From a virus, in the IMG/VR virus record IMGVR_UViG_3300009032_000004, positions 1 through 45,202 of that record: DNA of 45,202 bases. One strand, given 5' to 3'. The position numbers and the translations under genes are program-made. A model generated the notes under the pieces. It was not told the DNA's origin and did not search any database. It saw nothing but the letters and a program-made list of their open reading frames with translations. Shown here piece by piece: positions 1 to 45,202 of this stretch. Within the stretch, counting starts at the first letter, position 1. Every line of letters starts with the position of its first letter.

Positions 1-519
1 CTTCGCCGCGTCTCCGACTCGCTCCAGCGCGCCAATGAAAATAATCGTGCTGCCGTCTGAATGGCGCGGGCCGCCTCCCTTTGCGTCTAGTCCGCGCACT
101 GAGCGCGCCGCTTTAACCAGGTTCGCAATTCCGCCTGTCAGTGACTGGAAATTCCGCGGCGACTCGGGCGTGAAAACGTCGATCTCGTTCCTCGCACGTT
201 GCAACGCGCCGAGTGAAATTTCCTCCGCCTGCTCCGCGAGCTCAGAGTTGAACTGTTCCAGCAGATTCTGCGCGCGCGAGTCAGAGCCCCTTATAATGCC
301 ATTTTCTCTTTGTTTGCGAATGGCGGTGAGCTTTTCGCGGGAGATGAGGTTTTGGACTTGAGTGGGAGTCAGTCCGCAGCGTTCGGCAATGGCCTTGCAT
401 CCAAGACCTTGCGAAAGGTAGAGATTACGTACCTTTAGACGAGCCTGAAAGGGGAGAGGGACAGGGTTGGCGCGAGGCTTGCGTGGCGCGGGTGGAAGAA
501 TGAGGTTTTCTTGGGCCAT
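1..519 (-). CDS. Putative terminase small subunit (3' end beyond window edge)
   Basis: This minus-strand frame opens with ATG at 519 and is open to base 1 (173 codons), so the 3' end is outside the window. Residues about 30-65 look like a helix-turn-helix (LGCKAIAERCGLTPTQVQNL), as in phage small terminases that recognise packaging sites. A Pro/Arg-rich N-terminus precedes it, and an acidic, probably helical segment follows (LLEQFNSELAEQAEEISLG). If the right end of the window is joined here, the frame ends two codons later (GCG TAA) and the next genes on the same strand lead to the large terminase, which fits a terminase small subunit. A plain phage DNA-binding protein is the alternative. 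I know of no sequence feature that would separate the two by eye. Confidence 0.65.
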   Translation of the reverse strand, partial: MAQENLILPPAPRKPRANPVPLPFQARLKVRNLYLSQGLGCKAIAERCGLTPTQVQNLISREKLTAIRKQRENGIIRGSDSRAQNLLEQFNSELAEQAEEISLGALQRARNEIDVFTPESPRNFQSLTGGIANLVKAARSVRGLDAKGGGPRHSDGSTIIFIGALERVGDAAK

Positions 520-974
520 TGGAGCGGAAAATTGCTCAGCGGGATTGAAAACAGCAAGGGCCGAAAGCGGAGGGCGATGTGGAGTATCGGGGTAAATCGC
601 TTCGACGTTACCGGAGATAACAAGGTGAAAAATAATTGCGAATCTATTCTTCGTGGAGGGGGGTCATATCTTTGGGGGAGAGAGAGATGCGTTTGTGAGT
701 GGAAGTCTCACACCAGAAGGAGATTCCACCGGATGGGCGGATAAGGCGCACAGCACCAAGGGACTTATGAAAATAACGGTCACCTGAGGATGGTGGAGTG
801 AACGATTTGATTGAGGTGATGCGGGTGTGCCGTTTCCACCGTTTTCAAGGGGGAGGGAAAGAAAGATGAAAATAGATGAAGATAGTTGTTGACCAATCGG
901 AGCGACTCTGATTGAGTGTGGGAGTTAGAGCAGAACAACGAACCCAACCCGAAACCCGAAACCCGAAAACGAAA
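520..974. other. Divergent intergenic region between the terminase and the early genes
   Basis: No convincing gene is visible. Open frames here are shadows of the terminase gene or of the alanine-rich gene. The stretch separates a minus-strand late gene from plus-strand early genes, so promoters for both directions are expected. A TTGACC at 889-894 could be a -35 box, but no good -10 follows. The last part carries three perfect tandem copies of CCCGAAA (948-968) directly before the start codon at 975. This is the first example of the A/C-rich leader seen in front of many genes in this window. Confidence 0.5.
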
Positions 975-1256
975 ATGAAAACCACCACCACCACCACCAC
1001 CCCCGAGCTCATCGCGCTCTATGCCGCATACGCAGCGGCCGAAGTCGCCTATGAATCCGAGATCCGATCCGCCTACCGCGCGGCAGATGCCGCCTACCTC
1101 GCGGCCAAAGCGGCCGCCAACGCGGCCATAGCGGTCGCCAAAGCGGCCAAAGCCGACGCCTACCGCGACGCCGCCCTCACCGCCGATGCAGCCTACCTCG
1201 CAGCCGCAGCCGATGCAGCCTACCTCGCGGCCGCAGATGCATCCTACCTCGTGTGA
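975..1256 (+). CDS. Alanine-rich repeat protein A
   Basis: A 93-residue protein of unknown function. After a run of seven threonines comes TPELIALYAAY. Nearly the whole remainder is alanine-rich, with tyrosine or a charged residue every few positions (AAYLAAKAA, DAAYLAAA). This predicts one long helix or a repetitive helical rod. I start it at 975 because the AACCCGAAAACGAAA leader lies directly upstream, as in the neighbouring genes; an upstream in-frame ATG at 912 would add a poorly coding stretch. It shares the TPEL(I/L)AL segment with protein B and the VAYES.IRSAY segment with protein C, so the three look like paralogues. The antisense open frame is a composition artefact. Confidence 0.6.
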   Translation: MKTTTTTTTPELIALYAAYAAAEVAYESEIRSAYRAADAAYLAAKAAANAAIAVAKAAKADAYRDAALTADAAYLAAAADAAYLAAADASYLV

Positions 1257-1298
1257 GATCAGTCTAACCCGCCAATAAAAACCAAACCCAAAACGAAA

Positions 1299-1682
1299 AT
1301 GAAAAAGAACCCATCGCATCAACCCACAATGAAAATCGAAAACCTGCGGCACGAGGGCGTGAATTCCATGACCCTGGAAATAGAGGGGGTAGAGTTCCGA
1401 ATCATTGGTGACGACGAAATCACCCTCGACGACGCGCAATCGGGTATCCCGAGCTCTCTCGCAAACGTTGATACCATCAACGACATACGCGAAAATCTAG
1501 CTTACTCTGGGTTGCGCCTAATCGTTGCCAACCTCGTCCTCACCCCCGAGCTCCTCGCGCTCCGCGCGGCCTACCAAGCGGCCGAAGCAGCCGCAGATGC
1601 CGCAGCAGACGAAATCACAGCCGACGCGGCCTGTCGCGCGGCTAAAGCCGCATTCTACAAAGCGGCCGAATCCGCGGTCTAA
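1299..1682 (+). CDS. Alanine-rich repeat protein B with globular N-terminus
   Basis: 127 residues. The first ~80 look like a small globular domain (MTLEIEGVEFRIIGDDEITL). The last ~45 are alanine-rich and begin with TPELLALRAAYQAAEAA, closely matching protein A. The leader AAACCCAAAACGAAA precedes the start at 1299. An internal ATG at 1329 also follows AACCCACA and would drop ten residues. The function is unknown. The modular build (distinct head, shared Ala-rich tail) suggests that the Ala-rich part is a spacer or multimerisation element rather than the active part. Confidence 0.6.
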   Translation: MKKNPSHQPTMKIENLRHEGVNSMTLEIEGVEFRIIGDDEITLDDAQSGIPSSLANVDTINDIRENLAYSGLRLIVANLVLTPELLALRAAYQAAEAAADAAADEITADAACRAAKAAFYKAAESAV

Positions 1683-1715
1683 ATCCAATCCCAACCTCAA
1701 AACCCAAAAACGAAA

Positions 1716-2090
1716 ATGAACACCACGACTAAAATCAAGATTTCCGCTCGATCACTAGCCGCCAAAAAAGCTGCCCGCACCCGGAAGCGCCGCGCCAAGT
1801 TCCGCGCGCGCGACGCCGCTGAAAAATTGGCAGCCGCGTGCGAAATGTATCGGTCCGCGCTCGCCGCCCTCGAGCTCGTTCAATCGAAAATAGATCGGAT
1901 GAATGCCTGTATCGCTCTGATATCCGACTTCCCCGCGGGGAATTCGGACGATGAAATTAGCGATGATAAAGTTTCCATCCGCGCGGAGTGGGGTGAGCCA
2001 GCGCTTCGCCTCGCCGAGCAACACGCAACAACCCGCCTGCGGGCGGCCGAGTGGTATCTGGCGCAGACCGCGGAGGAGGTGCTGCCATGA
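1716..2090 (+). CDS. Hypothetical protein with basic N-terminus
   Basis: 124 residues. Residues 1-35 are very basic (KKAARTRKRRAKFRARDAA), which suggests nucleic-acid binding. The rest is probably helical, with an acidic patch (DDEISDDK) and a final segment rich in Ala and Arg. The leader CAAAACCCAAAAACGAAA sits directly before the ATG, placing it in the same translational group as proteins A-C. No family is recognised. Confidence 0.6.
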   Translation: MNTTTKIKISARSLAAKKAARTRKRRAKFRARDAAEKLAAACEMYRSALAALELVQSKIDRMNACIALISDFPAGNSDDEISDDKVSIRAEWGEPALRLAEQHATTRLRAAEWYLAQTAEEVLP

Positions 2091-2154
2091 CAACGCTTTT
2101 GACATTTCAAAATTTTTAATCAATCCCGCCAACGGCAACAAAACCAAAAACGAA

Positions 2155-2310
2155 ATGAACACCCCCGCACGCGCCGCCAAAGCCGAAGCCTCCGACTCGG
2201 CCGCCGACGTCGCCTATGAATCCGCGATCCGATCCGCCTACCACGAAGCTCGCGCGGCATACCACGCGGCAGAAGCGGCCTACCACGCGGCACGCGCGGT
2301 GAAATCATGA
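2155..2310 (+). CDS. Alanine-rich repeat protein C (short paralogue)
   Basis: 51 residues, Ala-rich, with AAYHAAEAAYHAARA repeats. At DNA level, 2212-2242 matches 1047-1077 of protein A with one mismatch in 31 bases, so the two share a recent common origin. The AAAACCAAAAACGAA leader precedes the ATG. The stop overlaps the next start (ATGA at 2307), implying translational coupling to the small membrane protein. Function unknown. Confidence 0.55.
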   Translation: MNTPARAAKAEASDSAADVAYESAIRSAYHEARAAYHAAEAAYHAARAVKS

Positions 2311-2456
2311 GCGCGACAGGCTGGGCGCTCGGTTCAGTATTCGCAGGCTGTGCCTTCATGGCGGGCGCCATGCTCTTCCCGCAGGCGGGGGTTGTCCTGC
2401 TCTGCGCATTCGTGTCGGTTATCGCGTTTAAATTCCTCAAAATCCTAATCTCATGA
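2307..2456 (+). CDS. Small membrane protein (49 aa, two predicted membrane segments)
   Basis: The frame starts in the ATGA overlap with the upstream gene and ends in another ATGA overlap with the next. It is almost wholly hydrophobic: one segment around residues 5-23 (GWALGSVFAGCAFMAGAMLF) and a second around 28-48, ending FKFLKILIS. The architecture is holin-like, but small early membrane proteins of phages have many roles and the lysis-type genes sit elsewhere. No family is assigned. Confidence 0.6.
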   Translation: MSATGWALGSVFAGCAFMAGAMLFPQAGVVLLCAFVSVIAFKFLKILIS

Positions 2457-2602
2457 CAAATCAAAATCTAGACAGAACAATTTACTTCCGGCGACTCGTG
2501 GCAATTCACCGCGAGCGCACCAAGTCTGCTCCGGGATTTGCGCGGCTGCGCGTCCTGTTCTATCGTGCAAACGCAATGGCACTGGCACACCGTGAACCCT
2601 AA
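2453..2602 (+). CDS. Hypothetical small basic protein (49 aa)
   Basis: Starts in the ATGA overlap with the small membrane protein and encodes MTNQNLDRTIYFRRLVAIH..., ending AMALAHREP. It is rich in arginine and probably helical. The tight overlap on its 5' side is the main support for it being real. Function unknown. Confidence 0.5.
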   Translation: MTNQNLDRTIYFRRLVAIHRERTKSAPGFARLRVLFYRANAMALAHREP

Positions 2603-2637
2603 ACTATCGCGTTTTAACGTTAACCCATAAAACCCAG

Positions 2638-2829
2638 ATGCACCTAGCCCTAACCATAGCCGCCGGAATCATCATTGCGTCAGTAGTTTTCCCTCTAATG
2701 TTTTTTTCCTTCGCCATGGGATTTTACTTGCTGGTAGACGTGTCCGGGAAGGTGATTGAAGCTTGCGGGATTATTGAGCAAGCCAGCTTGCGGGCAATGG
2801 CGCGAATGAAGGGGCGTTCGCGGCACTAA
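2638..2829 (+). CDS. Small membrane protein (63 aa)
   Basis: A long hydrophobic stretch (residues ~3-33, ALTIAAGIIIASVVFPLMFF and on) gives one long or two short membrane helices. A charged, basic C-terminus follows (ARMKGRSRH) and should face the cytoplasm. The upstream sequence GTTAACCCATAAAACCCAG lacks a Shine-Dalgarno sequence but carries the AACCC motif twice. Function unknown. Confidence 0.6.
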   Translation: MHLALTIAAGIIIASVVFPLMFFSFAMGFYLLVDVSGKVIEACGIIEQASLRAMARMKGRSRH

Positions 2830-2918
2830 TCGCGTTTCTAAAACATATTTTTCTTTTTTCGTTTGTGTAAAGCTTTTTGTTCGATCAACGAGGTTTTAAC
2901 CTAAACCCAAAAAATACA

Positions 2919-3101
2919 ATGAGCGAACAGCGTTACACCCTAACGGTTTCAGTCGTAAAAAGTGAGCAACAGCCAGATGGGCTAAAAGAGCAGCACAGTG
3001 TTTCGATGGTTAGCCGGAACCTGACCCTGGGCGAGGCTACCGAAATGCAGATTCCGTTAGCCGATGTTATGAAAGGTTTTTTGCAGGCGGACCAAGAGTA
3101 A
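2919..3101 (+). CDS. Hypothetical protein (60 aa)
   Basis: The protein begins MSEQRYTLTVSVVKSEQQ and is a soluble mixed-charge polypeptide, ending GFLQADQE. I chose the ATG at 2919 because the AAACCCAAAAAATACA leader precedes it; the in-frame ATG at 2877 lies in A/T-rich upstream sequence. No family is recognised. The alternating hydrophobic pattern at the N-terminus suggests a beta strand. Confidence 0.6.
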   Translation: MSEQRYTLTVSVVKSEQQPDGLKEQHSVSMVSRNLTLGEATEMQIPLADVMKGFLQADQE

Positions 3102-3175
3102 TCCGATGGGCTGGCATCCCAAACTGCCGTTATAAGGTTTTCATCCAATGGCTTGAAAGCTGCAACTGCGGCAGA

Positions 3176-3439
3176 ATGGATGATCCGAGACACGGGATGA
3201 TTCGTCTCTACAAACTACCTCTTTCCCCTATGATGGAAGGTCTTCCATCTCAGCCGTGGATTTGGAATTGTATGTTTACGCTAAAGGGGAATCGGGCGTT
3301 TATGTTCGGGGCTATCGACGCCCCACCGCAGGGCGGGATGAGCATTCTTATACGGAAGGCACGGGAGATTGGAGCCAAGCAACTCGTTTGGGACCGAGTT
3401 GAGACATATGGAGTGCGAAAAGTAGTGTTTAATCTTTAG
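3176..3439 (+). CDS. Hypothetical protein (87 aa), last gene of the first early block
   Basis: The C-terminal half reads as a good globular protein (ILIRKAREIGAKQLVWDRVE). A central aromatic stretch (SQPWIWNCMFTLKGNRAFMF) suggests a small alpha/beta fold. The ATG at 3197 (MIRLYKLPL) is an equally good start and may be the true one, since the first seven residues are poorly conserved in character. It is followed 170 bases later by a strong intrinsic terminator. Function unknown. Confidence 0.55.
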   Translation: MDDPRHGMIRLYKLPLSPMMEGLPSQPWIWNCMFTLKGNRAFMFGAIDAPPQGGMSILIRKAREIGAKQLVWDRVETYGVRKVVFNL

Positions 3440-3606
3440 ACTGAATCGGGGAATCCCCTATGCGGAATTGCACCGGCACGCTTACGCTGCCCGGCAAGCC
3501 TTTTGCGGTGAATGGCACAAACGTAAATTAATTAAGAATTCCATTTGACCCCCGCGACCTAGTTCGCAACAATCCTGCCTTCGCATCGCATCGGGGAATT
3601 GGAAAG

Positions 3607-3631
3607 GCCCACTGGAAACGGTGGGCTTTTT
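3607..3631 (+). terminator. Intrinsic terminator after the first early block
   Basis: GCCCAC (3607-3612) pairs with GTGGGC (3621-3626) around an eight-base loop and is followed by five T residues (3627-3631). This is a textbook rho-independent terminator on the plus strand, closing the gene block that ends at 3439. Confidence 0.8.
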
Positions 3632-3639
3632 CGTTGACA

Positions 3640-4309
3640 GACATAAACGCAAAACTGATTCCATTACATACCGAGTTAATTCCCCGGTGCGTGAGAGCCT
3701 CGCAACGGCTTACGATCCCCGACACTGCGATTCCTAGGAAGCAGGGCACCGGGTTAGAACTATCGGTGTCCGCCTTGACGAACTGTTAGACCAAGCGGAC
3801 AGCAAACGAGGCGCAGCAATGCGCGTCCCGGTATTCGCATAAACGGTCAAAGGTTGGTCGCCTCCGAGCCGTGAATATCGCACAGTGTCCCGCTCCAGCT
3901 TCCCAGTCCGGAATCGCTGAATTTCAAGACATGGCTCCCTCTCCTGAGGTGAGCCGTGCCCATCCGCTGAAACCCGAACCGAACGCTAAACTTCAACGGG
4001 GCGATGCCCCTACGGAGCCTGAGTCAGCCAAGTCCTGTGATTGCACCGGGGAGTATGGAGTTTTACGAGGATTTCCTCAAATCTGGCCCCGGTCGCCTCG
4101 GACGGGACGGCGGCAAAAGAGAATGCGTCGAATTCCATGGTACAGGAATCCAATCCGATTGAATTTCGGAGCGCGGTTGTCTGGGCGATGAAAACCGGAA
4201 TCTCGCCCTGCCACAAAACGTATAGGCAGCGGAGAGGATTGTTGAATCGCGGGGAGGCTACTCCGGCGGGGGAGTAGCGTTTCCAAGAATTTATCTTGGA
4301 AAGATTTTT
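3640..4309 (+). ncRNA. Candidate large structured RNA
   Basis: About 670 bases lie between two plus-strand terminators with no convincing plus-strand gene. Many stems are visible: CCCGGTGC 3683-3690 with GCACCGGG 3746-3753, enclosing AGCC/GGCT (3696-3710) and palindrome TTCCTAGGAA (3731-3740); GTCCGC 3768-3773 with GCGGAC 3795-3800; GGCTC+CCTC with GAGG+GAGCC (3933-3955); GGGGC/GCCCC (3998-4010); ACCGGGG 4045-4051 with CCCCGGT 4087-4093, enclosing GAGGA/TCCTC (4067-4078); CTGCC/GGCAG (4208-4229); GCTACTCC/GGAGTAGC (4257-4278); and a terminator hairpin (4280-4302). A TTGACA sits at 3635. I could not match it to a known RNA class by eye: tRNA, tmRNA and RNase P hallmarks are absent. The minus-strand gene ending at 4010 overlaps its second half. 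Confidence 0.4.
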
Positions 4310-4417
4310 CCGGCCGGCGGCTTTGGCGTTTTTGGCGCGGGCCTTGTGCTGGGCGGGGGAATTGGCTCGGCCGCCCTTGGCACCGATGGATGCGAGGTAG
4401 GAGGAAATATCACTCAT
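4010..4417 (-). CDS. GAKGGR-motif small protein, C-terminal part doubtful
   Basis: Starting at the ATG at 4417, the first ~45 residues (SSYLASIGAKGGRANSPAQH, then KARAKNAKAAGRKN) resemble a widespread class of short basic phage and mobile-element proteins with a GxKGG motif. The frame then stays open to 4010, but this part is compositionally unlike a protein and runs through the hairpins of the candidate structured RNA. The gene may be longer than it should be because of a lost stop, or the true product may be about 50 residues. It is the last of a minus-strand group that begins at 5419. Function unknown. Confidence 0.4.
   Translation of the reverse strand: MSDISSYLASIGAKGGRANSPAQHKARAKNAKAAGRKNLSKINSWKRYSPAGVASPRFNNPLRCLYVLWQGEIPVFIAQTTALRNSIGLDSCTMEFDAFSFAAVPSEATGARFEEILVKLHTPRCNHRTWLTQAP
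4280..4309 (+). terminator. Intrinsic terminator at the 3' end of the structured interval
   Basis: TTTCCAAGA (4280-4288) pairs perfectly with TCTTGGAAA (4294-4302) around a five-base loop, and a T run (4305-4309) follows on the plus strand. A second strong hairpin, GCTACTCC/GGAGTAGC, lies directly before it (4257-4278). No plus-strand gene precedes it within 840 bases, so it most likely ends a non-coding transcript. Confidence 0.6.
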
Positions 4418-4459
4418 TCCCACCAATCTGAGCCGCAGCGATATGCAGGGCAAGGGAAA

Positions 4460-5062
4460 TTAGGCGTCAAACAGCGAAATCTGCCGATCATCCTCAGCCG
4501 CGACCGCTGCATTTCGACGTAGAGCCGCCTGTTTCTCCCGCAAGGTGCTCTCATGCGCCTTTGCGACCTCCTGAGCCCGCTGGGCTATCAATTCAGGCAA
4601 GGCCCGCTCTTTGGGCGCGTCCTTTAACCCGAGCAGTCCGGTAATCTGGCCGATTGACGACCCAATGCGCTGCGTCTCGACTTGGATTTCCTCGGAGTTA
4701 ACCCCGACATAGCGGTCAATCGTCGCGCAGAAGTAGGGCCAAAAGTTCTTGATCGTGCCCTTTTTCTGGTAGTCGGCGATGCATTGGAGCGGAGCGACGA
4801 TATGGCGGGCGAGGGTTTTGCCGTCCAAAAGCCAGCCGCGCCGCCAAAGGGCGATGACCAGGCGCTCGACGTAGTTGCGGGCTTGGTTGATCCGCCGCAC
4901 CTTCGCCGTCTCATCCCCGGCCCATGTCCAGTCAATCAGGCTGGCCAGTTTGTCGTAGAGCCAAGCGTCAAATTTGGTCAGGCGCACTTCCGCCGCTGCG
5001 TTCAGCGCCGGAAACTGGGGGGATTCGTCCCGCTCCTCTAGGTAGTTTTGAAGCACGTTCAT
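4460..5062 (-). CDS. Protein ending in a sliding-clamp-binding motif (200 aa)
   Basis: A 200-residue, probably all-helical protein with no recognised catalytic motif. Residues 194-198 are QISLF, followed by only DA. This fits the consensus pentapeptide QL(S/D)LF that bacterial proteins use to bind the beta sliding clamp (DnaN), and it sits at the flexible C-terminus where such motifs are usual. The central part (residues 90-120) is aromatic-rich (NFWPYFCATIDRYV). It lies downstream of a small membrane protein and a ribbon-helix-helix gene on the same strand. Since this phage has no polymerase of its own, recruiting or blocking the host clamp is a reasonable inference but unproven. Confidence 0.6.
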   Translation of the reverse strand: MNVLQNYLEERDESPQFPALNAAAEVRLTKFDAWLYDKLASLIDWTWAGDETAKVRRINQARNYVERLVIALWRRGWLLDGKTLARHIVAPLQCIADYQKKGTIKNFWPYFCATIDRYVGVNSEEIQVETQRIGSSIGQITGLLGLKDAPKERALPELIAQRAQEVAKAHESTLREKQAALRRNAAVAAEDDRQISLFDA

Positions 5063-5066
5063 GGGG

Positions 5067-5261
5067 TTATTCCTTCCAGATCCCGCACTTGTTGTTCTCC
5101 CACATGGCGCGGTGTTTCGCCTTCTCGCGCCGCCGCGCCCAGCCCAGCTTCGCCGCAGCTGAGTTCTTCCGCCGCGCCCGCAGGCTCGCCAGCCTCAGCA
5201 CGCAGTCCAGCACCGCCAGCGGGCCGAACACGTAGAGCGCCCAGTAGTAGAGCGTGGTCAT
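5067..5261 (-). CDS. Small membrane protein (64 aa)
   Basis: The start at 5261 overlaps the stop of the upstream ribbon-helix-helix gene (ATGA), which decides it over an ATG further upstream in the same frame. One membrane helix is predicted at residues ~3-25 (TLYYWALYVFGPLAVLDCVL). A strongly basic tail follows (RARRKNSAAAKLGWARRREK) and ends CGIWKE. It is translationally coupled to its neighbour. Function unknown; an inhibitor or anchor for a soluble partner is possible. Confidence 0.6.
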   Translation of the reverse strand: MTTLYYWALYVFGPLAVLDCVLRLASLRARRKNSAAAKLGWARRREKAKHRAMWENNKCGIWKE

Positions 5262-5419
5262 TTCTGAACGGCCTGAACGGCCAAATCTTTTTCCAGTAGA
5301 TTTCTGACGTGCTGCGAAAGCGCGCGTTGGCCATAGAGGCGGGTCGCACGCTGATTGGCCCGCTTCACGAGCGAAGCAGGCATCGAGATAGTGGTTGGGA
5401 TTTGACGTTCTTTCTTCAT
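5258..5419 (-). CDS. Ribbon-helix-helix DNA-binding protein (53 aa)
   Basis: MKKERQIPTTISMPASLVKR has the strand-then-helix pattern of MetJ/Arc-type ribbon-helix-helix proteins: a short alternating strand (IPTTISMP), helix A (ASLVKRANQRATRLYG), a turn, and helix B (SQHVRNLLEKDLA). Such proteins bind DNA as dimers and often regulate their own promoter. The gene is first in a minus-strand group and faces the plus-strand operon starting at 5518. A perfect 13-base palindrome in the shared intergenic region (5459-5471) is a natural operator candidate. An antitoxin role is possible but no toxin is recognised next to it. Confidence 0.65.
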   Translation of the reverse strand: MKKERQIPTTISMPASLVKRANQRATRLYGQRALSQHVRNLLEKDLAVQAVQK

Positions 5420-5458
5420 CTGTGATTACACGATGCATAATCCAACTTCTCGGACAAG

Positions 5459-5471
5459 AGAAATAATTTCT
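5459..5471. promoter_or_regulatory. Palindromic operator candidate in a divergent promoter region
   Basis: AGAAAT-A-ATTTCT is a perfect 13-base palindrome lying in the 98-base A/T-rich gap between the ribbon-helix-helix gene (minus) and the recombination operon (plus). Its position fits an operator controlling one or both directions. No clear -35/-10 pair could be assigned. Confidence 0.4.
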
Positions 5472-5517
5472 TAATAAATATCTGGACACGGCAAACCAAC
5501 CGTGATTCATCTTTGCC

Positions 5518-5829
5518 ATGGACGAACAATACAAAATTCCCAGCGAGGCGGAAGTCCTCGCTTTCTTCGCCTACGCCAAGGGCAGGCTCCAAGCCGAGTT
5601 TCCGCAGGCCACCTACGTCAACTTCACGGCAAGCGCGATGCGCGAAGATTTCGTCGCCGGCGTCCGGCACGGGTTTAACCCTAACGACCTGTTTACCGCC
5701 AATGTGGATTCGCTTGAGCAGGCCATCGTTCAGCTTCGCGTTCAGATTCCGACCAACCAAATCCGCGCCATGGAACTCCGCGCACGTGCGCAAGCTCTTC
5801 TCGGCGAAGCCGCCAAGCTTTCATCCTAA
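5518..5829 (+). CDS. Hypothetical protein (103 aa) preceding the recombination genes
   Basis: A soluble, mostly helical protein (VLAFFAYAKGRLQAEFPQAT at the front, ELRARAQALLGEAAKL at the end). It is the first gene of the plus-strand operon that contains the ERF and exonuclease genes, 13 bases before the next start. No motif is recognised. Confidence 0.6.
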   Translation: MDEQYKIPSEAEVLAFFAYAKGRLQAEFPQATYVNFTASAMREDFVAGVRHGFNPNDLFTANVDSLEQAIVQLRVQIPTNQIRAMELRARAQALLGEAAKLSS

Positions 5830-5842
5830 CCACACCACCACC

Positions 5843-6571
5843 ATGAAAAACGCAGAACAACTCGCCCTCGCGGGCACAGAACAGGCTCTCGCCACCACGA
5901 ACGAGCCTTCCACCGGACAGCTATTGCAAGCCGTAATCACGCAGGGCATAACTGCCGACAATGTTGGCGCTCTCGAACGGCTGATTGCACTCAAGGAACG
6001 CCAAGAGGAGCGCCAAGCCGAGAAGGACTTCAACGCCGCGTTCGTCTCTCTCCAAAAGGAAATTCCCGAAATTGTCGCCAAGAGCGTCATCCCGAATCGC
6101 GGAAAATATGAACGATTTGAGGATTTGGCGCATGTCGTCAATCCGCTCCTAGTTAAAAACGGCTTTTCCATATCGTTCGCCATGTCTGCCGCAGACGGAA
6201 AAATAACCGAGACTTGCCGCCTCAAGCATATCGGAGGTCACTCGCAAGAAAACTCATTTACCGTGCGCGTCGGGCGTGCCGACACCGAGACTCAGGCGGA
6301 TACCAAGGCTGCGACCACTGCAAAACGGCTCGCGCTTGCCAATTGCCTGAACCTGGTGATTCGCCAAGACGCCATGCAAGACGAAGACGCTTCACTTGTC
6401 GGCGAGCCTGTCAGCGACGAACAGGCGCAGACTTTGCATGAGATGATTAAGGACACGAATAGCGACGAGAAAAAGTTCCTCGCCTTCGCGCAGGCCAATT
6501 CCATCGAGGAAATCGGAAGCGCAGACTATAACCGTTGTTTCCGCGCATTGGACGCGAAACGCCGCTCATGA
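5843..6571 (+). CDS. erf: ERF-family single-strand annealing protein
   Basis: ERF superfamily recombinases anneal complementary single strands and work with a 5'-3' exonuclease. Family traits are visible: an N-terminal helical segment with FNAAFVSLQKEIPEIVAKS, then GKYERFEDLAHVVNPLLVKN, the GFSISF motif, LKHIGGHSQENSF, and the AATTAKRLALANCLNL helix ending before acidic residues (QDAMQDEDA). At 242 residues it is in the normal range. I chose the ATG at 5843 because the domain starts shortly after it and the upstream extension is a shadow of the previous gene. The stop overlaps the exonuclease start (ATGA), so the two are translationally coupled. Confidence 0.85.
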   Translation: MKNAEQLALAGTEQALATTNEPSTGQLLQAVITQGITADNVGALERLIALKERQEERQAEKDFNAAFVSLQKEIPEIVAKSVIPNRGKYERFEDLAHVVNPLLVKNGFSISFAMSAADGKITETCRLKHIGGHSQENSFTVRVGRADTETQADTKAATTAKRLALANCLNLVIRQDAMQDEDASLVGEPVSDEQAQTLHEMIKDTNSDEKKFLAFAQANSIEEIGSADYNRCFRALDAKRRS

Positions 6572-7218
6572 AAATCATCGACTGCAACCAGGGCGACACT
6601 TCTTGGCTCGTGGCCCGCTGCGGCGTGGTCACGGCGTCGGAAGTTGACGCCCTCATCACCCCCGAAGACAAGCTGCGAACGGGCGAAGGCGTGAGGACCT
6701 ATCTTTACGAAAAGCTCACCGAGCGCGTCCTTGGGCTTACTGGAAGCGTTCCTCCAACCTTCAGCATGGATAACGGAACCGCGATGGAAAAAGAGGCGAT
6801 TCCTTGGCTGGAATTTACCTACAACTGGGAGATTGAACGCGTCGGGTTCTGCAAGAGCGATGATGGTAAGATCGGGTGTAGCCCAGACGGACTCATTGGC
6901 GAGGACGGCGGGGTAGAATTAAAATGCCCCAAGCAAACCACCCACATGCGCTACCTCGTAGAAGGCGTTGTCCCGAAGCAGTATCGCGCCCAGATCAATA
7001 TGTCGCTCCTAGTCACGGGTCGAAAATGGTGGAATTTCGTTAGTTACTCCCGATATCTCCCGCCGCTTATCGTCCGCGTAGAGCGGAATGAAGTCGCCCT
7101 GTCTGCCCTTAAAGGTGCTCTCGAATCTTTCATAACCGAACTTGACCAGCGCACCGCCGAAATCAAGAAGATGATTTCCGGCCTCCACGCCTCTAAACCC
7201 GAAGACCAATCCAAATGA
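6568..7218 (+). CDS. YqaJ/lambda-type recombination exonuclease
   Basis: 216 residues with the YqaJ nuclease pattern: TSWLVARCGVVTASEVDAL at the N-terminus, NGTAMEKEAIPWLE (the GxxxE helix), CSPDGLIGEDGGVELKCP carrying the catalytic D and ExK residues, and YRAQINMSLLVTGRKWWNFV with the conserved Gln. Enzymes of this family degrade 5' strands to give 3' overhangs for the annealing protein. Start at 6568 in the ATGA overlap with erf. Together they form a complete two-component recombination module, probably used to form concatemers or repair ends. Confidence 0.85.
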   Translation: MKIIDCNQGDTSWLVARCGVVTASEVDALITPEDKLRTGEGVRTYLYEKLTERVLGLTGSVPPTFSMDNGTAMEKEAIPWLEFTYNWEIERVGFCKSDDGKIGCSPDGLIGEDGGVELKCPKQTTHMRYLVEGVVPKQYRAQINMSLLVTGRKWWNFVSYSRYLPPLIVRVERNEVALSALKGALESFITELDQRTAEIKKMISGLHASKPEDQSK

Positions 7219-7445
7219 TCCCGCTATCCGACATAATTCCTTCCCCGCGATTCTTGGCCGAGCAAAAAACCCGCGACGCGAAATATGAGGCAGCGTGTGC
7301 CGAAGCCCGTTACCTAGAATTCGTCGCAACCCTGCGTGTTCAAAATCGGGCGTACTGGCAGAAGTATTTTGGCGATGATCCGCCCGTTAATGAAGTCTCG
7401 TGGTTTGCTACGCACCAATACTTGGAAAAACCTGCCCACAAGTGA
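7215..7445 (+). CDS. Hypothetical protein (76 aa) coupled to the exonuclease gene
   Basis: Starts in an ATGA overlap with the exonuclease gene and encodes MIPLSDIIPSPRFLAEQKTR and a helical remainder with several aromatic residues (NRAYWQKYFGDD). The overlap and good coding character support it. Function unknown; a recombination accessory role is only suggested by position. Confidence 0.55.
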   Translation: MIPLSDIIPSPRFLAEQKTRDAKYEAACAEARYLEFVATLRVQNRAYWQKYFGDDPPVNEVSWFATHQYLEKPAHK

Positions 7446-7459
7446 GTGGCCTAAAAAAT

Positions 7460-8899
7460 ATGAAATATACCCTGACCGAAAAACACCGCGCACAGTTAAA
7501 GCCTTGGGCGGACAAATGGATTGCCAACGCCATGAGCACAAAGGCGATGGACGATGCCGAGCGCGAGATTTGCCGTCAGGCAGTTGTTGAACTGTATGCT
7601 GCGGCGGGGAAAAAGGCACCCCGCGTGGTGTTCGTGCCTTCGCCGTTCGCAGCACGTTTCGCGGCCGGTTTTGCCGCAGCTATTTGGAAGACGAGAAAGA
7701 ATCGCTACAAAACTTTTGACGCCACGTTAAAAGCAACGCAGGCCGCAACGTCTGACGCAACGTCTGCCGCAACGGATGCCGCAACGGCGGCCGCGACGCG
7801 TGCCGCCACGTATGACGCGACGGCTGTCGCGATAGCTGCCGCGACGGATGCCGCGACGGATGCCGCGACGGATGCCGCGACGGATGCCGCGACGCATGCC
7901 GCCACGCATGCCGCCACGCAGGACGCAACGCAGGCCGCAACGCAGGACGCAACGTCTGACGCAACGTCTGCCGCGACGGCTGCCGCCACGCATGCCGCCA
8001 CGGTTGCCGCCACGTCTGACGCCACGTATGACACCACGTATGACACCACGTCTGCCGCGACGGCTGCCGCCACGGTTGCCGCAACGGCTGCCGCAACGCA
8101 GGACGCAACGTATGATGCAACGGCTGCCGCAACGGATGCCGTAACGCAGGACTTAACCACGCGGGAGGATTATTCCCTCTGGTATGTCGTCCCCGGGATG
8201 AAACAGATTGTGGCTTTTGGCGCATCCCTCGCAGCATATTCCCTGGCTTTAATTTTTGCTCAGGAAATCTGGAAATCCCGACAGGGCGGAAACACATGGT
8301 CTGGATGGTCGGCGTACTTGTCTTTTTTCCGTTATGTGGCCAAACTCCCCATCGATTACTCCAAGTGGGATAGTTTTGAAAAACTATCTGAGCATTCGGG
8401 AATCCGCTTTGTTCACGAAAAATTTTGCATCATTTCAGACCGCCCCAAAACCCTGCTCGTAGACGCCCAGAATCGCCCGCATTGCGACACCGGACCGTTT
8501 TGTGAGTGGCGCGACGGCAGCCAGCTCTACGCCTTGCATGGGGTGCACATACCTGCCCATTACGTGCTGACGCCCGCCGAGAAAATATCCCCCGCCGCGA
8601 TTATGGCCGAAACGAATGTGGAAATTCGGCGCGAGCTAATCCGCAAAGTCGGCATCGAAATGATGCTCTCCAAACTGCCCCACAAAATTTTAGATCGACA
8701 GGGAGACTACGAGCTCCTGTCTATCGATTTTACCGGCCTCACCCAAGACGCTCGCTACCTCAAAATGCTCAACCCATCAATTGGCACTTGGCATGTCGAA
8801 GGCGTCGCCCGCGAGTGTGCCACCGTGCAACAGGCGATCAACTGGCGGGCTGGCGACATGGCCAATGTCGCGAGCTGGAACCCGGAGCAACTCACGTGA
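7460..8899 (+). CDS. Tetrapeptide-repeat protein with C-terminal DUF6745-like domain
   Basis: 479 residues in three parts. Residues 1-90 are helical. Residues ~90-233 are about 36 tandem tetrapeptides of the form A-T-X-(A/D), for example DAATDAATDAAT. The C-terminal ~240 residues are globular and end with the pattern SKLPHKILDRQGDYELLSID, RYLKMLNPSIGTWHVEG and CATVQQAINW, which I recognise as DUF6745-like. Members of that family often carry such short repeats, and their function is unknown. The start at 7460 follows an A-rich stretch (CTAAAAAAT); the ATG at 7400 lies within the previous gene. The open frames opposite the repeats are artefacts of the repeat. Confidence 0.65.
   Translation: MKYTLTEKHRAQLKPWADKWIANAMSTKAMDDAEREICRQAVVELYAAAGKKAPRVVFVPSPFAARFAAGFAAAIWKTRKNRYKTFDATLKATQAATSDATSAATDAATAAATRAATYDATAVAIAAATDAATDAATDAATDAATHAATHAATQDATQAATQDATSDATSAATAAATHAATVAATSDATYDTTYDTTSAATAAATVAATAAATQDATYDATAAATDAVTQDLTTREDYSLWYVVPGMKQIVAFGASLAAYSLALIFAQEIWKSRQGGNTWSGWSAYLSFFRYVAKLPIDYSKWDSFEKLSEHSGIRFVHEKFCIISDRPKTLLVDAQNRPHCDTGPFCEWRDGSQLYALHGVHIPAHYVLTPAEKISPAAIMAETNVEIRRELIRKVGIEMMLSKLPHKILDRQGDYELLSIDFTGLTQDARYLKMLNPSIGTWHVEGVARECATVQQAINWRAGDMANVASWNPEQLT
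7729..8156 (+). repeat. 12-base tandem repeat coding for A-T-X-(A/D)
   Basis: Degenerate 12-base units of the form ACG-NNN-GCC/GAC-GCN run in frame for about 430 bases. Local blocks are nearly identical (four successive copies of GCGACGGATGCC around 7850-7890), pointing to recent slippage or unequal exchange. All units stay in frame, so length variation would not disrupt the protein. Confidence 0.85.
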
Positions 8900-8909
8900 T
8901 TTTCAACCC

Positions 8910-9254
8910 ATGAATAAAAACAACAACATCAACAAAACGAATGCCGCCCAAGTCCAACAGGGCGATGTGCTGCTCAATCGCGTGGGCCAACTGCCCGCTG
9001 ACTGCCAACGCCGCAACAACCGCACGATTGCACTCGGAGAACACACCGGACACCACCACACTTTTGATGAAGGCGTGGCCGTAATGGACGCTCCCGGCGG
9101 AAAGGTTTACGTCGTGAACGAGACGGATCACCCCGTTAATCTCACGCACCAAGAGCACAGGCCTGTGGTGGCGGCCCCGGGTGAAATTTATGCGTTCGGC
9201 ATAGTACGGGAATATGATTATTTCTCAGAGATGCAAAGAAGCGTTCGGGATTGA
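8910..9254 (+). CDS. Conserved-type phage hypothetical protein (114 aa)
   Basis: After an Asn/Lys-rich leader the protein has QGDVLLNRVGQLP, LGEHTGHHHTFDEGVAV, LTHQEHRPVVAAPGEIYAFG and IVREYDYFSEMQRSVRD. This GEHTGHHH ... EH ... PPG ... REYDY layout recurs in phage and actinobacterial-type hypothetical proteins. The histidine cluster could bind metal. The start at 8910 follows TTTTCAACCC and is chosen over an upstream ATG inside the previous gene. Function unknown. Confidence 0.65.
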   Translation: MNKNNNINKTNAAQVQQGDVLLNRVGQLPADCQRRNNRTIALGEHTGHHHTFDEGVAVMDAPGGKVYVVNETDHPVNLTHQEHRPVVAAPGEIYAFGIVREYDYFSEMQRSVRD

Positions 9255-9260
9255 ATCGTC

Positions 9261-9632
9261 ATGACTGACTCTGAGATGTTGCGCCTAACCTATGAACTCG
9301 CGGAGGCTCGCGCTGCCATCGGTTTCCTCCAACGTGATACCGCGTCGTGCGTGAATGACTCCGAGGTGTTGCGCCTAACCCATGAACTCGCGGAGGTCCG
9401 CGCTGAGCTGGAGGAGTGGCGCCGCAACGCGGAGGAATACAGCCAAGAGGCGAAAAGTGAACTCGACCGCCGTCTCGCCGCCGAAGCGCGCGCGTGCCGC
9501 CTCCAAGACCTCTACGTCGCCCTCGAAGATGCCATGAGCACGTACGACCCAACGCGCCAAGAAGCATGGGTGGTCGCGCTCAATGGCCTGCGCGCCATCA
9601 CCGCCAGCGCGGAGCGAAAGGATGCGCCGTGA
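9261..9632 (+). CDS. Coiled-coil protein with an internal duplication (123 aa)
   Basis: Almost entirely helical with heptad character. The segment DSEMLRLTYELAEARA (residues ~3-18) is repeated as DSEVLRLTHELAEVRA 30 residues later. A charged helix follows (EEWRRNAEEYSQEAKSELDR). It ends in a GTGA overlap with the next gene. Function unknown; a dimeric coiled coil is predicted. Confidence 0.6.
   Translation: MTDSEMLRLTYELAEARAAIGFLQRDTASCVNDSEVLRLTHELAEVRAELEEWRRNAEEYSQEAKSELDRRLAAEARACRLQDLYVALEDAMSTYDPTRQEAWVVALNGLRAITASAERKDAP
9266..9405 (+). repeat. Direct repeat, two ~50-base copies 90 bases apart
   Basis: Bases 9266-9315 and 9356-9405 match with only a few substitutions. The 90-base period keeps the frame, duplicating 30 residues at the N-terminus of the coiled-coil protein. 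This indicates a recent in-frame tandem duplication. Confidence 0.85.
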
Positions 9633-10021
9633 ACGACAAACCAGAAATCCCTCGCGGATGGCGCAGGCTACGCACAGGGACTATTATCCACGATGGCGAT
9701 AAGTTTGCTGGCGTCAAAACTCCGTGGGTCACGACACAGGAAGCGGGACTAAAAGTTTTATGGGGATGCGCCTACATTCGCTGCATCGCCCAGCTCTCTT
9801 CCACTAAAAAACTGAGAAATTCCGTCAACAGGGCGCGAGGCAAAGCGGCATGGATGGACAGCAGTTCTCGCCATGTTCACCTCATGGCCGAGGCCCTTGT
9901 AGCTCACGGAAACTACCCAATGTTTGACGAGGACCCCGAGCATTGCGCCAAGTCGCTGCTGGCTGTGCTAAAAATGCTATGGATTTCACGCAAGCGACCA
10001 AACCCGTCGAGGGCGCCGTGA
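9629..10021 (+). CDS. Hypothetical protein (130 aa), GTG start
   Basis: The GTG at 9629 overlaps the stop of the upstream gene (GTGA) and puts PEIPRGWRRLRTGTIIHDGD at the N-terminus, a good globular opening. The upstream ATG at 9494 would add 45 residues that merely shadow the previous gene. The middle is basic (STKKLRNSVNRARGKAAW). The C-terminal 20 residues look less natural. Function unknown. Confidence 0.5.
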   Translation: MNDKPEIPRGWRRLRTGTIIHDGDKFAGVKTPWVTTQEAGLKVLWGCAYIRCIAQLSSTKKLRNSVNRARGKAAWMDSSSRHVHLMAEALVAHGNYPMFDEDPEHCAKSLLAVLKMLWISRKRPNPSRAP

Positions 10022-10206
10022 CAGTCTCCGAACGCGCCGACCACATCGCCCGCCGTATCCTTGTCCCCCACGCCAATGCCTACTTCGTCTGCGTCACCGA
10101 GCACCAGCAAGAAAAAGTAATTGCCGCTCTCAAGGCAGCACTTATCCCAGAACTAGCCTCCATTGAGGACAGCGTCATTAAACGCTTCCACGTTAAATTC
10201 GACTAA
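10018..10206 (+). CDS. Hypothetical small protein (62 aa)
   Basis: Reads VTVSERADHIARRILVPHAN and then a helical tail ending RFHVKFD. The GTG at 10018 overlaps the stop of the upstream gene as GTGA, the same arrangement as the gene before it. An ATG at 9979 is an alternative that would overlap by 43 bases. Function unknown. Confidence 0.45.
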   Translation: MTVSERADHIARRILVPHANAYFVCVTEHQQEKVIAALKAALIPELASIEDSVIKRFHVKFD

Positions 10207-10265
10207 TATAATGACCGAGAGAGAAATAATCGCACGCGTTTCTAAACCAATGGACTACTTAACCC

Positions 10266-10808
10266 ATGCCCAAAATGATTACCGCCACCATCATCATCAC
10301 CGCAACCATCGTAGCCGGACTATTCTGGTTCTTCGCCCCGGAAGCTAAAGCCTCTCCCACCACATTAAATCCCGGCCCACCCGCGTTCGACATTGAGCGC
10401 GTCAAGTTCGCCATCATTGAAGTCGAGGGCTGGAATAGTAAAAATGGGAAACTAGGCGAGAAGGGCCGTCTCCAATTCACCTTCGACCGCTGGAGCGAAC
10501 TGACTGACCTGCCGTTCTACTTCGCAGACCGATTGGGACTTTCCCAGTTTGATCGTCGCCTCGTAGATGCTGTCGAGACGAAGCATATCGCTGCCCTTGT
10601 GACTAAAATCTACTCCCTAGGTAAAAGGCCCACCGTGTATCTCATTGCCGAGATGCATTGCGCGGGGTTTGAGGCTGTTCGCGCCGGCAAGGTCAAAGCT
10701 GCCAAGAAAGACTACGCCTCACGAGTCGAGGCAATCTACAACGACACAGCCTCAGACTTCGGGCGGTTTAGGGGGAAACTTGACGCCAAGAAGCGTCCCA
10801 ATCTTTGA
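10266..10808 (+). CDS. Secreted lysozyme/transglycosylase-like protein (endolysin candidate)
   Basis: 180 residues. Residues 4-25 are a hydrophobic signal or signal-anchor (MITATIIITATIVAGLFWFF). The remainder follows the lysozyme-like transglycosylase layout: VKFAIIEVEGWNSKNG with a candidate catalytic Glu, LGEKGRLQFTFDRWSEL in place of the usual GxxQF motif, and VYLIAEMHCAGFEAVRAGKV matching the IALAWNAG region, ending in DYASRVEAIYND. Such enzymes cut peptidoglycan. The hydrophobic N-terminus suggests export by the host Sec system as a signal-anchor-release endolysin. It is the last plus-strand gene before the late region. Confidence 0.55.
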   Translation: MPKMITATIIITATIVAGLFWFFAPEAKASPTTLNPGPPAFDIERVKFAIIEVEGWNSKNGKLGEKGRLQFTFDRWSELTDLPFYFADRLGLSQFDRRLVDAVETKHIAALVTKIYSLGKRPTVYLIAEMHCAGFEAVRAGKVKAAKKDYASRVEAIYNDTASDFGRFRGKLDAKKRPNL

Positions 10809-10871
10809 GCGGAACACATAGGCCGCGACCGACAACGCGATTCCGACAATCAGGCCGATAAAGAAGCTCAT
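10752..10871 (-). CDS. Tiny membrane protein (39 aa), antisense overlap with the endolysin candidate
   Basis: The protein begins MSFFIGLIVGIALSVAAYVF and ends KFPPKPPEV: one membrane helix with a basic turn and Pro-rich tail. Its start overlaps the stop of the upstream minus-strand gene (ATGA at 10868-10871), and it overlaps the 3' end of the plus-strand endolysin candidate by 57 bases. The ATGA coupling and clean membrane profile support it. A holin or antiholin role is possible from position, but unproven. Confidence 0.5.
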   Translation of the reverse strand: MSFFIGLIVGIALSVAAYVFRSKIGTLLGVKFPPKPPEV

Positions 10872-11179
10872 TTATTTTCAGGGGTTGCGGGTTTCTTAAC
10901 AAACTCCAAAGTCTCCAGCAGGTCGTTCACGTAGATGCTTGCCGGGATTGCCTGTTTGCTCATCGCTAACTCGAACGCTTTCTTAACGAAGGCCCGCTCG
11001 TCCATCGACAACTCAACCTCCGTCGGCGTGTCAATCGGCGTCCCATTTTCCACCACCGGGAGTCCGCTCACTAGCAGCTTCCCGCCAAGGTAAATCTCAT
11101 CAATCGTCGTAGCCACGCCCGGAATCGCGATGAGCTGGCGAAGGAGCAGAACCGTCTGGGCTTTCAGGATATTTTTCAT
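10868..11179 (-). CDS. Hypothetical protein (103 aa) downstream of the tail fibre
   Basis: Soluble, with an N-terminal helix (ILKAQTVLLLRQLIAIPG), a central section with beta character and a helical C-terminus (KKAFELAMSKQAIPASIYVN). It lies 43 bases after the fibre gene on the same strand, a position often used for fibre chaperones or lysis accessory genes. No motif distinguishes these. Confidence 0.55.
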   Translation of the reverse strand: MKNILKAQTVLLLRQLIAIPGVATTIDEIYLGGKLLVSGLPVVENGTPIDTPTEVELSMDERAFVKKAFELAMSKQAIPASIYVNDLLETLEFVKKPATPENK

Positions 11180-11221
11180 CGCCGTCAGGTGTAGAAGAAG
11201 CGTCGACAGCCGCGCAAGCCT

Positions 11222-13153
11222 TTAAGTGGCGGCGGCGATCTTGTACGTTGTACCACCCACCTCAAGCTGGACGTATCCGGTCGCTGCCGTAGGGGTGGCA
11301 ACGTAAACGCCCAGTTTCCAAACTCCCGCTGTCCCCCCTGATGGGGCACCACTTTTGTAGGTAAGCGCACTCGCTGTTCCTCCAACAAAAAGGTTTCCTC
11401 CGCCGATTCCAACGTTCGTCGCCGCCGTCCCATTACCAATCGTGAGTGATCCGGTAACTTCAGAGGTCGAAGAAGTCGTCGCCGATATATTGACCCCGGT
11501 TGACCGCACGCGCATCAGCGCCAAATTAAGCAGACTGGCGTTTGACGATATAACGCCTAAGTCCAAAATACCATAGGTCCCGGTCCCGGTGCCCCATGCT
11601 ATCAACCGCGAAGTGTTCCCCACTGTGTCGTAATCGAGCGTAACGCGGCTCGCGGCATTGGCTGCGATCGTGCCGCTTGAGACTACTGCCTTTGTGGTTG
11701 TGAGATTTCCGGTCGCGTTGATGGTCGTCGAAGAATTGATCGACGATCCGGCAAAAATAGCGCCCGCAACGCCAACCCCGCCCGCGGTAATTAAACCGCC
11801 TGTCGCAGATGTTGTGGAAGCGATAGCTTTTAAGGCCGATACCTGACCTGTGCTAGCGACCACCTTTAGCGCAACCGAGGAACCTCCGTCCGTTGTGAAC
11901 AGAATCCCTTGGGATGCGGAATTTCGCAGCACCATGTCGCCCGCAACCGAACCAGTCGTCAGCGCATTTGTTGCCCCTGAAGCTCCAACGATTGCCTTAT
12001 CAGCGCCACCCACCGCAAAATTTATGAAAGATGGATTCGTGCCCGACGCGTTCACATTGAGGTATCCCGTCCCAACCTCTACCTTCACTTTGCCCGCGCC
12101 AATAGGCGTCAGCGTTAGGTCCGCCGCGCCAATCGTGATCGCGCTAGTTCCGCTGACAGCCGTTCCTGTGGACGCGTAATACGCAATGTTTGTGGAAGTT
12201 CCGCTGTTAACGGTCCCGCTGCCACCTCCGACTGGAACCGCCCATGTACCGTCCCCGCGCCAAAAAGTAGTTCCCGACGCACTCGTTCCTGAATTCAAAT
12301 TCGTAACAGCAAGATTCCCCGTCACGTCAGCCGAAAGACTCACCGCCGCCCAAGTTGGCAGGCCCGCCGCATTACCGTGCAGCACCGTCGTCGTCGTCCC
12401 GAGTGAAGCCAAAACCTTAATGTCGTCCGTCGCATTTCCCACGACCAAGGCACTCGCCGTGAGTGCGCCCGCCGTGTGTGTGACGGTTCCTGTCCCGCTT
12501 GCCGCTGGGGTCGCCCAAGTTCCGTCTCCCCTCCAGTAAGTCGTTCCCGAGGCCCCGGTCCCGCCATTCAAGTTCGTTATGGGAAGGTTCCCGCTCACAT
12601 CCGTCGTCAGCGAAACCGACCCCCAAGTCGGTAGTCCAGCCGCGTTGCCATGCAATAAAGTGGTAGTCGTTCCCAACGACGCCAGCACATTCACGTCCGC
12701 CGTTCCGTTCCCCACCACCACCGCGTTTAGGGTTAACCCCCCAGCCGTGTGCGTCACCGTCCCTGTCGCCACCACAGGCGTTTCCCAGTCGATTACGCCC
12801 CCGCTACCCACCGTGAGCACTTGGCCCACCCCGCCCACCCCCACTCGCCCTGGCGACCCTCCAACGCCTCCCACGATCAAGTCTTGGCTCGTCGTCATCG
12901 GGTTCACAAACGCCGCACCCGCCACTTCCCAGTCAATTATCCCTCCGCTCCCGACCGTCAGGACGTAACCCAGCGTACCGATCCCGAGCCTGTTCGGGCT
13001 TCCACCCACTCCCCCAACCACCAAATCCCACGCATTTGTCATTGGGTTCGATAGCGCCGGACTTACCCACGCGTCGAGCCGTCCGCTGCCGTCAGAGATT
13101 GGGATTTTGTTCGGGGTCGGCGTCTGTGACGCGTATAGCGGGCCGGTGGACAC
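11222..13153 (-). CDS. Tail fibre protein (643 aa)
   Basis: A low-complexity Gly/Thr/Ser/Ala protein typical of phage fibres. The N-terminus carries two copies of PMT(N/T)..DL(V/I)VGGVGGSP (residues ~37-100). Two longer modules follow, each ending [18 protein letters not shown]. The middle and C-terminus contain [17 protein letters not shown] and [20 protein letters not shown], a motif common at fibre ends. It lies directly after the major capsid terminator. It shares the WRGDGTW module with the fibre at 27444-28505, so the two are mosaic relatives. It probably binds the host surface. Confidence 0.75.
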
Positions 13154-13193
13154 GGAATTCGGTGTGTCTTAATAAAAACGTTTCTGCGAGCAC

Positions 13194-13223
13194 AAAAAAG
13201 CCTACCCCATAACAGGGTAGGCT
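13194..13223 (-). terminator. Intrinsic terminator after the major capsid gene
   Basis: Read on the minus strand, AGCCTACCC and GGGTAGGCT form a nine-pair stem around a seven-base loop, followed by six T residues. It separates the highly expressed capsid gene from the fibre gene, as is usual in tailed phages. Confidence 0.85.
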
Positions 13224-13248
13224 TGTAAGTTACTTGGTGTTAGTTACT

Positions 13249-14421
13249 TCAGCAATCCACAGCGAGGGTAAGACCCGTGATGCCCGCCTCAGGCCGAATG
13301 GGCTTCGCAGCCATCGACAAGTGCATGAGGAAGTAACCCAAGGTGCCCTCGGGATTGACACACATATCCTTGTTATTCACCCACTTCGCATCGCCAACGT
13401 AGTTGAGCGGGTCAAAGCTCATCCCACCGAAGGAGGTCGTGCCGGAAGGACGAACCTTCACTTCCCAGACGTTGCGGGGGAGGATGGTGAAAACCTCGTA
13501 CACGGCAAGACCGCCCTTGGCGACCGTCTTGTAATCCGGATTCAAGATGTTCTTACGACCCACGGAAGCGGCAACGTTGATGGTTGGGTAGATCTTGGTG
13601 GTTTTGTTTGCGGCGTAGCGGATCGGATACTCGTCAATATTGGGGATGAAGCCATTGATGGAGGTATTGATGCCACGGGCGGTGAAGTTCTGGAAGGCGT
13701 CGCCCCAGTTCACGGTGTCGCGAACTAGGTTATTCTGCTGCCAAAGAAGACGCTTCAGGGCGGGGCCAGTAGTTAGCGTGTAAAGCGGCTGACCTTCGGC
13801 ATAACCGACACCCTCAGCACCAATCGAAATCTGGGAGTCGTAGAAGCAGTTAAGCTGATCCCAATTAAGGACGGAAGTAGGGGCTGAGACACCGGAGAAG
13901 TCGCAATTTGCATCCGATGACGTGTTATAGGACGAACCACTGCCGGTCGATACCTTGGTATTGACCATGCAGATGTTCTTCACGCGGTACCAGTCGGACC
14001 AACGAACGGTCGTATACTGCTGGAGATTCGCCTGAAGGTTGGCCGCAACAGTCGCGGCCTGCCAAGAGAACTGCATATCCGTCAAACAGATCGTGCGGGA
14101 CTGAAAGGCATCGTTTTCTAAGCGGTAGCTGCGGTTGATGTAACCATCAAGAACCGTGGTCGGCGTCGAGATACAGGCGGAATTGCCCGTACCGTTGGAG
14201 AGGTTAGTGGGGGAGAGATTGTCCGGGTAGGTGGTCGGAAGCTCAGACGTGGTCGTATTGACCTCGGGCTGGAGACCGTCCTCGTACATGAATTCGCTGC
14301 GCGGGATGATAGAAATCCACGGATTTTTGCGCCAGATCCAGTTATAGATCGGGGTGGTAAACTGATTCTTTACGACAGCGAAGTAGTTGTTTACGTTGTC
14401 TAGAGTATTGCAAACGGCCAT
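13249..14421 (-). CDS. Major capsid protein
   Basis: 390 residues, directly downstream of the scaffold gene and followed by a strong terminator: the standard position, length and layout of an HK97-fold capsid protein. No N-terminal propeptide is obvious. The N-terminus (NNYFAVVKNQFTTPIYNWIW) is aromatic-rich; the C-terminal third (LAVYEVFTILPRNVWEVKVR) reads as strands. It has an unusually high number of cysteines for a capsid, including both ends of the chain. The 198-base leader and stem-loop upstream suggest separate transcription. Family assignment rests on context more than on sequence. Confidence 0.75.
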   Translation of the reverse strand: MAVCNTLDNVNNYFAVVKNQFTTPIYNWIWRKNPWISIIPRSEFMYEDGLQPEVNTTTSELPTTYPDNLSPTNLSNGTGNSACISTPTTVLDGYINRSYRLENDAFQSRTICLTDMQFSWQAATVAANLQANLQQYTTVRWSDWYRVKNICMVNTKVSTGSGSSYNTSSDANCDFSGVSAPTSVLNWDQLNCFYDSQISIGAEGVGYAEGQPLYTLTTGPALKRLLWQQNNLVRDTVNWGDAFQNFTARGINTSINGFIPNIDEYPIRYAANKTTKIYPTINVAASVGRKNILNPDYKTVAKGGLAVYEVFTILPRNVWEVKVRPSGTTSFGGMSFDPLNYVGDAKWVNNKDMCVNPEGTLGYFLMHLSMAAKPIRPEAGITGLTLAVDC

Positions 14422-14619
14422 GATAGTATAAGGAAAAAAGACATTGGGTTTAGAGACGGACGCGTGCGTGCGCTAGGCACCGGCCACACATTCCAGAAGC
14501 CGCCAGCTTCCACGTTTTAGCTAATTACCCTGACGAACGGGTAGGTCTTACCCCGCTAATTCTTAGAGACCTGATAGGACGGATAAGGCACCCAAACCGT
14601 ATCCGTCAAGCCATTACAC
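14422..14619 (-). promoter_or_regulatory. Capsid gene leader with inverted repeats
   Basis: This 198-base gap is long for this compact region. An 8-base inverted repeat (GACGGATA 14578-14585, TATCCGTC 14600-14607) sits next to a minus-strand TTGACG that could be a -35 element. GGGTA/TACCC also forms a short hairpin further on. AAACCCAATG followed by a polypyrimidine stretch precedes the capsid start. A capsid-specific promoter or mRNA-stabilising leader is likely. Confidence 0.4.
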
Positions 14620-15936
14620 TTACGAAATCCGGTGGCCTGCTGCCGTGCGGCGTTCAGCCTCAGCCCAGATTTCATTTGTCGTCATCGGTTTTGATGGGTC
14701 GCGCTGAACGGGTTCGGCGTTGGCCGAGAAGCTTCCGTTGGACTTCTTCCCCTTGATGGCAGTCAACTCGCTCGTGAGTTCCTGAATCATCTTCAGGTGG
14801 AGTTTCTCCCGCTTCTGCATCGAGGGGACGATATGCTTCGCCACAACCTTCATGTTGGCGGCTTCGATCGCTAGGTTGGCAACCTGGGCCTCAGTCATAC
14901 GGCCAAAGGTGTTGCGCTCGGCTTCCATCATAGCCTCATCGCGGGCTTGGTTGTAGGACTGAATCTCGGCGCGGTCTTCCTCAGAGGCGTCGGGCGGAAT
15001 TTCAAGGGACGGGACTTTGGAGGAGAAGTTGTTCTTGGCGGATTCGTAGGCGTCTCGGGCGTTTTTAGCGGCCTTGGCCTGCATCTGATTGCGAAGTTCA
15101 GAGGCGTTGGCTAGAGCCCCCTTCTCGGAGTCGACGACGCGGCGAGCCTCACGCATCGCGCTCACGAAGGATGTTTGGTCGAATGCCTGCATCGTGCCGG
15201 CCATCTCAGAAACTTTCTGGGCGAACTCCTTGCGGGGAAGTTCTAGGATGGAGTTAAGCGCAGAATCACTCACCGGGGAGGAATCGGACTGGGCATTGTC
15301 TGAAATGAGCAGCTTGGCCTCGGATAGCGCCTTGGCTTTTGGCTCGGTATATTGCCTCACGAAATCGGGGTGAGCGGTTACATCGAACACGGCGAGACGG
15401 TCTTGTGCGGCCTTCAGTTCAGCTCGCATCCGGTCGTTTTCAGCCAAGTCGGCAGGAGTTGCCCGTTTCAGGGTTTCCAGTTCGGAAGTAATCGCGTTAA
15501 TGCGCGACTCAGCGGATTCGACTTCGGAGTTGGCTTTTTCACGAAGGGCTTTCCACCCCTTCTTGGTCGCCTCGCTCGCACCATCCGGAGGCGCTATGTC
15601 TGAGAAACGGTCCTTCTTTTCGGCGGGTTTGTCGGCCTTGGCCTCCTCGGTCTCTACAGGCTCGGCGGCTTTGGCGGGTTCCTTCTTAGCGGGTTCATCC
15701 GGAGCCTCATCCTGAGTCGGCACGGGAGCCCCATCGGAGTCGGGTAGAATCTTACGCGCCTCGTCGAGCATGGATTGCTCCATCGTCTTTTCGGGACGGG
15801 TCTCAGAAGACCGCTGGGGAGCCTGAACCGGAGCGACCGGGGATTTGGGAGCCGTGACGGGCGCAACGGGCGCAACGGGCGAAGCGGGGGCGGGAGCGGG
15901 AGAGGGCGCAGCGATGGGTGCAATAGGGTCGGGCAT
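14620..15936 (-). CDS. Scaffold-like protein
   Basis: 438 residues. The first ~55 are a Pro/Ala linker (SPAPAPASPVAPVAPVTAPK). The middle is acidic and then strongly helical with long coiled-coil character (KANSEVESAESRINAITSEL, LAENDRMRAELKAAQDRLAV). A charged C-terminus follows, with KRE/LHLK-type residues. Phage scaffold proteins are helical, charged, and lie just upstream of the capsid gene. No protease domain is seen. The gene sits between a small head gene and the capsid gene. Confidence 0.7.
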   Translation of the reverse strand: MPDPIAPIAAPSPAPAPASPVAPVAPVTAPKSPVAPVQAPQRSSETRPEKTMEQSMLDEARKILPDSDGAPVPTQDEAPDEPAKKEPAKAAEPVETEEAKADKPAEKKDRFSDIAPPDGASEATKKGWKALREKANSEVESAESRINAITSELETLKRATPADLAENDRMRAELKAAQDRLAVFDVTAHPDFVRQYTEPKAKALSEAKLLISDNAQSDSSPVSDSALNSILELPRKEFAQKVSEMAGTMQAFDQTSFVSAMREARRVVDSEKGALANASELRNQMQAKAAKNARDAYESAKNNFSSKVPSLEIPPDASEEDRAEIQSYNQARDEAMMEAERNTFGRMTEAQVANLAIEAANMKVVAKHIVPSMQKREKLHLKMIQELTSELTAIKGKKSNGSFSANAEPVQRDPSKPMTTNEIWAEAERRTAAGHRIS

Positions 15937-15947
15937 GGTGGTAAAAG

Positions 15948-16364
15948 TTACTTGGACTTGGGGTTTTGGTTAGCGGAAAACAACGGTAACGGGGCGACAT
16001 GAGATGCCACGTCGGGGACAATTCCCATTCCGCTATCGGGATAGGTCTCAGTCGCCTTAGGCCGGCGAATCTCGGGCTCCATAGATTGCTTCACGAGGGC
16101 GACGCGGAACATTTCCCATCCGCGCATCTCATGGAAACGGTTGTTCGTGATGATCGCCCCGTTGGGGCCGCTCAAATCTTGGTTAGGGAATACTCCCGGA
16201 GACGATGCCTTGATGTTCGTCCAAGCCTTCCTAAAAACGGGATCGAGTAAAATCTTCCTCAGCGCGATTCGCTCATCAAAGTTAAGTGCTGCCACCAGTT
16301 CCGGAACGATAGATTCGTCCGCCAGAAGGGCCATTTCTGGGTAAAGCCCGCGTTTTTGAGCCAT
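15948..16364 (-). CDS. Hypothetical head-region protein (138 aa)
   Basis: Lies four bases after the portal gene and before the scaffold gene. The first half is helical (ALNFDERIALRKILLDPVFR). The second half is polar and probably extended. Position in the portal-scaffold-capsid run suggests a structural or assembly role. No family is recognised. Confidence 0.6.
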   Translation of the reverse strand: MAQKRGLYPEMALLADESIVPELVAALNFDERIALRKILLDPVFRKAWTNIKASSPGVFPNQDLSGPNGAIITNNRFHEMRGWEMFRVALVKQSMEPEIRRPKATETYPDSGMGIVPDVASHVAPLPLFSANQNPKSK

Positions 16365-16368
16365 AGTG

Positions 16369-18456
16369 TCAGCCGTTCATTGCGATGATGGGGGATTTGC
16401 CGCCAGGAGTGGGACCGCCTTGCTGGGCGGCGTTCTGCTGGTTCTGCATCCCAACCAAAATTCCCCGCACCGTGCTTTGGAGCAAGCGGAATGTCGGGAC
16501 AAGGAGGTTGAACTTGTCTTTCTGGGTCTCGTCCTGCTGGAGATAAGTCATGTGCTGGCCGGAGTGCTCCATGCCAATCGTGAGAGATACGGCCTGCTCG
16601 GGGGTGATCTGGCCCTGCTGCTTGTATTGCTGCACGATGCCAGAGATGGGCTTCATGTGTTCCTCCATATGCTCGAAATGAGCATCGGACTGGGCGACCA
16701 TGAGCGGAACGCCTTGGCCGAAGTCCACGTTCTCCATGATGGCCTGACGACGCTGGACAGGCTCCGAGTCTTGACCCACAGGAATAAGAGCCTTGTTCAA
16801 GGCGTTTGAGCCATACTTGTCAGCGATGAACCCTTCAAGGAACCAGCGGCCATTTACGCCGGGCATATTCATCAACTGTAAACCTTCTTGGAAGTTCTGG
16901 GCACGCAGGGCGGGATTGGCACTGCCAGCATTGGCACCCGTGCGGACGCGAATCTGGGTGTCGAAGATGACCTCATCTGGAACGCCGCGCTCTTTGAGAC
17001 GGCGCTGAAAATTCTTAGCGTCGTCGTCCCGGTTCCCCTTCTTGCGAAGGCGGCGAACCTGCTCAGCTATCGTCTCGCTGTATTGGGAAAGGAAAATCGC
17101 GGCAGTCGCGACCGACACTTGACCCTGAACCGCGGCTAGAATCTTAGCCTGCGTCGCCGTATCCGAGTTGGCGATTTGCTCGTTGTTCGTTCGGTATTGG
17201 GAGTTATTCTCGGACGAGTTGCTTTCAAGCATCGCAAGAACGCCTGTGGCCTGCTGAAGCTGGGGGTAAATCGCTAATTGGCGCAGGCCGGATGGGAACA
17301 CCGTAAATGCCCCGTAGTTCTCAACTGGAGGAGTTTCAGTCGGCTCGTTGGCGGCCTCGTATTGGAAGTTGACCCCAAGCGAGAAAGTAGCCGAGTCCAC
17401 GAGCCGCGACTTCATGCGGTTCTGGAGCATCGAGTAAAAGTAGTTCTTGATGCCAAAGCCCTTAATCGAATGAATCATGCCGTCCGTGCCAGTATCATAC
17501 CAGTGGGCACCGAAGATTTGCCGGAAACTATCGGCGACCTCGTCGTCTTCGTAGAGGAAATCATCCTCGCCACCCGAAGGCGTAAAGGCACGGCACATCA
17601 CTTTACCGTCCCACCCCTTGACGTATAGATATACTACCGCGATTGGGGAGTAGGGGGTCGTCGTGGCGATGTCGTTATTTACGAGAGCATCCTGATAACG
17701 GGTATAGTCGCGGTAGTCCGGGGTCGATCCACCTCCGAGGTTATCCATGATGGCCTGCTTGATTGCCTGCACGTTCCATCCGGCATACGCGCTCCGCTTC
17801 TCGGTGTTCTTGTCGCGAATATGGCCGTAAAGTTCTGACACTGAAACGTCCCGCACCAGAGCGACGCACTCCCACTGGTCGAGCGACATCTGGGTGTTTT
17901 TGGGGAAAAGCATCCGGGTAGCATTGATCGACTTGTATCGGGCAGTCTCGGGGTTATCGAACTGAACGACACCGGGCCCAAAGTTCACGTAGTTCGAGCA
18001 CATCCGCATGAACTGCTGGAAATAATCATCGTTCCAATCGTCCACGAAATCGTCGTATGCCTCCGCATAGGCGATTTGCCATTTTTCTTGCTGGGTAGCG
18101 TGCGTATCAATGATGAAGTTCGCCTTGTGGGGAACGTCGTTAATCATCTTCCAGTAAGGAATCAGAGTCCGGTCACGGGAAGCTTGGGCATCGCCAAAAT
18201 TTACGTTGCACTCCCAATCGGCTCCAGCAGCAGCCTGCGTGGAAGGGTCTTTTGGGCGACCACCTTCCAACTGATTGCGGACTTGGGCGAAGGTTGACGA
18301 CCGCAGTTCGTTGTCCGTGATGAGCCGGTTGTAGATAGAACGCGCATCGCTCACGGATTTCACGCGGCGGTTATCTTCCGCCATCGTAAAATCAACCTCC
18401 TTGCTCGTCGTCGCCTTGGCAACCTTCGGAGCGGATGGGTATTTCTTCTGCGCCAT
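16369..18456 (-). CDS. Portal protein
   Basis: 695 residues, the expected length for a podovirus portal, which forms the dodecameric DNA gate at the head vertex. Features include a charged N-terminal arm, a wing-like mixed domain (VVQFDNPETARYKSINATRM and the DVSVSELYGHI stretch), a long helical segment (SGTQ-type region NSDTATQAKILAAVQGQVSV), and a Gln-rich C-terminus (QQYKQQGQITPEQ, QNQQNAAQQGG) typical of portal crown or barrel regions. It is followed by the head gene, scaffold and capsid. The placement about 21 kb from the large terminase is unusual. Confidence 0.75.
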   Translation of the reverse strand: MAQKKYPSAPKVAKATTSKEVDFTMAEDNRRVKSVSDARSIYNRLITDNELRSSTFAQVRNQLEGGRPKDPSTQAAAGADWECNVNFGDAQASRDRTLIPYWKMINDVPHKANFIIDTHATQQEKWQIAYAEAYDDFVDDWNDDYFQQFMRMCSNYVNFGPGVVQFDNPETARYKSINATRMLFPKNTQMSLDQWECVALVRDVSVSELYGHIRDKNTEKRSAYAGWNVQAIKQAIMDNLGGGSTPDYRDYTRYQDALVNNDIATTTPYSPIAVVYLYVKGWDGKVMCRAFTPSGGEDDFLYEDDEVADSFRQIFGAHWYDTGTDGMIHSIKGFGIKNYFYSMLQNRMKSRLVDSATFSLGVNFQYEAANEPTETPPVENYGAFTVFPSGLRQLAIYPQLQQATGVLAMLESNSSENNSQYRTNNEQIANSDTATQAKILAAVQGQVSVATAAIFLSQYSETIAEQVRRLRKKGNRDDDAKNFQRRLKERGVPDEVIFDTQIRVRTGANAGSANPALRAQNFQEGLQLMNMPGVNGRWFLEGFIADKYGSNALNKALIPVGQDSEPVQRRQAIMENVDFGQGVPLMVAQSDAHFEHMEEHMKPISGIVQQYKQQGQITPEQAVSLTIGMEHSGQHMTYLQQDETQKDKFNLLVPTFRLLQSTVRGILVGMQNQQNAAQQGGPTPGGKSPIIAMNG

Positions 18457-18459
18457 CGC

Positions 18460-18630
18460 TTAGTAGGCGCCGCTGCCGGAACCAAAGGGCGGCTGCGGAT
18501 AGATTTTAGCAGCGGTCTTCATAGTGGGCGTGATATGCTTGTTTGTCAGCGGGGTGGAAACCATCGCACGGGGACCAAGCGCGACTTTCGTAGGGGTGGA
18601 TTTGGGACAAGCCTGTTTGGTGCTCTTCAT
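18460..18630 (-). CDS. Small Pro/Thr/Lys-rich protein (56 aa) before the portal gene
   Basis: Begins MKSTKQACPKSTPTKVALGP and ends YPQPPFGSGSGAY. It is basic and probably unstructured. Its stop lies three bases before the portal start, so they are likely co-translated. It resembles its upstream neighbour in composition. It may be a minor virion or decoration peptide; function unknown. Confidence 0.5.
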   Translation of the reverse strand: MKSTKQACPKSTPTKVALGPRAMVSTPLTNKHITPTMKTAAKIYPQPPFGSGSGAY

Positions 18631-18639
18631 GGTAGATGG

Positions 18640-18804
18640 TTACGGGTTGCGATGGCCAATGCCCAGACCCATGCCGGTTCCGGGGATAAAAGGAGGCTTC
18701 AACGTAGAAGTCCGAGTGACGACTTTTGGGCCCCCCATCAGGTCCGCGCCGTTCTTATTCGTGAACTTTAACGGCTGGGGCTTGCTATAGGTGCGTTTCG
18801 CCAT
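18640..18804 (-). CDS. Small basic Gly/Pro-rich protein (54 aa)
   Basis: I start at the ATG at 18804 (MAKRTYSKPQPLKFTNKNGA); the longer version from 18840 adds an unlikely extension. The end is glycine-rich (PGTGMGLGIGHRNP). Together with the 56-residue neighbour it forms a pair of short basic, probably disordered proteins between the zinc-ribbon gene and the portal. Function unknown. Confidence 0.5.
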   Translation of the reverse strand: MAKRTYSKPQPLKFTNKNGADLMGGPKVVTRTSTLKPPFIPGTGMGLGIGHRNP

Positions 18805-18879
18805 GCCGCAACCCTTTGTATCAAAGCCGGCACTACGCAAGATTGTAATGGCAAGAATGGGCGGTTGAAGATGCGATTA

Positions 18880-19521
18880 CTAGGAAGCCGATGGCTTGGA
18901 GTCGAAAGACTCCATTATTGAACGCTGCCAACACTCAACTTCAGCAGGAAATCTGACATCCCTCCCCTCATTTGAAGCAAAAACCTGCTCAGGCGTCAGC
19001 AGCACCTTCACTCGAAGCGTGCAATGACACGCCTTGCAAACGTGCATGTCAGCAATGCTCCGGTCTTGGGGAACGGTAGCATCTAGAATTTTATACAGCG
19101 TCCCGCAGGAGCACCCGGTCATAGGCTCGTTCAACGGGCAGACTCGGCATATAGCCGCACGCCGCTCTGATTCCTCCTTGGTGACAAGACTCCCGCCTGA
19201 CTTAACCCAAGCGAGCGCAGCCTTCGAGAAACTCAGGACATCACCCATCGTGACGACTTCCCGCATATCGTCTTGCGGGACCCATTTGTCAGACTCGTCC
19301 TCGGCCCGGCAATAAAGTCGACCCAGCCGGGTGCAAATCTGACGCTCAATATCCACCCTCACTAAATCCCGCTGCTGGGGATGGAGGTTCTTATAGGTGC
19401 GGTGTGCGACCACATTATCTATCAACATATCCCGATTGTCACCCTTCAGTGTAAATTCGGTCTCACGCTGGAAGTATGCCCAGCCACCGGGGGGAGTATC
19501 AGACAATTTCAGGAGTGCCAT
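18880..19521 (-). CDS. Zinc-ribbon protein (213 aa)
   Basis: The C-terminal half carries a Cys cluster typical of a zinc ribbon: RRAAICRVCPLNEPMTGCSC and HVCKACHCTLRVKV. The N-terminus is helical, with TYKNLHPQQRDLVRVDIERQ. The arrangement resembles small phage proteins found beside glycosyltransferase genes. It is divergent from the plus-strand glycosylation operon, with 83 bases between starts that must contain both promoters. Role unknown; possibly binds DNA or a protein partner. Confidence 0.6.
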   Translation of the reverse strand: MALLKLSDTPPGGWAYFQRETEFTLKGDNRDMLIDNVVAHRTYKNLHPQQRDLVRVDIERQICTRLGRLYCRAEDESDKWVPQDDMREVVTMGDVLSFSKAALAWVKSGGSLVTKEESERRAAICRVCPLNEPMTGCSCGTLYKILDATVPQDRSIADMHVCKACHCTLRVKVLLTPEQVFASNEGRDVRFPAEVECWQRSIMESFDSKPSAS

Positions 19522-19604
19522 AAATAGACCTTGCCGTGTGCTGTTTTGTTATACACCACAGAAAAGATGAATGATGTCCAGATTTTCGTCAACGTAACCC
19601 GCTG

Positions 19605-20672
19605 ATGCACCTACTCACCCTTACCGAAAGGACAAACCTTGGGAGCCAGATTGGATGGATTGAACCTGGCTCATGGCTCGTTCACGATCTAAATGCCTTC
19701 GAGATTGCGATGATTGCGGCACGGGGAACTGCGACGGTTTCCAACTTTGGGTGGAAGACGTGGGCCAACCCCGACAAGGGCGTCCTGTTTATGCGGAGCG
19801 GGGCCATTGGGGATTTGATGATGCTGATGCCCGTGCTGGCGGCGTGGAAGGACAAGACGCACGAGAAAGTGAGCCTTTGCTGCTTCCCTCACCATTTCCC
19901 TTTATTTGAAGGCTCAGACCTAGTGGATGAACTTGTGCCGTATCCGATGAACTTCAATCGGGTGAACCACTTCATGGATATTATCTCCATGGAGAACACG
20001 ATGGAAGCCGACCATGAACACCATGCGACGGACGTGTTCGCAAAGGCACTTGGGATTAATACGCCCTTAGCGAACTATCGCCCTGTCCTTAATCTCACCG
20101 AGGAGGAACTGGCGGCTGGCAAGAAAGAGGTTTTTGGGGCACGGCCAACGGTTGCCGTGCAGATGCGGGCGTCGGTAGCTAACCGGGATTACCCTGCGAA
20201 GCGTTGGCTGGAAACTATCGTGAAGCTTGAGGAGCGGGGATGGGGCGTGGTATTTCTAGCCAAGAAGGGCCAGCTTCCGCCATTCCCGGCCCAGTTCCAG
20301 ACTCCGTTCATCCGTGATCTGTCCATCCTAGACCTGACGATCCGCCAGTCGGCGGCGGTCTTGGCAAACTGCGATGCGTTCCTAGGGGTGGATTCAGGGT
20401 TCTCACACATCGCCCACGCGCTCGATATTCCGAGCGTCGGACTTTACGGGCCATTCCCTTGGCAAATTAGAGTCGCAGCCAACCAACGAATGACGGCGAT
20501 CAGCGGAAAGGGCGACTGCGCCGGTTGCTGCTGGCACACCCACAATGGAAACGCCTTTCCGCCAAACAAGCCCTGTTCCAAGATCGGGGTGTGTGTCGTC
20601 CTCGACTCGATTGAGCCCGACCGGATTTGCGCGAAGATGGAACTTCTAAAACCCGAAAAATGCCGGAAGTAA
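19605..20672 (+). CDS. GT9-type glycosyltransferase (heptosyltransferase-like)
   Basis: 355 residues with the GT-B layout of family 9. The N-terminal domain has FMRSGAIGDLMMLMPVLAAW, the family glycine loop (GxGD). The C-terminal domain has VAVQMRASVANRDYPAKRW and LGVDSGFSHIAHALDIPSVG, matching the sugar-nucleotide binding motif (DSGxxHxAxAxxxPxxxLxGP). Members transfer heptose or a related sugar from a nucleotide donor. A late Cys cluster (KGDCAGCCWHTHNGNAFPPN) is unusual for the family. It is the first gene of a tightly overlapping plus-strand operon inserted among minus-strand virion genes. Confidence 0.8.
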   Translation: MHLLTLTERTNLGSQIGWIEPGSWLVHDLNAFEIAMIAARGTATVSNFGWKTWANPDKGVLFMRSGAIGDLMMLMPVLAAWKDKTHEKVSLCCFPHHFPLFEGSDLVDELVPYPMNFNRVNHFMDIISMENTMEADHEHHATDVFAKALGINTPLANYRPVLNLTEEELAAGKKEVFGARPTVAVQMRASVANRDYPAKRWLETIVKLEERGWGVVFLAKKGQLPPFPAQFQTPFIRDLSILDLTIRQSAAVLANCDAFLGVDSGFSHIAHALDIPSVGLYGPFPWQIRVAANQRMTAISGKGDCAGCCWHTHNGNAFPPNKPCSKIGVCVVLDSIEPDRICAKMELLKPEKCRK

Positions 20673-22156
20673 CAGTTTCGATCCTGACTTACTCGCAGCT
20701 CGCGCACGCCAAGCGATGCATTGCCTCCGTTCTGGCCGGTGGCGAAGAGGTAAACCTGATTCTGACAGCAAACGGAAACGCCGAAGCAGCGGCCTATTTT
20801 ACCGAGTTGGCGCAGAACCTGCCGAATGTTCGGGTGGTCGTGAACGCGGCAAACCAAGGATTCTGGAAACCCAACAACCATGCCCTCACGCTGACGGATA
20901 CGCGCTGGCTCGTCCTCCTGAATGATGACGCGATGGTGCCCTATGGCTGGCTCAATAAGCTCAAGCGTCCGTTCCTAGATTATCCTAACGACTCAGTTTT
21001 TTCATGCCCTGATGACGGTTGCTCGGAGTTGCAGGCCAGTTTCCACGGGAAATGGGGAAAGAAGGAATACTGTGAAGGTTCATGCCTGATGATAGACGTG
21101 GTGATTGCGAAGAGGCATGGCCTGTTTGAACCGATGCCAGGGCTTGCCTATGGAGAGGATTCGCACGCGTCCCTGCGGTTCCGTGAACTTGGATATAGGC
21201 TCCACTGGGTTCCGCTACAGATTATCCATGCCCGCGCCCAGACCTCACGAACGGTGCCCGAGGTAAGCCAATGGCAGGAGCAGAATCATCAATTCTTGCG
21301 GAAACGATGGGCGCACTATCTCCTGACTCGTCGTATGGATTACCCTATTGTTATTCGTCGTGGTGGAGCAAACGGCGATGTCTTGCTGACGACCCCGATT
21401 ATCAAGGCACTGCGCAGGGACAAACCCCTGTCCCCAATCTTCGTCGAAACGATTTGCCCAGCAGTCCTTCAGCGTAATCCGAATGTTACCGTCATTGAAC
21501 CTCGCAGCACCCGGCCAAGCGACGCGCTCGTGATTAACTTGGACTTTACTTACGAGGCAAACCCAGCTCAGCACATCGTTGATGCCTACGCGAAGGCGGC
21601 AGAAGTTACGTTGACTGAGTGCAAGACGGAGTTTTTCCCGTCTGACAATGACAAGGGAATGGCGGCATCCCACATTCAGGGAGACTGGGCGGCGGTTCAC
21701 GTTGGTCCCTCGACGTGGCGCAGCAAGGAATGGCCGCAGGATCGGTTTACGGCGGTTATCGAATACCTGCATACGCTCAAAATGAAGGTCGTCCTAGTTG
21801 GCTCAGGCGGAATGCCAGCCCGAGGCGATTTAGATATGCGTGCGCGGACAAGCATCCACGAGATGGGAGCAATCATAGGACGGTGCAAAATATTCATCGG
21901 GCTGGATAGCCTGCCGATGCACATTTCTCAGGCGATGGGGACGCCGACAATTGGCCTTTTTGGAATCACCGACCCGCAATACATCATGACCGACTCCTCT
22001 CCTCACATCGGAGTCTGCGGGCGAGATGCGACATCGTTCGGGCTGCGTCACCGCGTAAACGGAGTCACCGCCGTAGATGACGGCGGGCAAGCGATGAACG
22101 CAATTTCGGTGGATATGGTTAAAGCGGCAATTGACGAACTACTCGCTCCAAAATGA
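20660..22156 (+). CDS. Two-domain GT2-GT9 glycosyltransferase fusion
   Basis: 498 residues. Residues 1-~225 are a GT-A family 2 domain: VTVSILTYSQLAHAKRCIAS, NAANQGFWKPNNHAL, WLVLLNDDAMV (DxD-type motif) and GEDSHASLRFRELGYRLHWV. Residues ~235-498 are a GT-B family 9 domain: RGGANGDVLLTTPIIKALRR, WAAVHVGPSTWRSKEWPQDR and IGLDSLPMHISQAMGTPTIG. The start at 20660 overlaps the previous gene by 13 bases and is preceded by CTAAAACCCGAAAA. A single enzyme that could add two different sugars in sequence is likely; the donors are unknown. Confidence 0.8.
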   Translation: MPEVTVSILTYSQLAHAKRCIASVLAGGEEVNLILTANGNAEAAAYFTELAQNLPNVRVVVNAANQGFWKPNNHALTLTDTRWLVLLNDDAMVPYGWLNKLKRPFLDYPNDSVFSCPDDGCSELQASFHGKWGKKEYCEGSCLMIDVVIAKRHGLFEPMPGLAYGEDSHASLRFRELGYRLHWVPLQIIHARAQTSRTVPEVSQWQEQNHQFLRKRWAHYLLTRRMDYPIVIRRGGANGDVLLTTPIIKALRRDKPLSPIFVETICPAVLQRNPNVTVIEPRSTRPSDALVINLDFTYEANPAQHIVDAYAKAAEVTLTECKTEFFPSDNDKGMAASHIQGDWAAVHVGPSTWRSKEWPQDRFTAVIEYLHTLKMKVVLVGSGGMPARGDLDMRARTSIHEMGAIIGRCKIFIGLDSLPMHISQAMGTPTIGLFGITDPQYIMTDSSPHIGVCGRDATSFGLRHRVNGVTAVDDGGQAMNAISVDMVKAAIDELLAPK

Positions 22157-22914
22157 CTCGCGGAATTTCAGGTTATGTCTGCGTGCGAAACGCCATTCAA
22201 CTGGACTACTGCGTGGTCGAATCAGTGCGGTCCCTTCTTCCCGTTTGCGATGAGGTCGTAGTCTGCGATGGAGAATCTACGGACGGCACGAGAAAGATGA
22301 TCGAGGGAATGGGAGAACCCAAAATCCGCATCCTCGACTACCCATGGGCAAACCCGGACGGAGATTCATCGTTCTGGGTCGAATGGCTCAACTGGGCGCG
22401 GGTGCGCCTGAACTACGATTTCCAGCTCACCCTGGATGCCGACGAAGTGCTAGACCCAGCCGGATACGATGCTATCCGTCTAATGGCGAAGCTTGGAGAG
22501 TGCGGCATCTTCTCGCGGCTTAACTTTTGGCGTGACGCGCAGCACTTGGCTCCCTCCAATCGAGTCTGTGGCGATACCGTCGCGAGGTGCGGCCCAACCT
22601 ACCTTTACTGTCCGTCGGATGAGCCGAATCCAGCCATGACTCCCAACATCCGTACGCACGCATCACTCCACCCAGACCTGCGTATTTTCCACTACGGTTT
22701 CCTCCGGGATAAAAACGCGTTTGTCCGAAAGTCTAAGGCCGTGCAGCAGATGTTCATGGGTTCGTGTGATAGCCGAATCATTGAACAGGAAACGCTGGGC
22801 AAGGACTGGGATGAACGCGATTACTTCGATGGAGAACCGCTCCTCGAATACAACGGCTTGCATCCTGAAGTAGCTCTGTATTGGCTTGCGGCCAGAGGCC
22901 ATAATCTGAAATGA
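22153..22914 (+). CDS. GT2-type glycosyltransferase
   Basis: 253 residues. GYVCVRNAIQLDYCVVESVR followed by CDEVVVCDGESTDGTRKMIE is the standard GT2 nucleotide-binding front. LTLDADEVLDP carries the DxD metal site. The middle has an aromatic acceptor region (FSRLNFWRDAQHL). The gene overlaps its neighbours on both sides by four bases (ATGA). It acts with the two upstream enzymes, probably on the same glycan. Confidence 0.8.
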   Translation: MTRGISGYVCVRNAIQLDYCVVESVRSLLPVCDEVVVCDGESTDGTRKMIEGMGEPKIRILDYPWANPDGDSSFWVEWLNWARVRLNYDFQLTLDADEVLDPAGYDAIRLMAKLGECGIFSRLNFWRDAQHLAPSNRVCGDTVARCGPTYLYCPSDEPNPAMTPNIRTHASLHPDLRIFHYGFLRDKNAFVRKSKAVQQMFMGSCDSRIIEQETLGKDWDERDYFDGEPLLEYNGLHPEVALYWLAARGHNLK

Positions 22915-23417
22915 GCGGAACCCAAGAACTCTGGTTGGATACAGTTGAGCGAATCACGCGGAAATGCGCCCGTGGAGTTATGGTCTCGGTGTGCTGCGGA
23001 GCGGCGACAGTTGAAAAAAGGCTGGATTTCCCGGTCGTCGAAGCGTGCGACTTAAACGAACCGCCCCAGCCCCTGCCCGACCACTGGCGTTTTACCCAGC
23101 GTTCCGCCATCCCCTTTCTCGAAGCCTTTCCATGCAAATACGCCGATCTGGTAATTTGCTCGGATGGCCTTGAGCATTTCACGCGGGCACAAGGGCTTCT
23201 GCTGCTTCGGCAGATGGAGCGAGTTGGGAAGCACGCGATCATCTTCACGCCGACCGGGGACACGACATTCAATCCCGAGTCCACCGAACCCCACGACCAC
23301 AAGAGCAGTTGGAGTGCGACGGACTTCGCCAAGCTCGGCTGGGAGTCCGACCACTTTCCAGACTGGCATCCGACCATAGGTTGGGGCGCCCTCTTCGCTT
23401 GGTCACAGATTTCCTAA
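22911..23417 (+). CDS. SAM-dependent methyltransferase-like protein (168 aa)
   Basis: A short Rossmann-like protein. VMVSVCCGAATVEKRL stands where motif I (GxGxG) is expected, with CCGA as a degenerate version. VVEACDLNEPPQPLPD is a plausible acidic motif II. CKYADLVICSDGLEHFTRAQ matches motif IV of class I methyltransferases. The end is short, so the substrate domain is minimal. Start in an ATGA overlap with the glycosyltransferase gene. It probably methylates a sugar or a peptide in the same pathway. Confidence 0.6.
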   Translation: MSGTQELWLDTVERITRKCARGVMVSVCCGAATVEKRLDFPVVEACDLNEPPQPLPDHWRFTQRSAIPFLEAFPCKYADLVICSDGLEHFTRAQGLLLLRQMERVGKHAIIFTPTGDTTFNPESTEPHDHKSSWSATDFAKLGWESDHFPDWHPTIGWGALFAWSQIS

Positions 23418-23989
23418 TGAGCTACATCAAATACAAGACGCCAACGGCGAATGAATTTAAGGAGTTTTCTTCCGAGACGGCAAAATACAGGCACATCTGC
23501 GCCCCATACTGCGCGGGAGTCGGGGTTGACATCGCATCGCAGGGTGTTCAGGTCGTTCCATGGGCGGTCTCGTTCGACCTGCCAGAGAAGGAGTTTCTTC
23601 ACTACTCGTCCGGTCAGCCGGCCAAGGGGCCGATTCACCTTCGCGGGCAATGCACCGAACTCCCCTTCGAGACGGCCAGCTTGGATTTCCTTTACGCCTC
23701 GCACATCCTTGAGGACTTTGAGGATTGGGTTCCCGTCATTGCCGAGTGGTCACGCTGCGTCCGTGTCGGCGGGAACCTTATCATCCTCATCCCCGACAAG
23801 AAGCTTTGGAGTGAAGCTCTGGCCAAGGGACAAGCGCCCAATTGTTCGCATCGCCACGAAGGACACGTCGGCGAGTTATCGAATACCTTTCGCGCTCACT
23901 TCGGGCACTTTGAAATTCTGAAGGACGAACTGACGGCGATCACGCCCGAGGACTACACGATTCTGTTCGTGGCCCGCAGGCTGCGATAA
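23417..23989 (+). CDS. SAM-dependent methyltransferase-like protein (190 aa)
   Basis: ICAPYCAGVGVDIASQGVQV contains a motif-I-like GVGVDIAS. LRGQCTELPFETASLDFLYA followed by SHILEDFEDWVPVIAEWSRC is the motif IV region of class I methyltransferases, and RVGGNLIILIPD is the usual motif VI. Its start overlaps the previous stop. It is the final gene of the operon and converges with the minus-strand virion gene that ends two bases later. Substrate unknown. Confidence 0.7.
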   Translation: MSYIKYKTPTANEFKEFSSETAKYRHICAPYCAGVGVDIASQGVQVVPWAVSFDLPEKEFLHYSSGQPAKGPIHLRGQCTELPFETASLDFLYASHILEDFEDWVPVIAEWSRCVRVGGNLIILIPDKKLWSEALAKGQAPNCSHRHEGHVGELSNTFRAHFGHFEILKDELTAITPEDYTILFVARRLR

Positions 23990-23990
23990 G

Positions 23991-25901
23991 TCACTTCAGC
24001 ATCGAAGGCTTGGAATCTATTTTGCCTCGGGATATATCCTCAATACCGAACCTGACGGCTTTGGCTAAAGTATCCTGCTGGATATTTTGGGGGCCACGAG
24101 CTTTCAATATAGCGCTCTGAAAGGGTTCAGAAAGCACTGCCGCACGCATGGCTGCACCGACGAGGGGTAATTTCCCCGAACCAATCGTAGTCACGCTCGA
24201 TACATCCCTTGTGATGCCGGGATTGGCTTTGTGCATCCTAGCTATTAGGTCAGCTTCACCCGTGAGCGGAGCACCAAAATCCTTGGCCGTTGCGAAAACT
24301 TTAGCCGAAGCGTGATAGTCGCCGTAATTGATGGCTCGGTCAGCAAGATGAAGTTTAGCAAGTTCGACGCGAGCGGCGTTAAGCTGAGGGATTAGCTGGG
24401 GCATTCCAACCTTCCTCGCCTCATCAATCATATCGTCCAGCGCCAATTGAGCCATCTTGTCATTTTCATCTGCAAAACTTTTCAATTCTGGCGAGGGAGT
24501 TCGGTCATATGCTTTCCAAGCTTTTTTGGCGTCGGAATTAGCCTGTTTGAAAATATCCAAACTGGCTTCAGCTTGAGGAGAAATATCTGATATCATTCTA
24601 TAGGGTTCTTCCGCCGCAGTGAAAAGTTTAGCCATATTTTCCTCATCGAGTGGCATATCGGGAGCCGCACGGATGTAACGTCTCACTAAATTATCAGTCG
24701 CTTTGGCGTTTTTTAGGGTAGCGATATTAGCTAATCCAGAGCTGTTAGGCGACGCCCCACCAAAATAATCGGCTAAGTCACCCATCGCTGAATTGCCAAT
24801 TTTAGACGGAAGGAACACGTAGCCAGCTTTCCTCGCTTCTGCGGCTACCTTTAGCGCGGGAGCGTCCATCTTGGCGACTGACTGTGCTGCGAATGACTGC
24901 GAGCCCGTGTCGAGTGCCTTACCAGCTACGGCACCGATTACTCCACCAGCGACCGCTGCGCTTGTTTCCCCAATCGTTGGACGGCGATGTTGGTCGATAC
25001 CTGTCTCTACCGCTTTGGCCGCAACGTTGTTGGCGGCATATTTAACCGCTTCTGTAGCGACTTCACGTGTTGTAGCCGCAGCAAGAGGCTTGCCGGTCAC
25101 AAAGCCCGCGACTCCGGCTCCGGCCACCCTTCCAAGCGTGGGTCTTTCTCCGTCAATTGCATCTCCTACTAATTCTCCCGCAATGCCACCTATTGATCCA
25201 CCAATATTAGCGGCTCCTGGAACGCGGAACATATGGCCGATTCTCTGACCAATCGCAGGACCAGCAGCGCGAGCAACTAAGCTCCCGCCTTTCCTTGTGT
25301 CACCCAGTAACTCGCGTTTAAGATAACCCGGAAATTTACTTAGAAATACCTCTGCCGAATCAATCGGTCCTAAACCCACTCCGTTCCCATCTACAAAGTC
25401 GGCCATTTTAATGCGGTCTTGAGCGCCTGAATTATCAAATTCTCGCTTCATGGTCACAGCAGCATTAGCAGCAGGATCAACGGCTGGCTGAGAGACTTCG
25501 GATTGCGCTTTTAGTCTGGGTGCGGATGGAGCAGCGACCCGATCCGAGGTGGATGGAGATTTGGATTCGGAGAGATATTTTAGAATCTTTTCGTTCGCCT
25601 GTTCCGTGGTATCAGCAGATACGTTGAAATCACCCTCGTTAGTCTTAATTAGAAACTTCTTTTGGGCCTTAGCCTCAGACGCATTATTAGGCGTGTTTTC
25701 AGCCGGTCCAACCCCGGACTGAGCCCGAACTGAGTCGAGTTGTTTTGAGGCTTCCCCTGCATAATAGTTTATCGCCATTGATTCGGCCTTATCCACCGAA
25801 TATCCATCGGCCACATATTCGCGTGATCTTTTCAGGATGGCGTCGCGATCCGACGCGTGAATATCGGGAACTGCATCAATGGAATCGCGTAGGCTTGCCA
25901 T
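23991..25901 (-). CDS. Internal virion / DNA-ejection-type protein (636 aa)
   Basis: A large protein with a helical N-terminal domain (IDAVPDIHASDRDAILKRS), a Ser/Pro linker (~residues 95-150), and a Gly/Ala-rich section (residues ~200-330; GGSIGGIAGELVGDAIDG, ETSAAVAGGVIGAVAGKALD) with GxxxG patterns that favour membrane insertion. A helical C-terminal half completes it. Short-tailed phages inject such proteins to make a channel through the cell envelope. The placement beside other candidates (29006-31037) supports this. It could instead be another large virion protein. Confidence 0.55.
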   Translation of the reverse strand: MASLRDSIDAVPDIHASDRDAILKRSREYVADGYSVDKAESMAINYYAGEASKQLDSVRAQSGVGPAENTPNNASEAKAQKKFLIKTNEGDFNVSADTTEQANEKILKYLSESKSPSTSDRVAAPSAPRLKAQSEVSQPAVDPAANAAVTMKREFDNSGAQDRIKMADFVDGNGVGLGPIDSAEVFLSKFPGYLKRELLGDTRKGGSLVARAAGPAIGQRIGHMFRVPGAANIGGSIGGIAGELVGDAIDGERPTLGRVAGAGVAGFVTGKPLAAATTREVATEAVKYAANNVAAKAVETGIDQHRRPTIGETSAAVAGGVIGAVAGKALDTGSQSFAAQSVAKMDAPALKVAAEARKAGYVFLPSKIGNSAMGDLADYFGGASPNSSGLANIATLKNAKATDNLVRRYIRAAPDMPLDEENMAKLFTAAEEPYRMISDISPQAEASLDIFKQANSDAKKAWKAYDRTPSPELKSFADENDKMAQLALDDMIDEARKVGMPQLIPQLNAARVELAKLHLADRAINYGDYHASAKVFATAKDFGAPLTGEADLIARMHKANPGITRDVSSVTTIGSGKLPLVGAAMRAAVLSEPFQSAILKARGPQNIQQDTLAKAVRFGIEDISRGKIDSKPSMLK

Positions 25902-25905
25902 AGCT

Positions 25906-26298
25906 TTATAGCAGACTCAGCCACACCATCAGGATAATTTCAAGGTCTTCCTCATCGGGAGAGCCGGATTGGAGGCTGCGCTTGTTCTGCTGGCCATTGG
26001 GGTTCCGGGTTGGGACGGGAGGTTCAGGGGGGATTACGCCGCCTTCTAGGAGCAGGTGGCTGCAATCTTCGAGAAGCAGGTAAAACCCATCTTCAAGTAG
26101 CAGCGCGGGTCCAACCGGCTCATAGGGGACGCAACCGCAGTCTCCCTCCAACAACAGATGCGAACCGTCCTCTAGGAGAAGGAAATCGCCGCTCTCAAGC
26201 AGGAGGGCCGGGCAAACGGGTGAAATCCCCTCCAGTAGCAGATGTGAACCGCTTTCAAGGAGCAGAGCCGACCCATCTTCTAGGAGGAGAAAATCCAT
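25906..26298 (-). CDS. Leucine/aspartate repeat protein (130 aa), virion or fibre accessory
   Basis: Residues 1-~90 are repeats of the form (F/H/A)LLLE(D/S)GS, at least nine copies, interrupted by two Cys-containing loops (ISPVCPALLLES, DCGCVPYEPVGP). A charged, hydrophobic tail follows. LLLEDGS repeats occur in phage tail-associated proteins. Each unit would make a short strand-turn. Function unknown. Confidence 0.55.
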   Translation of the reverse strand: MDFLLLEDGSALLLESGSHLLLEGISPVCPALLLESGDFLLLEDGSHLLLEGDCGCVPYEPVGPALLLEDGFYLLLEDCSHLLLEGGVIPPEPPVPTRNPNGQQNKRSLQSGSPDEEDLEIILMVWLSLL

Positions 26299-26308
26299 TC
26301 ACGGGGAC

Positions 26309-26722
26309 TCAGGGGAGCTGCAATGCGGCTCTGCGCGCGTCGATTTCTGCCTTCTGTTGCTCGGGCGTCAGTGCATCCCAGCGGGCTTTCTCGGCCGCAG
26401 CAGCAGCAGCATCGTCGGCCCGCGCCTTGTCGTCCTCGGCGCGCCACTTCTCGGCAAACTGGGCCGTGATGAGGATTAGGTCAACGAGGCCGATTGACGT
26501 GCCGTTGAAGCTCACGAAATCGCCCTTGCCGCTGGCGTTGTCGATAGAGCGGTCAACGGACTGCGTGGAAATCCCGAGTTCAGTCCCGGTGGGGAACTGG
26601 GCGGTGTTTTCGTATCTTGCTTTAAAGTTGTCGCCCGAGATGGCGATGCCAGTGAGACGGACGAAACTTTTGACCGAGAGCTCTTCGGTTTTTACTTCGA
26701 TTGAGAATAGGTTTTTAGGCAT
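26309..26722 (-). CDS. Hypothetical tail-region protein (137 aa)
   Basis: An N-terminal beta-type segment (NLFSIEVKTEELSVKSFVRL, then TGTELGISTQSVDRS) is followed by a helical Ala/Glu/Lys-rich tail (DAAAAAAEKARWDALTPEQQ). Preceded by CTATCCCACC-ATG, one of the CCACC-ATG starts of this region. It lies between two repeat-containing tail proteins. Function unknown. Confidence 0.55.
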   Translation of the reverse strand: MPKNLFSIEVKTEELSVKSFVRLTGIAISGDNFKARYENTAQFPTGTELGISTQSVDRSIDNASGKGDFVSFNGTSIGLVDLILITAQFAEKWRAEDDKARADDAAAAAAEKARWDALTPEQQKAEIDARRAALQLP

Positions 26723-26737
26723 GGTGGGATAGTAGTT

Positions 26738-27442
26738 TTATGCAGGGCCTGCGGAGTAGAGTGAAGAAATGTCGCCAGCGGACAGGATAATGTTGTAGAT
26801 ACGAACATCGCAGAGCGCGTAGTTAGAGTAACTGGTATCCCCTAGCCCGAGTATCAGATTGGTTCCTGACGATGCCAACGCGCTTTGACCGTGAATATTG
26901 CTATTGTACAAACTGCCGTCGTAGTAAAATAGCCCGTCGCCATATAACCCTGAGCCATATGAGTTGTAATATGTCGCATCGAATGTAAACACGACGTGGT
27001 GCCAGTTCACCGATGCCGGGTAACCCGGACCGAAGTTACCCATCGTAGTAGACTGAGAGACAAATCGGAATTGTTCCGATCCGAACCATTGAAGCAATTT
27101 ATACCCGTTGGAGGAACCATATTTGCCAACAATGATGTCAGTAAAATTTCCCAACGTGGTCTTAACCCATGCCGAGATCGTGAATTTGTCCGCCGACGTA
27201 AACCGTAAAATTGCCGGGTCACCTGCATCTCCATAGCAGGTGTTCCCGTTCATCCGGATGGCGTTGATGCCCGTTGCGTAAGTTATCCACGTGGGCGAGC
27301 CGTAAAGCGTGGCGTTATTGCCGTTGCCCGATGAGTCGGCAAGCGTGGAACCGGAACCCTCGTCGCATTTCCACCATGCGACGATGCCAGCAGGCAGAGA
27401 CGCGGGTTTCGGAGTACCAAGCAATATCTGTTGCGGTCCCAT
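26738..27442 (-). CDS. LamG / concanavalin-A-like lectin protein (234 aa)
   Basis: One clear LamG-type jellyroll: AWWKCDEGSGSTLADSSGNG, AIRMNGNTCYGDAGD, FTISAWVKTTLGNFTDIIVG, WHHVVFTFDATYYNSYGSG and ALCDVRIYNIILSAGDISSL. This fold binds sugars or carries them as a receptor-binding tip. It follows the fibre gene by two bases and was probably once fused to it or forms part of the same fibre complex. It is most likely the host-recognition element. Confidence 0.75.
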   Translation of the reverse strand: MGPQQILLGTPKPASLPAGIVAWWKCDEGSGSTLADSSGNGNNATLYGSPTWITYATGINAIRMNGNTCYGDAGDPAILRFTSADKFTISAWVKTTLGNFTDIIVGKYGSSNGYKLLQWFGSEQFRFVSQSTTMGNFGPGYPASVNWHHVVFTFDATYYNSYGSGLYGDGLFYYDGSLYNSNIHGQSALASSGTNLILGLGDTSYSNYALCDVRIYNIILSAGDISSLYSAGPA

Positions 27443-27443
27443 G

Positions 27444-28505
27444 TTAGGTGAGATTGCTGCCAGAGATCACCCACGTCGTGCTTGTGATTTTCAACGCTGT
27501 CGCAATGCCTGTTCCGGCCAGCGTGCGAGAACCAGTCGTCCCAGCAGTTCCCGCCCAATACAAAGTGTCGGTCGTAATCGCGATGGTTCTCGTCGCAGTT
27601 GCGTTGATGACAAAAGTTACAGCGGTCCCAATTGGGAACGCCACGCTGCTATTTGCTGGAATGGTCCAAGTTGCGGCACCACCCGTAGACGTGTAGATGT
27701 GCAGCCCAGCATCGGCTAAGACCAGCGTGTAGGCTCCGCTCTGGGTATTCTGTGGGACAAGTCGAAGTTCACCCTTGGAGTCCGTGACGGTCGTGAATAC
27801 TCCGGTATTCGCAGTCGTTGCGCCAACGGTGCCATTAATGTTGATCGACGCCGTGCCGGTCAGATTCGTGACTACTCCGCTTGAAGGGGTGCCGAGCGCG
27901 GGGGTTACGAGGGTGGGGCTAGTCGCCAAAACTACGCTACCTGAACCAGTCGTGGTCGCCGCCGAGATCGCCGTTCCATTACCAGAAAGGATTCCCGTGA
28001 TGCTCGTCGTCAGCGTGATCGCTGGAGTCGAAGTTGCCGTAGCAACCGTGCCGGCAAACCCGTTGGTGGTTACTACTGAAACGGACGTTACCGTGCCAGT
28101 GCCCCCGGGAGTTCCCCATGTGCCATCGCCACGCCAGAACGTCGTGCCAGAGGCTCCGGTGCCAGAATTAAGGTTGGTTGTGGGAAGATTCCCAACCACA
28201 CCCGTGGAAAGCGGAAGTCCAGTCGCGTTTGTTAGAACGCCAGCTGTTGGCGTTCCAAGATTTGGCGTGATGAGTGCGGCTGAAACTAACGGGGCTTTCG
28301 CATTGAGAGCCGTATCCAAATCTGTCTGGGATGACAGCGTTCCTGTAATTGAACCCCACACGGCGGAACTCGGAATGTTCGCCAACAGGTTCGTAAACGA
28401 CACCTGATTGCCGGGAGGGGACCCAGGGCGAACGACGTAAATAAGGTCTGTCGCGACGAGAGGAAGCGAGATAGGGTCGAGCTGAGTTAATTTAAGGTCG
28501 GGCAT
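27444..28505 (-). CDS. Tail fibre protein (353 aa)
   Basis: The N-terminus ([20 protein letters not shown]) is a common fibre attachment domain. A Thr/Gly-rich shaft contains [20 protein letters not shown] and [20 protein letters not shown] repeats, and the C-terminal head contains [20 protein letters not shown]. It shares the WRGDGTW module with the fibre at 11222-13153. It is preceded by a small gene and followed by the LamG protein. Confidence 0.75.
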
Positions 28506-28507
28506 GG

Positions 28508-28816
28508 TCAGTCGATTGCTTCGATGGAGATGGTCTTGATACGACCGTAGGGAACGTCGCGTGAAGTTACTTCGAGGTGCCAGCGGCGCGGGACAACATG
28601 ACCGGAAGGAGCGTCGATTTGAACGATGGGTGCCGCGACATTAACGATGGGCCGAATCTCGGGAACCTCCCCGGCCTTCCGGTTGAGCGCGTCCACAATT
28701 TCAGCCCCCAGCATCCTAAGCTGCGTCACGACTACAGAGACTTCGCTTGCAGGTTCCTTAATGTTAGGATGGGACGCTGGAAGAAGTCGTTCGATATGGC
28801 TCTTGGGTGCGATCAT
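28508..28816 (-). CDS. Hypothetical tail-region protein (102 aa)
   Basis: Starts four bases inside the upstream gene. The middle is proline- and valine-rich ([20 protein letters not shown]) and the end is beta-like ([20 protein letters not shown]). It is followed three bases later by the fibre gene. Possibly an adaptor for the fibre; no family recognised. Confidence 0.5.
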
Positions 28817-29004
28817 CGGCCAAGGTATTTTCTAATCTGCTGCAATGACGTTAAATGCTTCGTGACGTGTTGATGTGCTTCGCTGGCAGGAAGCTCCAAC
28901 TCAACATCAGTCCCATCAGGACGATTGAATTTCAGGCGAACCAGCTTTTCGCCAGATTCCTTCTTTGGATCTGCTGCTTCTGTCGGTGGATTTTGTGGAG
29001 CCAT
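28813..29004 (-). CDS. Hypothetical small protein (63 aa)
   Basis: Charged N-terminus (NPPTEAADPKKESGEKLVRL) followed by a short beta/helical segment (DVELELPASEAHQHVTKHLT). Its stop overlaps the next start by four bases. Co-transcribed with the internal virion and fibre genes. Function unknown. Confidence 0.5.
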   Translation of the reverse strand: MAPQNPPTEAADPKKESGEKLVRLKFNRPDGTDVELELPASEAHQHVTKHLTSLQQIRKYLGR

Positions 29005-29005
29005 G

Positions 29006-30262
29006 TCATTTTTGCTCAGTAGTGGACAAGATTACAGGAGTAATATCCGAACGAGCTTTCCTTCCAGTCGAGTCAAGACCTGCTGGGTCAACACTTCCAT
29101 CGTCTCTAGGAGCGGGAAGCCCTTCCCAGACATTATCGTTAAACAAGAAATCATTCACGTCCGCCTGAATCTCAGACTCCGATTTCCCAGCGCGACGCTT
29201 ATCATTTACCATTTTGGCAATTACGATTTCTCGTTCCTTTACTCGGATTAGGGCGGTAAGGATAGCTTTATTGCCTTCAGGAGTCTTATTGATTGATGCA
29301 GAGTAAGAATCAAAAAGCACCATTTCCTTATCCGAGATAGAGCCTTTAGTTTGGTTGACTCGTGAGAGTACAGCATCACCTAGGATTTGCTGCAATGCTT
29401 CGGTGTTTTTAACACCATTCAAGTCCATACCCAAGGCCGTCCCGAGGCGTTTTAATTTAACTTCCAGACCAGCTCCTGTGCCAGTGCGAACGTCTGGGTC
29501 ATCAAGAAGCGCCAACCCACGGTTAAGGCTGTTGATTGTCGTGACTGCGTCACGACCAGCATCAACAATCTTCTGATTAACATTATATGACCCCTTGTTT
29601 TGTTCAATCTGACTGGACGTTTCCACTCGGCCTTTTTGACGGTAGGTTTCCATCTCAAGCGCGTTGCGTTGACGCTCGTCCAGCAGAGCCTGCTTTTGGT
29701 CAATTTCCAGCTTTTGTTTATCCATCGCAGATTGCGCGCGGACATCTGCAATCGCCTGCGCAGATTCATTCTTGAGAGTGGTATTATTTAAGGTGTTTTT
29801 TAGATTACGGTCTGCCATAGCCGAGTCGTTAGCCGTTACACGGGAATTATTCACCCCGTCAACAAATCCCTTATACTCAGGGAAAAGAGCCATATAAGAA
29901 ATCTCAGGCTGAAGTACCGACAAAGCTTGAGAACGGTCAGCCCAATTCTTAATTTGCATAGCATCCAAGTATCGGTCGTTAAATCCCTTCGACTGTGCTG
30001 CCGCCTGCGAACGAAGCTGCTCCATTCGCGCGCCATTCTGAATAGCGGCGTTTGCTGAAAGAAGGTTCGCCTGAGCGTTGGCGATAATCAGCGGCTTTTG
30101 TGCCTCGAACCCGAATTGCAGACGGTCTTCTCGCTGCTGCTGAAGCTCCATCTGCTGCTTTCGCTCAACCATCGAAAGTCCGGCATCTTGGCCCGAGATG
30201 AAGGCGTTCGCGGAACGGGCGTAATTTTCGTTCTGCGGAGAAAATGTGGCGAGAACAGGCAT
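29006..30262 (-). CDS. Internal virion-type protein with long coiled coil (418 aa)
   Basis: Residues ~25-60 and ~140-225 are long helices rich in Gln, Arg and Lys (ERKQQMELQQQREDRLQFGF; QSAMDKQKLEIDQKQALLDE). The C-terminal part is globular-helical, ending in a Gly/Asp-rich tail. Highly helical, Gln-rich proteins next to a smaller Gly/Ser protein are characteristic of internal core proteins of short-tailed phages. The start at 30262 is preceded by TTAAAACC. Confidence 0.5.
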   Translation of the reverse strand: MPVLATFSPQNENYARSANAFISGQDAGLSMVERKQQMELQQQREDRLQFGFEAQKPLIIANAQANLLSANAAIQNGARMEQLRSQAAAQSKGFNDRYLDAMQIKNWADRSQALSVLQPEISYMALFPEYKGFVDGVNNSRVTANDSAMADRNLKNTLNNTTLKNESAQAIADVRAQSAMDKQKLEIDQKQALLDERQRNALEMETYRQKGRVETSSQIEQNKGSYNVNQKIVDAGRDAVTTINSLNRGLALLDDPDVRTGTGAGLEVKLKRLGTALGMDLNGVKNTEALQQILGDAVLSRVNQTKGSISDKEMVLFDSYSASINKTPEGNKAILTALIRVKEREIVIAKMVNDKRRAGKSESEIQADVNDFLFNDNVWEGLPAPRDDGSVDPAGLDSTGRKARSDITPVILSTTEQK

Positions 30263-30266
30263 GGTT

Positions 30267-31037
30267 TTAATCAGTCCCTAGACCATAGGTAGCAGCCGAG
30301 GAATTAGGATTCTTTCTAATAAAATCGTCGTAGTTTGTAGAACCCCCTACTCCAGTTTTTTTATTAGAATATTGTCCTGCGATTTTGGTAAGCGAACCCC
30401 AAAGGTCGGCATTCTGAGCATTTCGTTGAGCTGCATCCGCGTTCGCCTGAGCCTGCGAAGTCGCTTGGGTGTTGGAGTTATTTAGGTCCGTAGCGGAGGC
30501 TTGTTGAGAAGGCGTGACATAGAACGAAAGCGGGCTCATCGGATTAATCCTAGGTGAATTATTTACGAGCGTGCTCGAAAGGGTCTGCGCCTGATTGATG
30601 GCCGTCTGACCGTATTGGAGTTGGTTCACTCCAAGGTCACGCAGCAGAGAAAAGTCGTTAAACTGACCACGGGTTCCAGCAGAAATTCCACGTTCGGCAG
30701 CGATTCGTGCTAAATTATCCTGAACCTCTTTGGGAACATCGTAGGGATGATCGGCCAATTGTTGAGCCCGATTCGTCAAAGACTCAGATAACTTTGTGTA
30801 TCCAGGCATCGTTTGCTCTGCGAGTGACTTGGCTTGCGATGCATTAAACGCGTTACCACGTGATACCAAAGCTTCGATTGAACTCTGATTGGCCATGTTC
30901 CCTTCCACGGCACGAGTTTGCTCATCCTGCAAATTTAGCGTGCCCTGTGCCATGCTCTTGGCCCCCTTTGGGGCGGCCATATATGAGCCTACGCCACTGG
31001 CTACGGCTCCAAGTGCTGCTACCCATACCTCAGACAT
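30267..31037 (-). CDS. Internal virion-type protein (256 aa)
   Basis: Begins WVAALGAVASGVGSYMAAPK, a small-residue hydrophobic segment like that of podovirus ejection proteins. A helical middle follows (QSSIEALVSRGNAFNASQAK) and then an Asn/Gln/Ala-rich region (QATSQAQANADAAQRNAQNA). Proteins of this layout recur in environmental short-tailed phages beside the ejection genes. It overlaps the upstream gene by eight bases. Likely part of the ejected core. Confidence 0.55.
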   Translation of the reverse strand: MSEVWVAALGAVASGVGSYMAAPKGAKSMAQGTLNLQDEQTRAVEGNMANQSSIEALVSRGNAFNASQAKSLAEQTMPGYTKLSESLTNRAQQLADHPYDVPKEVQDNLARIAAERGISAGTRGQFNDFSLLRDLGVNQLQYGQTAINQAQTLSSTLVNNSPRINPMSPLSFYVTPSQQASATDLNNSNTQATSQAQANADAAQRNAQNADLWGSLTKIAGQYSNKKTGVGGSTNYDDFIRKNPNSSAATYGLGTD

Positions 31038-32064
31038 GGGACACCTCTTTTACGGCTTGGCGCATATCTCGGTAGTTCACGGTGATTTCTTCCTCGGGTT
31101 CGATGGTTTGGGTGGAAATAAAGTCAACGCCACCACATCCAACCTTGGGTTTAACAGTGGGAGTCAAAGAGTGATTGGCAAACCGGCCCCAATTCGTCCA
31201 TCGGCCAGAGGTCCACGCTGAAGCGATTGGTTCATCGGGTTTGATGACTTTAGAAGCAAACACGCCGACCCCATCTATATCTGAGGACTTAACCTTGATC
31301 CAATCATTTGGACAATCGATGAAATCGGTCTTGGCTCGGTCCATATCGGACTGCGTCAGGCCAAGTTCTTTAACAAACTCCTGAAAGTCGGCGCGATCCT
31401 GTTCGATTCCTTCCTTCACGGATGGGCTGCGGGACGGGAGATTCAATTCCTTGTTCAGCGTCTCAATCGTGTGGAAGTGACAGCCCCAGATCATGCGGCC
31501 ATCCTCAACGGTCGTTCCCATGCCATGTTTCGGGAAGCGGGAATGAAACAGTGGGGCGTGGAAAATCACAGCGCGGTTGAAAAGGCCCCGAACGAAATCG
31601 AGTTGTTCCCAAACCTTCTCATCTCCATCGACCATCTCGCGGCCCAGTTGGTCAATTATTCCGTCGCTCCGCATCTCCGAAAAACTTGGCATCTCGGTCA
31701 TTCCCGTTTTCCGGTGACGGTAAAAACCAGTTCCGCTGATTTCATCGTGATCGGACAGGTAAACGAGGCACGTATAAGCCCCATCGTTACGGTCGGAATG
31801 CACGTAAGCCTTCTCCGTGTCTTTGTTCGTCACGCGGGCGAACATGCTGTTAGGAAAAATCGGACCACCCATCACCACCGTCAAAGCTCCCAAAAGATAC
31901 GAGTGCAGGCCGGTGTAGTTCATCCCTTCGTAGATCGAACTCCCTACCAGACCCTTGTTCGGCGTCCATTTGCCAAACCCAGACTGTAAAAACGACTCAC
32001 GCACTTCTGCCGTCTTCGTGCAGAAGTTGTCGTAAACACGGATGCTTTGCTTTTGGACCTTCAT
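31030..32064 (-). CDS. Fe(II)/2-oxoglutarate dioxygenase-like domain fused to a SET domain
   Basis: 344 residues. The N-terminal ~200 resemble DUF6445/2OG-type oxygenases: H89-x-D91 (AYVHSDRNDGAYTCLVYLSD) gives two iron ligands, the family GTGFYRH stretch follows at ~111-117, and H174 in NRAVIFHAPLFHSRFP is the third ligand with R176 for 2-oxoglutarate. Residues ~255-335 form a SET methyltransferase domain: DGVGVFASKVIKPDEPI, GRFANHSLTPTVKP (N297-H298-S299 motif) and EEEITVNYRDM with catalytic-type Tyr331. Each domain is known, but I do not recall this fusion. It lies between a fibre-like gene and the internal virion genes with one-base and eight-base overlaps. Likely it hydroxylates and methylates a protein, perhaps a virion protein. 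Confidence 0.7.
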   Translation of the reverse strand: MKVQKQSIRVYDNFCTKTAEVRESFLQSGFGKWTPNKGLVGSSIYEGMNYTGLHSYLLGALTVVMGGPIFPNSMFARVTNKDTEKAYVHSDRNDGAYTCLVYLSDHDEISGTGFYRHRKTGMTEMPSFSEMRSDGIIDQLGREMVDGDEKVWEQLDFVRGLFNRAVIFHAPLFHSRFPKHGMGTTVEDGRMIWGCHFHTIETLNKELNLPSRSPSVKEGIEQDRADFQEFVKELGLTQSDMDRAKTDFIDCPNDWIKVKSSDIDGVGVFASKVIKPDEPIASAWTSGRWTNWGRFANHSLTPTVKPKVGCGGVDFISTQTIEPEEEITVNYRDMRQAVKEVSHV

Positions 32065-32828
32065 CAGCTCTTGAGCAACCGGAAGTAGATTTTCGACGCC
32101 TGCCGCACATCCACGTCAATCTGCGTGTTGGGATTGAGCGGACCGCTGTTCATCGTAGCACTAGACCCAAGGCCAGTAACAATGGGGTTAATGCCAAGGG
32201 GTTGAGGCCCGTTCTGGAATGATCCAGAATATACTCCCACGCCAGAGGCCAACTTAATCGTATCGGGCGGAAGGTTGTCCTGAGTAAGCGTAACCGCATC
32301 GGCCCCAACGGAGTCATTGTAGTCCGACCCATCGGCCAAAGCTCCGATGATAACCATGCCGATTGAGGCCGTGTCCTGCACCCAGCCCGGATTGCGGGTC
32401 AGCGCCTCGGTAAGCGACGTGGCTTTTACTTCCTTTATGTCGCCAGGGCTACCGGACGCCGTGACCCAAGACGAACCCGTGTAAAGCAGAAGAACGTCGA
32501 TGTCGGTGTCGTAGTAAAGCTGGGACAGGATAGGCGGATTGGGGCGATTCGCTGTCGTTCCGCTCTCAGGGGTGATTGGTGAAGGAGCCCAAGCTGAACC
32601 ATTCCATGAATACGCGCCAATTGGGTTCCCGGAAGCGTCCGTCTTGAACCAAGGACGGTCACGATTCTCAGGAGTTGGCTCAACGTCGCCGTAGTTTATC
32701 CCGGAAAATGGGTTTAGCCCTACGATGGCCTCGTATTGCGCGACCAAATTGAGCAATCCCTGAACCGTTCCGGGAAACTCCGTCCCAGATGGGACCGTTA
32801 GGGCTTGGAGTTCGGCGTTTAGAGACAT
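32064..32828 (-). CDS. Tail fibre / collar-type protein (254 aa)
   Basis: Repeated Gly/Pro/Ser/Tyr stretches (YSWNGSAWAPSPITPESGTT; LYYDTDIDVLLLYTGSSW) form a fibre shaft. The C-terminal half (GMVIIGALADGSDYNDSVGA, AVTLTQDNLPP) has the pattern of phage tail-collar domains. The last segment ends in IDVDVRQASKIYFRLLKS, typical of a collar C-terminus. It overlaps the dioxygenase-SET gene by one base. Confidence 0.6.
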   Translation of the reverse strand: MSLNAELQALTVPSGTEFPGTVQGLLNLVAQYEAIVGLNPFSGINYGDVEPTPENRDRPWFKTDASGNPIGAYSWNGSAWAPSPITPESGTTANRPNPPILSQLYYDTDIDVLLLYTGSSWVTASGSPGDIKEVKATSLTEALTRNPGWVQDTASIGMVIIGALADGSDYNDSVGADAVTLTQDNLPPDTIKLASGVGVYSGSFQNGPQPLGINPIVTGLGSSATMNSGPLNPNTQIDVDVRQASKIYFRLLKS

Positions 32829-32874
32829 GGAATCTTCGGTAAGGCTTCAGTATCCAAACTGCAATTACAAATCA

Positions 32875-33606
32875 TTAGGGAGCGTAACGGATGGCACGCA
32901 TGGCCGAGATGCGAATGCGATTCGAGTAGAACGGCATCCGGACCCAGATGGCGTTAGGAATCGCGCGGGCTGCGGCACCCGTGTTCCATGCGAAAGTCCC
33001 GCCCCCCCCGTATGTAGCGTTATTAATCAAAAGCCTAAGCGCCTGTGCAGAGTAGTCGGTGCCAGCAATCGAACCAGTCGAGCCACTTGTGACAGTGACG
33101 GTCTGGCTAGATAACCCTAGGTTTGTGATGACAAACTTCATCGCGTAGAAGCCATTATAACCAGTGGCAGCAGAAGAAGCGACAGGCGAGATAAGTGGTC
33201 CAACATATTCTGACGTTGTACCAGCAAGCAGCGTGGTTCCAGCATAACCACCAGCAGATAAATTATATGATGTACCATCTGTTCCCATCCGCGATGGTCC
33301 TGCGGCATTTAGCAGGGAGACAAGTCCAGTTCCCGTCATCACACCAAGGAATAAGCTTCCGACAGAACCCGGAGTATCATTGGTGTCAGCATTCTTTAAG
33401 CCAACGCAAATTTTGTCCTGTGCCGTTACAACTGAAACAGATTCGCCAGTAGCATCTGTGTTATCTCCGCCAGAGGTAACGCCCCCAAAAAACAAGCCGA
33501 ATCGCATCTCAGTCCAATTCTGGAAGTCGAATTGGCGTAAGATGCCTTCGCGGGGTGCTAGGATAATAGTCTTATCGGAAACGGTTTTTTGATAGATAGT
33601 GGCCAT
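32875..33606 (-). CDS. Probable virion protein (243 aa)
   Basis: Beta-rich, Gly/Thr/Ser-rich and without charged clusters: TEMRFGLFFGGVTSGGDNTD, and MKFVITNLGLSSQTVTVTSG in the middle, ending in RIRISAMRAIRYAP. It lies nine bases downstream of the large nozzle gene. Position suggests a tail or neck component. Family not recognised. Confidence 0.5.
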   Translation of the reverse strand: MATIYQKTVSDKTIILAPREGILRQFDFQNWTEMRFGLFFGGVTSGGDNTDATGESVSVVTAQDKICVGLKNADTNDTPGSVGSLFLGVMTGTGLVSLLNAAGPSRMGTDGTSYNLSAGGYAGTTLLAGTTSEYVGPLISPVASSAATGYNGFYAMKFVITNLGLSSQTVTVTSGSTGSIAGTDYSAQALRLLINNATYGGGGTFAWNTGAAARAIPNAIWVRMPFYSNRIRISAMRAIRYAP

Positions 33607-33615
33607 GACGGGTAG

Positions 33616-33960
33616 TTATATTATACGGCCATTGCCGTTCCATAGATTATTGGTTGAGGTGTAATTAAGGACGGTAATCGTTCCCGTCGAGTAAGATTCG
33701 AAATCGTCCCAAGCGTTTCCGTAGTTTGCTTCAAGTAAGGAACCCGCCCCGGCCCACAAGTTGTTAAAGTCTTTGAAGCCGATGGTCGTGATTGTTCCGA
33801 CGGCGTAGGACTCGAAATCGTCATATGCATCGGTATAGAACACAACGGCTGAACCTCCTGCGCTGTTCCAGCCAACCCCACCGGCGTAGGAGAAGATATA
33901 CCCAACTGGATAGGATTCAAAATCATCGTAGGCATCAGTGTAATCCACCGAGATGAACGT
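33616..33960 (-). repeat. Three DDFESY repeats at the C-terminus of the nozzle-like protein
   Basis: Three units of about 35-38 residues, starting near bases 33927, 33822 and 33708, share DAYDDFESY(P/A)VG or DAWDDFESYSTG followed by a NxLWxGxG end in two of them. DNA identity between the unit cores is still visible, so the duplication is fairly recent. Similar FESY motifs open LamG-like sugar-binding modules. Confidence 0.7.
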
Positions 33961-36900
33961 AGCAGGTCCATTCCAGCGATAACCGTATGGGTTATTTGTT
34001 ATCTGGGTCGGGGCGTTATCGGGATATGTCGTCAGATCATCCCAGCAATCTGTGTTAGGGGGAGGAGCGATAAAGGTGATCGGATAGTGCCACGACGAGG
34101 AACTGTCCATGAACCAATACTCGTATGGGGCATAGGAAGACCAATTCTCGAATACCGACTTCTGATAGGTATACATCCAATGCGTCAGGGTAATGACGGC
34201 ATCAGCCACGAAGGGATATTCCACCATGCCATTTACAGTGGAACTCGTAATTTCATAATCTTGGGCAATGAAAAGCTCATAGGGGTCGCCCACATCAGGA
34301 ACGACCGTGAAGGTAAATTCACCCGTGAGGGAGTCGCGGGACTCGTCCACGGGAACCATGAAGATTGCCTGTGTTTTCTGGCCGACGTAGGTGCGCGTCG
34401 TGCCATTAAAGGCGTGCGTCGTCTGAGTCCACGCCGGTGAACCGTATGTGCCAGATCGAGAAATCGGCTTGCCCAAATCCGCCAGAGTTACTGGATTGGT
34501 AAGTTCGGCATACATGCTATGCCCTTGGCAGTTTCCGCTGTCGTAGCCTGCGCCGAATTGCCCGGCAAAATACCCGGAAGGAGCCGTAGGAGTTGTCCAT
34601 GCCCGTATAACCCCGTTTTCGTCAGGGTTCAGGTACTGAGAATATACCGATGCAAAAAATGCCGCCCGCTGGTTAGGTTTAGCGGGGTCAAATAACTGAG
34701 CGAAGAGAGAATTAACACTCCCTCCCGTCAGGGTTAAGAACGTGCCAGGAACACTCTGGAAGTCGTAAGCACCCATGGCGCCGTCACGTTGGAGAATCAC
34801 CTGCAAATCGCCGGTCACGTTACAATCCATGTCGATTGTCGAACTTCCGCTCCAAGTGGTTGAAACGATACCCCACGAACCTGCTGGGGGATAAGGCGTG
34901 CAGTCTTTGGTCAGAATGCTTCCAGCAATGGGAACATACTTGATGAAATTATCACCGGTCGCGCTCTCCGTTTTGTAATAGCGATCCCCGAAGGCCGTCA
35001 TGCACATCGGGTACACGAACGGACCGTCGTATTGACGGAACGAGATGGTTTCTCCGGGGAACTCGGATGAGACCGCTAGCTCAACCTGAATAACCGTGTT
35101 CCCACACATATTGGTCAGGTTGCTGAACGACACTGAACCCGAGTAATCGCCGCTATCCAGCAAGTCTGCGTTCAGTGTGACCGTAACATCAATGGATTGA
35201 CCCGGTTCAATGACCCCGCCCGGATTATCCACTTCCAGCCAAGAATCGGAGGGAGTCGCCGACCAGTTGTAGGCCGTCGCGCTTAAATTGCGGATATTAT
35301 AGACGGCACTCGACGGTGAGAATGGTCCACCCAAACCGCCAGAGACGTTGAAGGGATCCGGGGGAGTGACAAAGACGTATCCGCTCGCGGTCGGGATGGA
35401 GTAGGAAATCTCGTTCCCCGTGACATCGTTTTCGATGCAGAGGGGTGATAGTGCCTCGCGGAAAGCGTAATCTGGGTCAGGAAGTTCAGTCCCGTATAAA
35501 GCCATCTTCTCGACTTGGGCTTTACCAGTCCATTCGAGGCGAATTTGGAACTGGAAACCAATTTGGAGTCCATACCGCGTAACTTCGTCGATGCCATCTG
35601 GAATCGTGAACGTCTTAATCTGCGGGCGCTGCTCAGGAAGCAGGTTTTTCCACGTGTGGGGCGTGCTAGTAGCAGCATCTGTGACTTTAGCGCAGACGGC
35701 AACTTCATCCCATTTCGTCCACTTCTGGGTGTTGTCGGTGCGCCAGTACGCCGTCATATTAAACTCGGCCTCCAGTCCTGAAAGCCAAACGTCGCACCGC
35801 TCCAGACGTTTACGGCGGTTCTCGGTTCCGAAGTTGATGGACGGATATTCAACGAAGCACTTGATCGGGCTGATTGTCTCAAGCCCCGAGCCGCATGATA
35901 GAGAAATATCATCCCGGCCTCGTCCCTCTGGGAGCATCTCCCAAATCCGGTTAATGCCTTCCTCATCTGAGGTAATTGCAAAGGCCCGGTTCATCCCGTT
36001 GAAATCTCCCGTCACCAGTTGGGCGACTCCAGGAAGTCCGGTCCACTGCCCGTCATAGGCTGGAGGAGCCTTCATCTGCATCGTGGAGATCGGGGCAAAA
36101 TCCAGACTTACGATGTCTTTGAAGGAGATGCCGCCCGATACATTCAGATAGGGCGAAGCTGTCATCAGCAGGCGATTATCGAAGTAAACCGAGGAAACCC
36201 ACGGAAGTAGTTTCTCCGAATCGTATGCAACAATCCGTGACACTTCACGGGAAATAGGAGTAGAGCCGGGGGAATTTTGCGTGGAAATCGAATTCTGGAG
36301 AGAACGGATGTTGCCGTGAGAATCACGCCAGTAGAGGTCTTGATTCACTTGGGCGATGCCCCAGTCCCCAGATGCTCCGATATCGCGGAATACATTGGTT
36401 ACGAATCCAGCCATCTGCGCCCAAGAGTCGCGGGACGTAACATCAGCACGGATAGACTCGGCGTAATCAGGGCCAAACACCATCAGCGTTCCGAAGTCAG
36501 CCGCACCTGTAACTGGGATAAAGTCCAATCCCGTGATGCCGCGAGAGAAATAGAGTGATCCGCCGCCAGAGAGATAATTTGTCTCCGTGAATTTCAACTC
36601 TGAACCGGGATCCCGGGTGCGAATATCGCCCGCCACGAGTTCGCGAAGATTGATTGCAACCCAGAGACGGCCATTGCCGTAGGCCATCATTCTTCCACGT
36701 GGAACTTCATCAGACGTGGCACGCCGAGCGGTTCCGCCATTATAGATGATTGGATCTGATTGGCCGTCCTGAATAATGAGCGATTCGACGGTCTGTTGCA
36801 TCCACGCCTGTTTGATGATTGGCGAGTTGACGAAACTCAGCGGGATTGGCTCCCATGAGTAAATATTCGCGCCAATGCGGACTCGGTAGAGCCGACCACC

Positions 36901-37134
36901 GATCATGGTGACGATCATTCCGCCCTGAACGCCGAAGTATGAGGTGCATTGGTGAAGTCCTTGGGGAAGGCCGCAGGAAAGCTCTACGAAGGGAGGGCGG
37001 GTATGTGGTTTCCCGCCGCGAACAGCGACATCAAAGCCCCACGCAAATTGTCCACCGGGAAGCAACTGCGGAGAAACCGCAGACGAAACGCCTCCGGGGC
37101 AGGTTGAGAATCCAGTTGGTATCCAAGTGGCCAT
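33616..37134 (-). CDS. Large tail nozzle-like protein with BACON-like and repeat modules (1172 aa)
   Basis: Residues 1-~430 look like the beta-propeller platform of a podovirus tail nozzle: RPPFVELSCGLP, YFGVQGGMIVTMIGGRLYRV, QTVESLIIQDGQSDPIIYNG, YGNGRLWVAI, VFGPDYAESIR. Residues ~605-690 are an Ig-like BACON-type domain (DSWLEVDNPGGVIEPGQSID, LLDSGDYSGSVSFSNLTNMC). A long beta-rich part follows, ending in three repeats around DA(Y/W)DDFESY with N(N)LW (residues ~1058-1172). It sits just after the adaptor gene, as the nozzle does in T7-like phages. The extra domains are not part of a normal nozzle and may contact host surface sugars. Confidence 0.6.
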   Translation of the reverse strand: MATWIPTGFSTCPGGVSSAVSPQLLPGGQFAWGFDVAVRGGKPHTRPPFVELSCGLPQGLHQCTSYFGVQGGMIVTMIGGRLYRVRIGANIYSWEPIPLSFVNSPIIKQAWMQQTVESLIIQDGQSDPIIYNGGTARRATSDEVPRGRMMAYGNGRLWVAINLRELVAGDIRTRDPGSELKFTETNYLSGGGSLYFSRGITGLDFIPVTGAADFGTLMVFGPDYAESIRADVTSRDSWAQMAGFVTNVFRDIGASGDWGIAQVNQDLYWRDSHGNIRSLQNSISTQNSPGSTPISREVSRIVAYDSEKLLPWVSSVYFDNRLLMTASPYLNVSGGISFKDIVSLDFAPISTMQMKAPPAYDGQWTGLPGVAQLVTGDFNGMNRAFAITSDEEGINRIWEMLPEGRGRDDISLSCGSGLETISPIKCFVEYPSINFGTENRRKRLERCDVWLSGLEAEFNMTAYWRTDNTQKWTKWDEVAVCAKVTDAATSTPHTWKNLLPEQRPQIKTFTIPDGIDEVTRYGLQIGFQFQIRLEWTGKAQVEKMALYGTELPDPDYAFREALSPLCIENDVTGNEISYSIPTASGYVFVTPPDPFNVSGGLGGPFSPSSAVYNIRNLSATAYNWSATPSDSWLEVDNPGGVIEPGQSIDVTVTLNADLLDSGDYSGSVSFSNLTNMCGNTVIQVELAVSSEFPGETISFRQYDGPFVYPMCMTAFGDRYYKTESATGDNFIKYVPIAGSILTKDCTPYPPAGSWGIVSTTWSGSSTIDMDCNVTGDLQVILQRDGAMGAYDFQSVPGTFLTLTGGSVNSLFAQLFDPAKPNQRAAFFASVYSQYLNPDENGVIRAWTTPTAPSGYFAGQFGAGYDSGNCQGHSMYAELTNPVTLADLGKPISRSGTYGSPAWTQTTHAFNGTTRTYVGQKTQAIFMVPVDESRDSLTGEFTFTVVPDVGDPYELFIAQDYEITSSTVNGMVEYPFVADAVITLTHWMYTYQKSVFENWSSYAPYEYWFMDSSSSWHYPITFIAPPPNTDCWDDLTTYPDNAPTQITNNPYGYRWNGPATFISVDYTDAYDDFESYPVGYIFSYAGGVGWNSAGGSAVVFYTDAYDDFESYAVGTITTIGFKDFNNLWAGAGSLLEANYGNAWDDFESYSTGTITVLNYTSTNNLWNGNGRII

Positions 37135-37595
37135 TACGGGAAAAGGATAAGTCGGATCGTGCCGGAGCCTACGGTCACGTCGGAGATTTGGGTATTCATT
37201 ACAGTTACGCGAATCGTGTTCGCGAAAGGCACATAGGCAGAGATCGTCAAATAATCGATAGCGAACGAGGCACCGACTGCCACTGGCTGGGCCGGGAAGG
37301 CTCCAATGAAGTCAAAGTCCTGCTGGGCTGACTGGAAGGCGTGAAGCGTTGTATCGTCCCAGTTATACCACATCTCATTCGGCACCCACGGTTCGATTGG
37401 GGTTGGAGTCGGAGGAGCGATAATGGACGCGGGGCGGAAACGTCCCGTCACCTTGTCGTAGGCCGGATACTGACCGTTCGAGTAACCCGTTCCAGTCAGG
37501 CCACCAATGTCGGCAACACCAAACGAGGAGGGTTTGTCGATTACTCCACCCCAAGGAACTGATGCGGACCAATCGGCCCGCGAAACGCGACTCAT
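37134..37595 (-). CDS. Hypothetical tail protein (153 aa)
   Basis: Overlaps the nozzle gene start by one base. An N-terminal aromatic and Gly-rich part (WSASVPWGGVIDKPSSFGVA, GLTGTGYSNGQYPAYD), a Pro-rich middle (APPTPTPIEPWVPNEMWYN), and a beta-rich C-terminus (FAIDYLTISAYVPFANTIRV). Lies between the adaptor and the nozzle in the order, so a tail assembly component is likely. Confidence 0.55.
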   Translation of the reverse strand: MSRVSRADWSASVPWGGVIDKPSSFGVADIGGLTGTGYSNGQYPAYDKVTGRFRPASIIAPPTPTPIEPWVPNEMWYNWDDTTLHAFQSAQQDFDFIGAFPAQPVAVGASFAIDYLTISAYVPFANTIRVTVMNTQISDVTVGSGTIRLILFP

Positions 37596-37631
37596 GCTAT
37601 GTTCCTCCAGGTTTTGCTCGACCGTCCCATA

Positions 37632-38744
37632 TCACCGGAGAGCTGGCATTTCCCCAAGTGAGAAACCGCGCTGGAAAGTGAGGGCGGGTAAGCGTGACTT
37701 GCCCGTGTAGGCGATGGATTCTTTTCGCATGAGGTCCACGGCGGTTAATTTCATCGCGGCGTAAACGTCGAGGGCCCCAGCGGTTCGTTTCCACTGGGCA
37801 ATCATCATGGCCACGAGGGCTTGGACGTTCCCAATAATCAAAAGATCGGTATCCTCGGCAATGGGGACAAACCGACGACGGCAGCGAGCCAGCACCACTC
37901 GGTTGCAGCCGCCAATGTCATTGCAGGTGTAGGCCAGCATCGGGGAAAAATAGTGATGGTAGCTGGGGGTCGTTTCCCACGGCTCGTAATTTGCCAACTC
38001 AATCTCGTCTGTTCCATTCCATGCCGTCAGTCGAACGTAGCCATTCGTTTGGGGCTTCGTGAACGACTGAACCATTGAGAATTGCTGAATGGTCTCGGTG
38101 TAGCCAGAACCAGACGTAATTCCGAGCCGAACGCCGTTCGCCCAAACCATACCAGTCCCGTCGCTCGCCTGAACCTGCGAACGAATCATCAGGCCGTTAG
38201 TGTCGAGTCCTTGGATCGTCGAATAAATGTAAGGAAGTTCATCCACGGATGAGTTCGCGTACTGGCGCAGCACCCAAGGCCCAACGGGAATGTTAGCGCA
38301 TCCGCAGGAACCATCGCTCACGGGAATTTGCCTTTGAACGGCCATCTCGCCCCGGTCGTAAAGATTCGCCCCGCCGCATCCCCACCAGTTACGGCCCGCG
38401 CTGCCATATCCGTATCCACGACGCGGAAGAATATCTTCGGCAGGGCCGGGACCATATGCCACAAACTCAGCCCAAGGGGAAACGATGGTCTGGGGGACAC
38501 CATCCGCCGTGAACTCCATCAGGCGGTCCATATTCGGAGGGAGGCAGATATTGCCATCCACAGCGCGAACGTGCCAACGATCCACGACCCCGGGGAAATC
38601 CCCTTCGTTCATTAACTCCTGAATCGCGTTGTTTACTTGGATAATGAGACGCGTATCCGTAATTGGCATCCCGCTCGTTCCTGCGGTTCTAGCTAACTCT
38701 GGTTTAACGTCGCCATAAGTGCGTTGGATCACGGCATCAGCCAA
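37632..38744 (-). CDS. Tail adaptor-like protein (370 aa)
   Basis: The N-terminus (DTRLIIQVNNAIQELMNEGD followed by FPGVVDRWHVRAVDGNICLP) has the short helical start and strand that I associate with head-tail adaptor proteins (T7 gp11 type) of short-tailed phages. The rest is beta-rich with a Gly/Cys stretch (SAGRNWWGCGGANLYD, DGSCGCANIPVG). The end is helical (NVQALVAMMIAQWKRTAGAL). It immediately precedes the nozzle-region genes. Family identity is inferred from order and length. Confidence 0.5.
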   Translation of the reverse strand: MADAVIQRTYGDVKPELARTAGTSGMPITDTRLIIQVNNAIQELMNEGDFPGVVDRWHVRAVDGNICLPPNMDRLMEFTADGVPQTIVSPWAEFVAYGPGPAEDILPRRGYGYGSAGRNWWGCGGANLYDRGEMAVQRQIPVSDGSCGCANIPVGPWVLRQYANSSVDELPYIYSTIQGLDTNGLMIRSQVQASDGTGMVWANGVRLGITSGSGYTETIQQFSMVQSFTKPQTNGYVRLTAWNGTDEIELANYEPWETTPSYHHYFSPMLAYTCNDIGGCNRVVLARCRRRFVPIAEDTDLLIIGNVQALVAMMIAQWKRTAGALDVYAAMKLTAVDLMRKESIAYTGKSRLPALTFQRGFSLGEMPALR

Positions 38745-38914
38745 TGTCCGCTTGTAGCGGAAAATTCAATACGAAAGAATTGCGTGCCTCCAACGATTAA
38801 TCCCACGGCACGCGGGATGAGATTGAAAATGCCCCATGATACAGTCGGGGCCTGCCTAGCAGTTCACATCGTTGGCGTATTCCTGCAAGTCAGCGCATTT
38901 GATCGAAGCCCGCG

Positions 38915-39214
38915 TTAGCGGGAAATTTCAGTTACGCTCATATGCTCCATGCCTTCAAGGAGTAATTGAGCAACGTGAATACAGGAGCGTGAACGCTTAT
39001 AACCTTCGCCTTGGGCAATGATCTCACTGTTCTTGGCGCGGATATGCCAATACCATTGGCCGTTCTTTTTCTTCCCGTATTGGAACCGAAGACTGCCGGC
39101 GGATACTTTGGCGGACTTCGGCGTGCAACACAGTTTCGCGGTCGTCTCGGTGTTCATCGCGCAATAGGCATCGTAATCCTTTGCCGTGACCCAGGCCTTC
39201 TTTGGTTTAGTCAT
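38915..39214 (-). CDS. DUF1508/YegP-like domain protein (99 aa)
   Basis: SLRFQYGKKKNGQWYWHIRA followed by KNSEIIAQGEGYKRSRSCIH is a clear DUF1508 (YegP-like) motif: a beta strand, W..IRA.N.EIIA..EGY. Two cysteines (CCTP) lie in the middle. The biochemical role of the family is unknown. The gene is divergent from the plus-strand pair at 39268. A CCCGC-GTTA-GCGGG hairpin spans its stop. Confidence 0.6.
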   Translation of the reverse strand: MTKPKKAWVTAKDYDAYCAMNTETTAKLCCTPKSAKVSAGSLRFQYGKKKNGQWYWHIRAKNSEIIAQGEGYKRSRSCIHVAQLLLEGMEHMSVTEISR

Positions 39215-39230
39215 GGGTGTAGAAGAAAGA

Positions 39231-39248
39231 TTGACACCTACCCGTCAA
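39231..39248. promoter_or_regulatory. Inverted repeat in the divergent region of the YegP-like and RHH genes
   Basis: TTGAC, eight bases, GTCAA: an inverted repeat in the 53-base gap between the YegP-like gene (minus) and the small plus-strand gene at 39268. It includes a TTGACA that could be the plus-strand -35. A natural operator candidate for the ribbon-helix-helix protein encoded 200 bases downstream. Confidence 0.4.
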
Positions 39249-39267
39249 GCGCATTTCTCCAGAAGCA

Positions 39268-39459
39268 ATGAATGAGATGACGCAAGCTCAACAAATCGAC
39301 CAGCTGGTAAATGAGTTGGATATTCTCATCAATCGGTTTGCGGAGGAATACGATCTTCCCTACGCCACGACGATTGGGGTTCTACAACTGAAGATCATCG
39401 AACTCGCCAACCAAGCGGCAGACGATGAAGCGAACGATCATCAAGATGCCCAAGACTAA
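39268..39459 (+). CDS. Hypothetical acidic protein (63 aa)
   Basis: Helical and acidic: AQQIDQLVNELDILINRFAE, later DDEANDHQDAQD. It lies on the plus strand opposite to the rest of the late region, and its stop overlaps the next start by 14 bases. It could be a partner of the ribbon-helix-helix protein that follows. A toxin/antitoxin pair cannot be claimed from sequence. Confidence 0.55.
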   Translation: MNEMTQAQQIDQLVNELDILINRFAEEYDLPYATTIGVLQLKIIELANQAADDEANDHQDAQD

Positions 39460-39604
39460 ACCCTATCCCGTCCGCCTTTCGGAAGCCCTTGTAGTGGAAA
39501 TCGCTGAAATCGCGTTCCTAACCTCTTTGCCTTTCCCGGACGCCCTCCGACTTGCCGTTAAAGAAGGCATTCCCATCCTTCGCCGCAAGTTCAAGAAGGA
39601 GTGA
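39446..39604 (+). CDS. Ribbon-helix-helix protein (52 aa)
   Basis: KPYPVRLSEALVVEIAEIAF is a short strand followed by helix A of the ribbon-helix-helix fold. LPFPDALRLAVKEGIPILRR is the turn and helix B. Start inside the upstream gene (14-base overlap) and stop directly abutting the 3' end of the terminase gene on the opposite strand. Probably a DNA-binding regulator of the small divergent region; the target might be the TTGAC-N8-GTCAA repeat. A second such protein is at 5258-5419. Confidence 0.6.
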   Translation: MPKTKPYPVRLSEALVVEIAEIAFLTSLPFPDALRLAVKEGIPILRRKFKKE

Positions 39605-42349
39605 TTATCTCGGAAACAGCGGCTGCGGCACACGCTGTGATTTGGACTGAGTTGCAGGCTGGAAACCCTCAGCCGATTCCCCGTAACGCTGCGAAGCCAG
39701 CACCGCTCGACGCCTCGCGTTTGCCCAACGGTCTGCCGTCACTCCTTTTTTTGCCCGGCCCGGCCCGTGTCCCTCGCGGATCAACAGTTCGCCGAATTGC
39801 GTAAAAGCATCGCCGCAATTTTCGACCAGCATCCCATTGGCGTAATAAACGTTATGGTTTGCTACTCGAAGATTGAAGACGATTCGCTTTCCTGATCTTG
39901 GAAACGTTCCATGCGTTGCATTTAGGCGAGCAGGTTTTTGAGTTAGTTTTAACGGACGCGTTCCAATAGCTACCGCAAATTGAGCAAACACGCGGCTCAG
40001 TTTTTGTAGGGTTACGAGCAATCCACGACTTTGATCCGCAGGCTTTTGAACAGAATTTTGCCCGCTTCCAGATAGAGAAGAACTGCTTTTGGCAAACTTC
40101 GCAGTTTTTCGACAGGAGGTTTTTTCTCCTCTCCAAAAAGGTCTTTTGTCCATGCTGTCGGTGCCATTCCAATCCTTCCGGGCTGGAGTGCCATGCCTTA
40201 GCTGCTTCTCGTGCAGAAGGAAGCCAGGCCATGAGTTTGTCGCGGTATCCGGGCTCCTGTAACATCCGGTGCTGAATGTGTAATTTACTGTGCTTGGAAC
40301 GCTCCACCAATTCCAGATTTTCGATTCGGTTATCTTGCCAATCCCCGTTCCGATGATGGACACACAATTTTGGAGCGATTGGGCCAAAGTGTTGAACCCA
40401 GATAACCCGATGTAGAAGTCTTTCTTCGATATTCTTTTGATCGGCTTGGTAATATCGACCCGTCGTTTGAAGGCGAAACTTTCGTCCTTCGTGAAGAATG
40501 CATTTAGGAGGTTCCATAGCCCAATTCTTTTGATAGACTCAATTTCATCAGTCAAAGACAATGAGTCTAATCTAACCCAACCCCTGTTCCAAGTGAAGAT
40601 GCGATGGGATCCCTTCCCGACAAGTTCTCGACCATACGTATTCCTGATTGCCCACAGTTCTGAAGTTTCTGAAGAGATAACCTCCTCAATTGTTTGGTCC
40701 CCCATTGGAGTTGTGACCAAATCTCCAGCCCTAAGCCATTCGATCGGTTTGTCTCCATTTGGCGTGGAAATCACAGTTCCTGCCACAAAGCAGTCAGGGG
40801 ATCGGCCCAGTCTAGCTTTCAACTCATCCTTGGTCTCGGCGACCTGTACCGTCCCCTGCGTCTTTTTCTTAGTAAAATAGCGGCGTGAATAGAGGTCGTC
40901 TGCCGTGAGCGGGTTCAGGTTGGATAGTCCGCCTAGGATGCCCTCTTCGCAGGATACACGGGCACGGAACCATAGCTCTGTGACGAATTTCTCATACACA
41001 TCGCAGCACTTGTCTATGTCTTCGGTCGTCACTGGCCTCTCGGTCGCTGCACCGCCGTAGTCGATACCCTGAACGTCGCGGGACCACTCTTTTTGGAGGA
41101 TGGCGAACACGCCACGGCCACCACCGGACCTGTCCATGATGAAGTTCTTGGGGGTAACACCCATCTGTTTACAGCGATCACGAACCCAGTAGGCGATTTG
41201 GAAGTCCTTGGGCGTCGGGTCGCCCGACTTGAACCTAAAATTCTCACTCTGGGTCCCGCTGATAGCATAACGCCCATCACGCAAAGCACCTTTGTCCCCA
41301 AAATGCATGGCGCAGGCATCGTGCTCAAAAGCGGGGTCAAGAGTGGCGACCGGCTCGGTGCGGAAATCGAAGATGATGGGTGGCTTGGCCTTCTCGATCA
41401 CGCCAGACGGGAAAATGCGGTTTACCAGACCATCGGGCGGAAACCACCCACGAATCTGAGACCACCATTCGACCGAATCCTCGCCGTGGTTCTTCCGCGT
41501 CTCCTCCACGTCAGCCCGACTCAGGATGCCGGTGAAGATTTTCGTCCCTCCCCTCATGTTCGGGCTCTGCAATCCATCGAAATGCAGGCAAATCCCGCCC
41601 TTTTTCGTCACCCACGACAAATCCGTGTCCCGCACCGAACTCCACCCCCCCTCAGGCTCGCAGAAATCACCAAATTTGCTCACTTTCTCGACCGGATTGG
41701 CGAGCATGACGCAGCGGGCGTCCGGGGCGGACATCGGATTGCCCATCGCGTCGAAAATCACCGCATCAATGTCCTCGGCCTCGTCCAAAAACAGGCGGCG
41801 GCGCGGAGCGTGACCACCCTTGATACGACCTGCCGCATCCTGCGTGTGATTTACCGCCATGCCCTGGATTTGAAACTTCTCGCCGGACTCGTGTGACGCG
41901 CTTTCTGGGTAAACCCTCAGTTCATTCGTCGTGCTCCGAACTTGGTAAGCCTGCTGGACGGCAGAAGTCTCAATCGCCCGCAGCAGATCGCTCCACATAC
42001 GGAGCCTCAGGCCCTCGAACGTCACCGTAGCGAACGAAGTCAGGGTCATGTAGGGGTTGGCGCAGTAGTCGAGCCACGCAATATGCGCTGACGTAAACGA
42101 CTTGGACGCACGCCGATGGCCGATCACCGAAATCCACTTATACCGGCACCACGCCTGAATCAGCATTTCGACCCAATCCGACCACTCATAGTTGGGCCAC
42201 ATGATGTGGTAGGCATTCTTAAAGTGCTGCTCAGTCCCTAGCCCGCCATCCGCAGGACCATGCGCGGTACGGTAGCATTGCAGTTCGAGTGCAAGCTTGG
42301 GCGTTCCTTTGGGCACCTTCAGCCCATAGACTTCAACGAACTCGGCCAC
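39605..42349 (-). CDS. terL: Terminase large subunit containing an intein
   Basis: 914 residues including a 325-residue intein. The ATPase part has a Walker A variant GHRRASKSFT (residues 77-86) and Walker B LFLDEAE (D189-E190). The nuclease part has VATLDP (D338), FIMDRSGGG (D406) and, after splicing, RSPDCGDAFT (D519 with D847). Its motor pumps DNA into the head and its nuclease cuts the concatemer. The intein interrupts the last nuclease motif, exactly between D519 and C845. The Walker A motif is unusual (HRRA instead of a Gly-rich loop). The gene sits beside a YegP-like gene and is followed by the tail genes. Confidence 0.9.
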   Translation of the reverse strand: MAEFVEVYGLKVPKGTPKLALELQCYRTAHGPADGGLGTEQHFKNAYHIMWPNYEWSDWVEMLIQAWCRYKWISVIGHRRASKSFTSAHIAWLDYCANPYMTLTSFATVTFEGLRLRMWSDLLRAIETSAVQQAYQVRSTTNELRVYPESASHESGEKFQIQGMAVNHTQDAAGRIKGGHAPRRRLFLDEAEDIDAVIFDAMGNPMSAPDARCVMLANPVEKVSKFGDFCEPEGGWSSVRDTDLSWVTKKGGICLHFDGLQSPNMRGGTKIFTGILSRADVEETRKNHGEDSVEWWSQIRGWFPPDGLVNRIFPSGVIEKAKPPIIFDFRTEPVATLDPAFEHDACAMHFGDKGALRDGRYAISGTQSENFRFKSGDPTPKDFQIAYWVRDRCKQMGVTPKNFIMDRSGGGRGVFAILQKEWSRDVQGIDYGGAATERPVTTEDIDKCCDVYEKFVTELWFRARVSCEEGILGGLSNLNPLTADDLYSRRYFTKKKTQGTVQVAETKDELKARLGRSPDCFVAGTVISTPNGDKPIEWLRAGDLVTTPMGDQTIEEVISSETSELWAIRNTYGRELVGKGSHRIFTWNRGWVRLDSLSLTDEIESIKRIGLWNLLNAFFTKDESFAFKRRVDITKPIKRISKKDFYIGLSGFNTLAQSLQNCVSIIGTGIGKITESKIWNWWSVPSTVNYTFSTGCYRSPDTATNSWPGFLLHEKQLRHGTPARKDWNGTDSMDKRPFWRGEKTSCRKTAKFAKSSSSLSGSGQNSVQKPADQSRGLLVTLQKLSRVFAQFAVAIGTRPLKLTQKPARLNATHGTFPRSGKRIVFNLRVANHNVYYANGMLVENCGDAFTQFGELLIREGHGPGRAKKGVTADRWANARRRAVLASQRYGESAEGFQPATQSKSQRVPQPLFPR
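39818..40792 (-). other. Intein inserted in the terminase nuclease motif
   Basis: Residues 520-844 of the terminase frame. The N-terminal block CFVAGTVISTPNGDKPIEWL starts with the splicing Cys. The Hint fold is followed by the block B-type histidine in GKGSHRIFTWNRGW. The C-terminal block RIVFNLRVANHNVYYANGML is followed by VEN-C, the Asn/Cys junction. The penultimate residue is Glu rather than the usual His. Excision joins RSPD to CGDAFT and restores the nuclease site. A separate HNH gene occupies most of the middle in another frame. Confidence 0.85.
39852..40517 (-). CDS. HNH endonuclease encoded out of frame inside the intein
   Basis: 221 residues on the terminase strand but in a different frame. 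LHRVIWVQHFGPIAPKLCVH and HHRNGDWQDNRIENLELVER form an HNH_3-type domain with the catalytic His and Asn. A helical linker (GLEWHRQHGQKTFLERRKNL) and two C4-type zinc fingers (CEVCQKQF, KFCSKAC; CSICGSYW, TCSPKCN) follow, a layout common for free-standing homing endonucleases. It lies wholly within the intein and would be expected to mobilise it. The in-frame terminase reading of this stretch is Ser/Lys/Arg-rich and looks like a shadow. Confidence 0.75.
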   Translation of the reverse strand: MEPPKCILHEGRKFRLQTTGRYYQADQKNIEERLLHRVIWVQHFGPIAPKLCVHHRNGDWQDNRIENLELVERSKHSKLHIQHRMLQEPGYRDKLMAWLPSAREAAKAWHSSPEGLEWHRQHGQKTFLERRKNLLSKNCEVCQKQFFSIWKRAKFCSKACGSKSWIARNPTKTEPRVCSICGSYWNASVKTNSKTCSPKCNAWNVSKIRKANRLQSSSSKP

Positions 42350-42352
42350 GGT

Positions 42353-42553
42353 TTATGGCTGTTCAGAATTAGCGATAGGAGCCCACTCGTAATCAACGCC
42401 CCATATTTCCTTCAGAAGCCAATTATCATCAGAAAGGCATCTTCCGATTGATCCCTTGATCCTCACAAAATATGGACCAGTTTTAGGTGCTGGTCCCGGT
42501 CGCCATTCAGAAGGACCAATGGCACAATTTACCGCAATAGATTGGATGTTCAT
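42353..42553 (-). CDS. Hypothetical protein (66 aa) between a membrane gene and the terminase
   Basis: Starts at the ATG at 42553 (NIQSIAVNCAIGPSEWRPGP) just after the upstream gene ends; the longer frame from 42640 would overlap it by 77 bases. It is aromatic and Cys-containing (GRCLSDDNWLLKEIWGVDYE). Its stop is three bases before the terminase start. Function unknown. Confidence 0.5.
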   Translation of the reverse strand: MNIQSIAVNCAIGPSEWRPGPAPKTGPYFVRIKGSIGRCLSDDNWLLKEIWGVDYEWAPIANSEQP

Positions 42554-42563
42554 CAGGCTACCG

Positions 42564-42920
42564 TCATTCGGGGTTTCTGTTTCGTTCAAGAGCCCGAGCA
42601 ACCCGGCGCTGTTCAGTGGAAATCCCGTCCAACTGGCCACTTACCTTAATCATCAATTCCCTCGTCTCCGTCAGCTTCGCATCAATTACCGTCAGCTTTA
42701 TCTCAGAACCCAAAATCCGCTGGCCGTTCGCCACAACAATCGTATCCCTTACCCGGTTGTCAGTCTTTAGATCGTAGTAAGAGGCCAACCCACAGAGAAT
42801 CACGGTAATAATCGCCCAGAAATTGGTCGTGCTCATCGTCCACTTGATCTTGCTCAAATCAATCGGAGGGGTCGAATCACCTTCTCGGGTCCGATACTTC
42901 ATTAACGAAGAAAAATTCAT
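42564..42920 (-). CDS. Membrane protein with periplasmic helix (118 aa)
   Basis: One membrane segment at residues ~33-50 (NFWAIITVILCGLASYYDL) with a charged N-terminus and a long helical C-terminal domain (KLTETRELMIKVSGQLDGIS). This resembles an inner-membrane spanin or a holin-like protein and sits next to the lipoprotein gene. No lysis family can be assigned from sequence. Confidence 0.5.
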   Translation of the reverse strand: MNFSSLMKYRTREGDSTPPIDLSKIKWTMSTTNFWAIITVILCGLASYYDLKTDNRVRDTIVVANGQRILGSEIKLTVIDAKLTETRELMIKVSGQLDGISTEQRRVARALERNRNPE

Positions 42921-42967
42921 TCGCGAGGAATTTGCAAGATTAGCAGTCTACCGGAATTCCGGTAGCT

Positions 42968-43651
42968 TTACGCTGACATCGGCGGAGTCGGCAGGTTCGC
43001 GGGCGGGGACTTTATAGTTTCAGTCGTCGTTACTGTCGCAGACACGGGCTGACGCTCGCCCTTGAAGAACCCGGCGTGCATTCCCGCCGCAACTCCAACC
43101 GCCGCAACGCCTACGGCCCAGACCCAGCTTGGCATATCCGCCAGCTTCCACGCCGCGAAAAAAACTCCTGACGCCACGCCGCATAGCAAGGCCGGGGTCG
43201 GAAATTTCAAATAGAGCCATACCACTGCCCCTAACAGTGACGCCAAAGCCGCATACAAAAGCGGCTTCTTGCTCTGGATTTCTTGAGCCCTCATGGCCAC
43301 CGACGTGTCCACGGTCCCGGAATTCGCATTCGTCGTCGTGTCGAACGCCAGAAATTCACTCGGCTTATCAAAACGGTAGGCCGTCACGCTGCTCGCCGGG
43401 ATTGCAGGCCTATCCCCGAACGCCGCTTGGCCCTCAGTCCGTGTAACCGTAACTTCCGTTCCTGCCGGGATCACAAAACCCGACCTCGTCTCCTTCTGCT
43501 CAATCGTCGCCGCCTTGCCCACCATTTCCGGCGGTTTCACCACCGTATTCCCGACCTTGATGCTCGGCATCCGCGCCCCACCCAACCACCCAGGGACATG
43601 TGAACACCCGCACAAACCCAAGATCATCGCTATAGCCAACGCTCGTTTCAT
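42968..43651 (-). CDS. Lipoprotein with C-terminal membrane helices (spanin-like)
   Basis: I start at 43651, where KRALAIAMILGLCGCS gives a signal peptide with a lipobox ending in LCGC; the first 12 residues of the longer frame are then a spurious extension. The central part is a periplasmic domain (SGFVIPAGTEVTVTRTEGQA). It ends with three hydrophobic segments (LYAALASLLGAVVWLYLKF, LLCGVASGVFFAAWKL, WVWAVGVAAVGVAAGM). A lipid-anchored N-terminus joined to membrane helices recalls one-protein spanins, which disrupt the outer membrane. The three helices are more than usual. Neighbours are the membrane gene and a zinc-binding small protein. Confidence 0.5.
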   Translation of the reverse strand: MKRALAIAMILGLCGCSHVPGWLGGARMPSIKVGNTVVKPPEMVGKAATIEQKETRSGFVIPAGTEVTVTRTEGQAAFGDRPAIPASSVTAYRFDKPSEFLAFDTTTNANSGTVDTSVAMRAQEIQSKKPLLYAALASLLGAVVWLYLKFPTPALLCGVASGVFFAAWKLADMPSWVWAVGVAAVGVAAGMHAGFFKGERQPVSATVTTTETIKSPPANLPTPPMSA

Positions 43652-43689
43652 CGGCCCCCTTCTTTTCCGCCACTGAGTGTATCGCAAGC

Positions 43690-43995
43690 TTATACGCCCG
43701 CCAATTTCTGCTTCTTCTTCTCCTCGTACCTCATTCGCCCCAACAGGCTGTTCGTCTCACAGCACTCCACGCACAGCAGGCCATACGACCCATCCGGGTA
43801 TTTCTTCGCCGGCTTGCAGCAGTCCCGGCACACATGCTTTTCCCTCCGCTCCGCGTACCTCACCGCAGTCCTGCTCTTCCCCGACTTCCCATTCGGACCA
43901 CGCTTCAGCATCCCCGTCCCGCCACTCGGCTCAGGAAACTTCACCAGCCCCTCCGCCACCATCGCCTCCATGTCGATTCCCATGTAGTTCTTCAT
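43690..43995 (-). CDS. Small zinc-ribbon protein (101 aa)
   Basis: Two Cys pairs (HVCRDCCKPA and LLCVECCETN) form a probable zinc ribbon. The rest is basic and hydrophilic (KRGPNGKSGKSRTAVRYAER; RMRYEEKKKQKLAGV), suggesting nucleic-acid binding. It overlaps the upstream gene by four bases. Function unknown. Confidence 0.5.
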   Translation of the reverse strand: MKNYMGIDMEAMVAEGLVKFPEPSGGTGMLKRGPNGKSGKSRTAVRYAERREKHVCRDCCKPAKKYPDGSYGLLCVECCETNSLLGRMRYEEKKKQKLAGV

Positions 43996-44276
43996 TCTTT
44001 AAAATTCGGGTTCGGCGCATACGTCCGCTGAAAATCCTCCGCCGACATCACAAAATTCCGTTTCGGGTGCCCGTACAGTTCCTGCACGAACCACCACCCG
44101 TCAGGCACCATCACCTTCTCCTTCCCCTTAGGGTTCACCGCCACGTGCAGCGTCCGGTTATTCCCGTCCTTCTCGCACGCCAGTCCGAATATCTTCGTGA
44201 ATATCCCAGTCTCCGTAGCCTCGTACGAAAACTGCCTCGCCTCATATTCCGCCGTTCTATGGATGTAGCGTCCCAT
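43992..44276 (-). CDS. Hypothetical protein (94 aa)
   Basis: A mixed protein (YIHRTAEYEARQFSYEATET; KVMVPDGWWFVQELYGHPKR). Its stop overlaps the next start by four bases. Similar short proteins with a WWFV-type motif occur in phage early/late junctions. No family assigned. Confidence 0.5.
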   Translation of the reverse strand: MGRYIHRTAEYEARQFSYEATETGIFTKIFGLACEKDGNNRTLHVAVNPKGKEKVMVPDGWWFVQELYGHPKRNFVMSAEDFQRTYAPNPNFKE

Positions 44277-44278
44277 TT

Positions 44279-44500
44279 TTATCCCCCACCATGGGGCTCA
44301 GTCGGATCCCCATCCGTCAGCACCCAGTCCCCTACCTCGCTCTTCGTCAGCACACCCTCCCTCATCCCTACAAGCCTACTCTCCCCATCAAAGTCCCACC
44401 TCGGAGCGACCGTAATTCGCACCCGCACTCCCCCTCCCCCTCCCTCTCCCCCTCTCCCTGCCCCTGCCCCAATTTTCCTCTCCGGGTCGTAAATCATCAT
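44279..44500 (-). CDS. Hypothetical Gly/Arg-rich protein (73 aa)
   Basis: Begins MMIYDPERKIGAGAGRGGEG, with a glycine run, then a short globular piece (REGVLTKSEVGDWVLTDGDP). The glycine run comes from a purine-rich stretch and may be unstable. Coding support is moderate: close spacing with both neighbours and no stop for 73 codons. Function unknown. Confidence 0.4.
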   Translation of the reverse strand: MMIYDPERKIGAGAGRGGEGGGGGVRVRITVAPRWDFDGESRLVGMREGVLTKSEVGDWVLTDGDPTEPHGGG

Positions 44501-44506
44501 ATATCC

Positions 44507-44743
44507 TCAAAACGTGATGAACCCGTGCCCTCCCAAGCTCAACAACACGTTCATCAAAAAAATCACCACCAACAAAATCATCACCACACGGATCACCGTC
44601 TTAAACGGCTCCGCTATCGGCAACTGTCCCAACCCCCACGTCACCACCCAAAAAATCAGCCCCCCCACCACCAACTGCAAAAGCAGAGTCCCCACCCCGC
44701 TTGCGCTTACCGTCCATGCCGCCATCGTAATCAAGGAGTTCAT
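44507..44743 (-). CDS. Holin-like membrane protein (78 aa)
   Basis: Two membrane helices: residues ~16-38 (GTLLLQLVVGGLIFWVVTWG) and ~50-70 (VIRVVMILLVVIFLMNVLLS), with a short charged loop between. The size and topology suit a two-helix holin or a small transporter-like membrane peptide. With the spanin-like gene nearby, a lysis role is plausible. Confidence 0.45.
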   Translation of the reverse strand: MNSLITMAAWTVSASGVGTLLLQLVVGGLIFWVVTWGLGQLPIAEPFKTVIRVVMILLVVIFLMNVLLSLGGHGFITF

Positions 44744-44907
44744 CTCCCCTTTCTCACCTCCCTTTCCCCTAAGTTCAATCCCCTTCTTCCTCTACTCCAC
44801 TCATTCTCACCACCTTTTCGGCCCCTCACGCGTCTCGTTTTTGTGAGACGGGTAGTTTATGCTAAACGGGGGGGTGAATCCGGGGGTGGGGGATGCCGGC
44901 GGGGTGG
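44744..44907. other. Intergenic region with a hairpin
   Basis: No gene seen. A perfect 6-pair stem (CGTCTC 44831-44836 with GAGACG 44845-44850) with an eight-base loop sits 58 bases after the HNH gene end. It is not followed by a T run on the minus strand, so it is a weak terminator or a regulatory hairpin before the holin-like gene. Confidence 0.35.
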
Positions 44908-45186
44908 TCAGGGCTTGCGGATTCGCTGCGTTGGTGTTCCCCCAACCATGCGCCCCTTGCTGGCTGCATCTGCCATGTTCTCGGAGTGTGTCCCGAGAAA
45001 CAGGTGCTGGGGATTGCAGCACTTGCGGTTGTCGCAGTGGTGGCAAACGCAGAGTCCTTCTGGAATCGCGCCGTTGAACACTATCCACGCCATGCGGTGA
45101 GCCAGCGTCCCTTTCCCGTTCATTGACGTTCGCCCGTATCCGGCGATTTCAATCTGTTTCTGCCAGTGCCAGCATCCCGAGGGCAT
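44908..45186 (-). CDS. HNH endonuclease (92 aa)
   Basis: An HNH_3-type domain: [20 protein letters not shown], then [20 protein letters not shown], and [20 protein letters not shown] with the catalytic His-His and Asn-x-His-type residues. Such small nucleases cut near packaging or insertion sites; an HNH beside the terminase genes often assists packaging. The frame continues upstream to the window edge, so a longer start beyond the edge is possible, but the ATG at 45186 gives a complete domain. If the window is circular the small terminase gene lies just upstream. Confidence 0.7.
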
Positions 45187-45202
45187 TTGCTGGACGTTAC
45201 GC

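Follow-up and report, generated by a model that had tools for sequence, protein, structure and literature searches.

A phage protein joining a DUF6445 (2OG-Fe(II) dioxygenase-like) domain to a minimal SET domain, encoded upstream of a probable DNA-ejection gene

The window, that is, the whole stretch of DNA analyzed here, is a virus record of 45,202 bases from a short-tailed phage. Its minus strand holds an open reading frame that runs from 32064 down to 31030 without an internal stop (cf. Table 1), and the plus strand over the same positions is interrupted by stops. The gene reported there in a preliminary description of this DNA does exist and has to be read on the minus strand. Its start overlaps the stop of a fibre-like gene, and its 3′ end shares 8 bases with the next gene downstream. 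Comparison of the encoded protein with Pfam placed a DUF6445 domain at residues 77-175 (E 1e-9; 39.1 bits versus a curated cut-off of 24) and a SET domain at residues 285-331 (E 4e-9; 37.2 bits versus a curated cut-off of 22.4). Among the PHROGs profiles, residues 3-186 corresponded to phrog_1644, and residues 222-334, which comprise linker and SET sequence, matched phrog_34170 (E 3.5e-14). The fusion had been said to sit between a fibre and an ejection-type gene of a phage structural operon, and both neighbours are indeed so placed. The upstream protein resembles the fibre encoded upstream of DUF6445 in another contig (L240; E 3e-7). The downstream protein yielded no PHROG or Pfam match of its own and a weak profile match (E 0.016); it probably belongs to the ejection family, to which it was assigned mainly by its position and by an overlap like that seen in DUF6445 relatives.

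Table 1. Features of the fusion gene and its two neighbours (positions in the window; aa, residues of the encoded protein)
Feature	Positions	Strand	Basis
DUF6445 (2OG-Fe(II) dioxygenase-like) - linker - minimal SET fusion protein, 344 aa	31030..32064	-	ORF, Pfam, PHROGs
N-terminal 2OG oxygenase (DUF6445) domain, aa 1-199	31468..32064	-	Pfam; AlphaFold; Foldseek
HxD iron ligands H89/D91	31792..31800	-	invariant, 29/29
Distal iron ligand H174	31543..31545	-	invariant, 29/29
R190, probable 2-oxoglutarate-binding arginine	31495..31497	-	invariant, 29/29; predicted role
Helical linker, aa 214-251, common to cupin-SET proteins	31312..31425	-	sequence comparison, model
Minimal SET domain, aa 252-336	31057..31311	-	Pfam; AlphaFold pLDDT 93.1; Foldseek top vSET 3kma
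GVG (aa 265-267), SAM-binding motif	31264..31272	-	G265 61/62, G267 62/62
NHS (aa 297-299)	31168..31176	-	N297 and H298 62/62
T303, in place of Asn of NHSxxPN	31156..31158	-	Asn in 61/62 relatives
Y331, catalytic-type tyrosine	31072..31074	-	62/62
Downstream gene, 256 aa, probable DNA-ejection protein (P22 gp7 / T7 gp14 type)	30267..31037	-	position, 8-bp overlap
Upstream gene, 254 aa, fibre/virion structural-type protein	32064..32828	-	phrog_20787 virion structural protein, E 4e-7

Elsewhere in the window, the minus strand encodes a nozzle-like protein of 1172 residues (33616-37134), with a BACON-type domain just below the cut-off and C-terminal repeats of DAYDDFESY type, and a terminase large subunit of 914 residues (39605-42349) carrying an intein-like insert that starts with CFVAGT, ends with HNVYYANGMLVENC and matches Hint_2 at residues 520-551. 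Within the intein region, a 221-residue HNH-endonuclease-like ORF (39852-40517, minus strand) lies in another frame and overlaps the open terminase/intein frame. The plus strand bears a cassette of glycosyltransferase-like genes with a SAM-methyltransferase-like gene, so named from reading their sequences, that is set within the minus-strand structural block (19605-23989), and a 499-residue ORF containing a long run of AATDAAT-type repeats (7400-8899).

The two halves of the fusion protein were modelled separately; in a combined full-length alignment, the DUF6445 rows had been misplaced. For the N-terminal half, we aligned the window sequence with DUF6445 proteins from cyanophages and IMG/VR contigs, 29 sequences in all. 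H89, D91, H174 and R190 were invariant in 29/29, as were D12, R22, G47, F75, Y102, G111, T112, N163 and G181. The HxD motif and the distal histidine, both recognized in the preliminary description, are thereby confirmed and not lost in close homologs. The arginine that had been coupled to this histidine, R176, did not stand, being common to a close subclade only, whereas R190 is the family-invariant one; judging from the alignment, it is likely R190, not R176, that binds 2-oxoglutarate, a role predicted by analogy with other 2OG oxygenases. H89, D91 and H174 followed by a basic residue make up the pattern, a facial triad and a 2OG-binding position, expected of 2OG-Fe(II) dioxygenases. The AlphaFold model of the domain, obtained with moderate confidence (pLDDT 71.6), has a double-stranded beta-helix fold, and the structural comparison proposed beforehand returned a confident 2OG oxygenase match: Foldseek ranked PHD2/EGLN1 first (E 7e-6, probability 1.00), with PtlH, HygX and other 2OG oxygenases also at probability 1.00. 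A search of PDB sequences with the DUF6445 domain detected no relative. Since motif and predicted fold agree, the assignment of the N-terminal half to the 2OG-Fe(II) dioxygenase family is secure, and its predicted activity is that of such an enzyme.

The C-terminal part (residues 205-344) was modelled with a pLDDT of 93.1, and its best Foldseek match in the PDB was vSET of PBCV-1, followed by SETD8, MLL1 and EZH2 (probability 1.00), again in line with what had been expected. A profile search against PDB sequences aligned two blocks with MLL1, GxG and NHS...Y; about 9 residues separate these blocks in the phage SET as against about 42 in MLL1. The whole phage SET family is missing most of SET-I, a region that contributes to the substrate channel of known enzymes. 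When the window SET was aligned with 62 relatives from phages, S261, G267, G293, R294, N297, H298, E326 and Y331 were invariant in 62/62, and the window keeps all eight. None of the hallmarks listed earlier (GVG, NHS and EEEITVNY with Y331) is missing, and the SAM-signature residues are conserved across the 62 relatives. The threonine of NHSLTPT, which had been flagged for checking, is real. Further departures of the window are R284W (Arg in 55/62), R289W (60/62) and A292W (52/62), and its SET sits on a long branch of the SET-module tree. Both arginines are also missing from the SET of contig L317, the sole other DUF6445-associated SET among the matches listed; this was noticed post hoc, in two sequences. 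By motif and predicted fold, the C-terminal half is a miniature SET domain of the lysine-methyltransferase type, with the corresponding activity predicted. Pfam, PHROGs, AlphaFold and Foldseek agree that two known domains, as first claimed, are present in one phage protein, and these matches lie far beyond chance because Foldseek recovered both folds independently.

A scan of IMG/VR retrieved 406 relatives of the SET module, of which the best 80 were used, and further relatives came from GenBank phages and a few bacterial contigs; podophages commonly carry the module. Among the best 80 of 406, most are cupin-linker-SET proteins; other layouts include the SET-cupin order, neighbouring SET and cupin genes, and SET without a detected cupin on the available stretch. 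Cupin profiles matched nothing in the entire window, so no cupin is fused or adjacent to SET here. The gene directly downstream of SET usually encodes a DNA-ejection protein and often overlaps it (phrog_598, DNA ejection, 33/50; P22_gp7, 11; T7_gp14, 3). With our own profile, which was partly trained on these SET loci and is to that extent circular, an ejection-type gene was found directly downstream in 61/78 and 57/77 loci, the two sets sharing contigs. The ejection proteins that follow SET have Ser at position 2 in 46 of 49 cases despite very low overall identity, and those of the DUF6445-only group have Ala; this residue could matter for N-terminal processing.

The closest stand-alone DUF6445 relatives among the matches listed are 57-66% identical to residues 3-199. 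Close relatives occur, without SET, in the gene order head-closure/nozzle (phrog_578), fibre-like, DUF6445, ejection (phrog_598). In a control independent of the SET loci, an ejection gene was located no more than 1.3 kb downstream in 11/13 scored loci of the window's DUF6445 subclade, versus 0/29 and 3/77 in other DUF6445 sets, the 3 belonging to the same subclade as the window. The terminal overlap with the ejection gene is alike in the window (SHV-stop/MSEVW) and in unfused DUF6445 relatives (SHG-stop/MAEIW), and the SET segment of the window is found between the oxygenase domain and these overlapping codons, fused in frame. In L317, the DUF6445 gene is joined through an ATGA overlap to a separate SET gene, and the ejection gene comes next. 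The window protein is the sole fused DUF6445-SET protein among the matches listed, and a scan of IMG/VR with this single protein found no relative. Most likely, the fusion arose when a SET module, which phages usually pair with a cupin, was joined to a stand-alone DUF6445 gene resident between the nozzle/fibre and ejection genes, L317 being an unfused pair. The placement of the window and L317 in the SET-module tree is not resolved, and both one and two origins of the DUF6445-SET pairing fit it. In two other contigs, genes resembling HNH endonucleases on reading of their sequences are inserted directly after DUF6445 (L315, 4593-5138; L326, 4599-5075).

Genes of the GNAT acetyltransferase type were also encountered in the slot before the ejection gene, one upstream of cupin-SET (L022, 4043-4591; match below the Pfam cut-off) and one after DUF6445 (L240, 1216-1656). 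Because DUF6445, SET and GNAT are all found there, the pre-ejection slot is a repeated home of protein-modifying folds. The notion that the window gene is a plain replacement of T7 gene 13 was weakened, since L022 has both a GNAT-type and a cupin-SET gene; T7 gp13 matched the L022 GNAT protein marginally (E 0.022).

With some reservation, we lean towards a two-domain, late-expressed enzyme that modifies a co-expressed virion protein. The DUF6445 domain would act as a 2OG-Fe(II) dioxygenase and the SET domain as a lysine methyltransferase, both late in infection, and their target would be a virion protein made alongside and altered during assembly by hydroxylation and/or lysine methylation, with the product of the adjoining downstream ejection gene or a tail protein as the most plausible candidates. 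In favour of such an enzyme speak the domains, their folds, the invariant active-site residues, the ejection slot, the split pair in L317, the GNAT genes in the slot and the in-frame fusion with its terminal overlap. Against it stand the downstream ejection proteins, in which we found no conserved target lysine (the best lysine column reaches 35%), the mostly absent SET-I, the moderate pLDDT of the N-terminal model, and the substitutions R284W, R289W, A292W and N303T (Asn in 61/62) together with the long branch. The two-step hydroxylation and methylation put forward in the preliminary description stays a hypothesis. The more specific idea of a podophage virion-maturation slot before the ejection gene, with interchangeable modules (2OG oxygenase, SET, GNAT, cupin) and with a single fused enzyme here hydroxylating and methylating the same virion or ejection protein, is in our opinion rather unlikely.

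The slot may also be structural, since annotations name cupin-only relatives of the usual N-terminal half short tail fibres or adhesins. A mainly structural protein, whose cupin or DUF6445 beta-helix domain would serve as a tail-fibre/adaptor or chaperone module and whose SET would be a binding or structural remnant, is further suggested by the shortened SET core, by cupin metal-type His positions that vary between members and by the name "minor coat protein" given to phrog_1644. A scaffold, however, needs neither the strictly invariant iron/2OG residues of DUF6445 nor SET catalytic-type residues invariant in 62 divergent relatives, and the fibre and coat labels stem from annotation; we consider this role rather unlikely. 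The phrog_1644 label, borne by DUF6445 2OG-oxygenase-like proteins, looks like a misannotation, and members in two cyanophages (L092 and L095; NC_020875 and NC_026923) adjoin thymidylate synthase and PhoH genes.

Nor do we find it probable that the oxygenase works alone in this phage, SET having lost its methyltransferase activity after the loss of its cupin partner: the four substitutions, the long branch and the arginine-less SET of L317 point that way, but all eight invariant residues, N297, H298, E326 and Y331 among them, are kept in an intact ORF with a high-confidence SET fold. SET and 2OG enzymes can have many targets, and the stand-alone DUF6445 of cyanophages occurs among metabolic genes, so that a host protein, modified for host takeover or counter-defence, might be the substrate instead of a virion protein; the position next to the ejection gene, often overlapping it, is conserved across many divergent podophages and points to morphogenesis, and we hold a host target to be quite unlikely. 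An assembly chimera, to which the single fused example among the matches listed might hint, is highly improbable given the intact operon overlaps on both sides, the split DUF6445/SET pair in the same order in an independent contig (L317) and the similar GC of the two halves (0.525 and 0.497).

In eukaryotes, SET and 2OG enzymes carry out lysine methylation and hydroxylation as a classic chemistry of regulation. The modifying-enzyme reading connects this chemistry with a large family of minimal SET proteins from phages that is tied to an ejection gene, here with a 2OG oxygenase in place of the usual cupin, and offers a concrete, testable hypothesis, namely that phages chemically modify their own ejection or tail proteins. 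Cupin-SET, DUF6445 alone, DUF6445 with SET and DUF6445 with GNAT provide natural swaps for comparing function. If true, hydroxylation and methylation of a shared substrate would be a virion chemistry for which we found no description in the open literature searched. In that literature, outside of which most subscription journals lie, we found neither the DUF6445-SET combination nor the conserved association of such modules with the ejection gene.

The window protein is a new architecture of two known families. SET proteins of phages already carry annotations, for instance in BFVD entries and in MW202744, where one is named "pbcV-1 histone H3-lys 27 methyltransferase structure". With the phage cupin-SET proteins (phrog_34170; Rhodoferax phage P26218 gp30, Pseudoalteromonas phage PH1, phage zth2-2), the window protein shares the linker, the minimal SET and, for most of them, the place before a DNA-ejection gene, whereas their N-terminal domain is a cupin and that of the window is a DUF6445 2OG oxygenase. 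Cyanophage and podophage proteins of the DUF6445 (PF20043)/phrog_1644 family have this domain and the invariant HxD...H...R in common with the window but stand alone, without SET. The facial triad of PHD2-type 2OG oxygenases is well established; PHD2/EGLN1 prolyl hydroxylase and the bacterial 2OG oxygenases PtlH and HygX share the predicted fold of the N-terminal domain, with no sequence similarity detectable among PDB chains. The closest solved structure to the SET half is the compact viral SET of PBCV-1 (A612L; PDB 3kma/1n3j), an algal virus protein that stands alone, whereas the SET of the window is fused to an oxygenase, and compared with vSET the phage module has a very short middle, with 28 residues between GxG and GR.
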